Virus record (IMG/VR): IMGVR_UViG_3300020122_000466 | Location: 1-50,093 of that record | Source: a virus | Strand: one strand, 5' to 3' | DNA: 50,093 nucleotides | In this document: piece after piece, positions 1-50,093 of the stretch | Numbering within the stretch: the first letter of the stretch is position 1 | Layout of the letters: each line of letters begins with the position of its first letter | Position numbers and translations under genes: made by a program | Notes under the pieces: generated by a model | The model's input: only the letters and a program-made list of their open reading frames with translations | Told to the model about the DNA's origin: nothing | Databases searched by the model: none

Positions 1-138
1 GGAGCGGTTGCTGGAGTCGAGGAACCTGAAGTGGACTACACCGCTGGCGCGAAAGGGCTGAAGGGCCGCGCGCTAGATGATTATTGGAGTGGTGTCAAAG
101 AGAAGGAATGGAAGCGACTCTCCACACTCGAATCTTGA
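1..138 (+). CDS. Scaffold-like protein, C-terminal part (gene continues from the right edge)
   Basis: An open frame enters from base 1 and stops with TGA at 136-138, giving 45 residues rich in Lys, Glu and Asp, ending in KEWKRLSTLES. No start codon lies in it. The gene starting at 49338 runs off the right edge after exactly 252 codons, so joining the two window ends keeps the frame and gives one protein of about 297 residues. A short, charged, basic C-terminal tail directly before the capsid gene is what a scaffolding protein has; such tails bind the coat protein during head assembly. That the ends join is an inference from frame and gene order. Confidence 0.75.
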   Translation, partial: GAVAGVEEPEVDYTAGAKGLKGRALDDYWSGVKEKEWKRLSTLES

Positions 139-149
139 AGGGTTCGTGG

Positions 150-161
150 GTGAGCGCTCAC
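150..161. repeat. 12-bp perfect palindrome before the capsid gene
   Basis: GTGAGCGCTCAC lies between the end of the scaffold-like gene and the capsid start at 184. In RNA it could fold to a small 4-bp hairpin with a GCGC loop, or it could be a protein-binding site. The capsid ribosome-binding site (AGGAGC, about 175-180) follows. No promoter boxes are evident beside it. Confidence 0.4.
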
Positions 162-183
162 ATACAAATAGATAGGAGCTAAC

Positions 184-1476
184 ATGGCGCAATCACTCAC
201 GAATTTCGCCGCTATGCTGAAGCAGGTGTACCGGCAGATGGTCATTAACCTAATGAACAACGAGATCGCGTTGTACAATAGGTTCAAGCGCGCCCCCAGT
301 GAAACCTGGGAAGGCCGTGATGTCATCAAATGGCCCCTCATCACCGGCCGCAGCCAGGCATTCGGCTCTGGACGCCCTGGTGGCCCCCTCCCCGATCCTC
401 AGCATACACCGACTGCGGACATGGAAGTCCCTTTGCGGTTCATCTGGGGCTCAATCGGCATTGATGCCCCCACCATGAAAGTGGCGCGCTCGGATAAGGG
501 CAGCTTTGCCCGCGCGCTCGACTTTGAGATGGATCGCTTCAAGGAGGCGTACTTTGACTACCTCAACGAGATTTGTTGGGCGGATGGTCGAGGGGTCCTC
601 GCGCTCGTCAATGTTGCAGGCACAAGCTCAACAACTCTCACCGTCGATTCTCCAATGGGAGTTGCCGGGTCGATCAATGGCGCTCGTTTCCTTCAACCTT
701 CCATGCGGATCGCGATCCTCAGTGCTGATGGAACGGCCATCACCGCCGTCCGACGAGTGGAAGCTATTGCGGCGGACGGTAACTCCGTCACCCTGAACAG
801 CGCGGTCACCTCTGGTCAGGCGCCTGACAATGGGCTCGTGGTCCGTTGCCCCTCACTGCTCACCACGGATGTGGCCGATGTCAGTTACCTCACCGACCCC
901 ATGGGCCTCATCGGCATGATCGATGATGGCACCTTCGTGAATGACTACTTCGGCTTCAACCGCACCACTCAGCCCTTGGCGCGCGCGAGTGTGTTCCCGA
1001 ACACTGGCGCCCTGAACCTCGATTTCATCCAACAGATGCGTGATGTCATCGAGCAGGTTGGGCGTGGGCGCCCGAGTGAGAGCTGGATGCACCACTCCAC
1101 TCGCCGAGCCTACCTGGCGCTGACGGTGGCGAACCGCCAGTTTGTCAGCACCGGCGGGGCTGCGGACAACGATGCGGGCTTCAAGGGCAACGCCCTCGAT
1201 GATAAGAACCCCGAGTTCGGTGGGGTGCCTTGCATGGTCGATAAGGATGCCCCCTATCAGATCTGGTTTGATGTCGATTGGAAGGAAGCGGTCAAGTTCC
1301 CCAACACGGAGTTTGAGTGGGCGGCTGAGAGTGGCGCTATCCTGAAGCAGGTGCCAGGGGTGGATGCGTTCACTGCGTATGCTCGGATGTTCTATAACCT
1401 GTGCCATGGTAAGCCACTTTCCTGCGGCCGCTTAGATGGTATTAATACGAATATAGTTGTTGCTCACGTTCGGTAA
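184..1476 (+). CDS. Major capsid protein
   Basis: A 430-residue protein that should build the head shell (HK97-type fold expected). The assignment rests on position (portal, scaffold, then this gene), on length, and on the sequence: a helical N-terminal segment (MAQSLTNFAAMLKQVYRQ), then a Trp/Gly-rich stretch with KWPLITGRSQ and FGSGRPGG near residues 55-75, and long alternating beta/helical segments with DPMGLIGMIDDG near 240, as in capsid proteins of podoviruses. The ATG at 184 follows an AGGAGC ribosome-binding site with good spacing. It is followed by a stem-loop at 1498-1522. No alignment was run, so the family within HK97-fold proteins is open. Confidence 0.8.
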   Translation: MAQSLTNFAAMLKQVYRQMVINLMNNEIALYNRFKRAPSETWEGRDVIKWPLITGRSQAFGSGRPGGPLPDPQHTPTADMEVPLRFIWGSIGIDAPTMKVARSDKGSFARALDFEMDRFKEAYFDYLNEICWADGRGVLALVNVAGTSSTTLTVDSPMGVAGSINGARFLQPSMRIAILSADGTAITAVRRVEAIAADGNSVTLNSAVTSGQAPDNGLVVRCPSLLTTDVADVSYLTDPMGLIGMIDDGTFVNDYFGFNRTTQPLARASVFPNTGALNLDFIQQMRDVIEQVGRGRPSESWMHHSTRRAYLALTVANRQFVSTGGAADNDAGFKGNALDDKNPEFGGVPCMVDKDAPYQIWFDVDWKEAVKFPNTEFEWAAESGAILKQVPGVDAFTAYARMFYNLCHGKPLSCGRLDGINTNIVVAHVR

Positions 1477-1497
1477 TTGTCGTCCTAGTGTGGGGGT

Positions 1498-1522
1498 CTG
1501 GATGCTCATAGTGAGCATTCAG
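1498..1522 (+). terminator. Stem-loop downstream of the capsid gene
   Basis: An 11-bp stem (CTGGATGCTCA with TGAGCATTCAG, one G-T wobble) closed by a TAG loop lies 22 bases after the capsid stop. No T-run follows, so it is not a classic intrinsic terminator; it could shield the 3' end of the capsid message or partly attenuate transcription. Highly expressed capsid genes often carry such an element. Confidence 0.5.
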
Positions 1523-1565
1523 CCCCTCCCTAACACGCCATCGGGCGTATAGAGGGGAAACAAAA

Positions 1566-2105
1566 GTGTCTCTACGTACGAAAGCAAGGGAACAAGCCTA
1601 CGAACTCCATCTCTATCGAGGTGGGCGTTGCCCCGTTGAGGGCCTGCGGGGGCTCCTACACGCTTGGGAAAATGTCCAAGGCCACAGTGTCAGCCTTCCA
1701 GACCTCAAATTCGCCTTTTTCCCCGCCCAGAATGCCACCCCAGCAGCCGCCACCGTCACGGGTCCCGGCCGCCTCTATGGCATCTGGGTCTTGTCAGGAA
1801 GTCTGAGCGCGGCGGGGATCGCGACCAGCACTCCTGCCGTGTTGGATTCCATCGTCCGCATCACCGACAACAGCGTGGTCTTCGCTAGTGTGCGCGTGCG
1901 TGCCAATAAAGCCGCAGAAGTCTACTTCTTCGACTCTGGTGATGGCGTAGGCGATGCGTTCACCACAAACATTCAGGTCTCTGCAGTGGCCGCCAGTGGG
2001 TCCGGCAACCCCAATACCGCAGATTTGCCGGACATCGTGCTTCTCTATGGTGATGACGCCACGAACACCGCTGACAGCAACGTGATTAACGTCAACTACG
2101 GTTGA
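1566..2105 (+). CDS. Beta-rich protein after the capsid gene, unknown (possible head decoration)
   Basis: 179 residues from a GTG start preceded by GAGGGGAAACAAAA. After an N-terminal region with several Leu and Arg residues, residues 55-179 are rich in Val, Thr, Ser, Gly and Asp in an alternating beta pattern (VLDSIVRITDNSVVFASVRV, then YFFDSGDGVGD), with no Cys in that half and no membrane segment. Position right after the capsid gene fits a head-decoration or minor virion protein, but I recognise no family. The first 50 residues read less like a protein than the rest, so the true start could be further in. It is flanked on both sides by stem-loops (1498-1522 and 2147-2181), so it may be a one-gene transcription unit. 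Confidence 0.6.
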   Translation: MSLRTKAREQAYELHLYRGGRCPVEGLRGLLHAWENVQGHSVSLPDLKFAFFPAQNATPAAATVTGPGRLYGIWVLSGSLSAAGIATSTPAVLDSIVRITDNSVVFASVRVRANKAAEVYFFDSGDGVGDAFTTNIQVSAVAASGSGNPNTADLPDIVLLYGDDATNTADSNVINVNYG

Positions 2106-2146
2106 TCCCTCTAGGGCCAGCCCTCCTCCGTGGGGCGAACCCTTGT

Positions 2147-2181
2147 GCCCCCTCTCTCATTCCCGTCGTGGGAGAGGGGGC
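2147..2181 (+). terminator. Strong GC stem-loop, terminator candidate
   Basis: GCCCCCTCTC (2147-2156) pairs perfectly with GAGAGGGGGC (2172-2181) around a 15-base loop, in the 126-base gap between two genes. The downstream bases CTGCTCTCCC contain no T-run, so termination would be weak or factor-dependent. Confidence 0.5.
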
Positions 2182-2231
2182 CTGCTCTCCCTTGACGGCA
2201 CCGCTTGGCAGGGCGGTGGAAGGAGTGAACG

Positions 2232-2804
2232 ATGGGTAAGGCCGAATTCAGCATCCATCAGTTGATGGATAACTGTGAAGTCCGTAATCGCATCATCGAT
2301 AATGCGGTGCGCATCACCTTTGATAGCAGGGAAGTGCGCTGGGAACCAGGTGAGGTGAAGACCATGCCCAGGTCACTGGCAGAGTGGTTCCGGGATAAGT
2401 CCCTTTATCACTTTCGGCCAGGGGATGTGAACGAGGGCATCAGCGCCATGTCCTGTTACAAGCTTCACATCACTGGTGATACCGCTCATGAGGACCATGA
2501 TCTTACTAAGGATGAGGTGAATGCGGTGAAGGAGCTACTGGATGTGAGTAACATGCCCGAGCTGACCCGCATTGACCCTCAGACTGGGAAGCCCCTGCGC
2601 CGGGTGTACATTGACCCCCGCTCCACTGGTGCGCGTGACAACTTCGCGCAGCGTGAGCGCGCCGCTACCAAAACCGTGTCCAGCGCCATCGTGAAGGATG
2701 CCGCTGAGCGCCTGGCGGATGCCGCTCAAGGCGCGAGTGAAGCCGACATTCAGGCAGCGGTGGATGAGCTGACCATGGTGAATGCGCTCCCCCCCACGAA
2801 CTAA
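2232..2804 (+). CDS. Hypothetical protein, 190 aa
   Basis: Soluble, charged protein with a good ribosome-binding site (GGAAGGAGTGAACG) before the ATG. The first 75 residues form a compact mixed region (IRITFDSREVRWEPGEVK), then a linker, then a helical Ala-rich C-terminal third from about residue 140 (RERAATKTVSSAIVKDAAER). No signal peptide, no Zn motif. It lies between the capsid-proximal gene and the adaptor, where small head-completion or head-tail joining proteins are often found. I do not recognise the family. Confidence 0.65.
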   Translation: MGKAEFSIHQLMDNCEVRNRIIDNAVRITFDSREVRWEPGEVKTMPRSLAEWFRDKSLYHFRPGDVNEGISAMSCYKLHITGDTAHEDHDLTKDEVNAVKELLDVSNMPELTRIDPQTGKPLRRVYIDPRSTGARDNFAQRERAATKTVSSAIVKDAAERLADAAQGASEADIQAAVDELTMVNALPPTN

Positions 2805-2807
2805 GCC

Positions 2808-3281
2808 ATGGACTTGCCTAGAGGTTATCAGAAGAAGCTTCAACGCGCGTATCCTGATTGCCGGATGCGCTGGGCCCAAGATGGCTCTGAGCGCTGGCTC
2901 CTTGAGCGCAAAGCCAATTTTCGCCGGGTTGAACCTGATCCTAACAAGTATCCCCGTGAAGCAATCGATACCTTCATAAGGCACCGCGATGGGTATTACT
3001 TGGCTGGATTTTATGCCGCCGCTCATCTTCCTCGTATTGATCGTCTCATTCCCTTTCTACGCAGTCAGGATACAGCGCGCATGGATCTGGGTGGGGGCTC
3101 GGATGCCGATAAGGCTGCGCGGTTGGCTGACCGCCTGGAAGCGAAGGAGAACGAGGTGAAGGCCCGGGCGCGCGCCAGTCAGACTTTTGTAGCCACCGGG
3201 GCTGGTGCTGAACTCTACGACCAACTGGCGTGGGATGAGGGGCGCCGGGTCAGTGTGCCTAGGGATGCTAAGGGGCTCTAA
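2808..3281 (+). CDS. Hypothetical protein, 157 aa
   Basis: Starts 3 bases after the previous stop and shares its last base with the next small gene (TAATG at 3279-3283). It is rich in Arg, Asp and Tyr (PRGYQKKLQRAYPDCRMRW at the start) and has a helical segment near residues 100-130 (DKAARLADRLEAKENEVKAR) that could form a coiled coil. It has no membrane segment or recognised motif. Position suggests a head-tail junction role; this is context only. Confidence 0.65.
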   Translation: MDLPRGYQKKLQRAYPDCRMRWAQDGSERWLLERKANFRRVEPDPNKYPREAIDTFIRHRDGYYLAGFYAAAHLPRIDRLIPFLRSQDTARMDLGGGSDADKAARLADRLEAKENEVKARARASQTFVATGAGAELYDQLAWDEGRRVSVPRDAKGL

Positions 3282-3451
3282 TGATTGATTACCTCATCTA
3301 TAGTTTGAGCCTCCCCCTCTTTCATGGGCACTATTGGGATCAGGCTCCGTGGCCTGGTTTTGCGCAAGGAGTGATCACTTCGCTACCGAGATGTCGGCCC
3401 ATCTTCATGGACCAACGCCATCTCGATGGCAACGCTTACTGTGGGTCCTAA
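3281..3451 (+). CDS. Small coupled protein, 56 aa
   Basis: A short gene starting on the last base of the previous stop (TAATG) and ending 2 bases before the adaptor start at 3454, so it fills the gap exactly. The product starts MIDYLIYSLSLPLFHGHYW and has many Trp, Tyr, Pro and His residues with a hydrophobic N-terminus. No family is recognised. The exact fit between two genes and the translational coupling are the main support. Confidence 0.5.
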   Translation: MIDYLIYSLSLPLFHGHYWDQAPWPGFAQGVITSLPRCRPIFMDQRHLDGNAYCGS

Positions 3452-3453
3452 AC

Positions 3454-4248
3454 ATGTACTCCGCTGAAACCGTCCAATCCTTCCTCAACCGAGCCAGACT
3501 ACGGCTCGATCAGGAACTGGATAACCAAACCAACTTCTGGTCCGATGCCGAAATGCTGGAGTACATGAACGAGGGCATGCGAGAAGTCTGGCAGAGTGTC
3601 CGTGAAAATCACCAAAACTGGTTCATGCGCCAGGTTACCAGCCGAGATGGGGTGCTCACCATTGGGAGTAAGAAGTATGATACTCAACTACTACAGTTGG
3701 TCTCTGGTCGCACACGCTTGTTACTTCCACCTGATTTCTATGAATTGACTCTCCTTGAGGGGCTTAGGCCCACCGTGAGTGCGCTCGCTGATCTGAACAA
3801 CCCCTTCTTCCCTCAAGTGGTCTTTGAATACGCCAATATCACGCAGCATGCCTTCCGTAATCGGATCGTGGATACCGTCACCCAAGGGATCAGGCGCTAT
3901 CGCTATGACATCATCTTTGGCCCTGAAGGCCCCTACATCTATGTGGCCCCCAACCTGAGCGTAGTGGAGACCATTGATACCCAGATCGCCTACGTGAGCA
4001 TGCCCCAAGAGCTACCCTTCCAAGGCTCCTTTGAAGGCACGGGGTTCACCGGGCTGATGGTTGACGCAGTGCTCGCTTACACCACTTATGCGGCCGTCAA
4101 GAAGGAAGATCTCACTGAGAACTTGGCCACCTTCAAGGAACATTGGCGCATCAAGCAGGAATTGTGCTCGCGGGCAGCGGGACCCAAGCAAACCCGAGAT
4201 GTAGAGACGGTAGAGAATAGTTATATCTACCAGGAAGAAGATATCTGA
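3454..4248 (+). CDS. Head-tail adaptor protein (SU10-adaptor-like)
   Basis: 264 residues. The N-terminal 50 residues, with LNRARLRLDQELDNQ, FWSDAEMLEYMNEGMREVWQ and then NWFMRQ, follow the pattern of helical adaptor proteins of SU10-like and related podoviruses: a helix that starts at a membrane-distal ring, an F/W-x-D-A/E-M/I-L turn and a second helix, followed by a beta-rich middle. Such proteins form a ring below the portal and connect it to the nozzle. The frame is open further up to 3334, but the ATG at 3454 starts exactly where the family begins and directly after the upstream small gene. The nozzle-like gene lies three genes on, which fits. Confidence 0.7.
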   Translation: MYSAETVQSFLNRARLRLDQELDNQTNFWSDAEMLEYMNEGMREVWQSVRENHQNWFMRQVTSRDGVLTIGSKKYDTQLLQLVSGRTRLLLPPDFYELTLLEGLRPTVSALADLNNPFFPQVVFEYANITQHAFRNRIVDTVTQGIRRYRYDIIFGPEGPYIYVAPNLSVVETIDTQIAYVSMPQELPFQGSFEGTGFTGLMVDAVLAYTTYAAVKKEDLTENLATFKEHWRIKQELCSRAAGPKQTRDVETVENSYIYQEEDI

Positions 4249-4596
4249 GTGGCCAACTTTGCCGACATTGTTGGCCCTTCCCGCCGCCCTGCGGGTGGCC
4301 CAGCCCCCATGGTCCCTGCGTACACGGGTCCCGCCCCCGCGCTTGGTGGGGCACCCAAACCCACCTTCAACCCTGGTGCCCCAGGGCCGACGCAAATGCC
4401 CGCTCCCATGCCTCCACCTCAACAGGTTCCTGGGACAATTGGGATGACCACCTCCCCCTTTGCGAATAGTCCACCTCCACAAATGCCTGGCACTGCTACC
4501 TCTCCATTCGGACGCCTGAGCAGTCCGCGACCGCCAGTGAATGCAGGCCCTGCTGCCTATCATCAGTGGATGTTGCAGCAGCGGAAAGGATTCTAA
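4249..4596 (+). CDS. Pro/Gly-rich small protein with MANF start
   Basis: 115 residues from a GTG directly after the adaptor stop. Nearly the whole protein is low-complexity Pro, Ala and Gly (PAPMPPPQQVPG), most likely disordered, ending in a helix with HQWMLQQRKGF. It opens MANFADIVG, one of several genes here that start MA(N/T)F. Possibly a flexible accessory of the neck or head; no family recognised. Confidence 0.55.
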   Translation: MANFADIVGPSRRPAGGPAPMVPAYTGPAPALGGAPKPTFNPGAPGPTQMPAPMPPPQQVPGTIGMTTSPFANSPPPQMPGTATSPFGRLSSPRPPVNAGPAAYHQWMLQQRKGF

Positions 4597-5022
4597 ATGC
4601 CTTCCTTTATCATTGGCCCCACCGACCGAAACCCTGACTTCGCTCGTAATGAACATCAGTATGCCAGGATCAACGGCACCCAAACCGCTGTCCTCGTCGC
4701 CAATGGTGGTGGGATGATCCATGGGATCACCGTGGGCGTGGCTGGGACTACCCTCAAGTTCTACGATGTGGCCACTGGAGGCCTTACGGATGACACCACG
4801 GAGATCATGACCCTCGCCACCGCTTCCATTACCGCAGGGTCCTTCGTCAACCTTGATGTGGCGTTCAGTAAGGGGCTCACCGTGGTGGCTGTCGGTGGGG
4901 ATGCCACCGTGTACTTCCGTGGGGCCCTCATCAAGTCAGGGCGCTTCTATGGCACCCAACTCGATGGGAATGATGCGCGTGGGGCTGCGGGCACCTCCGC
5001 TGACAAGGCCATGGCTAGCTAG
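4597..5022 (+). CDS. Beta-sandwich-like virion protein, unknown
   Basis: 141 residues; the ATG follows the previous stop without a gap. The sequence is beta-rich (HGITVGVAGTTLKFYDVATG, then GSFVNLDVAFSKGLTVVAVG) and ends with a small-residue tail. This pattern is common in small phage proteins of neck and head regions that decorate or seal the virion, but a precise family is not recognised. It resembles in style the proteins at 48827-49273 and 47763-48119. Confidence 0.6.
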   Translation: MPSFIIGPTDRNPDFARNEHQYARINGTQTAVLVANGGGMIHGITVGVAGTTLKFYDVATGGLTDDTTEIMTLATASITAGSFVNLDVAFSKGLTVVAVGGDATVYFRGALIKSGRFYGTQLDGNDARGAAGTSADKAMAS

Positions 5023-5031
5023 AGCGCGCAT

Positions 5032-6447
5032 GTGGCCAAGCGCTTCACACAAACCTTTGATGCGTACTTTAGAGGCATCCTTCAGCGGAAGGCTCCGCGA
5101 GCGCGCGACCCCGGCTATGTCGATGAAGCGCTGAACGTCGCCTTCATCGGGGGCGCCATCCAAGGGCGACCAGGGATGCGCCCCTTCAATGGGGTCGCCT
5201 TCACTGACGTGGTGCGAGGGATGGGGTGGCATGTCGCCCCAGATGGCACCCGGGAGTTGCTCGTAGCGGCAGGCAACACCCTTCAGCGGTGTTCACTCGG
5301 TGGGGATCCCATCGATATGCCCCTTACTGGGCGGGTGCCCACAGAGGGTGGAGCGAGCACCCGTGTGGATGTGCAGAAGGTCAACTTCCTCTCCCTCTCA
5401 GGTGGAGCGAACGTCACCTTCATCTACGATGGGGTCAATGCCAACCTGAAGTGGGATGGTACCAACCTCAGCAAGATGGGGGTGCCAGGGGGCTCGGGTG
5501 ATAACAACCACATTGGTAAGAGTCCTCGCCCTGCTGTGCCCACTCCAAGTCCAGGGGCCATTACCAAAGGTACCCGCACCTACGTCCAAACCCTTGTCAG
5601 CGGGGCGAGTGGGCATGAGGGGGACTGCGGGAGCGTAGACCCCAACGATAACCAAAGCCGTGATGTGATCTGTACGGGGGCGCAACAGTTCACCTTTGCC
5701 TCCCCTGTGCAGGTGCCCACCACCCCTAACTTTCTGAACAATGAGTTTGATGACCCCCAAGTAACGAGTTGGCGCCTCTACCGCACGGAAGCATTCCCTG
5801 GCGCGAAGTTGCGGTTTGTAGGTGAGTCCAACATTGGCGCGGTCATCGTTGATAATGTGACTGATCTCGATATCATCGCGCAGAATCAGGTTGAGCAACT
5901 GGTGAATGGGCAGCCTCAAGCGCCCATCGTTGCTATGGTCGAACACCGGGGGCAGCTCATCGCTGCCATGGCCGATGACGCGAGCTTGGTGCGCTTCAGC
6001 AACTTCGACCCAGACTATATGGTGCCTGAAGGGTGGCCTCGTAATTACGTGCAACCGGTGGCGCATGGAGATGGAGATACGATCACCGCGCTCAAGTCCT
6101 TCACCGAGAGTTGCGTAGTCTTTAAGCAAAAGTCCACCTACGCCATCACGGGGGATACCTTTAGTGAATACAAGATCGAACCCCTGCTGGCAGGGGGGAC
6201 GCGCATTGGCATCGGATGCGGGTTTCCAGGGAGTATCCTCCAAATTGAAAACGCGCTGTTCTTTGCCGCTCGTGATGGTATCTATCGCCTCGACCGATTT
6301 GCGAGCGCCTATGGCGGGCGCGGGCTGCAAGCAGTGCGTATGACCCAAGCCATTGATGATCTCTATGCCGCGGCCAACTTCAGCTTGGGGAGTGCGTGTT
6401 TCTTTGATCGGAAGAAGCGCATCTTCGCTTTTTTGGGTCATGGATAA
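5032..6447 (+). CDS. Tail nozzle / hub-like protein, N-terminal and propeller part
   Basis: 471 residues from GTG. Begins with a segment in which receptor-facing tail proteins often have an ALNVAFIGGAIQGRPGMRPF pattern (residues 24-45), then beta-rich repeats typical of a propeller: IYDGVNANLKWDG, a linker, VEHRGQLIAAMADDASLVRFS, CVVFKQKSTYAITGD and FFAARDGIYRLD. These are hallmarks of nozzle or hub proteins of short-tailed phages (SU10 nozzle, P22 gp10 style). It ends abruptly at RIFAFLGHG, short of the C-terminal part expected; the 226-residue protein at 9286-9966 looks like that part. The last 8 bases overlap the next small gene. Family by pattern, not by search. Confidence 0.65.
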   Translation: MAKRFTQTFDAYFRGILQRKAPRARDPGYVDEALNVAFIGGAIQGRPGMRPFNGVAFTDVVRGMGWHVAPDGTRELLVAAGNTLQRCSLGGDPIDMPLTGRVPTEGGASTRVDVQKVNFLSLSGGANVTFIYDGVNANLKWDGTNLSKMGVPGGSGDNNHIGKSPRPAVPTPSPGAITKGTRTYVQTLVSGASGHEGDCGSVDPNDNQSRDVICTGAQQFTFASPVQVPTTPNFLNNEFDDPQVTSWRLYRTEAFPGAKLRFVGESNIGAVIVDNVTDLDIIAQNQVEQLVNGQPQAPIVAMVEHRGQLIAAMADDASLVRFSNFDPDYMVPEGWPRNYVQPVAHGDGDTITALKSFTESCVVFKQKSTYAITGDTFSEYKIEPLLAGGTRIGIGCGFPGSILQIENALFFAARDGIYRLDRFASAYGGRGLQAVRMTQAIDDLYAAANFSLGSACFFDRKKRIFAFLGHG

Positions 6448-6613
6448 AGCCTACTCAGTCTTACAGTTTATCTCTGCGGTGTTCGACGCTCGGGACGCCG
6501 GAGTGCCTATAGAAGAATTAGAGGAGTTGCTCGCGTGTGCCATTATCACCGCCGATAACGACAACGAGAAAGGATCCGCCAATGACCCTAGCAAAAGAAG
6601 ACTTCTTTCCTGA
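6440..6613 (+). CDS. Small acidic helical protein, 57 aa
   Basis: Overlaps the end of the nozzle-like gene by 8 bases. The product (MDKAYSVLQFISAVFDARDAG at first, split here for length: MDKAYSVLQF then ISAVFDARDAG) forms an amphipathic helix then an acidic stretch EELEELL. Its 3' end overlaps the start of the next gene by 32 bases and carries that gene's ribosome-binding site. No family recognised. Confidence 0.5.
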   Translation: MDKAYSVLQFISAVFDARDAGVPIEELEELLACAIITADNDNEKGSANDPSKRRLLS

Positions 6614-6938
6614 ACGCCTATGGAATGCTGAGAGCGTTCCACCTAAGGGTGTGGTGCTCACCATCAAGCATGTGGAAGAGGAGCGCTTGGGCATCGATCG
6701 TGAACTCCGTGCAGTGCTCTACTTTGAAGAGGACCACCGAGGGCTCCCCTTGAGTAAGACTCGGTGGCTCTCCCTCGAATCCTTCGCAGGAGGCAATCCT
6801 GCCCGATGGGTTGGCCAGAAGGTCTTCCTGCGTACCGCGCAGATCTCCTTCAAAGGGAAAGCAGTCCCAAGCATCCACATCTCTCGACCACCCCCTACGC
6901 CTGAACCTGCTCCACAGGAGAAACCTGATGTCGAGTGA
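6582..6938 (+). CDS. Hypothetical protein, 118 aa
   Basis: The ATG at 6582 has a good ribosome-binding site (GAGAAAGGATCCGCCA) and is preferred to the longer in-frame start at 6537. The protein is a mixed beta domain with PPKGVVLTIKHVEEERLG and KTRWLSLESF, ending in a Pro-rich tail (PPPTPEPAPQEKP). The pattern of a compact domain with WVGQKVFLRT near the end recalls small nucleic-acid- or replication-associated phage proteins, but no firm family. It sits in the small-gene block between the two nozzle-like halves. Confidence 0.6.
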   Translation: MTLAKEDFFPERLWNAESVPPKGVVLTIKHVEEERLGIDRELRAVLYFEEDHRGLPLSKTRWLSLESFAGGNPARWVGQKVFLRTAQISFKGKAVPSIHISRPPPTPEPAPQEKPDVE

Positions 6939-7110
6939 TGCTGTGGAGGTACGGGCGACACAAGAATTTGTCCTTGCAGCGCTTAGGCTTAAGAGAGATT
7001 TCGGTGCATCCACTGATGATCTCATTGGCCTTCTACAGATGCTGGATGATCCTGAGAGTATGCGTCGTACCGTGCAACGTATGGATGCATTCAAACGTGG
7101 AGATACCTAA
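6928..7110 (+). CDS. Small helical protein, 60 aa
   Basis: ATG at 6928 after CAGGAGAAACCTG; overlaps the previous gene by 11 bases and shares its last base with the next start (TAATG). All-helical, charged (FVLAALRLKRDFGASTDDLI). No family recognised; no membrane segment. Confidence 0.55.
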   Translation: MSSDAVEVRATQEFVLAALRLKRDFGASTDDLIGLLQMLDDPESMRRTVQRMDAFKRGDT

Positions 7111-7445
7111 TGGCAAACTTCAGTAAGCTCGCGACTCTTGGGACAGCGACTGGTCCCCAGCCGAACATCAGGCCCCCTATGCAAGTGGGAGGGATGGAAG
7201 CGCCGGGGCCTGAGCCTGGTGAGGGTTCCCCGCAAGAGGAGGCGGAGGATCGCGCCTCAGGTGAGCGGGAACCTCCTCCCACTCCGCGTGATCATAAGCA
7301 AGCCATCACCCATGAACTCAGTAGTATTAGCTATAATGCGAAACATGCGGCGGCCCACCATCAGGAGACCGCCAAGCACTCCACCAAACTCCTCAACCTG
7401 CTGAAGAATGTGCCGGGGTTTGCGGAGCACGCCCGTAAGGTCTAA
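7110..7445 (+). CDS. Disordered/helical small protein with MANFSKLA start
   Basis: 111 residues, start overlapping the previous stop. N-terminus MANFSKLATLG matches the recurrent MA(N/T)F-x-KLA start seen in other small genes. Residues 20-65 are Pro/Glu/Gly-rich and probably disordered; the last 45 residues are a His/Ala-rich helix (HAAAHHQETAKHSTKLLNLL). Function unknown. Confidence 0.55.
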   Translation: MANFSKLATLGTATGPQPNIRPPMQVGGMEAPGPEPGEGSPQEEAEDRASGEREPPPTPRDHKQAITHELSSISYNAKHAAAHHQETAKHSTKLLNLLKNVPGFAEHARKV

Positions 7446-7552
7446 TGGCCCTCCTTGGTTATATACTAGGTGTGGGATTCATCATCTTCATCTTCTGCAT
7501 CATCCTGAGTATGATGGATTGGTATGGAGATGGGGAGTCAAAGGGTCATTGA
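7445..7552 (+). CDS. Single-span membrane micro-protein, 35 aa
   Basis: Starts on the last base of the previous stop (TAATG) and ends at 7552, immediately before the GTG of the next gene. One strongly hydrophobic segment (residues 3-24, with GFIIFIFCIILSMM) followed by the charged tail DWYGDGESKGH, so an N-out or N-in single-span protein. Could be a holin-like or membrane-anchoring micro-protein, though it is 12 kb from the lysis genes. The exact gene fit makes it credible despite its size. Confidence 0.5.
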   Translation: MALLGYILGVGFIIFIFCIILSMMDWYGDGESKGH

Positions 7553-9283
7553 GTGGGCCGCATCCTGCGCATCGGAGTGGATACCGTTACCAACTATACC
7601 CTGTTGGCGACGAGTGCGTATGATGCGGGAAATCCGGCTGCCACTACGAGCCCGTGGCCCAACAGCGCTGCCATGGATCAATTGTTCACTCAAGCGAGTC
7701 CCACTGAGGTGAGTGCGCAAGGGGCCCTCGTCACCTTTAGTCGCTTCCCCGATAGCTACAGCGGCGCCCAAGTCAAACTCCATCCCACTTATGATGTGAG
7801 CACCAATGAAAACCCCTTCTTTGAGATGTGGGTGCATGACAGCGTGGCGCTCACCTGGACCCTGCGCGCTTCCATCCAACTCAGTAACCCCTTTGTCGGG
7901 ATCGCGAGTGGCGCGCGAAAGGTGCTGGACTTCACCTTCTTCCCCTTCCTCCGTCACATCGACATGGTGTGGCTCACCCTCAATCCTGGTGTGGTGGGGG
8001 CGCCCACTGTGCAGTTCGATGCCATCCAGCTTTTTGGGCAGTGTGAGGGGGCCCTCCGTAGTGGGAGTGGGCCTGGTGGTATTCAATACACCTGTGACCC
8101 CTCCAAAGCCGATCCCACGGCCATCCCTCCTATCGTCTATACTGGCTTCAAGGTGATCTATTCGAGTACTCCTCCTTTCATCACTCATGTGCCCTGTGAT
8201 GACTTTGCCGGTGATCCGGGCTGTGCCTTCCCCGACCTCTGCAATCCCGCGAGTATTGCGGTCTATCGAGAGTGTCTCCGTGGGATTGGCGATGGAGGAA
8301 CGAGTCTCAACAACTTTGACGGATGGTTCACACTAAATAACGCACTAATCACGAGTAACTGTAATGGGAATACGAACACCGCACTCCCTGATCCCCCACC
8401 TGTGAAGGCGCCCAAACTTCCCCCGGTGGATTTTTGTGATCCAACCTCGATTGACGCGCATCGTGCCGCTATCGCGGGGGATGCGGATTTGCTCGCGAGT
8501 TTTAACGCACTCATTGATACCCTCACGGAGGCGGGGTTTTTCACCTTGGTGTGCCCCCCCGCAGACCCTCCCGCCACCTATGTGGACCCAGTGACCTTAC
8601 AACCTGCTGCTGATCCCACTGACCAGCCCGTGCGCCCCTTTCATGCGGGCCCCGGTGGGGATCCTGCGCCCAATCCTCCTGTGCAAAAGAGTGTGCCCCC
8701 CAAGGCGCCCGGTACTGGAGGTGGTGGGCAGCAAGAGTTCATCGCCTTCTTTTTCCCTGGAAATATTACCTACAACATTCCTGTTCCAGGCTCGACACCA
8801 CAACAACTCCTTGAATTTCTTGTGAATAGTGGGCCACCTGAACTACTTGCTGCATGGAATGCTCGGGATCAAATTGTCAATGTGCCGAATTTCACGTTTC
8901 CCACTCCACGTCGCGTGCAATTGACTTTTACAGGCTTAGTGAGTGGTACAGTGGTCGGCGTTCGGGTCATGCAGTTTGACCCAAATGGGCCCTTCACCGC
9001 AGAAACCCTTACTACTCTCTTTTCTGGTGCGATTCAAACTACCTGTGTAGTCAATACTAGTGCAGGAACCTTTGGAACTCCTCATCCAACACTAACAGAT
9101 CCCTTCTACGTACTCTTTCGAGATGGTACGTCCACCACCCCTCTCTTACGTTTAGCCTCAGATAATACCATTACTTGCGCAATGCCTGGCGGTGGAGGTT
9201 TCCAAGGAATTTTTGTGGATGTGCGGGCCACTCCTCCCGCAGGTACTGGGGTGGTGATAACAGTTGTGGCGAGCGTGGTGTAA
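7553..9283 (+). CDS. Large unknown virion/fibre-like protein, 576 aa
   Basis: GTG start directly after the membrane micro-protein. N-terminal ~170 residues are beta-rich (FEMWVHDSVALTWTLRASIQ, then VLDFTFFPFLRHIDMVWL), a galactose-binding/jelly-roll-like pattern. The middle (residues 185-330) has Cys pairs and two related units with CDPTSI or CNPASIAVY, each followed by helices, suggesting an internal duplication. A Pro-rich linker (330-395) precedes a C-terminal beta domain (400-576) with FTGLVSGTVVGVRVMQFDP. Tail-attached appendage is the best guess by position; no family is recognised and no catalytic motif is seen. Confidence 0.6.
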   Translation: MGRILRIGVDTVTNYTLLATSAYDAGNPAATTSPWPNSAAMDQLFTQASPTEVSAQGALVTFSRFPDSYSGAQVKLHPTYDVSTNENPFFEMWVHDSVALTWTLRASIQLSNPFVGIASGARKVLDFTFFPFLRHIDMVWLTLNPGVVGAPTVQFDAIQLFGQCEGALRSGSGPGGIQYTCDPSKADPTAIPPIVYTGFKVIYSSTPPFITHVPCDDFAGDPGCAFPDLCNPASIAVYRECLRGIGDGGTSLNNFDGWFTLNNALITSNCNGNTNTALPDPPPVKAPKLPPVDFCDPTSIDAHRAAIAGDADLLASFNALIDTLTEAGFFTLVCPPADPPATYVDPVTLQPAADPTDQPVRPFHAGPGGDPAPNPPVQKSVPPKAPGTGGGGQQEFIAFFFPGNITYNIPVPGSTPQQLLEFLVNSGPPELLAAWNARDQIVNVPNFTFPTPRRVQLTFTGLVSGTVVGVRVMQFDPNGPFTAETLTTLFSGAIQTTCVVNTSAGTFGTPHPTLTDPFYVLFRDGTSTTPLLRLASDNTITCAMPGGGGFQGIFVDVRATPPAGTGVVITVVASVV

Positions 9284-9285
9284 CG

Positions 9286-9966
9286 ATGGCTGCGATCCCC
9301 TGCCAAGATTATGTCACTGAGGCCCCAGGGCTGGTGCCCAAGCGCATCGAGCGCACCAACCCGGATGCGCTCCGTAATCGCTGGGTGAACTTCATCCTCT
9401 CCCTTGATCTCAGCCCGGAGCAGAAGGATGCGCTTGGTGAAGGAGTGGGTGCGTGGAGCCTGTGGGACGTGCCCGCCACCCACTGCGCGCAAATCGATGA
9501 TGACCGTGGAGAAGACCTGATTGCGTTCAGCATCATGGACAATGTGTTTTGGTTCGACTGGACTCGCACCCAAGATGAGTGGAGCTGGAATGCGTTTGCG
9601 CCCATCCACCACCTCATTCGGATTGGTCCCCTCCCTTCCAATCCTACTGAGACTCAACCTCAGGGTGGCTTTGACCTCGCAGCGCTCAAGCGCATGGTGG
9701 AGTTCACCTTCACTCTGAAGGATGGGGATACGGGGGCACCTGGCGCCATTTGGACGGTGACGGTTGGGGAATGGGACCGGGAGGAAGCCACCTCCCGTAC
9801 CGGGCGCCGGGCCACTGCTGAGAGGATGCGCACCCAGATTAGTGTGAAAGGGCGCGCCTTCATCATTACCCTAGAGCACAGCGCCAATGAGCCCGTGCAC
9901 ATCGACCACTGGCACGCCGCCTGGGACCTCGTGGGCAGGCGGGTGCGCGAGGCAGGGATCGTCTAA
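9286..9966 (+). CDS. Probable C-terminal half of a nozzle/hub protein
   Basis: 226 residues. The ATG at 9286 (2 bases after the previous stop) is preferred to upstream in-frame codons inside the preceding gene. It has the pattern of the end of beta-propeller nozzle proteins: GAWSLWDVP, then a short acidic turn, then NVFWFDWTRTQDEWSW, a linker, a beta pair MVEFTFTLKD, and a final sandwich with VKGRAFIITLEHSANEP and a closing VGRRVRE. Together with the 471-residue protein at 5032-6447 it would make a nozzle of about 697 residues. The two are separated by 2.8 kb and six genes. It may instead be a stand-alone tail protein; see findings. Confidence 0.5.
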   Translation: MAAIPCQDYVTEAPGLVPKRIERTNPDALRNRWVNFILSLDLSPEQKDALGEGVGAWSLWDVPATHCAQIDDDRGEDLIAFSIMDNVFWFDWTRTQDEWSWNAFAPIHHLIRIGPLPSNPTETQPQGGFDLAALKRMVEFTFTLKDGDTGAPGAIWTVTVGEWDREEATSRTGRRATAERMRTQISVKGRAFIITLEHSANEPVHIDHWHAAWDLVGRRVREAGIV

Positions 9967-10409
9967 TGGCCATCAACCATCGCGATGAGGTGCGCACTGC
10001 GCGCCGGATCCTCAACAATAAGGCCACGACGCTGGGCATCACCATGGACAGCGAGCGCCAGCAACCTGGCGCCAACCAACGCACCCTCTCCTTTCAAGCG
10101 CTCAAGTTAGTTAATGATGCCACCCCTCGTGCCGACCGCGAGCAACTCCAGCTTGATGATCCCCCTGCTGGCGCCTTCAACGGGGGGAACACCGCCTTCA
10201 CCCTCTCGCGTCCCGTCACAGGCCTAAACATTCACGTGATTTGGGGGGATAGCGCCACCCCCCAAACCCTCCCGCTCATCAAATCCAACACCAACCCTCC
10301 CACCACAGGGGAGTTCTTCTTCGATCCGGGCGACCCCACCCACATTGTGGTTGGAAACCCCCCGCTTGCGACTGATAGACTGATCGCCATCTACCGAGTC
10401 GATCAATAG
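9966..10409 (+). CDS. Hypothetical tail-region protein, 147 aa
   Basis: Start overlaps the previous stop by one base (TAATG). Helical basic N-terminus (RDEVRTARRILNNKATTLG), then a beta domain with FTLSRPVTGLNIHVIWGD and a GEFFFDPGDPTHIVVGNP stretch. The second half resembles small beta domains of tail-attached phage proteins. No catalytic motif. Function unknown. Confidence 0.6.
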   Translation: MAINHRDEVRTARRILNNKATTLGITMDSERQQPGANQRTLSFQALKLVNDATPRADREQLQLDDPPAGAFNGGNTAFTLSRPVTGLNIHVIWGDSATPQTLPLIKSNTNPPTTGEFFFDPGDPTHIVVGNPPLATDRLIAIYRVDQ

Positions 10410-10418
10410 GAGTATGCC

Positions 10419-11402
10419 ATGGCACTCTTTCAAGGTGGTCCCCTCATCCAAGGTAGCAACACTGGGGGTGGGTTTGGTGGCACTGGCCAACTGGGCTCCA
10501 TTTTCAGCCAGTTCTTGAAGGCACCCAACGCGCCCATCAGGCCTGCCCAAGTGGGCCTCCCTTCACCCGGGGATTATGGGACCCCTGGGACCGCACCCAC
10601 CATCGCGGATCCCTCCAAAGGGAACTATGGCCTGGATCCCACCGATAAGGCGAACGCGCAACGGGGGATTGAGGAAGCGGCAGCCAACGCTGCTGAAGCC
10701 CATTTTGGGTTCGATAACCCCATGAAAACGGGAGCTTTCGCCACCCTCATGAACCAAGCGAATGAGTTGACGGGGGGTGCGCAACAAGCGGCTGCCATGC
10801 AAGCGAAGGATGCCGCGCAGCGCCGGGGCTATGCAGGGGGATTTGAGGATAGCTCCCGTTCAGCTTCCATCGACAAAATGAATGCCCTCGCCACCGCAGG
10901 GTTCGCGGGCGCTGATTCCATCCGCAAAACTGAAGGGGATATGTATGGGAAGGCCATTGGCGCCTTCACTGCCCTTCAAGACTCCTACAATCAAGCGGAA
11001 GCGGCTGGGAACACCGCCTTCGCCCATGATCTCACCACCACCCACATTGAGAATGCCGCCAATCAGTTGAAGACCATGGATCTAAACCAGCAACAACGCG
11101 CCCACTATGGGGATGCGCTCAATCAAGCCCGTCAGCTCCAAGCCCAGCTCAATGAGCAATTCAATAAAGATCAGATTGATAACTCTCGGTTCATTCAAGG
11201 GAATGCGCAGATTGCCGCCCAATTGCAGGCGACCATGGCCACCCTCGGTGAGAAAGCCCGTGAGTTCAACATCAGCGCTGGGCAGCAGCAGCAACAGTTT
11301 GGCGAGGGCCAGCGCGAGTTCAATGTGACCCACCAAGATGCGGTGGATCGCTCCCAGCGCCCCCGTGGGGGGCCTGGTGATCAATTCCTTGGCTTAGCGT
11401 AA
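10419..11402 (+). CDS. Ala/Gln-rich internal virion-type protein, 327 aa
   Basis: Good ribosome-binding site (TAGGAGTATGCC). First 80 residues Gly/Pro-rich and disordered; residues 90-320 almost wholly helical and rich in Ala, Gln and Asn (QQRAHYGDALNQARQLQAQL, then GQQQQQFGEGQREFN), predicted coiled coil. Podoviruses carry such proteins as ejection or internal core proteins that leave the head with the DNA; this is inference from composition and place downstream of the nozzle region. It is not an enzyme by any motif I can see. Confidence 0.55.
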   Translation: MALFQGGPLIQGSNTGGGFGGTGQLGSIFSQFLKAPNAPIRPAQVGLPSPGDYGTPGTAPTIADPSKGNYGLDPTDKANAQRGIEEAAANAAEAHFGFDNPMKTGAFATLMNQANELTGGAQQAAAMQAKDAAQRRGYAGGFEDSSRSASIDKMNALATAGFAGADSIRKTEGDMYGKAIGAFTALQDSYNQAEAAGNTAFAHDLTTTHIENAANQLKTMDLNQQQRAHYGDALNQARQLQAQLNEQFNKDQIDNSRFIQGNAQIAAQLQATMATLGEKAREFNISAGQQQQQFGEGQREFNVTHQDAVDRSQRPRGGPGDQFLGLA

Positions 11403-11411
11403 GCCAGTGGT

Positions 11412-13235
11412 GTGCGCCCCCTTGCCCTCCTCTGTTTAGTCATTCTCCTCATCCTCGCGAGCCCAGCATGGGCAACGGTGGATGGTGGAGCTACCTACAC
11501 CACCTCTGGTGGGAGCACGAGTAGCACTGTCACCGTGGCCTGTGGGCAATCCAATTGCGTCGATAACTCTGCGCCCACTGACTCTACCTATTGGGGGCTG
11601 AGTGACACCCTGACGGATTGTGATGTCAGCGTCGAACTGAGCAATCCTCCTGGTGTAGGGAAGTCCTACACGGTGGCCGTTGCGTATGGCACCAGTGCCC
11701 TGCTCGCTGCGAGTGACTGCGTGATTGACGACAGTCTCATGTCGAGCGCGTCTGTTGGCAGCATTGCCAATACTCAACAAGAGTTAACAGGTAATGTCAC
11801 CTTATCAGGCAATGCGGCGGCGGGCGCCTGCATGAAACTTACCTTTGCACCAGTCAGTACACCCGCAACTGGGGTCGTACGCGCGACCCTCACTTGTCAC
11901 ACCACCGCCTCTGGCGCTGATGGCTTGATGGGGTTCAACACCGCTTCCACCTCAAGCTTTAGCTCTAGTGGTGGGTTCCTTGGGCCTGCGCAAACCGGCG
12001 CGACCGCTACACTTCGCAACTATTGGATCGCCCCACGAGATATCACCAAGTGTGCGGGGTCTCTCGCGATTTCCACCAATAACTTTAGTGGGAGTCCGCG
12101 CAAGTTCCAGTCACATGTCTCTTCCACTGCTCTTACTACTGCACAGAATTGCTTAGATATCGTCACCTACAATGATGTCGATCAGTGTAGTGTGGCGACA
12201 AACCAACGCTCCTGTAAGTTTACTTCTACGGCGCTCGCGATTACTGCCCATAAATGTTTCGATGTCAGCCTTGTTGTCCCTGCTAACGCAACCACAGCGC
12301 AAGTCGCCTCCTTCTCATGTACAACCGATGCCGCTGGCACACCACAAACTGGCGCAAATATCTATGCGTTCGCGGCGAATGAGACGAATACAGGGACCAC
12401 CTTTTGTGGCCTTAATTTTAATAATGGAGATCAGTGTGCCACGACCAATACCGATGCCACCACCTTCACCCTCGCCAAAGCTATCTCCACACTGCATGGA
12501 GGTGTAGCCCTCACGACTGCTCCGGATGGAGTGAAGACGATTGCGGTCGCGTTGCGCTGTTCGAGTGCTGCGGCCAGTTCCCAAACCTGTGCGGCTGCTA
12601 TTGCAGCGAGTTCTACGGACACCGCGCTTTGTACAATCGCGGCGGGCAATAAGAGTTGCTTTTGGACAGGTGTCGCGGGTTCGAGTCAAAAAGGGGCGTG
12701 TTGTACCTTTGTGCTGACACCATCCGCCGCCTTGGCTGTCGCGCCGGGTAATCTCACTCTAACGTTGGAAGCGGAGAATGGACCAGATACCACACCCACT
12801 CCTACTCTGACGCCGACGCCTACGCTGACTCCCACGCCGACTGTCACCCCAACCTCAACATTGACACCAACTCCAACGGTAACTCCGACCCCAACCCCTA
12901 CACGCACCCCTACGCCCACTTTGACCCCTACTCCGACAGTCACGGCGACCCTAACCCCAACGCCCACGGTGACAGCCGTGTTGACCGCCACGCCAACCCT
13001 CACGCCCACACCGACCGTGACCGCAACCTTAACCCCAACCCCGTCAGTCACGCGTACGCTCACTCCGACCCCTACACCCACTTCAACGCCAACGGTGACC
13101 CCAACCCGCACCGTCACGCCTACTGCCACCTGTCCCTTTCCCACCCCCTGTTTCTTTGGCAATAGCGTCTGTGTCGCCACCCCAACGCCAAGCATGACCG
13201 GGTTGACCCCCACTGCCACGCCCACGGTCCAATAA
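11412..13235 (+). CDS. Secreted fibre-like protein with tandem beta domains and Thr-Pro tail
   Basis: 607 residues from GTG. It opens with a clear Sec signal peptide (hydrophobic core [14 protein letters not shown], cleavage after AWA near 21). Residues ~45-455 hold three related Cys-containing beta domains, each with a hydrophobic strand pattern and a Cys pair (for example [20 protein letters not shown], then [12 protein letters not shown] and [10 protein letters not shown]). Residues ~458-575 are a Thr-Pro-rich linker ([11 protein letters not shown] repeated with variation), then a short Cys tail. Beta domains of this sort are common in tail-fibre proteins of uncultured phages. A signal peptide on such a protein is unusual: it would be exported by the host. 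First of four adjacent genes of this type. Confidence 0.65.
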
Positions 13236-13236
13236 G

Positions 13237-16200
13237 ATGAGCCGCGCCCGCACCCTCGTCATCCAACTGCTCACTTATGTGGTGTGGCTCGTCTTCCTTG
13301 GGGTGCTGGTGCACTGGGTGCTGAGCCCCATGGCCGCTGTGGGGGAAGTGATCACCCCCAGCGAGCTACAGGCACCAGGGCAGGTGCCCGGCCTGTTTGA
13401 CTGCCCCACCTATAACAAGAACGAGTTTAAGTGGCAGAACTTCTGTGGAGGGCCCACTGGCCCCGGCCAATGCTTCAGCCTCCCCTGTGTGAACAAGTTC
13501 TGCTTCCAACCCCGCCCCTGCGCCAGTGGCCAGTTTGCCTACGCGGTGGGGAAGAATGGGGATGCGATCTGTGCCCCTGTGATACAGGTGACGGCTACAG
13601 GGACCACCCCCACGGCAACACCAACCATTACGAGCACCGCTCCTACGGTGACCCCTACACCAACGGTAACCCCAACCTTCACCCCTCAACTCACGCCCAC
13701 ACCGACCGCAACTCCTACCGTGAATGTGTGTGTAGACATCCTCGCGTGTGTCACTCCCACACCAACGCCTACTGTTACGGTGACCCCAACCGCGACGAAG
13801 ACAGCCACCCCTACGGTCACCATCACCCCGACACCCACGATCACCGCAACCCCCACCGTCACCCCGACGCAGACTACAGTGGCCACGCCCACCACGGGCC
13901 CAGTGTTGGGCATCAGTGGGAATGATCTGGTCTTCACTTTCCAGAACTATGTAGAGTTATTAAGTAACTCTCTCTATATTAAGTTTGATGCCGCTGATCT
14001 TGGGAAACCTGCGGACATCATCCACATTGAGTTGATCCCGAGCGCCACTCCAACCCCCACACCCACTCCTACACGTACGGTCACCTTCACTCCTTCCCCT
14101 ACGGTGACCCCAACGAAGACCCTGATTGGCACCAGCACCCCTACGGTCAGCTCGACACCTGCGGCCACTCCCACCCCTACGTTTACGCCCAACACCGTGA
14201 GCATTCCCATCATGTTTGGGGTGTTCAATGCCTCCAATAGCATCACCCAGTTCTTCTCGTTGAATGGCTCATCGAGCGCGACCGAGAATAATCTCCGCCA
14301 TGCGCTCCAACTCGACACCTTCAGTGGCGCGGCCACCGAGTTCTGGTGTGAGGTGGGCACCGCTCCCGGTACGGGCACCAAGTGGACCTTCACCCTACGC
14401 GTGAACAACGCGGATAGTGCGATGAGCTGCGAGATCGCCAACGCCGACACCACCTGCCGGAACACGGTGCCGGTGGTTCCAGTCAACGATCAAGATACCA
14501 TTGATATTTCGAGTGTGCCTTTTCAGAGCCCAGTAGGAGCAGCGGGCACCAAGTGTGGATTCACCCTTCGGTTGAAGGTGCAGCAGGCCACCCCCACACC
14601 CAGTCCGACGGTTACCCCTACACTGACGCCAACACCGACAGTAACGGCGACGAAAACCGTTACCCCTACGATCACCGCTACCCCAACAGTGTCGGCAACG
14701 GCCACCTTGCGCCCTACGGCCACCCTCACCGTGCGCCCTACGGCCACCGCTGTAGGGACCACTGGCACCCCACTACCCACTCCTGCGATTGTGGTCCCTC
14801 TCCTCGAATCCAGTGGGTACATTTTCAGTGCCACCAACACCCAATTCATGTGGGGCACCTCTGACACTGATCTAAGCAGTGGGCATCATGTGGTTTCCAC
14901 TTCTGAGGCCCTTGTTCAAGCGCAGATTGCGCTCGCGGGCACGACCGGCACCCTCACCGATCTGACCTGTAACATGCCCCTCGGGGCGCCAGGCGTTGGG
15001 GGCCGCTTTACCATGACCGTGCGCATCAATGGGGTCTCCTCCACCTTGGTGTGTGCCATTGCTAATCTGGACACCACCTGCACCTCCGATGTGTTCGCGG
15101 AGAAGTCCGTGGTGGATAGCGATAAGCTCGCGATTCAGATTGTGCCGAGTGCGGTTAATAGCGCCAATCTGCCCTTGTTGATTAACTGTGGAGTGGCGCT
15201 GAAGGTCGCGAATCCCACGCCCACGGTCACCACGAGTCCCACACCCACGGTGACGGTGACGCCAACAGCTACCCTTACGCCAACACTAACAGTGACGCCC
15301 ACAGTCACCGCAACTCCAACGGTTACTCTAACCGCAACCCCCACCGTGACGCCTACACGGAGCCCAACCCCTACATTGACACCCACGAAGACGGTCACTC
15401 CTACCCTAACGATTGGGGTGACCCCTACAGGGCCTGCAGCGACGCGTACCGTCACGCCATCCCCAACCCCAACTGTGACGGCGACGAAGACTGCGACGGC
15501 CACCCGCTCGCCTACTCCTAGCTTGACCCCTACGCCTGAGAGCAGCCCGGTGGCACCCACCTACATGGCGCTCCCTGCAGGCAATGGTGCAGTGGGGGTG
15601 CTCTACGCTAACAATAACCAGGATGGCGCCACCATCAGTCGCCACTTGAAGTGCAGCGCGTTCATCCCCCAATACACTTTGACGAACATCCAAACCATTC
15701 AGTTCCGTATTGGGCTTGGAGGCACCACCGTCAATAACAACTGTGGCATCGCCATCTACGCGCAGCAGTCCACAGACCTTGATGAATATCAGGTAGCGAC
15801 GACGGGGATGAAGAGCTGTATGGACATGTCCCAGACATGGACCCAATCCTTTGCCGCAGTCTCTGTTCCTCCCTGTACAAGTGATAGCGATTGCACTCCG
15901 TTGTCTGGGACTGGACCGATGCTCTGCCAACCCAACTGTTATGATCCTAGTGGAGTTGCCCCTCCAAATAATCTTACATATGTGCGGACAATCTCCCCAT
16001 TAAATGGTCCTTTCACCCTCTATCAAGGTGTGAAGTATTTCTATTGCTGGACCGCTGTGGGCACCTCTAGTAGCAACCAGTTCTTCGTGAGCCCCGCTAC
16101 CTCTGGTTTTGAATTGCTTGGTAATCCCAACGGTACGAGTGCTACGGATGTCAACAACAATGGTGAGGCTACCAATCTTGCGACTACAACCAATATGCCA

Positions 16201-16275
16201 GGCCAGCTCGCAGGGATTGCCGCCACTGCTGGCACCCCGCCAGCTAGCTCAGCCCTTGTGGTGTTAAGTCAATGA
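13237..16275 (+). CDS. Membrane-anchored multidomain fibre-like protein with four Thr-Pro linkers
   Basis: 1012 residues. N-terminal uncleaved-looking hydrophobic segment (residues 8-32, [20 protein letters not shown]) suggests a signal anchor. A Cys-rich knot follows (residues 50-115). Then four Thr-Pro linkers at about 123-222, 270-320, 451-515 and 660-775, separating beta domains. Domains at 322-450 and 516-660 are clearly related: each has C-x-V/M then G-x-G-x-x-W/F-T-x-T-x-R-V/I-N, then C-x-I-A-N-x-D-T-T-C, then a D-x-I/L-x-I strand and a final CG strand. The C-terminal domain (776-1012) carries CTSDSDC and CQPNC pairs. The reverse strand of the linkers gives long open frames that are shadows. 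Role probably adhesion or surface display; see findings. Confidence 0.65.
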
Positions 16276-18518
16276 AAATACTTCTATTCCTTCTATTGCT
16301 ACTCATCCCCACCACAAGTTGGGCGACGGCACCCTTCCTCCATCCACCAGGGACGGGTAACAACTATGCCCCCTGCTTTCCTGGTGCTGATCATGGTTTG
16401 TACTTTGGCAACACCTGCCTCAATGACTTCAGTCAAGGCGGCCCTGGGGAGTTTTTCTTCGTCAACATGGATCTGGCGATGGCGGCGGAGCAATACACCC
16501 AAACGGGTTCCACGGGCATTGTAAACTATCGGCTGAATGTAGATCTGAGTAAGGCGACCCCTAATCCGACCAACGATGCCCAAATGAACATCTTTGGGTT
16601 TCAGTCGCTGTTGACTGGGGGAGCCACGAACCTTCCGGACACCCGCCCATTCTTCCTTGATTTCACCTATAACAATGCGACCACTGATGGGCATGTAGGG
16701 GGCGTGGTGCCGAGCATGTTTGCCATTCGCTCGACGATCACGACGGGGCGCTTAGCGGGCCTCACGGGGGTGCATATTGAGAGTCCGGTGTATCGTTTTG
16801 TGCAATGTTTAGCGGGCGCAAATGCGGGGGTGGCGTGCACCGATGATAGTGAGTGTCCTGGATCATTCTGTTCAAGTCCTGAACTGGCGTGTGTGGGAGG
16901 GCCGAATCAGGGTGCTTCGTGTAGCATCGATCAACAAGGAGGCATCGCGGATTCCATCTGCCCCTCCAGTTTCTGTGGAAAAGCCTTCGTCAATAGCCTC
17001 CCCGCAGGCCTTATCATTGAGCAACAAGCCATCAGTCCAGCCGCAGGTGAGCGGGGGTTTGGAATCAAAACCCTAGGCTCCACCGATGATTCCTACTTTC
17101 TTGGGCGCATGGCCATCGGAGCATTCCTCAATGAAGGAGGAGACACTACTCTTACTGCTGCCCCCAACGCGCATTTTCTCGTAGAGGGTGGGATTGCGCC
17201 TGGAGATGTACCTGTGGTCAATAGCACCCGCCCCCTCCCGTATCTTCAATATTTCAGTAATCGCACCGAACTCGTCCCCGCCATCGGGAATGTAGTGGTG
17301 CAGGATCTCGCGGTGAACGCGAACTATGGCACGACCACCACCCTTGCGGATCCGCATGTACTGGGTGTGGAACAGAGCACGGTCGCAGGCTCTGCGGTCG
17401 GCGCCATCGCCACTGAGGGCATGGTCAATGTGAACTGTGATGCGACCGCCATCACCCGTGGAGATTATCTGATCACCTCCACCACCGCAGGGTTGTGCAC
17501 CACCAATGGCACCACTCCGCCTCCACCTGGCGCACTCCTTGGGCGCGCCATCACCTCCAAGGGCGCTGGGGTTGGAACAGTGGATGTGTTGCTGAATGTT
17601 GGGGGGGTGAGTGTGCCCACCACTCCAACCGCCACGGTGACTGCAACCCCTACTCCTACGATTACCGTGACACCGACTCCTACGGTGACCGTCACCCCTA
17701 CCGCTACCTACCCTGTATATATTCTTAACACTCCCACGCGCACCCCAACTGTCACGCCAACACCCACTTCAACAGCAACCCTTACCCTTGGTCCTACCCC
17801 AACTGGACCCGCTGCCACACGGACTGCCACCCCTTCACCCACACCCACCAGCACCCTCTCTCCCACACCAAGCCCAAGTCCTACGGCTCCGGTAGAGATT
17901 GGCACTAGCCTTCGTATTGATGGGCAATATCTCTTAGTGCGTGGGGAAAACCAGTTCGCCCTCCTCCAACAAGACACCTATGCCGCCCCTGGAGGGGTGC
18001 TAATTCAAGCAGCTAATGGACTGACCCCGCTGGGTAATGTTGGGAATAATGGTGGAGCGGTGACGCTCCAAAGTGGTGGAGGGACTGGGGTAGCAACTAG
18101 TGGGGCTATCAGCCTCTTGTGTGGCACCCCTGGTTCAAACTGGGTTGGGGGAGACATTGACCTCAAGCCCTCGAAAGGTACGATCACTCCCTTTGGGAAT
18201 CGCATCTACTTTGATAATGCGGCACACCTCGTTGCAAAAGGTGGCAGTGTGCCCACCCTCTCTAGCTGTGGGACTAGTCCGAGTGTGGTCGTTGGCACGG
18301 ATAGCGCGGGCAGTTTCACGGTAGGCTCCGTGGCCACCGGGTGCGTCCTCACCTTCAACCAAACCTGGATCAACGCCCCGCATTGCTTCGCGAACGATCA
18401 TACCTCGGTGATTGCCGTCGGGACCACCACGACGACCACCACCATTACCTTCGACACCGCCACCCTCGCCGCCATTTCGAGCCAAGCCCTTGATTACTTC
18501 TGTATTGGAAATGAATAA
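16272..18518 (+). CDS. Secreted fibre-like protein with Cys motif, Thr-Pro linker and receptor-type knob
   Basis: 748 residues; ATGA overlap with the previous gene. Signal peptide (residues 1-18: poly-Leu core, cleavage after SWA). Residues 178-240 carry C-x(4)-G-A-x-C and CPGSFC/CPSSFC pairs such as CTDDSECPGSFC. Residues ~370-445 form a beta domain with TRGDYLITSTTAGLC and LLGRAITSKGAG, as in fibre modules next to intramolecular-chaperone domains. Thr-Pro linker ~448-540. The end (from about 660: LSSCGTSPSVVVGTDSAG, then GCVLTFNQTW and FCIG) matches a C-terminal knob very common in fibre-like proteins of uncultured phages. So this is most likely a host-binding fibre, but exported. Confidence 0.7.
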   Translation: MKILLFLLLLLIPTTSWATAPFLHPPGTGNNYAPCFPGADHGLYFGNTCLNDFSQGGPGEFFFVNMDLAMAAEQYTQTGSTGIVNYRLNVDLSKATPNPTNDAQMNIFGFQSLLTGGATNLPDTRPFFLDFTYNNATTDGHVGGVVPSMFAIRSTITTGRLAGLTGVHIESPVYRFVQCLAGANAGVACTDDSECPGSFCSSPELACVGGPNQGASCSIDQQGGIADSICPSSFCGKAFVNSLPAGLIIEQQAISPAAGERGFGIKTLGSTDDSYFLGRMAIGAFLNEGGDTTLTAAPNAHFLVEGGIAPGDVPVVNSTRPLPYLQYFSNRTELVPAIGNVVVQDLAVNANYGTTTTLADPHVLGVEQSTVAGSAVGAIATEGMVNVNCDATAITRGDYLITSTTAGLCTTNGTTPPPPGALLGRAITSKGAGVGTVDVLLNVGGVSVPTTPTATVTATPTPTITVTPTPTVTVTPTATYPVYILNTPTRTPTVTPTPTSTATLTLGPTPTGPAATRTATPSPTPTSTLSPTPSPSPTAPVEIGTSLRIDGQYLLVRGENQFALLQQDTYAAPGGVLIQAANGLTPLGNVGNNGGAVTLQSGGGTGVATSGAISLLCGTPGSNWVGGDIDLKPSKGTITPFGNRIYFDNAAHLVAKGGSVPTLSSCGTSPSVVVGTDSAGSFTVGSVATGCVLTFNQTWINAPHCFANDHTSVIAVGTTTTTTTITFDTATLAAISSQALDYFCIGNE

Positions 18519-19306
18519 TGTATAGATATATATTCATTCTATTACTTCTTCCTACTGTGGGCTGGGCCGCCCCCCCAGGCCAAGACACCCTCATCCCCAA
18601 TGCCAAGCGCTTTGGGGATGCGCCCTCCCACCTCTGGCAAACTCAACTCGCTCCTCACCACTATCGATTGTGTTACAACACCGCCCCAGATGGGGGCGGC
18701 ACACGGGAGGATGCCAGCTCTCTGAGTGATGTGCAGTGTGTGGACTTCAATGGGGAGCCCGCTACCAATACCCTGTGCTTAGTAGAAGGGCATGGCATTG
18801 ATAGCGCGGATGGGGCCCGAAACCTACTCTGTGTAGATGTGGTGCGCACCAGTTTTGGCCCTGATCTAGCGCTTGGAGGGGGTGAGGATGCCCGCCTTCT
18901 GAGTCCCTCAGCGAAGGGCACCAGTCCTGAGCGCCAAACCCAAGCGTATGAGCTGCTCTTTCGTACCGAGGACACCCGTATCGCCCTCCAAGCGCCCACT
19001 GCCCTCTGTTTAGGGGTGACCCCCTGGCACGTCCACGCCTGCACCGCCAGTGACGGGGCGCTGGGCACCTTCATTGGTTATGACACCGTGGAAATTGGGT
19101 GGGTGGCAGAAACCCTCGTCTATGCCAGCACCCGGGGGATTGTGCGTGGGGCGCCCTGCACCGGCACCATCAACACCGGAGACCCGGTGACCTTGGGCCA
19201 TACCCTCTTCACCACAGGGCTCTTGGTGCCCCCCTCGTCTACCCCGCTGGTGGGTCATGCCTTGACCCCCTGTGATGGTGCTACCTTAGACTTCCTTCAG
19301 CAATGA
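18518..19306 (+). CDS. Secreted fibre-associated protein with GD-type beta domain
   Basis: 262 residues; start overlaps the previous stop (TAATG). Signal peptide (residues 1-17, ILLLLPTVGWA). No Thr-Pro linker. The C-terminal 100 residues repeat the plan of the 748-residue protein's middle domain: VYASTRGIVRGAPC, INTGDPVTLGHTLFTTG, then LVGHALTPCDGATLDFL, i.e. a GD-x(2-3)-T turn and a Gly-x-Ala strand. It ends the fibre block, just before the lysis genes. Probably forms part of the same appendage or surface layer. Confidence 0.6.
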   Translation: MYRYIFILLLLPTVGWAAPPGQDTLIPNAKRFGDAPSHLWQTQLAPHHYRLCYNTAPDGGGTREDASSLSDVQCVDFNGEPATNTLCLVEGHGIDSADGARNLLCVDVVRTSFGPDLALGGGEDARLLSPSAKGTSPERQTQAYELLFRTEDTRIALQAPTALCLGVTPWHVHACTASDGALGTFIGYDTVEIGWVAETLVYASTRGIVRGAPCTGTINTGDPVTLGHTLFTTGLLVPPSSTPLVGHALTPCDGATLDFLQQ

Positions 19307-19350
19307 CAACGCCCCATCAACTGCGCTAGGATGCGCGCAAAGGAGACCCC

Positions 19351-19698
19351 ATGCCCAAAGCTCTCGCGGACTGGTGGAACGATCCCACCCACAAAGCGCT
19401 CATCGCGCGCTTCCTCATCTTCATTTTTGGCGCGCTCGTCAAAGCAGGCAAAATTCCCACGGGGTATGAGGGGCTCGGGGATTTCATTGGACCCTTCATC
19501 ATGGGCAGTGCGCTGCTTGTGCCGGCGGGGCAGATGAATGCGAGTGGGGTGGTGACGCACACCACCACTACCACCACGAAGGTGGAAGCGCTCGAACCCC
19601 CCAAGGTGGCGCCCATCGTTGTGCCCGTGAACGCACCTACCCTCCAGCCCACAGTGGTGCGGGGGCCCACCATGCCTCAAACCACTCCCCATCCCTAA
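19351..19698 (+). CDS. Holin-like membrane protein, 115 aa
   Basis: Strong ribosome-binding site (AAAGGAGACCCC). Two hydrophobic segments (residues 17-31 and 44-60, LIFIFGALVKAG and FIGPFIMGSALLVPAG) are followed by a Thr- and Pro-rich soluble tail (VTHTTTTTTKVE). Place at the head of a row of small membrane genes leading to an endolysin fits a holin, which forms holes in the inner membrane, but no holin family is recognised. First of three consecutive membrane proteins; which one is the holin cannot be told from sequence. Confidence 0.55.
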   Translation: MPKALADWWNDPTHKALIARFLIFIFGALVKAGKIPTGYEGLGDFIGPFIMGSALLVPAGQMNASGVVTHTTTTTTKVEALEPPKVAPIVVPVNAPTLQPTVVRGPTMPQTTPHP

Positions 19699-19931
19699 TG
19701 GACGCCGCTACCATCACCGTCCTGATGCAAAGTATCACCACCCTCGGGGTGGCCTTCATCACCTACATGGGTATCCGGTTCACCAGCACCATTAAGAAAC
19801 TGGAGACCAACACGAATTCAATCAAAGATGCGCTGGTGGAGGTCACCCGCAAGTCCAGTTTTGCCGAAGGGATTCTGGAGGAGAAGCGCCGTCGTCGGGA
19901 ACTTCCCGACGACACAAAGGAGGACAAATGA
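19698..19931 (+). CDS. Single-span membrane protein with coiled-coil tail, 77 aa (holin or i-spanin candidate)
   Basis: TAATG overlap with the upstream gene. One membrane span (residues 5-25) followed by a charged helical tail (IKKLETNTNSIKDALVEVTR, then EEKRRRRELPDD). This topology fits either a small holin or the inner-membrane spanin (Rz): an N-terminal anchor and a periplasmic coiled coil. It is short for Rz. With lipoproteins downstream, the i-spanin reading is attractive. Confidence 0.55.
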   Translation: MDAATITVLMQSITTLGVAFITYMGIRFTSTIKKLETNTNSIKDALVEVTRKSSFAEGILEEKRRRRELPDDTKEDK

Positions 19932-20152
19932 GTCTCATTGCCTTTCTCATCACACTAATTGTGGTGGTATGCATCATCTATTGTGTCCGCTTATTGCTAC
20001 CGATGCTGGGCCTCCCTGAGCCCATCAACACCGTGATCATGATCATCATTGGGCTCATCTGCTTGCTCTGGTTACTCAACTCGTTAGGTGTGGTGGGGAG
20101 TGGCCCATTCTTGCGTATAGGAGGGGGCAATGGCCAAGTGTTTGCTCGTTAG
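19928..20152 (+). CDS. Two-span membrane protein, 74 aa (holin candidate)
   Basis: ATGA overlap with the preceding gene. Two hydrophobic helices (residues 3-24 and 33-55; ITLIVVVCIIYCVRLLL and VIMIIIGLICLLWLL) and a short Gly-rich polar tail. This is the topology of class II holins. The 3' end overlaps the next gene by 23 bases. Confidence 0.55.
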   Translation: MSLIAFLITLIVVVCIIYCVRLLLPMLGLPEPINTVIMIIIGLICLLWLLNSLGVVGSGPFLRIGGGNGQVFAR

Positions 20153-20366
20153 CATCTTCGCCACCCTCCTCGTGGGATGCTGCGCGGATATGAAACTGGG
20201 CATCATGGCCTATGGAAAGAGCGTGGAGCAGCAAGCGGGCACCAGCCAGCTCCTCCTCCAGCGCTGCCGGAAGGGGGATGACCCCGCGTGTAGCGCCCTC
20301 AACCAAAGTCTGATTACGCAGCAGCAAGCAGCCCGTCTGCTCCAAGGGTTGGCTGCTAAACCTTAG
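20130..20366 (+). CDS. Small lipoprotein, 78 aa
   Basis: Starts inside the previous gene. Lipobox LVGC at residues 14-17 after a short hydrophobic core (LLVSIFATL), so Cys17 should be lipidated and the protein placed in the outer or inner membrane leaflet. The rest is Gln-rich and helical (QQAGTSQLLLQRCR, QQQAARLLQG). It may be the outer-membrane spanin or another envelope factor. Pro content is low, unlike classic Rz1. Confidence 0.55.
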   Translation: MAKCLLVSIFATLLVGCCADMKLGIMAYGKSVEQQAGTSQLLLQRCRKGDDPACSALNQSLITQQQAARLLQGLAAKP

Positions 20367-20380
20367 TGAAAGGAGTATAT

Positions 20381-20521
20381 ATGAAGTATATCTATTATAG
20401 TATTCTACTTAGTCTGGTGATCGCCGGGTGCACTACCATCTGCAAGATTCCTGGCGTGAGCATGCTTGGCGTTCCTTGTCCATCTCCCACCGCCACCTTG
20501 CTTCCACCTATCCTGAGCTAA
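20381..20521 (+). CDS. Rz1-like o-spanin candidate, 46-aa lipoprotein
   Basis: Good ribosome-binding site (AAAGGAGTATAT). Very short product with a hydrophobic core and lipobox VIAGC (Cys17), then a Pro-rich tail (CPSPTATLLPPILS). Length, lipobox and Pro tail match the plan of Rz1, the outer-membrane spanin that fuses membranes at the end of lysis in Gram-negative hosts. Two lipoproteins lie side by side here, an unusual doubling. Confidence 0.6.
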   Translation: MKYIYYSILLSLVIAGCTTICKIPGVSMLGVPCPSPTATLLPPILS

Positions 20522-20524
20522 GTC

Positions 20525-20902
20525 ATGGCTGCCCTCAATACTGGAGCACTGCTTCAGCAACTGTGGGATTGGGCGCGCAAACTCGCTGCGGATCCCAAGA
20601 ACTCTAACCTGTTGGATAGTGTGGTGGCGTTCCTGAAGGGGCTGCAACGCAGTGACATCACCGCTGCCATCGCGGATATCCAAGCGAAACAGGCAGCGTT
20701 GGTGGGCACTGGCTCCCTTGCAGACCTCTCCACCCCAAACTTGATCCTCTACGCCACCTTGGGGGATGCCGCCGTCATGCTCACCGCTACTGATCTGGCA
20801 GGGGCAGCGGCAGCGGATGTGCAAAGCTGGTTTGTGGAGCACGCCATTCCTGTGTTGGAAGACTTGGCACGGCTCGCCCTTCCATTACTCGTGATGCTGT
20901 AA
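20525..20902 (+). CDS. Helical hypothetical protein in the lysis block, 125 aa
   Basis: Starts 3 bases after the o-spanin stop. All-helical and Ala/Leu-rich (FLKGLQRSDITAAIADIQAK), with a hydrophobic C-terminus (ARLALPLLVML) that could touch a membrane. No Cys, no catalytic motif. Function unknown; possibly virion-associated or lysis-related by place. Confidence 0.6.
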   Translation: MAALNTGALLQQLWDWARKLAADPKNSNLLDSVVAFLKGLQRSDITAAIADIQAKQAALVGTGSLADLSTPNLILYATLGDAAVMLTATDLAGAAAADVQSWFVEHAIPVLEDLARLALPLLVML

Positions 20903-20911
20903 GGAGTCCCT

Positions 20912-21103
20912 ATGGCCACCTTTTCAAGTGTACTCGACCTTGCCCACAAACTCTTTGATGCGCACGCAGCAAGTGCGGATGAAGATGCTCCTGCTCCGCA
21001 ATCGACACCAAAGAAGGACCCAACCTATGGCCTGCATCCAGGTGAAGGCCAACAAATTAAGGACCAACATCTGTTGGATGATCCCAACGATCCCAGTAAA
21101 TGA
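20912..21103 (+). CDS. Small acidic protein, MATF start, 63 aa
   Basis: Ribosome-binding site AAGGAGTCCCT before the ATG. Begins MATFSSVLDLAHKLF, one of the recurrent MA(N/T)F starts, then an Asp/Pro-rich disordered part. Overlaps the endolysin start by 4 bases (ATGA), so it may serve translational coupling. Confidence 0.5.
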   Translation: MATFSSVLDLAHKLFDAHAASADEDAPAPQSTPKKDPTYGLHPGEGQQIKDQHLLDDPNDPSK

Positions 21104-21447
21104 GCGCTCCTCCTTCCAGCCTCCAGCAACACTTTGCCCTGACTCTCGCCCAATTCATCGTGCGCATCAATGCGCTGGGGTGGAAGGTCACATTGGGGGA
21201 AGCCTATCGACCCCCTGAGTTAGCGCAGCTCTATGCGCAGCAAGGGCGAGGGATTGCCAATAGCCTGCACACCGTGCGTTTAGCCATCGATCTCAATATC
21301 TTTGATCACGAGAATAACTATCTAAGTGACACCAAGGATCTCGAAACCGTTGGGGCGATTTGGGAAGCGCAGGACCCCTTAGCCGCGTGGGGGGGTCGAT
21401 TTGGTGATGGAAACCACTTTAGCTTCGGATATGAGGGACGCCGCTGA
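21100..21447 (+). CDS. Endolysin: M15-type L-alanyl-D-glutamate peptidase
   Basis: 115 residues, the normal size of a single-domain enzyme of this group (T5-type Lys, VanY-like M15). It cleaves the peptide stems of cell-wall peptidoglycan. Seen: the S-x-H-x(6)-D-L site (SLHTVRLAIDL, zinc ligands His57 and Asp64), and GDGNHFSF near the end (third zinc ligand His106), with the usual substrate-loop YRPPELAQLY. No signal peptide, so release needs the holin upstream. The holin candidates and lipoproteins directly before it form the lysis cassette. The fold is well known; residue numbers are my own count. Confidence 0.85.
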   Translation: MSAPPSSLQQHFALTLAQFIVRINALGWKVTLGEAYRPPELAQLYAQQGRGIANSLHTVRLAIDLNIFDHENNYLSDTKDLETVGAIWEAQDPLAAWGGRFGDGNHFSFGYEGRR

Positions 21448-21662
21448 TGGCCACATTTAAGAAACTCGCTGGGGCTCCTCCTTCTGATGATACGGATGAC
21501 CCCATTGCCCAGTCCTTCCGCAACATCGGGGCGCCTGCACCTCCCAGTGCGGATTACACTGCTAACGCCAACCGCACCGCCCCTAAGCCTGGCGGGATGC
21601 CCACACGCAAGCCTAATGAGACACTTGAGGACTATGCCGCACGCATTGCAGGAGGTGGGTGA
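21447..21662 (+). CDS. Small disordered protein with MATFKKLA start, 71 aa
   Basis: Starts on the last base of the endolysin stop (TGATGG). MATFKKLAG matches the recurrent start motif; the middle is Pro/Asp-rich, and it ends NETLEDYAARIAGGG, a short helix. Its stop overlaps the ATG of the next large gene. Unknown function. Confidence 0.5.
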   Translation: MATFKKLAGAPPSDDTDDPIAQSFRNIGAPAPPSADYTANANRTAPKPGGMPTRKPNETLEDYAARIAGGG

Positions 21663-23062
21663 TGGCCGCTGGAGATGGATTTGCCAACCTGTTGGAAGCG
21701 GATGATCCAACCTACAAACCTCCAGATGAGGTTGCCCCGACAGGGAGTGAAGGGGGGCCTGGGTCGCTCAGTGAGGACATCGCGACTGGCAAGCAGGTGG
21801 CGGCTGCGAGCAAAGTGAAGGGGTTCGCGGGGTTTGACCGCCCACTCCAAGCGCAGGAGTTGATGCACAGTGGAGAGGAAGCCCAAGCCCTCCAGGCGAA
21901 TGACGCCCGCCGTCATGCGCTCGCGGAAAAGGAGCGGGCCTCCATCAACTTAGGTGAGGCGGCAGCCCGCCAAGATGATCTCCGTCGCGCTGAGTTCGGG
22001 ACCGCTGATCCCCTGAAGGCTGCCCAGTTGAAGGCCACTGGGGTGTTTGATGCGGACTTTGGGGAGCGTTTCAAAGCAGACCCTGAAGGCAGTGCAGCGG
22101 CAGCGGCTCGTGCCCTCAGCATCTTAGGGAAAGGAGGCATGCAGGATGCCCCTACTGGTCCAAGTGGCCCCGAGGCCCTCACGGGAGGTCGCAAATACAG
22201 TGTAGGCACTGGGCAGCATGGGGAACCCTACTTTACCAACCTCTCCCCAAGTGAGTTGAAGGAGGAAGCGCATCAGCGCAGTGCCCTCACCGGGGAGTCC
22301 TATCAACCCAGCGTCACTGATCTGCACCGCATTCCAGGGATGCAAGATCAACCCGCTGGAGCCCCTGGCACTTCTTCAACTGACCCCGCAGATATTCTGT
22401 TTCAAGGGAAACTCACCAAAGTGCAGGAGATCATTGGTCAACCCGCGCGGGATATTAAGCAATTAGAGGCGAAACAGGATCTCAAGAATCGTATGATTCA
22501 AGTGGGGCATGATCAAGGGCTCGATGCTGCGCGCAGTCAGTTGGTGGATGAGATGCGGAAGAACCCCTTACTTGGGATCGCGGCCTTTAAGGACGCGGAC
22601 AATACCCTCCTCAAGTATGGTCAGCACACCGCCCGAGAGATTAAGAATAAGCACTTGGATCCCACCCTCTACTTCCCTTCACAGAAGGCCAATGTGGTGC
22701 CAGGTACCGATGCCAATCCAGCGGAGCAAGCGAGTGTGACCAATCCTGGTGGCCGCTTGAACGACACCACCTTTCAGCAGGAACAACAGCAGCATGTCGC
22801 TAATCAGACTACCCAGCAGATTGATCAAGCAGCGGCGAAGGAACAACCCACCACTGCGCAATATGCGCGTGGAGGGGTGAAGTCTGTGGCACCCACCCAA
22901 CTTGACCCTGGGGACCCTACTGCTGGGGCAGGGCCCCGCTCAGATCTTGGCATCCTTGGGGGCCTGATTAAGGAGAAGTTGAAGCGCAAGCAACGGGAAG
23001 CTGACGCGCGTGGCTATGACCCCAACGCCCAATCCGACATCGCGAAACTGTTTGGATTCTAA
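21662..23062 (+). CDS. Internal-virion-type protein, 466 aa
   Basis: The ATG at 21662 overlaps the previous stop. Sequence is helical and charged, rich in Ala, Gln, Glu and Asp with low-complexity spacers (QQEQQQHVANQTTQQIDQAA). No membrane segment or catalytic motif. Located before the 1151-residue protein, in the place where podoviruses encode ejection or inner-core proteins. Family not recognised, so this is a context call. Confidence 0.55.
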   Translation: MAAGDGFANLLEADDPTYKPPDEVAPTGSEGGPGSLSEDIATGKQVAAASKVKGFAGFDRPLQAQELMHSGEEAQALQANDARRHALAEKERASINLGEAAARQDDLRRAEFGTADPLKAAQLKATGVFDADFGERFKADPEGSAAAAARALSILGKGGMQDAPTGPSGPEALTGGRKYSVGTGQHGEPYFTNLSPSELKEEAHQRSALTGESYQPSVTDLHRIPGMQDQPAGAPGTSSTDPADILFQGKLTKVQEIIGQPARDIKQLEAKQDLKNRMIQVGHDQGLDAARSQLVDEMRKNPLLGIAAFKDADNTLLKYGQHTAREIKNKHLDPTLYFPSQKANVVPGTDANPAEQASVTNPGGRLNDTTFQQEQQQHVANQTTQQIDQAAAKEQPTTAQYARGGVKSVAPTQLDPGDPTAGAGPRSDLGILGGLIKEKLKRKQREADARGYDPNAQSDIAKLFGF

Positions 23063-26000
23063 TGGCTGGCGTTGGCATCTTTGATGATCTCTCTGAAGGG
23101 ATTGGTGCCGCAGGGCGGTATCTCGATCCCACCGCTGCCCAAGGCCGCGACCCTGACGCGGAAGGGGAGAATGAGCGCGGCACTTATAGTGAGGACCCTG
23201 AGGTGGGGGCGCGCGCCATCCAGCTCGCCCAGCCTGATCTTGAAGGGCACTCTATTGGGGGGTTCTTCAGCAATCTCCTCGACAATGTAAAGGAGTTTGC
23301 GCAAGGGAGCGCGCACCTCATTACCTATCCCATCGCGCACCCCGTTAACACTGCTGAGGCGCTGATCCATCCCATCGATACCGCTGAGACCATTGGTGGG
23401 GCACTCGTCCAGAACTACAAGCAGGCGTATACCCCGCAACCCAACGAGTCCATTCCTGGGATGATCCTCCGCAGGCTTTACGAGAAGCCGGTGGATACTC
23501 TCATGGATGCCAGTCTCCTTGGACAAGCGGCATTTGGGGGCGCTGGCCTTGCCACCCGTATCGCCACTGCTGGCACCCGTGGCTTAGCAGAGGGGGCTGA
23601 GGCGGCTGGGCGCATTGGGGATGCGCTCAAGCTGGGCTCAGGGGTGGTGGGCCCTGACCTCGCTGCCGCTGGTGAGATAGGGGCGGATGCTGAGTCTGTC
23701 GCTAGGCGGGCTGCCACCGCCAATAAGTATATTGATCTCTTTGATAGTTTAAGTGAGCGTGCGAAGCGCTTAGACCCCCTCAGTATTGCGCAAGATATTG
23801 GTGGGGTCGCTCTCAAAACCACTGCTCCTGACCTGTATGCGGCATGGCAATCCACTAAGCAGATGACGGATGCCACCGCTGCCCGCAACGCCCAGTTACT
23901 GGCAGTGGATGCTCAGCAGAAGCGGATGACCACCCAAGCCTTCGCGCACCTCAACGATGCGGAGAAGCTGGTGGTACAGCCCTACATTGAGGGGCGGGTG
24001 AACTTTGATCGCCCTGTGGGTGAGCAGCTCATCAACTCCACTGGGCAATGGGTGCCTATTAAGGGGGATGTCATTAGGCCGGATGCGCTTGAACAGGCTC
24101 GCCAGAACTATATCCCTATTCAACAATGGATGCTCCAACAACAAGGTCGCACCACTGCCCAAGTCGCCGAGACCGCTGGTATCAAAGCCGCGAACTTTGC
24201 CCGAGAACAACTCGGAGACAAGTTTGATCCCCTTGACCCCGTGACCAGTGACTTTGTGCAGAAGTTTGCTCAGAGCGCGGTGCAACAGAACAATGAATAT
24301 CTCAAGTCTCGGGCTCTTGGGACGATGAGGACCGCCCTGGATATTGGGAAGGAGAAGGAGTGGGAGCGCCAGATTGAGTCCATGGTCGCGGACAACACTT
24401 ATGCGACCGCAAAGGATGCCGCTGCCAACTTCCCTCGACCACAGCAAACCACGCCTGAGGAGGCGCTCGCCCTCATGGGCCCGCAAGGGGGTATCTATTT
24501 CCCTCACTCCGCGGAGAGTGGCTCTGCTGCCCAATCCACCATTGCGCATCTGCTTACCAAGTTTGGGGAGGCGAGTACCTTTAAAGAGAACACCTATGCA
24601 CTCTTCCGCAGTGGGTTCATTGATAACAATGACCCCATTAAAGCGGTGCAGCGTGCACTCTCCACCTACAATAAGGGGCAGAGCTGGCAATCCATCGCGC
24701 AAGATGCGGTGGAGAAAAGTGTGGCGATGGGCACTGGTGCTCAAGTGATGGAGAAGGGGTGGAACCCCAACCTCGATGCGGATGTGATTGCGCGCACCCA
24801 CCAACCCTGGAGTCCTGGGGATTTGATGACCGACAGTATGGTCACCGAGGATCTCCAGCATATGCTGACCCGTGGCTTGGAAACCAGCGCGGAGAGTGGG
24901 GACATGAACATGATGGAGATGGCCAAGCGGGCCCTCCAAGGGGCTGAGGATGGCCCCATGTACAAGCCCCGCGCGGATGCCAAGGTCTACAAGATTCCCA
25001 CCGCCATGGGCCACGCCATCGATGAGTTGAAGGATGCGCATGCGCCAGTCACCAACCCCCTCTTTCGCACCCTCGATAGCGCGATGGGGTATTGGAATTG
25101 GGGCACCCTCAATCTGCGTGCTACTCGGCTCATCAACCGGGTCACTGGGCATAGCTTGTTTGCGGCGATGCAGGGAGTGCACCCCTTCAGTGTGCAAGGG
25201 GCCAGCGCCCTCGTGGCCACTGGGCGCGCCCTCCTTGGTGCTGCTGGCTTGGGTGGGGAGCGTGAGGCCCAACTGGCTAAGGTGTTTGATCTCCCTGGTA
25301 TCCGCACGGGTGGCCTAGAGACCAGCCTCCTTGAAGCTTCAGGTGGTGTTGGAGGGCGCTTGGCAGCGAGTGATAACCCAGTCGCTCGCTTCTTTGGCAA
25401 GGGCTCCAATGTGATTGCCAACACCGCTACTAACATTGATGCGGCCTTCCGCGCGGCCAGCCTGTTCTATGAGCTGAGCCCCAACTCCATCGGCCGAGTG
25501 CAACGGATGATGGGGCATATGGCCGCAGCCCCTAGTCTAGGGGAGACCATCGAGCGCTTCAGTGAAGCGGGTGGGGATGTGATGAAGCTCCCCGAGTTCA
25601 CCCAAGCCCTCAAGGGAGTCAACCGGTATTTTGGTGATTATAACAGGCAAACTCCCTTGGAGCGTAAGTTGGTGCGCAGGATCACCCCCTATTACCAATT
25701 CATTAAACATTCTACTGAATTATTCACCCGTTATCCCTTTGAGCACCCCTTGATGGGTGCGGGTGCCCGTGCCTTAGGTCAGGCCGTCACCCAGGATCTC
25801 AAAGACCAAGTGGCCCACATGGGCTTCAATTGGGACACCGATGTGAAAGATTACCTGAAGGATGGGATCCCTATTCAGAGTGACATTGATGGGGAGACTG
25901 GGCAGAAACGCCTGCTGATCATGCCCACCAAGGTGTATTATCCCTTCAGCCATCTTACGGGGAATGCGAGTGAGGAGATGATCAACTCTATCGCGCCTTG

Positions 26001-26517
26001 GCTCCGCATCGCCATCGAACAAACTACTGGGGTCAACTTGTTTAAGAAGGAGAAGTATCGGGGCGCTATCTCCAGCTTCGATGGCCAAGAGGTGGATGAG
26101 CACACCGGGGAGATCAAGCAGACCTTCACCCATCCCTCAGTAGGAGAGGCAGTGCTGCGCCAATTCTGGCCTTACAACATGGTGAAGGATCTGGTGGCGA
26201 ATGGGCGCATCCCCACGGATACCGCTGACTTGATTGACATGGCCACGAATGCGCCAGGAGCCTGGCAGTATGACCAGCGAGGGCTCCCCTCTCGCAAGCC
26301 GCAGTATGGTGGGACTGCCAATCCCTTGCTCAAGCTGCTCGGGAGGGCGCCCACCTACGTGACCGAGCCCACTGACAAGCAGCTCCAAAAGCGCAAAGCC
26401 ACCACCAACAGCCAGCTCAACACCCTCTATCAGCGCTATAGCAGCCCCCAGCAGCGTGACCTTCTGCAAGCGAAGGTGGATCAGGCCAACGCGGAGGAGG
26501 ACGCCCGCCAGCCATGA
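23062..26517 (+). CDS. Large internal-virion/ejection-type protein, 1151 aa
   Basis: The largest protein of the window. Mostly helical; a Gly/Ala stretch (FGGAGLATRIATAGTRGLAE, residues 154-175) could insert in a membrane. Near residue 850-890 lies a patch with NRYFGDYNRQTPLERKLV and RRITPYYQFIKHSTELFTRY, a pattern I associate with large proteins ejected from phage heads. A C-terminal Lys/Gln-rich helix follows. There is no peptidase or muramidase motif I can identify. Likely job: enters the cell with the DNA or forms a channel. It overlaps the next gene by 4 bases. Confidence 0.6.
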   Translation: MAGVGIFDDLSEGIGAAGRYLDPTAAQGRDPDAEGENERGTYSEDPEVGARAIQLAQPDLEGHSIGGFFSNLLDNVKEFAQGSAHLITYPIAHPVNTAEALIHPIDTAETIGGALVQNYKQAYTPQPNESIPGMILRRLYEKPVDTLMDASLLGQAAFGGAGLATRIATAGTRGLAEGAEAAGRIGDALKLGSGVVGPDLAAAGEIGADAESVARRAATANKYIDLFDSLSERAKRLDPLSIAQDIGGVALKTTAPDLYAAWQSTKQMTDATAARNAQLLAVDAQQKRMTTQAFAHLNDAEKLVVQPYIEGRVNFDRPVGEQLINSTGQWVPIKGDVIRPDALEQARQNYIPIQQWMLQQQGRTTAQVAETAGIKAANFAREQLGDKFDPLDPVTSDFVQKFAQSAVQQNNEYLKSRALGTMRTALDIGKEKEWERQIESMVADNTYATAKDAAANFPRPQQTTPEEALALMGPQGGIYFPHSAESGSAAQSTIAHLLTKFGEASTFKENTYALFRSGFIDNNDPIKAVQRALSTYNKGQSWQSIAQDAVEKSVAMGTGAQVMEKGWNPNLDADVIARTHQPWSPGDLMTDSMVTEDLQHMLTRGLETSAESGDMNMMEMAKRALQGAEDGPMYKPRADAKVYKIPTAMGHAIDELKDAHAPVTNPLFRTLDSAMGYWNWGTLNLRATRLINRVTGHSLFAAMQGVHPFSVQGASALVATGRALLGAAGLGGEREAQLAKVFDLPGIRTGGLETSLLEASGGVGGRLAASDNPVARFFGKGSNVIANTATNIDAAFRAASLFYELSPNSIGRVQRMMGHMAAAPSLGETIERFSEAGGDVMKLPEFTQALKGVNRYFGDYNRQTPLERKLVRRITPYYQFIKHSTELFTRYPFEHPLMGAGARALGQAVTQDLKDQVAHMGFNWDTDVKDYLKDGIPIQSDIDGETGQKRLLIMPTKVYYPFSHLTGNASEEMINSIAPWLRIAIEQTTGVNLFKKEKYRGAISSFDGQEVDEHTGEIKQTFTHPSVGEAVLRQFWPYNMVKDLVANGRIPTDTADLIDMATNAPGAWQYDQRGLPSRKPQYGGTANPLLKLLGRAPTYVTEPTDKQLQKRKATTNSQLNTLYQRYSSPQQRDLLQAKVDQANAEEDARQP

Positions 26518-26747
26518 CGCACTGTGAGATTCACCACCTCCCCCTCGCGCATCACACGGTGTTGGGGCAGGACTTGTGCCCAGTCAGGGGGTGCTTCCGG
26601 GGGACGCTAGAGAGCAGGGTGCTCACCCCTACGGGCATGATGGTCAGGACGATGAGTCGGGAGGGCAAATACGCTTGGAAGCCCCTGCGCGAGAGCAAGG
26701 GGAGGTGCCGACCTTGTGAGGAACGCAAGCGCCTATACAGCGTCTAA
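26514..26747 (+). CDS. Zinc-ribbon-like small protein, 77 aa
   Basis: ATGA overlap with the large ejection-type gene. Cys/His pattern: C-E-I-H near residue 4, LCPVRGC near 22-27, and CRPC near 66-69, spaced like a two-knuckle zinc ribbon. Basic C-terminus (CEERKRLYSV). Could bind nucleic acid; no family assigned. Confidence 0.5.
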   Translation: MTHCEIHHLPLAHHTVLGQDLCPVRGCFRGTLESRVLTPTGMMVRTMSREGKYAWKPLRESKGRCRPCEERKRLYSV

Positions 26748-26771
26748 CCACTCTGCTATGCTGAGATCCAC

Positions 26772-27128
26772 ATGAAGATTGAGGTGACTGTGCACCATCA
26801 CAACGAGGAGTGCTGCGCCCGCATCGAGTGCAAGGTGGATCAAGCCCTTGTGCAACTCGATCGAGTGCTCGCTCAACAGGAACGCATCCTTGAAAGGGAG
26901 GCTCAGATGGCCGCAACAATTGATGATATCCTTGCTGGTGTGCAGCAAGAGAGCACGGTGGATGACTCCATTATCACCCTGCTGAATAACATTGCCGCGC
27001 AGCTCGCCAATGCAGGCGTACCACAGGACAAGATCGATGCGATTATGGCGGTGATCACCGCGAATCAGGCGAAGGTGACCGCTGCGGTGACCGCGAATAC
27101 CCCGGCAGCGCCTCCGCCCACTCCGTAA
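26772..27128 (+). CDS. Coiled-coil small protein, 118 aa (last rightward gene)
   Basis: N-terminal part with KIEVTVHHHNEE and a coiled coil (VDQALVQLDRVLAQQERILE), then a helical C-terminal half (DDILAGVQQESTVDDSIITL) and a Pro tail (TPAAPPPTP). A strong internal ribosome-binding site (AAGGGAGGCTCAG) precedes Met46, so a 73-residue form may also be made. The pattern, two helices then the NTPAA-type end, is common in small phage proteins of unknown role. It closes the rightward arm. Confidence 0.6.
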   Translation: MKIEVTVHHHNEECCARIECKVDQALVQLDRVLAQQERILEREAQMAATIDDILAGVQQESTVDDSIITLLNNIAAQLANAGVPQDKIDAIMAVITANQAKVTAAVTANTPAAPPPTP

Positions 27129-27221
27129 TCAGGCGAACCCCCCGAGGGCTCCTTCCGCGCCCCTCATCTCAGCAATGTGGTTTGGTGCGGGGAGCCCTCC
27201 CCACCTCGCTGCGCGAGGTGC
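27129..27221. terminator. Convergent junction with two stem-loops
   Basis: Between the last rightward stop and the last leftward stop. GAGGGCTCC (27144-27152) pairs with GGAGCCCTC (27191-27199). A tight hairpin, CACCTCGC with GCGAGGTG around TGC, lies at 27202-27220, adjacent to the leftward stop at 27222. No T-run is seen on either strand, so a bidirectional terminator is inferred from position and stems only. Confidence 0.5.
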
Positions 27222-27485
27222 TCACACCAGCGCCAACGCCATCAGCGCCCGTGTCGCACAGTGGGCAAGTTCACGGCGCATCGCCACCCGATGGTCCTCA
27301 TCATAGTCGTCAAGGGCCTTACTGGCGTGATCAAACAAGTGCTCCACATGTTCCTTCACGGACTGGGTGAGCCACTTGGAGCCCTTGGCAGCATCATAGC
27401 GTTCCAGCACCATCTCCACTTCACGGAGGGCGACCGCTAAGTCTGAGAGATACGAACGGGTGGGGTGCATAGGATCAATGACCAC
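27222..27485 (-). CDS. Hypothetical helical protein, 87 aa
   Basis: Last gene of the leftward arm; GTG start at 27485 with CAGGAG upstream and an 11-base overlap with the gene before it (an ATG at 27470 is the alternative). Helical throughout (LAVALREVEMVLERYDAAKG, then ASKALDDYDEDHRVAMRR). Function unknown; no metal motif or membrane segment. Confidence 0.55.
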   Translation of the reverse strand: MVIDPMHPTRSYLSDLAVALREVEMVLERYDAAKGSKWLTQSVKEHVEHLFDHASKALDDYDEDHRVAMRRELAHCATRALMALALV

Positions 27486-27627
27486 GACGCCACTCCTGTT
27501 GTTTCAATGATTGATAGAGCCGGTGCTGGGCACAGGTCACATACCCTCGCGAGGCGGGCTGCCGACAATCACGACACTTCCCCTCCCTCCACTGTCTCCT
27601 GCGCCACTGCTGCATGTATGGTCCCAT
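27475..27627 (-). CDS. Small zinc-knuckle protein, 50 aa
   Basis: ATG at 27627 with AGAAGGGGAAC upstream. Basic and Trp/Arg-rich with GKCRDCRQPASRGYVTCAQH, i.e. C-x2-C then C-x2-H, a one-knuckle zinc motif of a kind common in small phage proteins. It overlaps the end of the helicase-like gene by 59 bases in another frame. Likely nucleic-acid binding. Confidence 0.5.
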   Translation of the reverse strand: MGPYMQQWRRRQWREGKCRDCRQPASRGYVTCAQHRLYQSLKQQEWRRGH

Positions 27628-28630
27628 GTTCCCCTTCTGGGTTGAGGGTAAGGGTGCGCGCATCGCCATCGCCTCCATTTGCCACAAGTAATTTGAGTTC
27701 TAGACACTTAGTGATGAGGAGGCGCGCCACGCGCATCCGCTTGGTTTCATACCCCCACTTCTCACAGATCACCTGGGCGAGGTTGAGGACAGTGGAGGAA
27801 CTACCCATCCCTTGCAGAATCTGCACCACACCTTGCGGTTCCCCGCGCCCGGGGGCGCAGCGCTCAAACCAGAGGGTGCGCTCGTTGAGGATGATGGTGG
27901 TGGGCTCAATGCTGGGGCCGTAGCGTCCATCAAATTCGAGTCTTGATTTGGGGCCGCCTCCGCTGTCTTTGCCCAAAGGTACAAGAGAAAGTACGCTATC
28001 GGGGGCAGCAGAAAGAACATCAGCTCCTCTCGTACGCTGGAGAGCGCGACGATGGATAGATGCTTCAGAAGGCTTGCTATCATGATGTACAAGCACGATT
28101 GCACAACCGGGGTCATCCACCATCGTTGAGAGTCTCTTAAACATCCTGCCAACGATCGCGTTATCATTCTCATTCTCCGTCAGGACATGGGAGACCGGGT
28201 CAAGTATGACAAGGGTTGGCCGCATCCATCGCACAAACTTGACGAACTCGTTGAAGGCCGTAAGGTCATCAAGTCGAACGTCTCGGGTTTCGTTAACCAG
28301 GATGCGACTGAGCTGGGTGTCAGTGAAATCTCCACTCGCCCGCATGTGCGACACCATCGCACTCGCTCGGTCGAACACGCCCCGTTCATGAATCTCCCCT
28401 TGATAAATCAGCACACTGTGCTCCCCACGATGGAGGGGTATGCCCAAGAACTCGGGCTTGTCGGCCGCTAGTGCCAGCGCAAGGTTGAGGGTGAGCATGG
28501 ACTTCCCTTGTTTGGCAGCGCTGTGCAGCATGGTAATGCCTCTCATAGGGACAAGCGCATCCCCCCAGAGGGAGGGGACCGTTGGCACCTCGCGATTGAG
28601 GAGCAGGGAGAGGGTCTCGACCTTGATCAT
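27569..28630 (-). CDS. RepA/AAA_25-like replicative ATPase (helicase candidate)
   Basis: 353 residues with a RecA-like core: Walker A SAAKQGKS (37-44), catalytic-type Glu in IYQGE (Glu79), Walker B LVILDP (Asp144) and a VHHDSK sensor-like stretch (181-186). This set is that of the AAA_25/RepA hexameric helicase group, which unwinds DNA for replication. The C-terminal ~90 residues look like a winged-helix region (LAQVICEKWGYETKRMRVAR). It is the only helicase-type gene I see, next to the polymerase. No primase was found, so initiation needs another source. ATGA overlap with the 75-residue gene upstream. Confidence 0.75.
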   Translation of the reverse strand: MIKVETLSLLLNREVPTVPSLWGDALVPMRGITMLHSAAKQGKSMLTLNLALALAADKPEFLGIPLHRGEHSVLIYQGEIHERGVFDRASAMVSHMRASGDFTDTQLSRILVNETRDVRLDDLTAFNEFVKFVRWMRPTLVILDPVSHVLTENENDNAIVGRMFKRLSTMVDDPGCAIVLVHHDSKPSEASIHRRALQRTRGADVLSAAPDSVLSLVPLGKDSGGGPKSRLEFDGRYGPSIEPTTIILNERTLWFERCAPGRGEPQGVVQILQGMGSSSTVLNLAQVICEKWGYETKRMRVARLLITKCLELKLLVANGGDGDARTLTLNPEGEHGTIHAAVAQETVEGGEVS

Positions 28631-28854
28631 TCATCGCTGGTGATAAGTTGGTGTAACACATCTTCAAGGGAGGGCTCGGCGAGTTTAGCTCGGATCGCGT
28701 TGATCACCGCATCATGCACCATCATGTGAGGGAAATTGATATAGTAGACTGCATCGCGCAGGATGCTCCCAAGTGGCTCCTGTGGGATGAGTATCCCACC
28801 TTCTGGATGATAGATCACTCCCCACTTACTCACGTGCCAGATATCAAGCGGCAT
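28627..28854 (-). CDS. Hypothetical protein between polymerase and helicase, 75 aa
   Basis: Starts 11 bases inside the polymerase end and overlaps the helicase-like start by 4 (ATGA). Contains aromatic-rich N-terminus (LDIWHVSKWGVIYHP) and a helical second half (VHDAVINAIRAKLAE). No known motif. Its tight coupling between the polymerase and helicase makes a replication accessory role plausible. Confidence 0.55.
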   Translation of the reverse strand: MPLDIWHVSKWGVIYHPEGGILIPQEPLGSILRDAVYYINFPHMMVHDAVINAIRAKLAEPSLEDVLHQLITSDE

Positions 28855-30148
28855 AAGCCTTCATGTTATCCCAACTGGAGCCCACCTTAATCTCCACTGG
28901 GAACTTCACGAACCGCTGCCCTAGCCATACCGCGCGTTCCATGATCTCCTTCACCTCAGCAGCGAGCGCTGGTAAGCGCTCGGTGGGCGCATGCCCAAGA
29001 AACGCATCATGAATCTGAATGGAGAGGTGACGGAAGATGGACTCAGGGAAGCGGAGGAGGTTGAAACTCATGATGTCCGCTGCTGTACCTGAATTGATGG
29101 TGGCCAGACCCTCTTTATGTGGCTCACTTCCAAGAAGTACACGGACCCGTCCGAAAGCGTTACGTACAAACACTGGAACTCGTTGGGCACGGGCCTGATC
29201 CATGCTTGCCCCCACGCTAATTTGCCACGCCGCGATCTCTGGGTAGACTTGGAAGAGTTTACTTTGGAGTTCTTCGATGAGCGCTTGCTCAAGGTAGATC
29301 CCTTTGCGACTGAGCGCGATTTGGATGGCAACCTTTCCTCCCCCGTATAGAGATGCGAATACAAAGTTCTTAGCAAGGGTCCGGTTAACACCTTGGGTGT
29401 TGAAGAGGGCCTTCTCATTCTCCGCGTGGATATCCGCGCCTTCTTCTAAGCGCTCGATGAGCCTGCGCACATTCGCTAGGTAAGCTAGAGTACGTAACTC
29501 TAACATATGATAATCCCACTCGATTAACTGTTCACCTTCTGGAGCTACGAACACCTCCCGCAAGTGATGCTCCACACCAGTGTTATCCACAATAGGAAAG
29601 GTCTCATCCTTCTTCGCAATGTTCTGAAGGTTAGTGCCATGCCCCGCTTGATTACACACCTGGCACCAGCCTAGTTTGGCGCTGGAATACCGGCCAGTCT
29701 CTGTCCCAGTTGAACGGAGAGCAGTCCGCAGGCGCCCATCCTTGCAAGGGATCATACTCGTTAGGTTTGCGCGGGTCTTCTCCACCTTCTTCCGTTTGAT
29801 CAGCAGTGGCAGGAATGGGAACCGTGGATCACTGGGGCGCACCTCATTGAAGTGGTGGTGGATGCGCCTGAGCACATCGAGGTCAGTGACAAACTCCCCC
29901 CCTGGAGTTTTCTTCTCCAGAGGGACACCGAGCGCTCGTAGATCCCGGCTGAGCTGCTTACCACTGCCCGCGTCCATGATGCCCGCAGCGGTCAGCTCCA
30001 TGTCCAAGTCTGCGAGCATCTGGGCGCTCCACTGAATGAGCTGCAGCCTGCGCGCGTTATCCATGGGTAAGCCTTGGAGGCCCAAGCGCTGCACCCTTGG
30101 CAGCAGTGCTAGGCCCATGCGGTGGATGTAGGCGACTCCTAAGCTCAT
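28844..30148 (-). CDS. DNA polymerase, family A (polymerase domain only)
   Basis: 434 residues, palm-fingers-thumb but no exonuclease. The start at 30148 (TAATG overlap) is preferred to upstream in-frame codons. Seen: the TETGRYSS motif (149-156), a CQVC insert before the usual NLQNI (173-177), motif A DYHMLELR (Asp212), motif B R256-x3-K260-x3-F264-x3-Y268-G, and motif C IHDAF with Asp381. Motif C normally reads HDE; here the Glu is Ala382, while both metal-binding Asp residues are kept. Lys260 and Phe264 match the E. coli Pol I fingers positions. Its 3'-5' exonuclease is in the gene at 32303-33100, so the polymerase appears split. Confidence 0.85.
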   Translation of the reverse strand: MSLGVAYIHRMGLALLPRVQRLGLQGLPMDNARRLQLIQWSAQMLADLDMELTAAGIMDAGSGKQLSRDLRALGVPLEKKTPGGEFVTDLDVLRRIHHHFNEVRPSDPRFPFLPLLIKRKKVEKTRANLTSMIPCKDGRLRTALRSTGTETGRYSSAKLGWCQVCNQAGHGTNLQNIAKKDETFPIVDNTGVEHHLREVFVAPEGEQLIEWDYHMLELRTLAYLANVRRLIERLEEGADIHAENEKALFNTQGVNRTLAKNFVFASLYGGGKVAIQIALSRKGIYLEQALIEELQSKLFQVYPEIAAWQISVGASMDQARAQRVPVFVRNAFGRVRVLLGSEPHKEGLATINSGTAADIMSFNLLRFPESIFRHLSIQIHDAFLGHAPTERLPALAAEVKEIMERAVWLGQRFVKFPVEIKVGSSWDNMKAYAA

Positions 30149-30282
30149 TACCACACGAGATGCCAATGCCGTGGGCAATAAGCCCATCCCACTTGCGCAC
30201 ATTGACAAGGGGGATCAGGGGCGAACCAGAGCCAATAAATCCAGCGCCAGAGCGCGGCGGCGATGGTGGCGGGGGTGGTCAT
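30148..30282 (-). CDS. Trp/Cys-rich micro-protein, 44 aa
   Basis: ATGA overlap with the preceding gene and TAATG overlap with the polymerase start. The product has a hydrophobic, aromatic stretch ALWRWIYWLWFAP, then CQC and YCPRHWH, so a membrane-contacting N-terminal part and a possible metal site. Its size made it easy to miss; fit between neighbours supports it. Confidence 0.5.
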   Translation of the reverse strand: MTTPATIAAALWRWIYWLWFAPDPPCQCAQVGWAYCPRHWHLVW

Positions 30283-30491
30283 CGTGGCTTCCACTCAAAA
30301 TCGTGATGCGACGGGGAAGGGTCCACCTTCGCGCACTCCCCAATCGCCTTCGTGAACTTCGTCTCGCAGTCCGCAAAGTACTGCTGACCAAGCGCATAGT
30401 CGGGGATGCCCGGATGGAGGCAACCTTGATGGTCGTCGATGGCGCCTCGGAGACACACGAACAACATCACGGCGGCGAGATCGCTGCTCAT
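30279..30491 (-). CDS. Small Cys-containing protein, 70 aa
   Basis: Good ribosome-binding site (GGAGGAGACGAA) shared with the tail of the upstream micro-gene. A short hydrophobic start (AAVMLFVCLRGA) may be a weak signal or anchor; the rest (CLHPGIPDYALGQQYFADC and CAKVDPSPSHHDF) has four Cys in all. Function unknown. It overlaps other open frames on both strands, but this one reads most like a protein. Confidence 0.5.
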   Translation of the reverse strand: MSSDLAAVMLFVCLRGAIDDHQGCLHPGIPDYALGQQYFADCETKFTKAIGECAKVDPSPSHHDFEWKPR

Positions 30492-30571
30492 TTCGTCTCC
30501 TCCTGCGCGTCCGTCCGCCGCTTCTGCCCGGCTTCAATCAAGTTCGCGATCTTCCGCAGATTGGTGATCAT
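30488..30571 (-). CDS. Micro-gene, 27 aa, coupled at both ends
   Basis: ATG at 30571 overlaps the upstream stop and the TGA overlaps the next ATG. The product (MITNLRKIANLIEAGQKRR and a short acidic end) would be one amphipathic helix. Its 3' end carries the next gene's ribosome-binding site, so it may act as a coupling leader rather than as a protein. Confidence 0.35.
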   Translation of the reverse strand: MITNLRKIANLIEAGQKRRTDAQEETK

Positions 30572-30948
30572 CTCGTCGGTGGTCGTAGGGCGGCGTCGAG
30601 GGCGGTGGCGGCTCCTTTCGCGGCCCATCCCGGTTCACAAGGTGGGTCGTAATCACCACAGTGCTGATCATGCAGCTTCCGGGCCTGATCCCGCTCCCTT
30701 CGCAGCCGCGCCACCTCGGCCCGTACTTCTCGCAAGGTAGTGGCGTCGTTGGTCAGCGCTTCAATCAACCCTTGCGCACCCGCGACCATTTGTTCCGGTG
30801 TTGCGTGCGGCCCGAGGCTCAGCGCCTCACCAATCGCAATGAGCGCGTCCCGCAGGGCGGTGACGAGCCCCGCGCGACCGTCCGAACCATCTTCTAAGAG
30901 TTGCGTTATGAAGCGTGTGGCCTGCGCGATCAGGTCGTCAGGCGCCAT
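30568..30948 (-). CDS. Coiled-coil protein, 126 aa
   Basis: ATG at 30948 behind GAGGAGGCACCC. Helical (LIAQATRFITQLLEDGSDG at first) with a coiled coil (LREVRAEVARLRRERDQARK) near residue 85, and a short Pro/Cys segment CGDYDPPCEPG near the end. Part of the cassette between exonuclease and polymerase. No family recognised. Confidence 0.55.
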   Translation of the reverse strand: MAPDDLIAQATRFITQLLEDGSDGRAGLVTALRDALIAIGEALSLGPHATPEQMVAGAQGLIEALTNDATTLREVRAEVARLRRERDQARKLHDQHCGDYDPPCEPGWAAKGAATALDAALRPPTR

Positions 30949-31180
30949 CGGGTGCCTCCTCCACTCTCCGTCGTGCAGCTTTCCGCCGCTGCTTGCGTGC
31001 GCTCGCCACATCCTGACACCGCCGCGTACAGTAAATGCGTAGACGATTCGTGGTCATAAACCACGCCTTGCAGACCGCGCAGGACTTCCGCCCCTCAACG
31101 GTGATACCGAGCGTCGCTTCAATGCGCTCGATGCGTGCCTCCAGCGTGGTGAGCGTGGTTGCCTTCGTTGCCCACGTCAT
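30938..31180 (-). CDS. Zinc-finger basic protein, 80 aa
   Basis: Helical N-terminus (LEARIERIEATLGI), then CAVCKAWF (C-x2-C) and YCTRRCQDVASARKQRRKA (C-x3-C), with a run of Arg and Lys. The spacing resembles CGNR/MYND-like zinc fingers that bind DNA. A candidate small DNA-binding regulator in the replication cassette. ATGA overlap with the upstream gene. Confidence 0.55.
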   Translation of the reverse strand: MTWATKATTLTTLEARIERIEATLGITVEGRKSCAVCKAWFMTTNRLRIYCTRRCQDVASARKQRRKAARRRVEEAPDGA

Positions 31181-31482
31181 TCCCGGTCCTCCGGCGACGG
31201 GGGGAAGGTCCGATCAAGCAAGCACGCGAGTCGTTCCTGTTCTTGTCGTGATAAGCCGTACCCACCCCTGACGCGCGTCTGCAAAATACGATCTTCAGCG
31301 GAGAGCTGTGGCGCCTGTGCGACCAGGGCGATTAGCTCGAAGATCGTGCGCGACGCCAAGTCCTCATTGTACGCCGCGAGCATTTCCGCCGTCGCCTTCG
31401 CCCGGCGCAGCACCGCCGCGTGCTCAGGGCTCACCCCACCACGCTTAGGTTGGAAACAATGCTCACAAAACTCCTTACTCAT
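31177..31482 (-). CDS. Small CxxC protein, 101 aa
   Basis: Starts MSKEFCEHCFQPKRGG (C-x2-C), followed by a helical body (AAVLRRAKATAEMLAAYNED) and an Arg/Glu-rich end. One CxxC only, so a full metal site would need a partner or a dimer. Overlaps both neighbours by 4 bases. Unknown role. Confidence 0.55.
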   Translation of the reverse strand: MSKEFCEHCFQPKRGGVSPEHAAVLRRAKATAEMLAAYNEDLASRTIFELIALVAQAPQLSAEDRILQTRVRGGYGLSRQEQERLACLLDRTFPPSPEDRE

Positions 31483-32165
31483 GGCACCACCACAAACTGA
31501 AAACTCACCTTCACAGGCCCAAACGCACTCGCCAGCGCCCTCCCTTGCTGATCATTGACCAGCCGCCCCAGCTTATGTGCAGTCAGGGTCTCTACTCGCG
31601 TGATCACCGGGATCCCCGTCGCGCCAGCCCTCATCTGCAGCTCATGCACCAGCGCATCCTCTGGGGTCTGATACCACAGATGGTTCAACACGGTGGCGAT
31701 CTCAGTGAGCTGATACTTGCTCACCCCATAATCCGGTTGATCCGCGCGCTTACTCTCACAATCGAGGGTGAGACACACATTCTGCTGCAAATACCATTGT
31801 AGCTCATTCACATCTGGCCCTTCATTGTTGGCCCAAATTTGGGCGATGGGCGCGCTATCCATAGGCTGAAAGAGGACCATGCTCGCATGCACTCCGCTGA
31901 GCCAGGGGAGCACACTGGTGGGGCCCACCCCCTCGCTGATCGCCAAGGTGAGCAAGCCCTTCACTCGTTTCCCACTCTCAAAGGTCAGGGTGCATTCAGG
32001 GGGCAGACCTAGGCGGGTGCAGAGCGCATTCTGCCGATCCGGGATGGTATTCCCTCCCCCATGTGCGGTGGTCACGAGCACCAAAGGGAGGAGGGCCAGC
32101 AACCAGTACACCCAGCGAGGGATGCGCACACTGTTCATCATCACGACGGTGCCGAGGGAGCCCAT
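31479..32165 (-). CDS. Membrane-anchored or secreted unknown protein, 228 aa
   Basis: The ATG at 32165 has the strongest ribosome-binding site of this arm (AGGAGGGTCCT). A longer start at 32306 overlaps the exonuclease stop (ATGA) and would add 47 residues of low-complexity sequence, so it is the alternative. Near residues 15-35 (VYWLLALLPLVLVTTAHG) is a hydrophobic segment that fits a signal peptide or anchor. The rest is a mixed domain with three Cys (ALC, PEC and TLDCESK among them) and no catalytic motif I know. An envelope protein in the replication arm might alter the host surface early in infection. Confidence 0.55.
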   Translation of the reverse strand: MGSLGTVVMMNSVRIPRWVYWLLALLPLVLVTTAHGGGNTIPDRQNALCTRLGLPPECTLTFESGKRVKGLLTLAISEGVGPTSVLPWLSGVHASMVLFQPMDSAPIAQIWANNEGPDVNELQWYLQQNVCLTLDCESKRADQPDYGVSKYQLTEIATVLNHLWYQTPEDALVHELQMRAGATGIPVITRVETLTAHKLGRLVNDQQGRALASAFGPVKVSFQFVVVP

Positions 32166-32191
32166 AGGACCCTCCTGTTGAGGGAAGTTGA

Positions 32192-32228
32192 CACCCACCC
32201 CTGCCTTTGCCGTGGACAAGGGTGGGTG
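32192..32228 (-). promoter_or_regulatory. Leader stem-loop between exonuclease and the membrane-protein gene
   Basis: CACCCACCC (32192-32200) pairs with GGGTGGGTG (32220-32228) around 19 bases, in the 137-base stretch between the exonuclease stop and the strong start at 32165. On the leftward message it lies 27 bases upstream of that start codon. It could control translation of the downstream gene or halt transcription weakly; no T-run follows. Confidence 0.35.
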
Positions 32229-32302
32229 CCTTCCTTCCTCGTTCAGCTCCCGATTGTCAAAGAGCGTGGGAGGAGCCCCGGGTGAAGGGGGGCCAAGGGT
32301 GT

Positions 32303-33100
32303 TCATGCCATCAACCTCTCAAGTGAGAGCGCCGCGCCTGCCTGCGCAAAGCAGTCTCGGAGGCAATAAATGCGCAAGCGCTCATCCGCCATCTCCTGCA
32401 AGTTCTCAAACTTCACGAGGTCATCGGCCTCTTCCTCGGTCCCTTCCGTTTGATGCACTTCCTCCTTATAAGCAGGAAGGTCTGTATCCATACTTGCTTG
32501 GTGGGCCAGCGAGTGTGGTAGCTCTGGACAGACGCAATGGTGAGCGACCATCGTGTCGATCTCAAGGCCCTTAGGTTTAATTCCCCATGCACGCCGGGTG
32601 AGAGCGTAATGTGTTTCATCCCATCCTTCATCGCTAAAACCTCCATCAAATCCCACCCAATTCTGGCCCACCTTCTTCCATGAAGGGTCCTCTAGAAACT
32701 CGCGGATGAGCCCAAGAACCTGGCGTTCCTCACCAGCGGGCCAGTATGGGTGCCCCCCACGACACCGAAAGGGGATACACAACCCTTGGGCATCGAGCCA
32801 ACTGTCAACAGGCCACATGCCCATACACCAAATCTCCCCCGCAAAGGTGGCCTCAAAGTCCACACTCATGCGCTGCCCATGCATGAACCCCATAAAGGTG
32901 GCCACTTCCTCTAGGGTGGGATAGAGACTGGCCTTGGGATACCCAGCACCAGTGCGCTCACACTTGGGGATCAAGGTGGGCCCTTCCTTCTGAATCCTCA
33001 CGAGCTTCTTGAGATCCCTGAGCACACAGATTTGCATCTTTTGGGAGCGCAGGAGGGCAGCCGGGTGGATCGTTGGTACTACGTATGCAGGGTATTTCAT
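32303..33100 (-). CDS. 3'-5' exonuclease, Pol A type, with the end of a uracil-DNA glycosylase domain at its N-terminus
   Basis: 265 residues. The first 35 (AYVVPTIHPAALLRSQKMQI, then LRDLKKLV) read like the last part of a family-4 glycosylase domain, with the HPA-type motif at His12-Pro-Ala. The rest is a DnaQ-type exonuclease: motif I VDFEA (Asp81, Glu83), motif II VGQNWVGFD (Asn147, Asp152), and motif III YCLRDC (Tyr245, Asp249). It proofreads DNA and in relatives lies in front of the polymerase domain in one chain. Here it stops right where the polymerase domain should begin. The start codon lacks a clear ribosome-binding site; the frame upstream is open for only 17 codons. Confidence 0.75.
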   Translation of the reverse strand: MKYPAYVVPTIHPAALLRSQKMQICVLRDLKKLVRIQKEGPTLIPKCERTGAGYPKASLYPTLEEVATFMGFMHGQRMSVDFEATFAGEIWCMGMWPVDSWLDAQGLCIPFRCRGGHPYWPAGEERQVLGLIREFLEDPSWKKVGQNWVGFDGGFSDEGWDETHYALTRRAWGIKPKGLEIDTMVAHHCVCPELPHSLAHQASMDTDLPAYKEEVHQTEGTEEEADDLVKFENLQEMADERLRIYCLRDCFAQAGAALSLERLMA

Positions 33101-33163
33101 GGAGTCTTCACTGGAGTGGGAATAGTCTCCACTACCTGTGTGAGTACTTCATTGACATTCCCT

Positions 33164-33550
33164 CTACGGTGTAAGAGCTTGAACCGTAACACCTGTTGGC
33201 GGAGTCGGGATTGCTGGATTAAGAAAGGTTACCGCATTGGATGCGGCACCTCCTTGTCCTAGGGAGTTGATGGCCACCAACGTGACCCCGTAGGTGGTGC
33301 CTGGTGTGAGGGTTGAGGGGTAGGGTTGGGTGGAGCAGCGCTTGGTACCACTCACCACACTCCCTGCGAGCACATCGGCATAGAGGAGCACCGCTGGACC
33401 ACTGGGCGGGGTCGCGTCAGCGCGGATGGTGGCCGCGCTGGGATCAACGCTCCCATTATCATAACAAATCTTTAGACTCGCGGCGTGCGCGGGTGACCAG
33501 CTCACCATCAGTGAGATCAATAGGATCCACAGGAATGTCCACCACCGCAT
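33164..33550 (-). CDS. Secreted fibronectin-III-like small protein, 128 aa
   Basis: Signal peptide at residues 1-23 (Trp/Leu-rich core, then AHA cleavage site) followed by one beta-sandwich domain. The end shows the FnIII signature TPGTTYGVTLVAINSLGQG and a Pro-rich tail (AIPTPPTGVTVQ). Two Cys (KICYDNGS and KRCSTQ) may form a disulfide. Such domains bind sugars or proteins at cell surfaces. Its first 92 bases overlap the end of the glycosylase gene in another frame, so it sits exactly at the break of the glycosylase domain. Unusual place for a secreted protein. Confidence 0.6.
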   Translation of the reverse strand: MRWWTFLWILLISLMVSWSPAHAASLKICYDNGSVDPSAATIRADATPPSGPAVLLYADVLAGSVVSGTKRCSTQPYPSTLTPGTTYGVTLVAINSLGQGGAASNAVTFLNPAIPTPPTGVTVQALTP

Positions 33551-34268
33551 GTTCCTTCTCCCTTCGTTTGGCTAACTTTCGGATGCCGATGCGCTGCCAT
33601 CCCATAATCTTCCGCAACCGCCGCTCAAACTCCTTCCACCATGGTTCATCAAAGGGCACATCCTTCATTGTCCATGGTTTGAGTCCCCGTAGGGCGATCT
33701 TGGCGACGGCATCGAATCCATAGAGAGGTAAATCATCCACATCGATGAGCTGGGGGCGCCCCCTGTATAAGCCAATCTTGTCGTGCCCGGTGAGCAGCTC
33801 CAGCGCCACGCCTCCCTGTGGCCCGATAGCGCGATTGGAATTCCGCTTAAACAACTCTTTAAGCAAATTGACCGCACTGTCATGACAACACGCGAGGGCC
33901 TTTCTGCCAATCGGCGAGTTGGCCTTGTTCTTCGGGGGCTGACACATGGCCGCATTCATAATGAACGCATTGATCGACTTGACACGGGCATACTTGAGCC
34001 CTGGTTGCATGGTCACCAAGCCCGCTTTCGCTAACAACTCTCTCTTCCACATTTCACCTGAGCGCCCCACAAAGGGTTCCCCATAAGGCTGGCGATGCTC
34101 ATTGTACTCGGTCTCATCCTTCCCAGGCATCTCCCCGATGAGGATGAGGGGGGCGTCGAGGGGCCCAGCACACCCAACCTTTCGCTTATGATTCAACGGG
34201 CACAGCGCACATTGCGAACCGTGCTCTAGTCGCCACTGGACTAGATCCCCCTCGAAGGGCGCGCTCAC
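33459..34268 (-). CDS. Family-4-type uracil-DNA glycosylase, split (N-terminal part)
   Basis: 269 residues. Cluster Cys pattern of family 4 glycosylases: CALC at Cys20/Cys23, Cys109 in NAAMCQPP and Cys127 in ALACC, for a 4Fe-4S cluster. Active-site blocks: GEMPGKDE (45-52), GEPFVGRSG (63-71) and a helix pattern KSINAFIMNAAMC. After YRGRP (168-172) the normal run to the HPA motif is missing; an unrelated 97-residue tail (LYGFDAVAKIALRGL to the end) replaces it, and the HPA block starts the gene at 32303-33100. It may remove uracil or act as a DNA-binding domain of the polymerase. Whether the two halves assemble is not known. Confidence 0.7.
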   Translation of the reverse strand: MSAPFEGDLVQWRLEHGSQCALCPLNHKRKVGCAGPLDAPLILIGEMPGKDETEYNEHRQPYGEPFVGRSGEMWKRELLAKAGLVTMQPGLKYARVKSINAFIMNAAMCQPPKNKANSPIGRKALACCHDSAVNLLKELFKRNSNRAIGPQGGVALELLTGHDKIGLYRGRPQLIDVDDLPLYGFDAVAKIALRGLKPWTMKDVPFDEPWWKEFERRLRKIMGWQRIGIRKLAKRREKEHAVVDIPVDPIDLTDGELVTRARRESKDLL

Positions 34269-34822
34269 TGGCCTTTAGGAATCCACGCCGTAATAGCTTG
34301 CTTATCGTTAAACTGGGTCTTCTCCCCAGTGGCTTTGTTGACCCCTGACCCACCCTTCTCCACACCCACTTCAGCGCTGAATTGCATCCCAGCCATGGAG
34401 CGCGCTTTGCTGATCAAGTCCTCCAGAGCGGTCTGCTTGCTGACGATCACATTCTGGTAGAAGTTCTCCGCAACGTCGCTGCCATGCACCGCCACCGCCA
34501 AGCCCGCGAGGAAGGGCATGGCCATCGACTTATACGCGCTCTGTTTCTTCCCCTCACCAATCCTCGGATCAGCATAGGTGATGATAGGAAACTCGCGCCC
34601 ATCGTTCTCCCCACCAATGACCCCAAAGATCGAGGTGATGAACACCCCCTTCGCATCCTGCGCCCCATTCCCCTTGGGTTCATTGGTGAGCTTCATGCTC
34701 ACCAGTTGCAGCTTCTCTCGCTTGGGGCGTGCCTGGTTCATCAACGGCAGCCGAACTTGGATATCCTTGAGCGACCCAATCTCACTAAGGTCATCTTCTC
34801 CGACATAGACCTGATCAGCCAT
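34265..34822 (-). CDS. Unknown protein, SSB-like by place, 185 aa
   Basis: The ATG at 34822 has AGGAGGAG 7 bases upstream; the longer frame has no such site. Mixed domain with VFITSIFGVIGGENDGREF and an Ala-rich helix (AMPFLAGLAVAVHG), then a Gly-rich acidic tail. It lies between the Sak4-like ATPase set and the glycosylase, where phages with such a set usually place a single-strand DNA-binding protein. I recognise no OB-fold motif with confidence. Confidence 0.55.
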   Translation of the reverse strand: MADQVYVGEDDLSEIGSLKDIQVRLPLMNQARPKREKLQLVSMKLTNEPKGNGAQDAKGVFITSIFGVIGGENDGREFPIITYADPRIGEGKKQSAYKSMAMPFLAGLAVAVHGSDVAENFYQNVIVSKQTALEDLISKARSMAGMQFSAEVGVEKGGSGVNKATGEKTQFNDKQAITAWIPKGQ

Positions 34823-35030
34823 CGACATTCTCCTCCTGAGTTGTGTCAGCACCGTTGATGGGCTGAGCAGGTTTGGCCTTCCCTACTTTGCGCTTCTTGA
34901 CCACCTTGGTGCCCTCACTGGCGGCCTTCCGGCCAGGTTTGCGGGGCATCACCCCATGATCTTGGGCGAGGCCAATGATGCCCTCCGCGAACTTCACCAT
35001 CTTCTGAATATACTCAAATGAATCACTCAT
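34815..35030 (-). CDS. Basic small protein with Lys/Arg tail, 71 aa
   Basis: ATG at 35030 behind AAAGGAGATAAGTGG; longer in-frame starts overlap the Sak4-like gene and lack that site. Helical first half (FEYIQKMVKFAEGIIGLAQD), then PRKPGRK and KVVKKRKVGKAKPAQ, an AT-hook-like basic tail. Likely DNA-binding partner of the recombination set; no family recognised. Confidence 0.55.
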   Translation of the reverse strand: MSDSFEYIQKMVKFAEGIIGLAQDHGVMPRKPGRKAASEGTKVVKKRKVGKAKPAQPINGADTTQEENVDG

Positions 35031-35079
35031 CCACTTATCTCCTTTACCATATGGTAGTTCACATAACTCTTCGAAATAG

Positions 35080-36006
35080 TTATCCAATGACCTTTGTATC
35101 CACCGTGTTAGGAGTCGTCTTGACCTCGCTCGTTGTATTCTTGGGTGCATAGATACCTAACTTGTTCAGCAACCGATCCCCATCAGCGGGTTCCACATCC
35201 TTCAGCTTCTTCCCAAACCGGTGCTTGGCACGGTAAGGACTACTAGAGCTAGCCAGTTTAGGATCATTGCTAGTAAGCCATACAAAGTCTCCACTGGGTG
35301 ACCTTTCACAGTGAAAACAAGCATCAAACCAAGAAGGGATGTGACCAGGCAGTTTGCGGCCAACAGCGTCAGGCCCAGCTCCTGTTTTGATATTTGTGTC
35401 CTTCTCATCATAGGCTTGTCCTTCCAAGAATGACCAAATGAGCACAAACGGGAGTGATTTGGTCACATCCAGCGCGGCCTTAAAGCGCAGATACATCATC
35501 CCATAGTCACTCATCTCCAGGGTGCGCCCCGCAAACCCGGTGATATCGGGGACAAGGGTGAGCAGCCGGTTGCGCTTTCCATTGTCGTCACTCCCCATAA
35601 TGGACTCAGCATTGGGGGTGGTGAACGCCACCTCCAGCATCCTGCTCAGCTCAGTCCCCCCATCGACAAACAGGGTGGTGTACCCCTCTCCGATCAACTT
35701 TTGCAAGTTCGCCTTGATCCAGCGCACTTGATCGCACATATCGGCCCAACTACGCACAGTTATCAATCGCACTTGATCAGGGGTGAGGCACTCATGGATG
35801 CCCGCCAGGTGGAGCAAGGGGGTGGCACCACCAGCCCCCTCTTCAGGGCCACTCTCAATGTTGAGATAGAGCAGCTTGCCACGAGCACCCCCAGCGAAAC
35901 TGGCGCCATTGGTGGACTTCCCGGAGCCACTGGGGCCATAGAGCGCGATGGACAAGCGCTCACCTTTAAGGGCGGAGAGCTGCTGGCCACCAATCACACT
36001 ACCCAT
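35080..36006 (-). CDS. Sak4-like RecA-type ATPase (single-strand annealing/recombination)
   Basis: 308 residues from ATG at 36006 (an ATG at 36018 is also possible). RecA-like core: Walker A GPSGSGKS (24-31), Walker B TLFVDGG with Asp115, and a C-terminal basic part (YRAKHRFGKKLKD). Phage nucleotide-binding proteins of this sort (Sak4, AAA_24) act with a partner exonuclease and SSB in DNA recombination and end joining. The nuclease gene three genes upstream and the SSB-like gene downstream are the expected partners. The Sak4 name is by family resemblance; I have not tested activity or run a search. Confidence 0.75.
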   Translation of the reverse strand: MGSVIGGQQLSALKGERLSIALYGPSGSGKSTNGASFAGGARGKLLYLNIESGPEEGAGGATPLLHLAGIHECLTPDQVRLITVRSWADMCDQVRWIKANLQKLIGEGYTTLFVDGGTELSRMLEVAFTTPNAESIMGSDDNGKRNRLLTLVPDITGFAGRTLEMSDYGMMYLRFKAALDVTKSLPFVLIWSFLEGQAYDEKDTNIKTGAGPDAVGRKLPGHIPSWFDACFHCERSPSGDFVWLTSNDPKLASSSSPYRAKHRFGKKLKDVEPADGDRLLNKLGIYAPKNTTSEVKTTPNTVDTKVIG

Positions 36007-36193
36007 CGCTAGGCTCATCCGCAGGAAATAGCGTTAGGATCAATGTCTTCTCCCCCTTCAAGACCACCCAATGATTCAGTTTCACCGAAATGCTGCCGTT
36101 AGGATTGATCCACGCGCATCCTACTTCTGCTTTCGCATCCGTCGCGGTGTCCATCGCTTTCAAGCGGTAATCAGGCTTACGACTGGCAGCCAT
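35999..36193 (-). CDS. Small protein of the recombination set, 64 aa
   Basis: Short beta-rich protein with GCAWINPNGSISVKLNHW and a strand LKGEKTLILTLFP, starting MAASRKPDY. Phages with a Sak4/nuclease set often carry such a small protein beside them, though I cannot name it. Its stop overlaps the start region of the Sak4-like gene. Confidence 0.55.
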   Translation of the reverse strand: MAASRKPDYRLKAMDTATDAKAEVGCAWINPNGSISVKLNHWVVLKGEKTLILTLFPADEPSDG

Positions 36194-36195
36194 AC

Positions 36196-36456
36196 TTAGA
36201 GATACTTCCTCAACGCCCGCGCATTCTCTTTGATCACCGTCATGGCCTTGGTGATCTCCGCATGCGCTTTCACCGTCAGGCCCGCGAGGTGCAGATCCTT
36301 GATGATGCGCTGCACGACCTGCTCACCCGTTTCCACCACCTTCACCTTTCGGCGACGTTTCCGGCGTAGTGATCGAGGCCGTTTTGGGCGCTTGGGTGCC
36401 AACTTGGGCTTATTCTTCTTGTGCACGGTGATAGGCATATCCTTCACTTTCTCCAT
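36196..36456 (-). CDS. Highly basic small protein, 86 aa
   Basis: Residues 12-40 are almost wholly Lys, Arg and Pro (KRPKRPRSLRRKRRRKVKVV), so a nucleic-acid-binding or nucleoid-type tail; the C-terminal half is one helix (QRIIKDLHLAGLTVKAHAEI). The start is uncertain: ATG at 36456 overlaps the nuclease end, and another at 36438 is possible. Probably binds DNA. Confidence 0.55.
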   Translation of the reverse strand: MEKVKDMPITVHKKNKPKLAPKRPKRPRSLRRKRRRKVKVVETGEQVVQRIIKDLHLAGLTVKAHAEITKAMTVIKENARALRKYL

Positions 36457-37474
36457 TGGGCGCTATCAAGTTGGGGTGAAGGTGGGGCTCCTCACACAGC
36501 CTGTAAAAGGGGCACTGTTCCCCAAACTTCGCACAATTGCTAGTGTTCTGGTGCCACCATTCTTTGGGCTTGTCCCACCGTGCGCTGAGATCAGCGCGCA
36601 GGCTGCACAAGCGCTCGTAGTAATCCAGCAATTGCTCCGTGTTGGTGGGCCTGCTCTCTCGGTGGAGCGACTTGGGGCTCAGCGTTCCTAACCTGATAAG
36701 GTTGTATTCGATCTCATCAGCCTTTTCCCATGTAATCTGCTTATCATCTCCACGAATATCAAGGATATAGTCCGTAATCCCCAGCCCCTCAGCGATCACT
36801 TCCGCTTGTGCTGCTCCACGAGAATGCCCTTGCCACACCCCACAGATGGGGGCGAGATTCCACCCAAACACATACCCAAGGTGCTGATCACTGCGCAGCA
36901 AATCTCGCACATAGTAGGTCAAGCTGGAGGCTTTGGTGGCTTTGTGGTCTTGCACCGTGAGGCCCACACTATCAAGCCTATCGAGAGCGAGAGGATCATT
37001 GCGTTTAAACACACGATCAATGCGACCTGTGACCAGTCTAAGGTGCTCAGCAATAGGGCCATAAGGGGTCTCCGCTGGCAGCTTATAGCTAAAGCTGACT
37101 TCGACTGCGATGGTGCGCTCCACCCCCGCTTCCAGGCGGGCTAGCTGGCCCTCGGCCCAGACGGGGAGCACTTGGCGGGCCAGTTTCACGCGCTCCTCTA
37201 GATAAGGATCATCAAGCGCCCACTCCACTTCTTGTTCATCAAGGAAGTTGTTGAAGGCGACGACCGCCTCACCCATACAACTATCTTTGGGCGCCCCGAG
37301 GAGCTGACATTCATAGAGTGATTGGGCGTAGATGTGGACCGCTTCCCCTACCACTAGGGCAGGGCTCAGCCCTTGAGCCGTAGGCTCAAGGCGCTGCACA
37401 TGCGCATGAAACCCCTTGCGCATGCACTGGGTGAAGTCCCCATTCCAATGGCCACCTTGCCCACTACTCGGCAT
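36410..37474 (-). CDS. PD-(D/E)XK nuclease with Fe-S Cys pattern (Cas4/RecB-type)
   Basis: 354 residues; ATG at 37474 overlaps the previous stop. Nuclease core: VGEAVH with His47, GRID (Asp152), and QDHKATK (Asp175, Lys177), followed by a Q-x3-Y-type element DQHLGYVFG. Cys17 near the start plus Cys313, Cys320 and Cys326 near the end match the 4Fe-4S pattern of Cas4/AddB-type exonucleases. It trims DNA ends to make single strands for the Sak4-like partner. No CRISPR genes are near, so a phage recombination role fits best. Confidence 0.75.
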   Translation of the reverse strand: MPSSGQGGHWNGDFTQCMRKGFHAHVQRLEPTAQGLSPALVVGEAVHIYAQSLYECQLLGAPKDSCMGEAVVAFNNFLDEQEVEWALDDPYLEERVKLARQVLPVWAEGQLARLEAGVERTIAVEVSFSYKLPAETPYGPIAEHLRLVTGRIDRVFKRNDPLALDRLDSVGLTVQDHKATKASSLTYYVRDLLRSDQHLGYVFGWNLAPICGVWQGHSRGAAQAEVIAEGLGITDYILDIRGDDKQITWEKADEIEYNLIRLGTLSPKSLHRESRPTNTEQLLDYYERLCSLRADLSARWDKPKEWWHQNTSNCAKFGEQCPFYRLCEEPHLHPNLIAPNGESEGYAYHRAQEE

Positions 37475-37673
37475 CTGGCCCAATCCCTTGTGCTTCGAGC
37501 GCACGCTCAACACAGTCGAGCATACGAATAAGCTCATCATCGTGAAAACAATAACGCTTGGTCACAATGCTTACTTGTTGAAGTGCAACTTGGAGCCAAC
37601 GCTGAAGTCCGAGAAGGGTGAGTGGATCACCAGTCCGAGGAACGCTGATCCATCCAGGCTCATTTACCATCAT
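37464..37673 (-). CDS. Hypothetical protein, 69 aa
   Basis: Overlaps the gene on each side by a few bases. Starts MMVNEPGWISVPRTGDP, then a helix (LQRWLQVALQQVSIVTKR) and a second helix (DDELIRMLDCVERALEAQ). No motif recognised. Coupling supports that it is real. Confidence 0.5.
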   Translation of the reverse strand: MMVNEPGWISVPRTGDPLTLLGLQRWLQVALQQVSIVTKRYCFHDDELIRMLDCVERALEAQGIGPDAE

Positions 37674-37870
37674 TGCCTCGCAAAGAATCGCAGTTGGAAT
37701 GCCCGTACACAGGCTGCCACGGGACGCGCTCCATCAGAGCTACCGACAAAGCGAACTAACGCTGCCTCTATACAGTCCTCAAGAGTCGGGAGTTCATTCG
37801 ATTCATTATTAAATAGATACTCCACCACCTCATGCACTGCATGAGTGTAGCGCTCATCATTACTTGGCAT
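37670..37870 (-). CDS. Hypothetical helical protein, 66 aa
   Basis: ATGA overlap with the next gene; start overlaps the end of the gene upstream. Helical, acidic (TLEDCIEAALVRFVGSSDGA). Function unknown. Confidence 0.5.
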   Translation of the reverse strand: MPSNDERYTHAVHEVVEYLFNNESNELPTLEDCIEAALVRFVGSSDGARPVAACVRAFQLRFFARQ

Positions 37871-38108
37871 CAGCGCGCGCCTTCAACATCGCATCCGCCA
37901 TCTCGTACGCAATCTGCGCAGCCGTCGCTGGGGTGTCTTGACTCACATCCCCACCATTTTGCGCAATGAGTAGTTGGCCGCGCTGAATCATGGGGAGGGC
38001 CTGCCCCGCAAACCAATCTCGCAAGCTCATCCCATGGCAATGACCATTCTCGGCAGCGTGCCCAAACGCCGCACCACCATCGCGCTCATCTGGATGATCA
38101 TTCGGCAT
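37860..38108 (-). CDS. Small phage protein of a common type, 82 aa
   Basis: Contains GMSLRDWFAGQALPM near the middle and an end IAYEMADAMLKARADAK, a pattern I know from many phage hypothetical proteins of the early region, without a named role. His-rich start (HAAENGHCHG). Overlaps the gene before it by 11 bases. Confidence 0.6.
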   Translation of the reverse strand: MPNDHPDERDGGAAFGHAAENGHCHGMSLRDWFAGQALPMIQRGQLLIAQNGGDVSQDTPATAAQIAYEMADAMLKARADAK

Positions 38109-38358
38109 ACTTCTCCACCCGTTTCATAATGAGGAACGCCATCTCCACAATCCGATTCTGAATATCCCCCATGAGCTGCCGGTGCACATGGGCGATGTCA
38201 TCCTTGATGTCACTCACCAGTTCTTCGTACTCCGATTGGGTCACAAGGGTCCTGACTGGCGGGGGCACGGCTCCGCCCTTGGTGTGTGGGGTGTGCTTGA
38301 GCATCTGCGTGGTGACCTCGTGTGCAGCAAGCCCTATCGTACGCAAGGGTTGGGCCAC
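38098..38358 (-). CDS. Hypothetical helical protein, 86 aa
   Basis: GTG start at 38358 behind AAGGGGGCAAG. Helical (VSDIKDDIAHVHRQLMGDIQ) with a Met- and Arg-containing end. No known motif. First gene after the ribbon-helix-helix regulator in the leftward unit. Confidence 0.5.
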   Translation of the reverse strand: MAQPLRTIGLAAHEVTTQMLKHTPHTKGGAVPPPVRTLVTQSEYEELVSDIKDDIAHVHRQLMGDIQNRIVEMAFLIMKRVEKYAE

Positions 38359-38398
38359 CTTGCCCCCTTAATATCGCTCAGTTTACGCGGCGCAACAC

Positions 38399-38412
38399 TG
38401 CATGATCATGCA
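38399..38412. repeat. 14-bp perfect palindrome at the end of the regulator gene
   Basis: TGCATGATCATGCA overlaps the regulator's stop codon, with 40 bases to the next leftward start. Could be a second operator or only chance; no other copy was noticed. Confidence 0.3.
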
Positions 38413-38843
38413 TCCGCACCCGTTCGAGGGCGCACCACGGTCCCTACTGGAGGGGGCCCGAGGTCTGGGGCCCCAGGTGCGCGTCCAAAGCGCGCGGAGC
38501 AGATCGTGCACCCGCGCTTCCAGTTCGAGCACTTCCGATACTCAGTGCCATGCGCTTTCTCGTTGTCTGCCAAGAGCGCGGTCACTTCCGCCATCGTGGG
38601 TTTGCGCTTGGGAGGCTCGTCAGGTCCCGCCTCGGGAGTTGCAGCTTGGATGGAACGCGCAGCCTGTTGCGCTTCTTGACCAGCCTCCAACGCCATCTGC
38701 CCTACCTCTGACCTGAACAACCCCCTCAACGCATCCCGCATGACCTCCGCCGCGCTCAGATAATGGCCGCTCGCGACGGCTTGCTCAACCTGTTGAAGCA
38801 ATATGCCTCTTAATGGGAGTTGCAGTAGTTTTGATGTAGCCAT
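38406..38843 (-). CDS. Ribbon-helix-helix regulator with long tail, 145 aa
   Basis: First gene behind the strong leftward promoter. Residues 4-43 have the MetJ/Arc/ParD plan: a short strand (KLLQLPLRG), helix A, a turn ASGHYLSAAEVMRDALRGLF (residues 24-43) very close to ParD-type antitoxins. The rest is Ala/Gln-rich then basic with CSNWKRGCTICSARFG, a second Cys-containing part. RHH proteins bind short repeated half-sites as dimers; its own promoter has such repeats, so auto-repression is likely. No toxin gene is next to it. Confidence 0.65.
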   Translation of the reverse strand: MATSKLLQLPLRGILLQQVEQAVASGHYLSAAEVMRDALRGLFRSEVGQMALEAGQEAQQAARSIQAATPEAGPDEPPKRKPTMAEVTALLADNEKAHGTEYRKCSNWKRGCTICSARFGRAPGAPDLGPPPVGTVVRPRTGADA

Positions 38844-38860
38844 CGAATTTCCCCTTTCCT

Positions 38861-38911
38861 ATGGTGATTCGATGGTGTTATCATTGGCACCATAGAATGT
38901 CAAGCATGGTG
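38861..38911. promoter_or_regulatory. Operator cluster of ATGGTG half-sites
   Basis: ATGGTG occurs at 38861-38866, 38872-38877 and 38906-38911, and inverted (CACCAT) at 38888-38893. Spacing is 11, 16 and 18 bases. The inverted pair 38872/38888 forms a dyad over the promoter spacer. Just upstream of an RHH regulator, this is the layout of an auto-repressor operator. Confidence 0.5.
38875..38903 (-). promoter_or_regulatory. Sigma-70-type leftward promoter
   Basis: On the minus strand: -35 TTGACA (38903-38898), a 17-base spacer, and -10 TAACAC (38880-38875) preceded by TGA, i.e. an extended -10. The start site would be near 38868, 25 bases before the regulator ATG, whose leader carries AGGAAAGGGG. 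The -35 is a perfect consensus. It should drive the leftward gene set from the regulator to the helicase. Confidence 0.65.
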
Positions 38912-39152
38912 GTTTGGTCCCATACAGAGAGTGCCACCACCACTCTCTGGCACTGCGCTGGGCTACGTGCCACCCGAGTGGCGCTCGGTCACTCGTATGC
39001 GCGCCAGCACCACCAGAGCCCTTGACTATACCCTACACCAGCGTTCTACTCACTGAGATGAAGCACTTGTGTAATGAGAGTTGGGAACGGTGGCAGCTCC
39101 ATGAGGAGCTGCGGCAGGCGTATCAGAATGCTCAGCGAGGGGCTCAGGAGGC
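38912..39152. other. Non-coding interval with a stem-loop
   Basis: CAGAGAGTG (38925-38933) pairs with CACTCTCTG (38941-38949) around seven bases, near the upstream edge of the leftward promoter. A weak rightward promoter-like pair lies at 39022-39050 (TTGACT, 17 bases, TCTACT), but the open frame behind it (39058-39321) is antisense to a better gene. I see no convincing gene here. Confidence 0.4.
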
Positions 39153-39338
39153 TCAGGGGCGCGTTGCAGTAGTCCAGAACACTCGCCAACCCATCACACG
39201 CAGAAATGGCACCCTGTGCCCTTCTCGCTCGCTGAATAGGGGTTTATTGCGTGTCCAAGCGAGCCCTACCCCACATACTCGAAACCACCCATTCCCATGG
39301 AGCATGGTACCACGCACATAACCTTCATAGAATCGCAT
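39153..39338 (-). CDS. Small phage protein with GWFRV motif, 61 aa
   Basis: Contains GNGWFRVCGVGLAW, then PLFSEREG and GWRVFW, a pattern I recall from many small phage proteins of unknown role. The start is uncertain (ATG at 39338 or 39305); neither has a strong ribosome-binding site. The open frame on the other strand is judged a shadow. Confidence 0.55.
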   Translation of the reverse strand: MRFYEGYVRGTMLHGNGWFRVCGVGLAWTRNKPLFSEREGHRVPFLRVMGWRVFWTTATRP

Positions 39339-39340
39339 AC

Positions 39341-39589
39341 TTATTGAACCGACGCTCGTTTGGTGCTTCTACAGAGGGGACACGCCTCCCCATGCTTCAA
39401 GGGCTGCCCCAGCTTATCCACCTTCTGGGGACTGGTGGGCTCTAGGGTCAAGAAGAGCTGCCATTCCTCCTCCGTACTCGCCTCAGCCACCTTGGTCGCG
39501 ATGCCATCTTTCAGCTCATAGCAGTCATATCTGCGGCCATTGTGGGTGTCATAGCTTCTCACGTACCTGTTACCCTCGTGTCTTACCAT
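39341..39589 (-). CDS. Hypothetical protein, 82 aa
   Basis: ATG at 39589 after an AT-rich leader. Starts MVRHEGNRYVRSYDTHNGRRY, split by turns, then an acidic helical part (STEEEWQLFLTLE) and an end CPLC with Arg/Lys, a lone C-x2-C. Unknown function. Confidence 0.55.
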   Translation of the reverse strand: MVRHEGNRYVRSYDTHNGRRYDCYELKDGIATKVAEASTEEEWQLFLTLEPTSPQKVDKLGQPLKHGEACPLCRSTKRASVQ

Positions 39590-39662
39590 AAGCGGTTTAC
39601 TCCCTTAACTATAGAGTATATATAGAGTATTACTACTATTGATATACTACTCACTAACATAC
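39590..39662 (-). promoter_or_regulatory. AT-rich leader, possible promoter region
   Basis: The most AT-rich stretch of the window, containing repeats of ACTCTATA and TATA boxes such as TATATA and TATAGT on the minus strand. It separates two leftward genes that elsewhere are tightly coupled, so a local promoter is likely. No good -35 box is found, so exact placement is not given. Confidence 0.35.
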
Positions 39663-40061
39663 TCATGCTCTCCGTCGTGCGATGCGCCTGCGCTGCCGCC
39701 CACTCAGCGGGGGCCGCTCACTCGGCCACCGCGCCACTTGCTTGAGTTTGGTGCGCAGCCACCCTTCGTCAATGTTGAGCGTTTCACACATGTGCTTGAA
39801 CTGTGCGGCTTCCGCGTCAAATGAGCCATTGACAAAATCCATGGCCATATCCCACAGGCGCAGCCTGGCAGGGCGCTGCAGGTCCATGTAGGTGGTTTCG
39901 AGGAGCGCCATCGCGAGGCGGCGCTCGGGCAGGCTACTGGCGCTATGAGGGGGATCATTCAGCCCAAGGATGGGTAAGAGCGCGCCTTCATAGGCCATCT
40001 CACGAGAGGGCTTGCGGGGGCCTGCTAAGCCTGGTGAGGGGCGATATTGACCGAGCCTCAT
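39663..40061 (-). CDS. Hypothetical protein with Arg-rich end, 132 aa
   Basis: ATGA overlap with the upstream gene. Middle part is helical (LLETTYMDLQRPARLRLWDM and FVNGSFDAEAAQFKHMCETL), reminiscent of a DNA-binding helix set, and the end is strongly basic (GRQRRRIARRRA). Could bind nucleic acid; no family assigned. Confidence 0.55.
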   Translation of the reverse strand: MRLGQYRPSPGLAGPRKPSREMAYEGALLPILGLNDPPHSASSLPERRLAMALLETTYMDLQRPARLRLWDMAMDFVNGSFDAEAAQFKHMCETLNIDEGWLRTKLKQVARWPSERPPLSGRQRRRIARRRA

Positions 40062-40294
40062 TTGTACATCATCCGTGCCATCTCCTCCATAAACTGGAGA
40101 TATTCTCGTGTAGGACGCTCACACTCCGTCCGATAGCTTGCACTCAGCTCATAGCGGAGACGCTTGAGTGGGTGCAGGATGGGATCAGGCGCACAATCCG
40201 CGATCATATGCGCTGCCAACACATTCTTGGCGTTCCCAATACTATCGAGCAGGGCGTCAATCTGTGCGGGTTGCTGGGTATCGTGCGCACTCAT
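40058..40294 (-). CDS. Hypothetical helical protein, 78 aa
   Basis: ATG at 40294, 2 bases after the previous stop; an upstream in-frame start is inside that gene. All helical (IDALLDSIGNAKNVLAAHMI and EYLQFMEEMARMM). Small early-region protein with no motif recognised. Confidence 0.55.
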   Translation of the reverse strand: MSAHDTQQPAQIDALLDSIGNAKNVLAAHMIADCAPDPILHPLKRLRYELSASYRTECERPTREYLQFMEEMARMMYK

Positions 40295-40296
40295 GC

Positions 40297-40506
40297 TCAG
40301 CGCTCCCACGGCTCACGGGTGCGAGGGTGCGGATCCCGCTCATCATCATACACCCACTCCCCATCCATGCGTTCTCGCTCACAAAATGGGCACGTGGCAT
40401 GCTCACACTCATCATCCGCATGCTGATCAAAGGCCCGTTGCTCCTCGTCAATCACATCCTCGATGGGTGGCATGCAGAGGGGGCAGGTGCAATCAAAGGG
40501 GTGCAT
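40297..40506 (-). CDS. Cys/His-rich small protein, 69 aa
   Basis: ATG at 40506 behind GAGGAGGACGCGG. Motifs CTCPLC near the start and CEHATCPFC in the middle give two C-x2-C pairs, spaced as a zinc ribbon, in an acidic body. Possibly a small zinc-binding adaptor. Overlaps the upstream gene by 14 bases. Confidence 0.55.
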   Translation of the reverse strand: MHPFDCTCPLCMPPIEDVIDEEQRAFDQHADDECEHATCPFCERERMDGEWVYDDERDPHPRTREPWER

Positions 40507-40897
40507 CCGCGTCCTCCTCATCATCAGCAGGCTCAGGCTCAGGATTGGGATCGTTCATGTCAAAATCCTCAATGCGGCCCATCACTTCCCACAAATCCTG
40601 CTCCATCGCCGCATACGCCATCGCGGCCCAATTGAGCCGCCCATCTCGCACCAGCCCCTCAGGGCCAAAATTCTCCACATATGCGCCGTCATTGTTCGAG
40701 ATGGCGAGCAGCTCTTGATTGTACGCGGTGTAAATCACGTACTGGTGCCTATCAATACGCTCATGCACCGTCTCAATCAGCCACTCACGAGCCTGCTCCC
40801 CTGTCCCATAGTCACCACTGCGCACCTCTTTGACCAACTCATCCGCCATCGTTTGCAGCTCACTGTAATACTCTCGTTCTGTCAATCGCTCGCTCAT
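40493..40897 (-). CDS. Acidic early protein of common phage type, 134 aa
   Basis: ATG at 40897 behind GGAGGTGTTACAC. The part SELQTMADELVKEVRSGDYG and WLIETVHERIDRHQYVIYTAYNQEL resembles small acidic phage proteins found in many early regions, role unknown. The C-terminal tail is strongly acidic (EPEPADDEEDADAP). Not a DNA mimic by any proof, though acidity would allow it. Confidence 0.6.
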   Translation of the reverse strand: MSERLTEREYYSELQTMADELVKEVRSGDYGTGEQAREWLIETVHERIDRHQYVIYTAYNQELLAISNNDGAYVENFGPEGLVRDGRLNWAAMAYAAMEQDLWEVMGRIEDFDMNDPNPEPEPADDEEDADAPL

Positions 40898-40951
40898 GTG
40901 TAACACCTCCATTCCCCCACTCGCCTCCGTGCGAGCAGGTGGGTTGAGGGG

Positions 40952-41185
40952 CTACTTTGCGACTTTAATAACCTTGACCCCGCGCCAGTTTACCGCGCGT
41001 GCGATACGTGCCTCAGCTTCCTCGCGTGTCCATCGAGACGCCTTTGCAATCTCACTTGTGCTGGAGCACACCGTCCCATACGGATACCCACATTCCTTGT
41101 CGTACCCCGGAATACTATCCGCAAGCCGCTTCACATACACACGCTTGCTAGAGTCTTGCTGAGTGTATTCAATAACGTACGGCAT
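40952..41185 (-). CDS. Hypothetical protein, 77 aa
   Basis: ATG at 41185, 1 base after the lipoprotein stop. Mixed beta/helix (YVIEYTQQDSSKRVYVKRLA) with an Arg/Ala helix and a final strand VIKVAK. No motif recognised. Confidence 0.55.
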   Translation of the reverse strand: MPYVIEYTQQDSSKRVYVKRLADSIPGYDKECGYPYGTVCSSTSEIAKASRWTREEAEARIARAVNWRGVKVIKVAK

Positions 41186-41186
41186 G

Positions 41187-41381
41187 TTAGGCGAGCTTGG
41201 GCTTCTGCGCCCGATGCACCCGACTCTGTAGCTCAGCAGGATCCGGGTGCAAGGGCGGATAACAGGCAGGCCCGCCATACACCTGGCACTTGATCTCTGG
41301 GCCGGTGGGCTTGTGCGCTAGCTTGGCGGGGGTGCAGCTCGCCAGCACAATACTCACGAGCGCCAAGGTTATGACGCGCAT
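41187..41381 (-). CDS. Small lipoprotein of the early region, 64 aa
   Basis: ATG at 41381 behind AAGGAAGGTGCGCCC. Lipobox LASC (Cys18) after a hydrophobic core (VITLALVSIVLA), then a Pro/Lys-rich soluble part with two more Cys (KCQVYGGPACYPP) and a basic end. Early lipoproteins can block superinfection or alter the envelope; this is a guess from place and signal. Confidence 0.55.
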   Translation of the reverse strand: MRVITLALVSIVLASCTPAKLAHKPTGPEIKCQVYGGPACYPPLHPDPAELQSRVHRAQKPKLA

Positions 41382-41551
41382 GGGCGCACCTTCCTTAACT
41401 CCTCCCACGCTGCCAAAAGGAGCGCTGCCCGCCGGGTTGGGTGGTCTTCACGCTGGGCGCGTTCCTGGAGTCGCCCGGCGAGCTCAAGGCTCGCCTTGCG
41501 CGCTTGCAGCTCACTAATCTGCTGTTGAAGCCTGCTCACGGTTGCACTCAT
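41369..41551 (-). CDS. Coiled-coil small protein, 60 aa (first leftward gene)
   Basis: ATG at 41551 behind AGGAGGACATCCC. Coiled coil (VSRLQQQISELQARKASLEL), then a basic helical end. Overlaps the lipoprotein gene by 13 bases. No motif recognised. Confidence 0.55.
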   Translation of the reverse strand: MSATVSRLQQQISELQARKASLELAGRLQERAQREDHPTRRAALLLAAWEELRKVRPCAS

Positions 41552-41956
41552 GGGATGTCCTCCTCTTATCACTCTCAATTGCATGCTGAGCGCTTAGAGC
41601 AAGGGTCAGGCCAAGACCACTTCCCACACCTAATCCACTAGATACCTGAAAGCATTGAACAAATCGCATATAATGCGCTGATCACTTGTGTCGCACACCG
41701 GCACGATACTGTCACCGTGCAATGTGTCACTAGTGACGCGCCCCACTAACCATACCGCTGCCCACGCCTAACCCGTTGGTATCGTTGATGATATAGATGA
41801 CGCTGTGCGTGACAACCCGAGTGACCCCCTTTGGGCTACCCGGCTGGTGGTGATATATCCATCCTCCCAAATATCTCCACAACTTTTGGACTTAACGCAG
41901 CGCATCATTATGGTATGGAGTTGCTTAGAGATAACGCTGTGTGCGATGAGGAAGAG
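41552..41956. promoter_or_regulatory. Divergent control region between the two arms
   Basis: 405 bases with no convincing gene. A rightward promoter candidate has -10 TATAAT at 41669-41674 and -35 CTGAAA at 41646-41651, 17 bases apart; -10 is perfect. A 12-bp palindrome, GTCACTAGTGAC, lies at 41726-41737, and a pair GCACG/CGTGC brackets the stretch before it. No clear leftward promoter for 41551 is seen. This is the best place for control of the late (rightward) arm, or for the origin or packaging start. Confidence 0.5.
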
Positions 41957-42592
41957 ATGGTGAACGAGCGCGTCGCCAAGCGGAAGGCTCTCCTCCTTTC
42001 GAAAGCCAAGTTTGGTGAGGGAGAATTGAGCCCGAGCGATATGGAAAAGCTCGCGCTGACCAAGCAGATTCGTGCGCTCATGGGGCATGGGTCGAGTTGG
42101 GAGGAGATTGCGGCGGCAGTAGGGAAGAGCCGAGATGCCGTTATTAACTTTGCGCGCCGCGCTACCTTCCGCCGCTGTTGTGAGTATCTCGATATTGAAG
42201 AGAAGGCGGCGGCGCCTCCTCGCATGGATCTCAAGAAAGCCAAGAAGGAATTTGGGAAGGAATCTCAAGGGCCTGATCCAGAGGATATGGTGCAGATGGC
42301 GCGCCAAGCCTTCGCAGAGTTGGCCCCCGACACCATCGAGTTCTATCAAGATTGTTATCGAAGGAATCCTCCAGAGCTGTGGCCTACGCTTGGGAAATGG
42401 CATGATCCTGCCCTCGCCCAATGGGCGGCAGAGCGTGTGAGTAAGGGGTTGGGCTTGCTGGAACCCGAGCACGTGGCTCGCCCCATCATCACCATTCACC
42501 TGGGTGCTATTCATGGAGTGCTCGCGCAAGTGACCACCGAAGATCAACAGGTACGGCGCGCCATCGATGTTAGCCCCTCGCCCGAAGGTTGA
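41957..42592 (+). CDS. Terminase small subunit (probable)
   Basis: 211 residues from ATG at 41957 (GAGGAAGAG upstream); an ATG at 41915 is possible and the frame is open to 41831. The N-terminal part has a clear helix-turn-helix-type segment GHGSSWEEIAAAVGKSRDAV, followed by helical regions, as in small terminase subunits that bind the packaging site. It overlaps the large subunit by 26 bases. The call rests on that place plus the DNA-binding segment; sequence identity of small subunits is always low. Confidence 0.6.
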   Translation: MVNERVAKRKALLLSKAKFGEGELSPSDMEKLALTKQIRALMGHGSSWEEIAAAVGKSRDAVINFARRATFRRCCEYLDIEEKAAAPPRMDLKKAKKEFGKESQGPDPEDMVQMARQAFAELAPDTIEFYQDCYRRNPPELWPTLGKWHDPALAQWAAERVSKGLGLLEPEHVARPIITIHLGAIHGVLAQVTTEDQQVRRAIDVSPSPEG

Positions 42593-44510
42593 ACCGCGCT
42601 TCACCTTCGCTCCTCCTCGCATTGGGGAGGAAGACTATTATCTATTCCCCCCTGATCCACCCCCACGTTTCTGGCTGAAAGGCCAGCGCCTCTGTGAATT
42701 ACAGGGTCGGGTGGATAGTGGGCAACTGGTGCAAAGTGGTCGTGATCCCACCCCAGACTTTTTGGAGTGGATGCGCCTCCGAGGTCTCCAAGACTTCTAC
42801 TTCTTTGCGAAGTACATCGCGGGGTTCACGTGGCTTGAACAAGACCTCCACCAACCGATTGCGTATGCGTGGAGCGCTCCGAATGGGGTGCGACATGGTG
42901 AGCGCACTTATGGTCGCTTTCGCTTAGGAGTGGTACCACGCGCCCACCTGAAAACCAGCCTCATGACCCAAGCCTACGCGATGTGGCGCTTGGTCCGTGA
43001 TCCTGAAGAACGCATCCTCATCTACACCATGCATTTTGATTTCGCTGCGGTCATCATGAATTACATCCGCACCACGTTCGCAGGGGGTGGCACGCATGGT
43101 GAGCTGTTCATGCAGTGTTATGGGGATTTGATCCCCGCTGACCGTGATAAGACGAAGTGGACCTCCAACGATCTGACCATTAACAGGCGAGGTGCCTACA
43201 GTGATCCCTCTATCAAAGCACGAGGTGTGGGGTCTCGTGTGGTGGGTGGTCATCATACTCTGCAGCTCATTGATGATCTGGTGGGTGAGGAGCTGAACCG
43301 CACCCAAATGGATAAGGTCATAAGGGAGCTAGATGGACTCGACCCGCTTTATCACAGCGTCGCCCTTGGTGAACGCCGCTACGTTGGAACACCTTGGGCC
43401 TTCTATGATCCGATTGTCTATATCACCCGTGGATGGAAGGACGCACTTGTCGTTAGAATACCATGGCAGACTGCAGATAAACGACCTGTCTTCACTTATC
43501 GCGAGGCTGACCGCGCTAAGGGACTCCCTGAAGGAGCCAGCCTAAAGGAATACTCTGCGTATGCGGAGGGCATGAAACGCCGCAATGCGTGGTTCTTCTC
43601 CTGCCAATATGAATGCTATCCCAAGAGTGAGGATGGGCTTGGTTTCAGGAAGGAGTGGTTCAAATACTTTAGGATGAACGGTGGAGTATTCAAGGAGCTG
43701 GATAACAATGAGCAAGAAACGGGGCGTAGCGTACGTGCTGCTGAATGTAATACCTTTGTGCTTATTGATCCTAACGTTATTGATCCTCCAGGCTCGCGAA
43801 CTGGTAATACTAATGTGGAGGTTCGCCGGAGTGGAGATTTCGCTGCTTGGGTCGTTCTGTGCGTCGCTCCTGATAACACTTGGTACATCCCGCGTGTTAT
43901 TCGGTGGCGTTGCAACGTCGATCAGTTCCTCGCCAAAACCCACGAACTCGTAGCGATCTGGAGCCCCAAGTGGGTCGCCATCGAGCAAGTCGCCGCCCAA
44001 CGCTTGTTCTTCCACCTGTTCACCCGGGACTTTCGGGATGGGAAACCGAAGTTTCAAATCCTCCCCTGGGTCGGGGGACACGCCAGCAAGCCCAGTAGGA
44101 TTAGGGGCCTGATCCCCAACTATAGCAACGGGTTTGTGCTGCACCGGGTGGCGGATCAGCCCGAGGTGATGCAGGGCATCAATGACCTTGAGGGGGAGTT
44201 ACTCGATGGTGAAGGGGCCGAGCATGACGATGCCAGTGATGCGCTCAGTGCTGCATTACCGCTGGTCTATCCTCCAGGGAAGGAACGTACTGGAGAGCTG
44301 GACGCGGCCCTCCGGCGTATCCGCCTTGACAGTGACTGGTCCAAACTGGGCCCCTTCGCCCGCGCCGAAGCCGAAGCCTGGGAACGCAAAAAACACCGTG
44401 GAGTGATCACTGGTGATAAGCTCCTTAAAGGAGTAAGCACAGATAGCTATGAGGATGAGGATGACTTTGATGGGCTCGTGAGTGAGCAAGATTGGGAGAC
44501 CCTGCAATAA
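42567..44510 (+). CDS. terL: Terminase large subunit
   Basis: 647 residues, the motor and nuclease that packages DNA into the head. ATPase: Walker-A-like PRAHLKTS (124-131, with Lys129 and Thr130), Walker B LQLIDDLVGEE (Asp236/Asp237, Glu241). RNase-H-type nuclease: LIDP with Asp401, AIEQ with Glu473, and HDDASDA with Asp554/Asp558, the expected acidic triad. No intein or insertion is seen. The C-terminal Lys/Glu-rich part is normal for the family. Small subunit upstream, portal three genes downstream. Confidence 0.9.
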   Translation: MLAPRPKVEPRFTFAPPRIGEEDYYLFPPDPPPRFWLKGQRLCELQGRVDSGQLVQSGRDPTPDFLEWMRLRGLQDFYFFAKYIAGFTWLEQDLHQPIAYAWSAPNGVRHGERTYGRFRLGVVPRAHLKTSLMTQAYAMWRLVRDPEERILIYTMHFDFAAVIMNYIRTTFAGGGTHGELFMQCYGDLIPADRDKTKWTSNDLTINRRGAYSDPSIKARGVGSRVVGGHHTLQLIDDLVGEELNRTQMDKVIRELDGLDPLYHSVALGERRYVGTPWAFYDPIVYITRGWKDALVVRIPWQTADKRPVFTYREADRAKGLPEGASLKEYSAYAEGMKRRNAWFFSCQYECYPKSEDGLGFRKEWFKYFRMNGGVFKELDNNEQETGRSVRAAECNTFVLIDPNVIDPPGSRTGNTNVEVRRSGDFAAWVVLCVAPDNTWYIPRVIRWRCNVDQFLAKTHELVAIWSPKWVAIEQVAAQRLFFHLFTRDFRDGKPKFQILPWVGGHASKPSRIRGLIPNYSNGFVLHRVADQPEVMQGINDLEGELLDGEGAEHDDASDALSAALPLVYPPGKERTGELDAALRRIRLDSDWSKLGPFARAEAEAWERKKHRGVITGDKLLKGVSTDSYEDEDDFDGLVSEQDWETLQ

Positions 44511-44511
44511 C

Positions 44512-44700
44512 ATGGCCACCTTTCAAAAGCTCGCGGAGCAAGGGCTGCAAGGGGATGATGATCTTGCCACCCCTAACAGTGCGCGCGCCAAAGGGCGGGA
44601 CGCCACCCAATATCTCAAGGACACTATGGAGAAGAAAGGGAAGCGTCTTCCTACTGAAGATGATCCCACCGTGCTCCAGCGGCAACAGGAACGCACATGA
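44512..44700 (+). CDS. Small charged protein with MATFQKLA start, 62 aa
   Basis: ATG at 44512, 1 base after the terminase stop. Starts MATFQKLAEQGLQGDDD, matching the recurrent start motif, followed by a charged helix (AKGRDATQYLKDTMEKKG). Disordered otherwise. Role unknown. Confidence 0.55.
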   Translation: MATFQKLAEQGLQGDDDLATPNSARAKGRDATQYLKDTMEKKGKRLPTEDDPTVLQRQQERT

Positions 44701-44724
44701 TCTTCAACCTGAAATGGGGGTTGT

Positions 44725-45090
44725 GTGGCTGAGAAGTACGGGCCTCAAAAGGCATGGAAGAAACGCAATTGGAAGCGTACACTCGCCATCAATATGAAGC
44801 AGAAGACCAATCGGCGTCAGCACTTCCGCGCCCTTCTACTCACCGAGTTTGGGCCCTGCGTACGGTGTGGGTATGACGACCGCCGTGCTCTTCAGTTCGA
44901 CCATGTGCAAGCTGGTGGAAATAAGGAGCGTACCGTGAACGGTAAGGATTGGGTATCACCGTTTACAGAACCGATGTATGTCGCGACTCGTGATCGCTTC
45001 GTAGCGGGTGAGTTGCAGGTTCTCTGTGCGAACTGTAACTGGATTAAACGCTATGAACAGAATGAACATGGTACAAGGGGCACGATATGA
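44725..45090 (+). CDS. HNH endonuclease
   Basis: 121 residues from GTG. HNH core with two zinc knuckles: CVRC (Cys45/Cys48), FDHV (Asp59/His60) and CANCN (Cys101/Cys104, Asn105). Basic N-terminus. HNH nucleases next to terminase genes help packaging-site cutting in some phages; others are homing enzymes. No intron or intein is adjacent, so the packaging role is somewhat more likely. Confidence 0.7.
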   Translation: MAEKYGPQKAWKKRNWKRTLAINMKQKTNRRQHFRALLLTEFGPCVRCGYDDRRALQFDHVQAGGNKERTVNGKDWVSPFTEPMYVATRDRFVAGELQVLCANCNWIKRYEQNEHGTRGTI

Positions 45091-45437
45091 AGTGGGGGTA
45101 TTATCGTGGCTACGCAGATGGACTTGCCGTTTCCCATCGCAAAGCTGACGACGACTGGGAGCGCACACTCGCTGTGCTTCGGGAGGAGCTGTGCGAAGTG
45201 CGGCGCGACCGTGACCTACAAATGGCCCGCGCCGATGCCGCCGCTGACTTGCTCCTGCAACACCTCGGAACACGAGCGATCAGCCTTGCGGGCGCTCAGC
45301 AAGAGCAAGCCGCCTTTGAGCGCAAAGTGAAGAACGTGCAGACCATCACCGCCCTCCCCGATCCCACCGAGGAGATCCCCTATGGGCACCCCAATGGCAC
45401 CTATAAGGATGAGAAGGAAGCGAGCTTGTTCGGCTAA
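45087..45437 (+). CDS. Coiled-coil protein before the portal, 116 aa
   Basis: ATGA overlap with the HNH gene; shares its last base with the portal start. Basic start (KWGYYRGYADGLAVSHRK), coiled coil (LAVLREELCEVRRDRDLQMA), then a Pro/Gly end. Unknown function, head-assembly context. Confidence 0.55.
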   Translation: MKWGYYRGYADGLAVSHRKADDDWERTLAVLREELCEVRRDRDLQMARADAAADLLLQHLGTRAISLAGAQQEQAAFERKVKNVQTITALPDPTEEIPYGHPNGTYKDEKEASLFG

Positions 45438-47536
45438 TGGACAAAGCTAAAGTTATTGATGCGCACCGCAAAGCGGTTGATCGACTCTGTCGTGGGCGGG
45501 AAGCGGTCCTTCGCAACGCGTATGAAAATGCATTGTTTTGGTTAGACGCCCAATGGATCAGATGGTCAGGGGCTGAACAAACCTTTCTGCGCGCCAATGT
45601 CGCTAAGGGCTCACCACGTCCTGTGGAGAACCTCTTTAAGCCCAAGCTGATGAAGGCCATCAGCAGGCTGAGCGCCACCGAGCCCTCCCTCACGTTCGCT
45701 CCCGGCAGCGAGAATGATGATGACCGGGTGACCGCTGATAACGGGCGCCTTGTCCTCAGGTACATTGAGGATGTGGTGCGCATGGATGCGCTCCGCAATA
45801 GCCTCGCCTATCAAACCGCCTTGTTTGGGAACGCCTGGCTCATCGGTGGCTATGACCCTGATGGTGGGCCCATGGTTGATGTGGGTGGGAAGCAGGAACC
45901 TCAGGGTGAAATTACCGCTGAGGTGGCCTCCATCTTTGAAGTGCTGTGTGATTACACCATCCCCCAAATGCGGCGCCAACCCGTGCTGATCTGGCGCAAG
46001 ATGAGGACCCTGGAATGGGCGTACGAACACTATCCGAGCAGCGAGACGGCAACCAGGCGCGAGGGGGACAGCAACTCAGCCTCTTCGGACCTCGGCTTGA
46101 CGATGATCCAGAACATTATCCGACTCCAGCCAACCTTATTCTCTGTGATTGGCTCAAGTGCCCAATATGCGCGGAGCGTAGTCGTCGACGATATGTATAT
46201 GCTTCCTTGTCGGGACTTCCCAGACGGCCTGCTAGCGAGAATAGTGAATGATGGTGAGGAGGTACTGGAAGCGAAACCGCTGCCCTTCCACGATGGCACC
46301 ACTGACCAAAAGGGGCGGGTATTCATCCCCGCCACTCACTTTGGGTATGATGAGGTCCCAGGGGCATTGCTGTGCACGACACCCGCCAACTCCCTCAAGG
46401 AACCCCAACGGCAGCGCAACCGCCTCATCGCGCACATCCTTCTCTATTTTGCCCGTACGGCCAACGGCGTTTGGGCTATTCCAGAGAATGCAGATGTGAG
46501 TACCATGAATGGTACCGAAGGGATTGTGATTCGGTTCACCGCGAACTCAACGGGAGGGGGCGAGCCGCGTAGGATTGAAGGAGGCAGCCTCCCCAACTCC
46601 TTCGCGGAGCGCTTGGTGCAGATTGAGAAGGTGATGGATGACATCATCACTGTGGGTGACTTGGCGGATAAGTTCCCTCGTGCGGACTCAGCGGTCTTCA
46701 TCAACACTGTTATAGAGCAGCAGCAACAGCAACTTGGTCCAGTATTCAAGCGTTGGGGAGAGAGCTGGGCACAGGCCGCTAAATCGCTTTTCTATATCTT
46801 CCGTAACTTTGCACCAGAGGAAGTCTATTATGCGATTAAGGGCGAGGAAGCCCGTTGGTCCTTCAAGAAGATTGCGCAAGCGGAGCTGCGGGGTGGCGTA
46901 GACATCCGTATAGAAGCAGGGTCCTTGATGCCCAAGACCCTCCTCCAACGCCGCGCGGCATACGAGCAGATGGCTTCGCTTCATATCGTGGACCTCACTG
47001 ATCCTGATGTGCAGCTCAAGTATGCCCGTGCCATCGGTGCGGTTGAGTTGATGGAAGGACTGGAAGCGGATGACAACCAAATCGCCCGCGAGCACGACGC
47101 CCTCATCGAGTGGGCGAAGCAGTTCTTCGACCTTGATACTGGACAGCTCCTCCCTGGAGTTGACCCTAATGATCCAGCCCTCACCCTCCCTATCCATGTT
47201 GACCCTGACTTCGACAATCAACAACTCCACATCCAGCGCCACCGGGAGTTCTGCTTAAGCGAGCAATTCCAAGCCCTCCCCCTGAGCGTGCAGGAAGCCT
47301 TCCGCACTTACCACTACCGCGTGCACGTCCAACTGGCCCAACAAGCTCAGCAAAATCAGATGATGCAGCAAGCCCAAGTGCAAGCCATGGCCAAGGGTGG
47401 CCCCCAAGGTGGGCCAGGCGGCCAGCCCAAAAATGGTCCCGTGAACCCCGAAAACCCTGCTGAAGGGGGTGGGCCCAGTGATGAGGGTAATGTGACCGAT
47501 AGGGCGGAGAAGCGCATGCATCGGAAGGTCGCATAG
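45437..47536 (+). CDS. Portal protein
   Basis: 699 residues. Forms the twelve-fold ring through which DNA enters and leaves. Sequence pattern of podoviral portals: a helical start with AKVIDAHRKAVDRLCRGRE, a wing region, the NLFKPKLMKAISRLSATEP motif near residue 65, an acidic-hydrophobic stem and helical C-terminal crown ending in Gln/Gly-rich low complexity (QQAQVQAMAKGGPQGGP) and a basic tail. Position between terminase and scaffold fits. I cannot name the subfamily. Confidence 0.8.
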   Translation: MDKAKVIDAHRKAVDRLCRGREAVLRNAYENALFWLDAQWIRWSGAEQTFLRANVAKGSPRPVENLFKPKLMKAISRLSATEPSLTFAPGSENDDDRVTADNGRLVLRYIEDVVRMDALRNSLAYQTALFGNAWLIGGYDPDGGPMVDVGGKQEPQGEITAEVASIFEVLCDYTIPQMRRQPVLIWRKMRTLEWAYEHYPSSETATRREGDSNSASSDLGLTMIQNIIRLQPTLFSVIGSSAQYARSVVVDDMYMLPCRDFPDGLLARIVNDGEEVLEAKPLPFHDGTTDQKGRVFIPATHFGYDEVPGALLCTTPANSLKEPQRQRNRLIAHILLYFARTANGVWAIPENADVSTMNGTEGIVIRFTANSTGGGEPRRIEGGSLPNSFAERLVQIEKVMDDIITVGDLADKFPRADSAVFINTVIEQQQQQLGPVFKRWGESWAQAAKSLFYIFRNFAPEEVYYAIKGEEARWSFKKIAQAELRGGVDIRIEAGSLMPKTLLQRRAAYEQMASLHIVDLTDPDVQLKYARAIGAVELMEGLEADDNQIAREHDALIEWAKQFFDLDTGQLLPGVDPNDPALTLPIHVDPDFDNQQLHIQRHREFCLSEQFQALPLSVQEAFRTYHYRVHVQLAQQAQQNQMMQQAQVQAMAKGGPQGGPGGQPKNGPVNPENPAEGGGPSDEGNVTDRAEKRMHRKVA

Positions 47537-47594
47537 CATTCTCTAAGGCAAACCCTTGCTGAACATCATTATATAGGAGTAAAGAGGACCAAGG

Positions 47595-47762
47595 ATGCCA
47601 GCCACTTCGGAAGCCCAGCGCCGCTTTATGGGTGCTGAACTGGCGCGCAAGCGTGCCGGCGAGAAAACTCAAACGGGCATGTCTGAAGATCAGCTCGCGG
47701 ACTTCGCCCGCAAACCCAAAGCTGGGGGCACCTTCGCCAAGCTCGCCTCCAAGGAGAAGTAG
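47595..47762 (+). CDS. DUF3008-like small protein, 55 aa
   Basis: ATG at 47595 behind AGGACCAAGG, 58 bases after the portal stop. Sequence MPATSEAQRRFMGAELARK then TGMSEDQLADFA follows the plan of DUF3008: a Ser/Gln start, a QRRFMG helix and an acidic SEDQL-DFA helix. It ends GGTFAKLASKEK, echoing the T/NF-x-KLA motif of other small genes here. Role unknown. Confidence 0.6.
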   Translation: MPATSEAQRRFMGAELARKRAGEKTQTGMSEDQLADFARKPKAGGTFAKLASKEK

Positions 47763-48119
47763 ATGGCTGGAAACAATCTGACCATTAGCCAAGCGCGCAC
47801 CGACCCGATTACGCACAACCCGGCCACTGTGCTCACCGTTGACCAAGTGACCGGGGGTGTGGTGACCGCTGGGACTGCGGGTAGCGTGCAAGCCCGCCAG
47901 ACTGCGAGCGCCCGCCATGAAATGTATGAAGACTCCGGCGGAGCTGGAGGAGAGACCAAGATCATCCTTGATCCTTTGGGTGTGACGGCGGTCATCGGTC
48001 GCGGGGACACCGATCTGGACATCACCTACATCCAACTGTTCAACGCGAATGGTACTCCCGTGTACATCTACCCCAATGGGGCGGGCACTGGGGTGATCGC
48101 GACCACGGTGAAGCCATGA
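47763..48119 (+). CDS. Small beta-rich head-region protein, 118 aa
   Basis: ATG directly after the previous stop. Beta-rich (VLTVDQVTGGVVTAGTAG and LDITYIQLFNANGTPVYIYP). No catalytic or metal motif. A minor head or decoration protein by place. Overlaps the next gene by 4 bases. Confidence 0.6.
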   Translation: MAGNNLTISQARTDPITHNPATVLTVDQVTGGVVTAGTAGSVQARQTASARHEMYEDSGGAGGETKIILDPLGVTAVIGRGDTDLDITYIQLFNANGTPVYIYPNGAGTGVIATTVKP

Positions 48120-48496
48120 AGTGGCTCAAGTTACTGGGTTTGGTGCTGGTGATGAGCGCGTTGTGGGGCGCACCCAGTGCGCTTGCCCAAACCCTCACGC
48201 CCACTCCCACTCTCTCACCAACTCCTACTGTGACTGCAACTCCCACGGTTACCCCGACCCTCACGCCAACGCCTACCGTTACCGCAACCCCTACTCCCAC
48301 GGTGAGTCCAACACCTCGCCCGGATGCAGGGAACAAGATCGTGGGTGTCCCCATCACCGCGTCCACCGCCAGTTTCTGCAATGGCACGACGGTGGGAATC
48401 TATGGTGGTGTCGATGGATGCATCTACTCGTGTAATGGCGCAAAACGCGGATTGGTGAGTTCAGGGGGTGGCACCTGCACCCTCCCGACTCCGTAG
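48116..48496 (+). CDS. Secreted Thr-Pro-linker protein in the head operon, 126 aa
   Basis: Signal peptide at residues 1-24 (LLGLVLVMSALWGAPSALA), then a Thr-Pro linker of the same type as in the fibre block ([18 protein letters not shown]), then a Cys-containing end (ASFCNGTT, GCIYSCNGAKRG). It is the fifth exported protein of that style and lies 29 kb from the others on the map (19.5 kb on the circle through the join), inside head genes. Role unknown; perhaps the base or cap of the same surface system. Confidence 0.6.
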   Translation: MKWLKLLGLVLVMSALWGAPSALAQTLTPTPTLSPTPTVTATPTVTPTLTPTPTVTATPTPTVSPTPRPDAGNKIVGVPITASTASFCNGTTVGIYGGVDGCIYSCNGAKRGLVSSGGGTCTLPTP

Positions 48497-48508
48497 GGGC
48501 GGAGAACT

Positions 48509-48763
48509 GTGAAAGGGGATATGTCACCAGGACCTCGCTTCACCGACCTGATGTCTGGGTCGGGGGGTCCGCAAGCGCCCGCTGGGCCGGGCGACCCGAA
48601 CGCGGGCATGGGCATGTCCCCTCCACAGACCCCCAATATGCAAGCCGCCATGCAAGCTAATCTCACCAACCCTGTTCATGCCGCCAGGCAAGCCGCTGAT
48701 CTTAGCAAGCAGCGCTTGCTGGCCATGGCTCAGCAAATCCGCCAAGCGCGTGAGGCCCTTTAG
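48509..48763 (+). CDS. Small Pro/Gly/Met-rich protein, 84 aa
   Basis: GTG start at 48509 behind GGAGAACT; an ATG at 48521 is possible. N-terminal half disordered (GSGGPQAPAGPGDPNAGMGM), second half helical and basic (HAARQAADLSKQRLLAMAQQ). Head-region context; no family. Confidence 0.55.
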   Translation: MKGDMSPGPRFTDLMSGSGGPQAPAGPGDPNAGMGMSPPQTPNMQAAMQANLTNPVHAARQAADLSKQRLLAMAQQIRQAREAL

Positions 48764-48774
48764 TGTGGCTTAGT

Positions 48775-48815
48775 CCTACTACTAAATTTAGTCTGACTAG
48801 TAACAACCTAGTAGG
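48775..48815. promoter_or_regulatory. Inverted repeat with inner palindrome before the scaffold region
   Basis: CCTACTA (48775-48781) pairs with TAGTAGG (48809-48815); inside is a perfect 12-bp palindrome ACTAAATTTAGT (48781-48792). AT-rich compared with the surroundings. Could be a local promoter, terminator or binding site for the scaffold and capsid genes downstream. No full -35/-10 pair seen. Confidence 0.4.
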
Positions 48816-48826
48816 TTGGGGGCGCA

Positions 48827-49273
48827 ATGCCCTCTAGCATCCTCACCCGCTTCACCATCAATGTGGCTGGGTCACCGCTGGTGTTTGGGCAGCCCTTTGC
48901 CACCCCCACCTTGACCTTAGAGGAGGATCCTAACCTTTACACTGTGCAACTCGCCGCCTCAGCAACGGCAACCTTGTGGGCTGGCGCCCCCTTAGTGACC
49001 ACCTTTGATACGTTTGCGGCCACCGCTGACCAAGATTGTGACCTAGAGTTTGTGGTGGATGGAGGCGCTGGCGATGAGCACCACTTCACCCTCTTCCTCA
49101 GAGGTGGAGGGTTCCCCCTGTTCCTGTGTGGAGATGACTCCTATGCGGGCCAGACGGGTACGCAGAATAGCTTCACCAGTGGCACCCTGAAAGCTATCAC
49201 CAAGATCAACGCAAAGAACCGTAACACTACTACCGTATGTAATATAACTATTCTCATAGGTAAGGCTGCATGA
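48827..49273 (+). CDS. Beta-rich head-region protein, 148 aa
   Basis: ATG behind GTTGGGGGCGCA. Beta pattern throughout (LYTVQLAASATATLWAGAP, then FTLFLRGGGFPLFLCGDD), with Cys pairs and a final strand CNITILIG. Possible decoration or minor head protein. No family recognised. Its stop overlaps the micro-gene that leads to the scaffold. Confidence 0.6.
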   Translation: MPSSILTRFTINVAGSPLVFGQPFATPTLTLEEDPNLYTVQLAASATATLWAGAPLVTTFDTFAATADQDCDLEFVVDGGAGDEHHFTLFLRGGGFPLFLCGDDSYAGQTGTQNSFTSGTLKAITKINAKNRNTTTVCNITILIGKAA

Positions 49274-49341
49274 GTCCGCAGAACTCATCGCTGCCTTCGA
49301 CTGCGTGGTCGGTAAACACGCTGAAGGAGACGGGTTCATGA
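49270..49341 (+). CDS. Micro-gene, 23 aa, coupled at both ends
   Basis: ATGA overlap with the gene before and with the scaffold start at 49338. Product MSPQNSSLPSTAWSVNTL and a short polar end. It carries the scaffold ribosome-binding site (GAAGGAGACGGGTTC) in its last codons. Perhaps only a coupling leader; protein status is doubtful. Confidence 0.3.
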   Translation: MSPQNSSLPSTAWSVNTLKETGS

Positions 49342-50093
49342 GTGACGAACGGGATGATGTAGAGCGCGCCCCCGAAACGGGGGATGCCAGTGGCAATGCT
49401 GGGGTTAGTGAACGCACTGAACAGGAGATTGAGACTGGTGCCACCGAAATGGTGGACACCGAAGGGGATGCCGACCTTCTCGATTCCCTTGCCGAGGTAG
49501 ACCCCAAGCGGGCGGTCGCCGGATTGAAGAAACGCTTAGCCAAGCTCACCTCGCAGCGGAATGCTGCTCGGGAAGCGCAGACTGAGCGGGATCAACTCAA
49601 ATCGAAACTTGCAGAGTATGAACGCCGGGATGCGGATGCTGCCCGTAAGCGAGAGGAAGCCAAGCGCCGGACTCCAGAGGGGCAGGAGGCGGAAGCCCGT
49701 AGGCGTGCAGTTCGTGACACGATCGACGAAACCTATGGCCCCGGCACCAGTGAGTTGCTCGAAGAGCAACGGGCTGAGCGGCGCTTAGCCAAAGAGAACT
49801 ACGCGCAGCAAGGGATCAGCCACCTCCGCTCTGAACTAGAGGATCATGGCATTCCCGTGACCCCTGAGACCCTGATTCGCTATGAGCGCGCTGTTGGAAG
49901 TGAGATGGCCGAAGACCCCAACTTGCTCGCAGCGTTCAGGCGCCCAGCGAGCCAAAAGGAAGCCATCCAAGAAGCCTTCAACCGGGTCCGAGATGGAGTC
50001 ATTAACCCGGTCCTCAAAACCCAAGGGGCCAAATCCCTGGCTCGCATTCAACGGAACAGAGAAGCGGTCCTCGGTGGTGGCCGTTCACAAGGA
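49338..50093 (+). CDS. Scaffold-like protein, N-terminal part (continues at base 1)
   Basis: 252 codons open to the right edge. Acidic start (ERDDVERAPETGDASGNAG), then a long charged coiled coil from about residue 65 (AVAGLKKRLAKLTSQRN, ERDQLKSKLAEYERRDAD and later helices). Scaffolding proteins are helical and charged like this, and are placed between portal and capsid genes. With 1-138 the protein would be about 297 residues with a basic C-terminal tail. The frame match across the ends is seen; circularity is inferred. Confidence 0.7.
   Translation, partial: MSDERDDVERAPETGDASGNAGVSERTEQEIETGATEMVDTEGDADLLDSLAEVDPKRAVAGLKKRLAKLTSQRNAAREAQTERDQLKSKLAEYERRDADAARKREEAKRRTPEGQEAEARRRAVRDTIDETYGPGTSELLEEQRAERRLAKENYAQQGISHLRSELEDHGIPVTPETLIRYERAVGSEMAEDPNLLAAFRRPASQKEAIQEAFNRVRDGVINPVLKTQGAKSLARIQRNREAVLGGGRSQG

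Follow-up and report, generated by a model that had tools for sequence, protein, structure and literature searches.

Organization of the replicase locus

The replicase genes described here lie in a 50,093-base IMG/VR phage record (the window, i.e. the whole stretch of DNA that was analysed). Genes for a uracil-DNA glycosylase (UDG), an exonuclease and a family-A polymerase (PolA) are all encoded on its minus strand, and each of the three frames is intact. The genes and their parts are as follows:

33459-34268, minus strand: UDG chain, whole gene; 269 aa, intact frame
33753..34268, minus strand: UDG chain core, residues 1-172; Pfam UDG, match to the profile of fused forms, fold match to 1vk2, PDB sequence match
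33459..33752, minus strand: helical C-terminal tail of the UDG chain, residues 173-269; seven-member alignment, helices in the model
33164..33550, minus strand: exported fn3-like small protein; weak Pfam fn3 match, orthologues in L023, L027, L030 and L031
32303-33100, minus strand: exonuclease chain, whole gene; 265 aa, intact frame
32975..33100, minus strand: N-terminal module of the exonuclease chain (UDG last strand, HP motif, helix); fused UDG profile, PDB UDG C-termini
32303..32974, minus strand: 3′-5′ exonuclease domain, Pol I type; PHROG 17, alignment, fold matches
30148..32306, minus strand: seven overlapping genes in the exonuclease-polymerase gap; coordinates and overlaps, window contig only
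28844-30148, from ATG, minus strand: PolA chain, whole gene; 434 aa, intact frame
28844..30148, minus strand: family-A polymerase domain chain, thumb to palm; Pfam DNA_pol_A, alignments, PDB matches to Taq and Klenow

The three domains had been placed correctly in the first-pass annotation of this DNA. The UDG and polymerase chains match Pfam UDG (7.7e-6) and DNA_pol_A (8e-37), respectively, and the family PHROG 17 (DNA polymerase, 1445 positions) is matched by the exonuclease gene at positions 606-818 and by the polymerase gene at positions 851-1236. Since these two matches are consecutive, the exonuclease and polymerase genes are pieces of one protein. All three domains of a PHROG 17-type UDG-exonuclease-PolA replicase are present in the window and colinear; instead of the single chain of such replicases, there are three frames in the window and two chains in one relative (L030).

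Seven small coupled genes, recognized already at first pass, fill the exonuclease-polymerase gap and overlap by 1-11 bases. They encode products of 275, 101, 80, 126, 27, 70 and 44 aa, are slightly higher in G+C, and were found in the window contig only; none of them has a relative in the loci of the other phages of the clade described below. The 80-aa product has a weak NinG-like zinc-finger match. The small protein encoded between UDG and exonuclease, previously described as secreted, does have a signal-peptide-like N-terminus; it is not a one-off insert, as orthologues exist in four relatives. Its gene shares 92 bases with the UDG gene, and 63 bases separate its stop codon from the exonuclease ATG. 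Because of this spacer the coupling is incomplete, and the earlier statement that all frames are coupled has to be corrected. In L023 and L027 the orthologue likewise sits between UDG and exonuclease, and in L030 and L031 it lies upstream of UDG, which makes the exported fn3-like gene a constant neighbour of UDG (window 33164-33550; L023 7599-8000; L027 4089-4442; L030 5848-6243; L031 4438-4824). Elsewhere in the window, in the structural region at 11412-19306, four consecutive genes have signal-peptide-like or membrane-anchor-like starts, which is unusual for virion genes.

Fused and split relatives

A near-identity DNA search in phage records gave no match, and neither an initial viral scan using only the polymerase as query nor two scans of a genome collection found relatives. 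Phages related by their terminase (L010-L015, 73-97% identity) are mostly represented without the replication region, and a UDG (L018) was present only in the L015 contig. One-chain UDG-exonuclease-PolA forms were found in L002 (799 aa), L004 (795 aa), L005 (896 aa), L033, Microcystis phage Mel-JY34 (810 aa; XAI96477.1) and Brevundimonas phage StAshley (858 aa; UTC29944.1). It had been proposed at first pass that one ancestral UDG-exonuclease-PolA protein was cut into separate genes with the order conserved, and two findings had been named as contrary to this: relatives in which the genes are always separate, and exonuclease and polymerase domains of different families. Neither was encountered. 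Uninterrupted fusions exist, and the exonuclease and polymerase are of a single family; in L030, from the window's own clade, they remain one chain. Thus, the three genes of the window descend from a fused replicase.

Other relatives (L003, MW202554) have UDG-exonuclease apart from the polymerase, in two chains. The window itself belongs to a clade of uncultured phages in which the cut lies inside the UDG domain. Complete pairs are available for six members (window, L023, L026, L027, L030 and L031), and two more are partial: L018, with a UDG only, truncated like that of the window, on a contig that stops before the exonuclease, and L028, with the exonuclease end and the polymerase. Both the polymerase tree and the exonuclease tree unite the clade as a single group (100/100). 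Five further contigs, with polymerases at 35-55% identity to the window enzyme, share the UDG/exonuclease break of the window; its recurrence at such divergence is therefore not due to chance, and the cut has been conserved. The UDG-exonuclease gap ranges from 0.36 to ~4.1 kb across the clade and contains whole genes, with differing gene content.

Cuts at further positions were also observed. In Caulobacter phage Kuura (L006 3536-4645 and 5258-6940) and in L032 (7483-8490 and 8770-10320) the cut is inside the exonuclease: motifs 1-2 are on the UDG-exonuclease chain, while the third (YNGLD) opens the polymerase chain, so the exonuclease site would be common to two chains. In L035 the exonuclease with the first polymerase part (2-1138) and the rest of the polymerase (2067-2873) are ~0.9 kb apart. 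This cut is inside the polymerase domain, the same as reported for MEP401-type phages, as far as their published description goes.

The polymerase chain and its border with the exonuclease

Alignments of the window PolA chain identified the family-A motifs (motif A D212, O-helix R256/K260, motif C H380-D381), and its PDB sequence matches are Taq and Klenow. The exonuclease/polymerase border varies from member to member: the two are fused in L030, overlap in L023, are ~0.5-1 kb apart in L031, L026 and L027, and 2.15 kb apart in the window. When the two ends in the window were compared with fused L030, one residue (the start Met) was found to be added and none lost at the joint, bearing out the initial reading that this cut falls exactly at the domain border.

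The second Tyr position of the O-helix (YG in the window, LYGGG) is occupied by Arg (VRGGGG, KRGGGG) in L023 (9561-10967), L030 (8227-10344) and L031 (8998-10368). Such a Tyr-to-Arg change is unusual at a template-contacting residue.

The first break falls within the glycosylase domain

At its beginning the exonuclease gene encodes the C-terminal ~35 residues of a UDG (VVPTIHPAALLRSQ). Its start, MKYPAYVVPTIHPAALLRSQ, corresponds to the UDG domain end with the HP motif in fused relatives, the motif being H12 P13 in the window chain. Therefore, the first break falls within the UDG domain, and an HP-bearing UDG fragment travels with the exonuclease. Profile comparisons locate the cut precisely: the first 42 residues of the exonuclease chains align with columns 151-182 of the 188 columns of the fused UDG profile (95.8%, E 7e-9), and the profile of the seven clade UDG chains aligns with columns 18-146 only (99.4%, E 1e-21), so that the fused UDG domain is tiled nearly gap-free by two genes. 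PDB searches gave the same division. When restricted to three split members, the exonuclease N-terminus matched family-4 UDG C-termini only (best E 0.004), and with the fused forms added it corresponded to residues 153-186 of the Thermotoga maritima UDG (E 4e-7); the UDG profile matched residues 1-147 of the same enzyme (1l9g, E 6.5e-27), the match ending at profile position 172. The break had been set between glycosylase and exonuclease at first pass; the profile tiling and the PDB matches place it inside the glycosylase.

In every clade member 6-11 residues separate the start of the exonuclease chain from the HP position, with chain starts chosen by eye. The helix of the module and the RIQKEGPT stretch are conserved even in members without HP. 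In the model of the exonuclease chain (pLDDT 82) the N-terminus is unpaired and of low confidence and is followed by a helix. A fold search with this chain matched Pol I (Klenow) and RNase D-type exonucleases and gave no separate structural match for the N-terminal module. The exonuclease catalytic set is kept in the alignment (D81, E83, N147, D152, Y245, D249).

The UDG chain is the equivalent of family-4 UDG residues 1-147 with a helical tail added, and its core stops at the RGR loop. Its model (mean pLDDT 80) has the UDG fold core and matches 1vk2 (residues 2-154 of 190, 147 residues, Z 14.6), without the last strand and with helices in its place. The last strand and the HP motif, which a family-4 UDG has on the same chain, are both at the start of the exonuclease chain. 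The UDG chain carries a catalytic-Glu motif of the G-E-x-P-G type (GEMPG, E46) and the Fe-S cysteines C20, C23, C109 and C127/128; the four predicted cluster cysteines are kept in 7/7 UDG chains of the clade. The tail is modelled with middling confidence, and its first part (LRG.KP..EWW) is conserved across the clade in the alignment of seven members.

The tail was also considered as a second, degenerate HP module, the L018 stretch 'YEPDEAILKFVLRG' resembling 'YHPA..LLR'. This was ruled out: neither profile scoring against shuffles nor hhalign profile comparison detected similarity between the tail (after residue 172) and the HP module. A caveat comes from L018: in this one member the Pfam UDG alignment extends across the tail and nearly reaches the end of the model, hinting that the tail might represent a UDG end in degenerate form.

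Two further features of the UDG domains were noted. In the UDG chains of L027 (3114-3929), L030 (6283-7164) and L031 (4876-5733) the PFVG pocket is altered and the Glu motif lost, with all Fe-S cysteines kept; judged by these residues, the three chains appear to be inactive glycosylase folds kept for another task. The N-terminal CxxC is missing from the UDG domains of L002, L003, L004, L008 and L033, which are fused or UDG-exonuclease forms and therefore cannot hold the family-4 Fe-S cluster; the split clade, unlike them, has kept all four cysteines.

Joint loss of the two motifs of the glycosylase

We compared the Glu motif of the UDG chain with the HP motif of the exonuclease chain in the six complete pairs. 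Both are intact in the window (GEMPG and IHPA), L023 (FEAPG and MHPA) and L026 (GEAPG and YHPA), and both are lost in L027 (LDTPT and LNPN), L031 (LSMPE and HDPK) and L030 (GDFPS and LLPG). Thus, three phages have both the Glu on one chain and the His on the other, three have neither, and the two halves of the site have evolved jointly. In the polymerase tree L023 (intact) groups with L027 (lost; support 86/89) and L030 with L031 (both lost; 100/99), while the window and L026, both intact, stand apart from these groups. This placement means that joint loss has occurred at least twice. In a simple branch count (nine branches with two losses each, for the six complete pairs) the losses would coincide by chance in ~1 of 36 cases. 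The concordance favours a single active site to which both chains contribute. As the Fe-S cysteines are kept in all seven UDG chains, folding and docking presumably persist in the dead forms; and since three relatives with a dead site retain both pieces, docking is probably of structural use in itself.

Proposed assembly of the three chains and alternative explanations

In the UDG fold the last strand of a central sheet runs into the HP loop. With the missing strand and the His supplied by the exonuclease N-terminus, as the fold implies, assembly of the replicase would also assemble the glycosylase. We propose the following arrangement. Chain 1 provides the Fe-S core and the catalytic-Glu motif. 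Chain 2, the exonuclease, bears the UDG last strand, HP motif and helix on a protruding N-terminus, which most likely completes the open sheet of chain 1. Completion of the sheet would dock the two chains and build the uracil-excising site only inside the replicase, and chain 3, the polymerase, would then pack on the exonuclease as in Pol I.

We consider it probable that the locus encodes a three-chain replicase of one-chain ancestry, in which the exonuclease N-terminus completes the UDG fold and site and the polymerase packs on the exonuclease; docking, activity in trans and a single complex of all three chains are what we infer from the results above. The location of two catalytic motifs on different proteins suggests that the uracil remover works only once the pieces meet. 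It is a more tentative proposal, on which we stop just short of an even bet, that the UDG site exists only when the halves carried by both replicase subunits are joined, and that several phages, having lost both motifs at once, keep the split fold solely for docking.

The N-terminal module could, on the other hand, be kept for a structural reason only. It might be an old leftover of the fused UDG that caps the exonuclease, the upstream UDG being a separate protein with a replaced C-terminus and no active site common to the two. Conservation of the helix and the RIQKEGPT stretch where HP is lost would fit such a cap, as would the conserved tail that the UDG chains carry instead of a UDG end and the Pfam alignment of the L018 tail to the UDG end. 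However, the UDG chain and the module tile one domain with no overlap, the tail has no similarity to the module, and HP is retained solely in members whose UDG chain has an intact Glu motif, all of which makes this explanation unlikely. Misassembly, or decay of the replicase to a non-functional state in this contig alone, is very improbable: the contig is metagenomic, and the seven-gene insert with its slightly higher G+C occurs only here, yet the identical UDG cut is found in independent contigs, the frames are intact and joined by overlaps, and the exonuclease and polymerase catalytic residues are kept. Rejoining of the pieces into a single chain after transcription or translation, by a group I or II intron or a split intein, is hardly credible even though introns in polymerase genes of SPO1-like phages are known (cited in PMC10580990), because a search of this part of the window (at E values up to 1) and of six relatives detected no Rfam intron family, the 6-11 residues before the HP position leave, as judged from the sequence, no room for the C-terminal part of an intein, and the gaps of 0.36 to ~4.1 kb contain whole genes.

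Comparison with known systems

A three-chain replicase in which the exonuclease N-terminus would complete the glycosylase was compared with systems already described. PolA fused to UDG is known from PaBG gp205 (PMC7412058), and the phiLo polymerase (PDB 9qhs) has a UDG match. These one-chain PHROG 17 replicases (PaBG gp205, Mel-JY34, StAshley, 9qhs) have the same three domains, of the same families and in the same order, as the window; they are single chains, whereas the window has three and the first cut lies inside the UDG domain. Kuura (OQ067476) and MW202554 resemble the window in having UDG-exonuclease and polymerase on separate genes, but in them an undivided UDG is fused to the exonuclease, and Kuura is cut inside the exonuclease, before the third motif. 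Compared with family-4 UDGs (T. maritima TM0511, 1l9g/1vk2; T. thermophilus, 1ui0), the window UDG chain has the same fold, Fe-S cysteines and Glu motif but is without the last strand, HP motif and helix, the counterpart of the HP motif being on the exonuclease chain.

Split phage PolA replicases have been described in MEP401-type OM43 phages; these are family-A enzymes, like that of the window, encoded by two genes with a small gene between them (PMC10580990). As far as that report describes them, the cut is inside the polymerase domain and, unlike in the window, there is no UDG part. The suggestion made at first pass of a new multi-part replicase is thus narrowed: split PolA was already known, at least as PMC10580990 presents it, and the cut in UDG was absent from the literature covered. 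In a limited search, neither a replicase with its UDG domain divided between two genes nor a naturally split UDG was found. The best reading is that the window adds a new variant to the split phage replicases already known, a three-chain enzyme partly held together by fold complementation.

Arranged by the position of the cut, the related phages range from fused forms through cuts within UDG, within the exonuclease and between exonuclease and polymerase to cuts within the polymerase. This fission series makes the order and the tolerance of replicase fission testable. If the proposed assembly is true, fold complementation would serve as replicase glue, and these phages would have a natural split DNA glycosylase whose repair activity depends on the replication enzyme being present, so that base excision would be licensed by replicase assembly.
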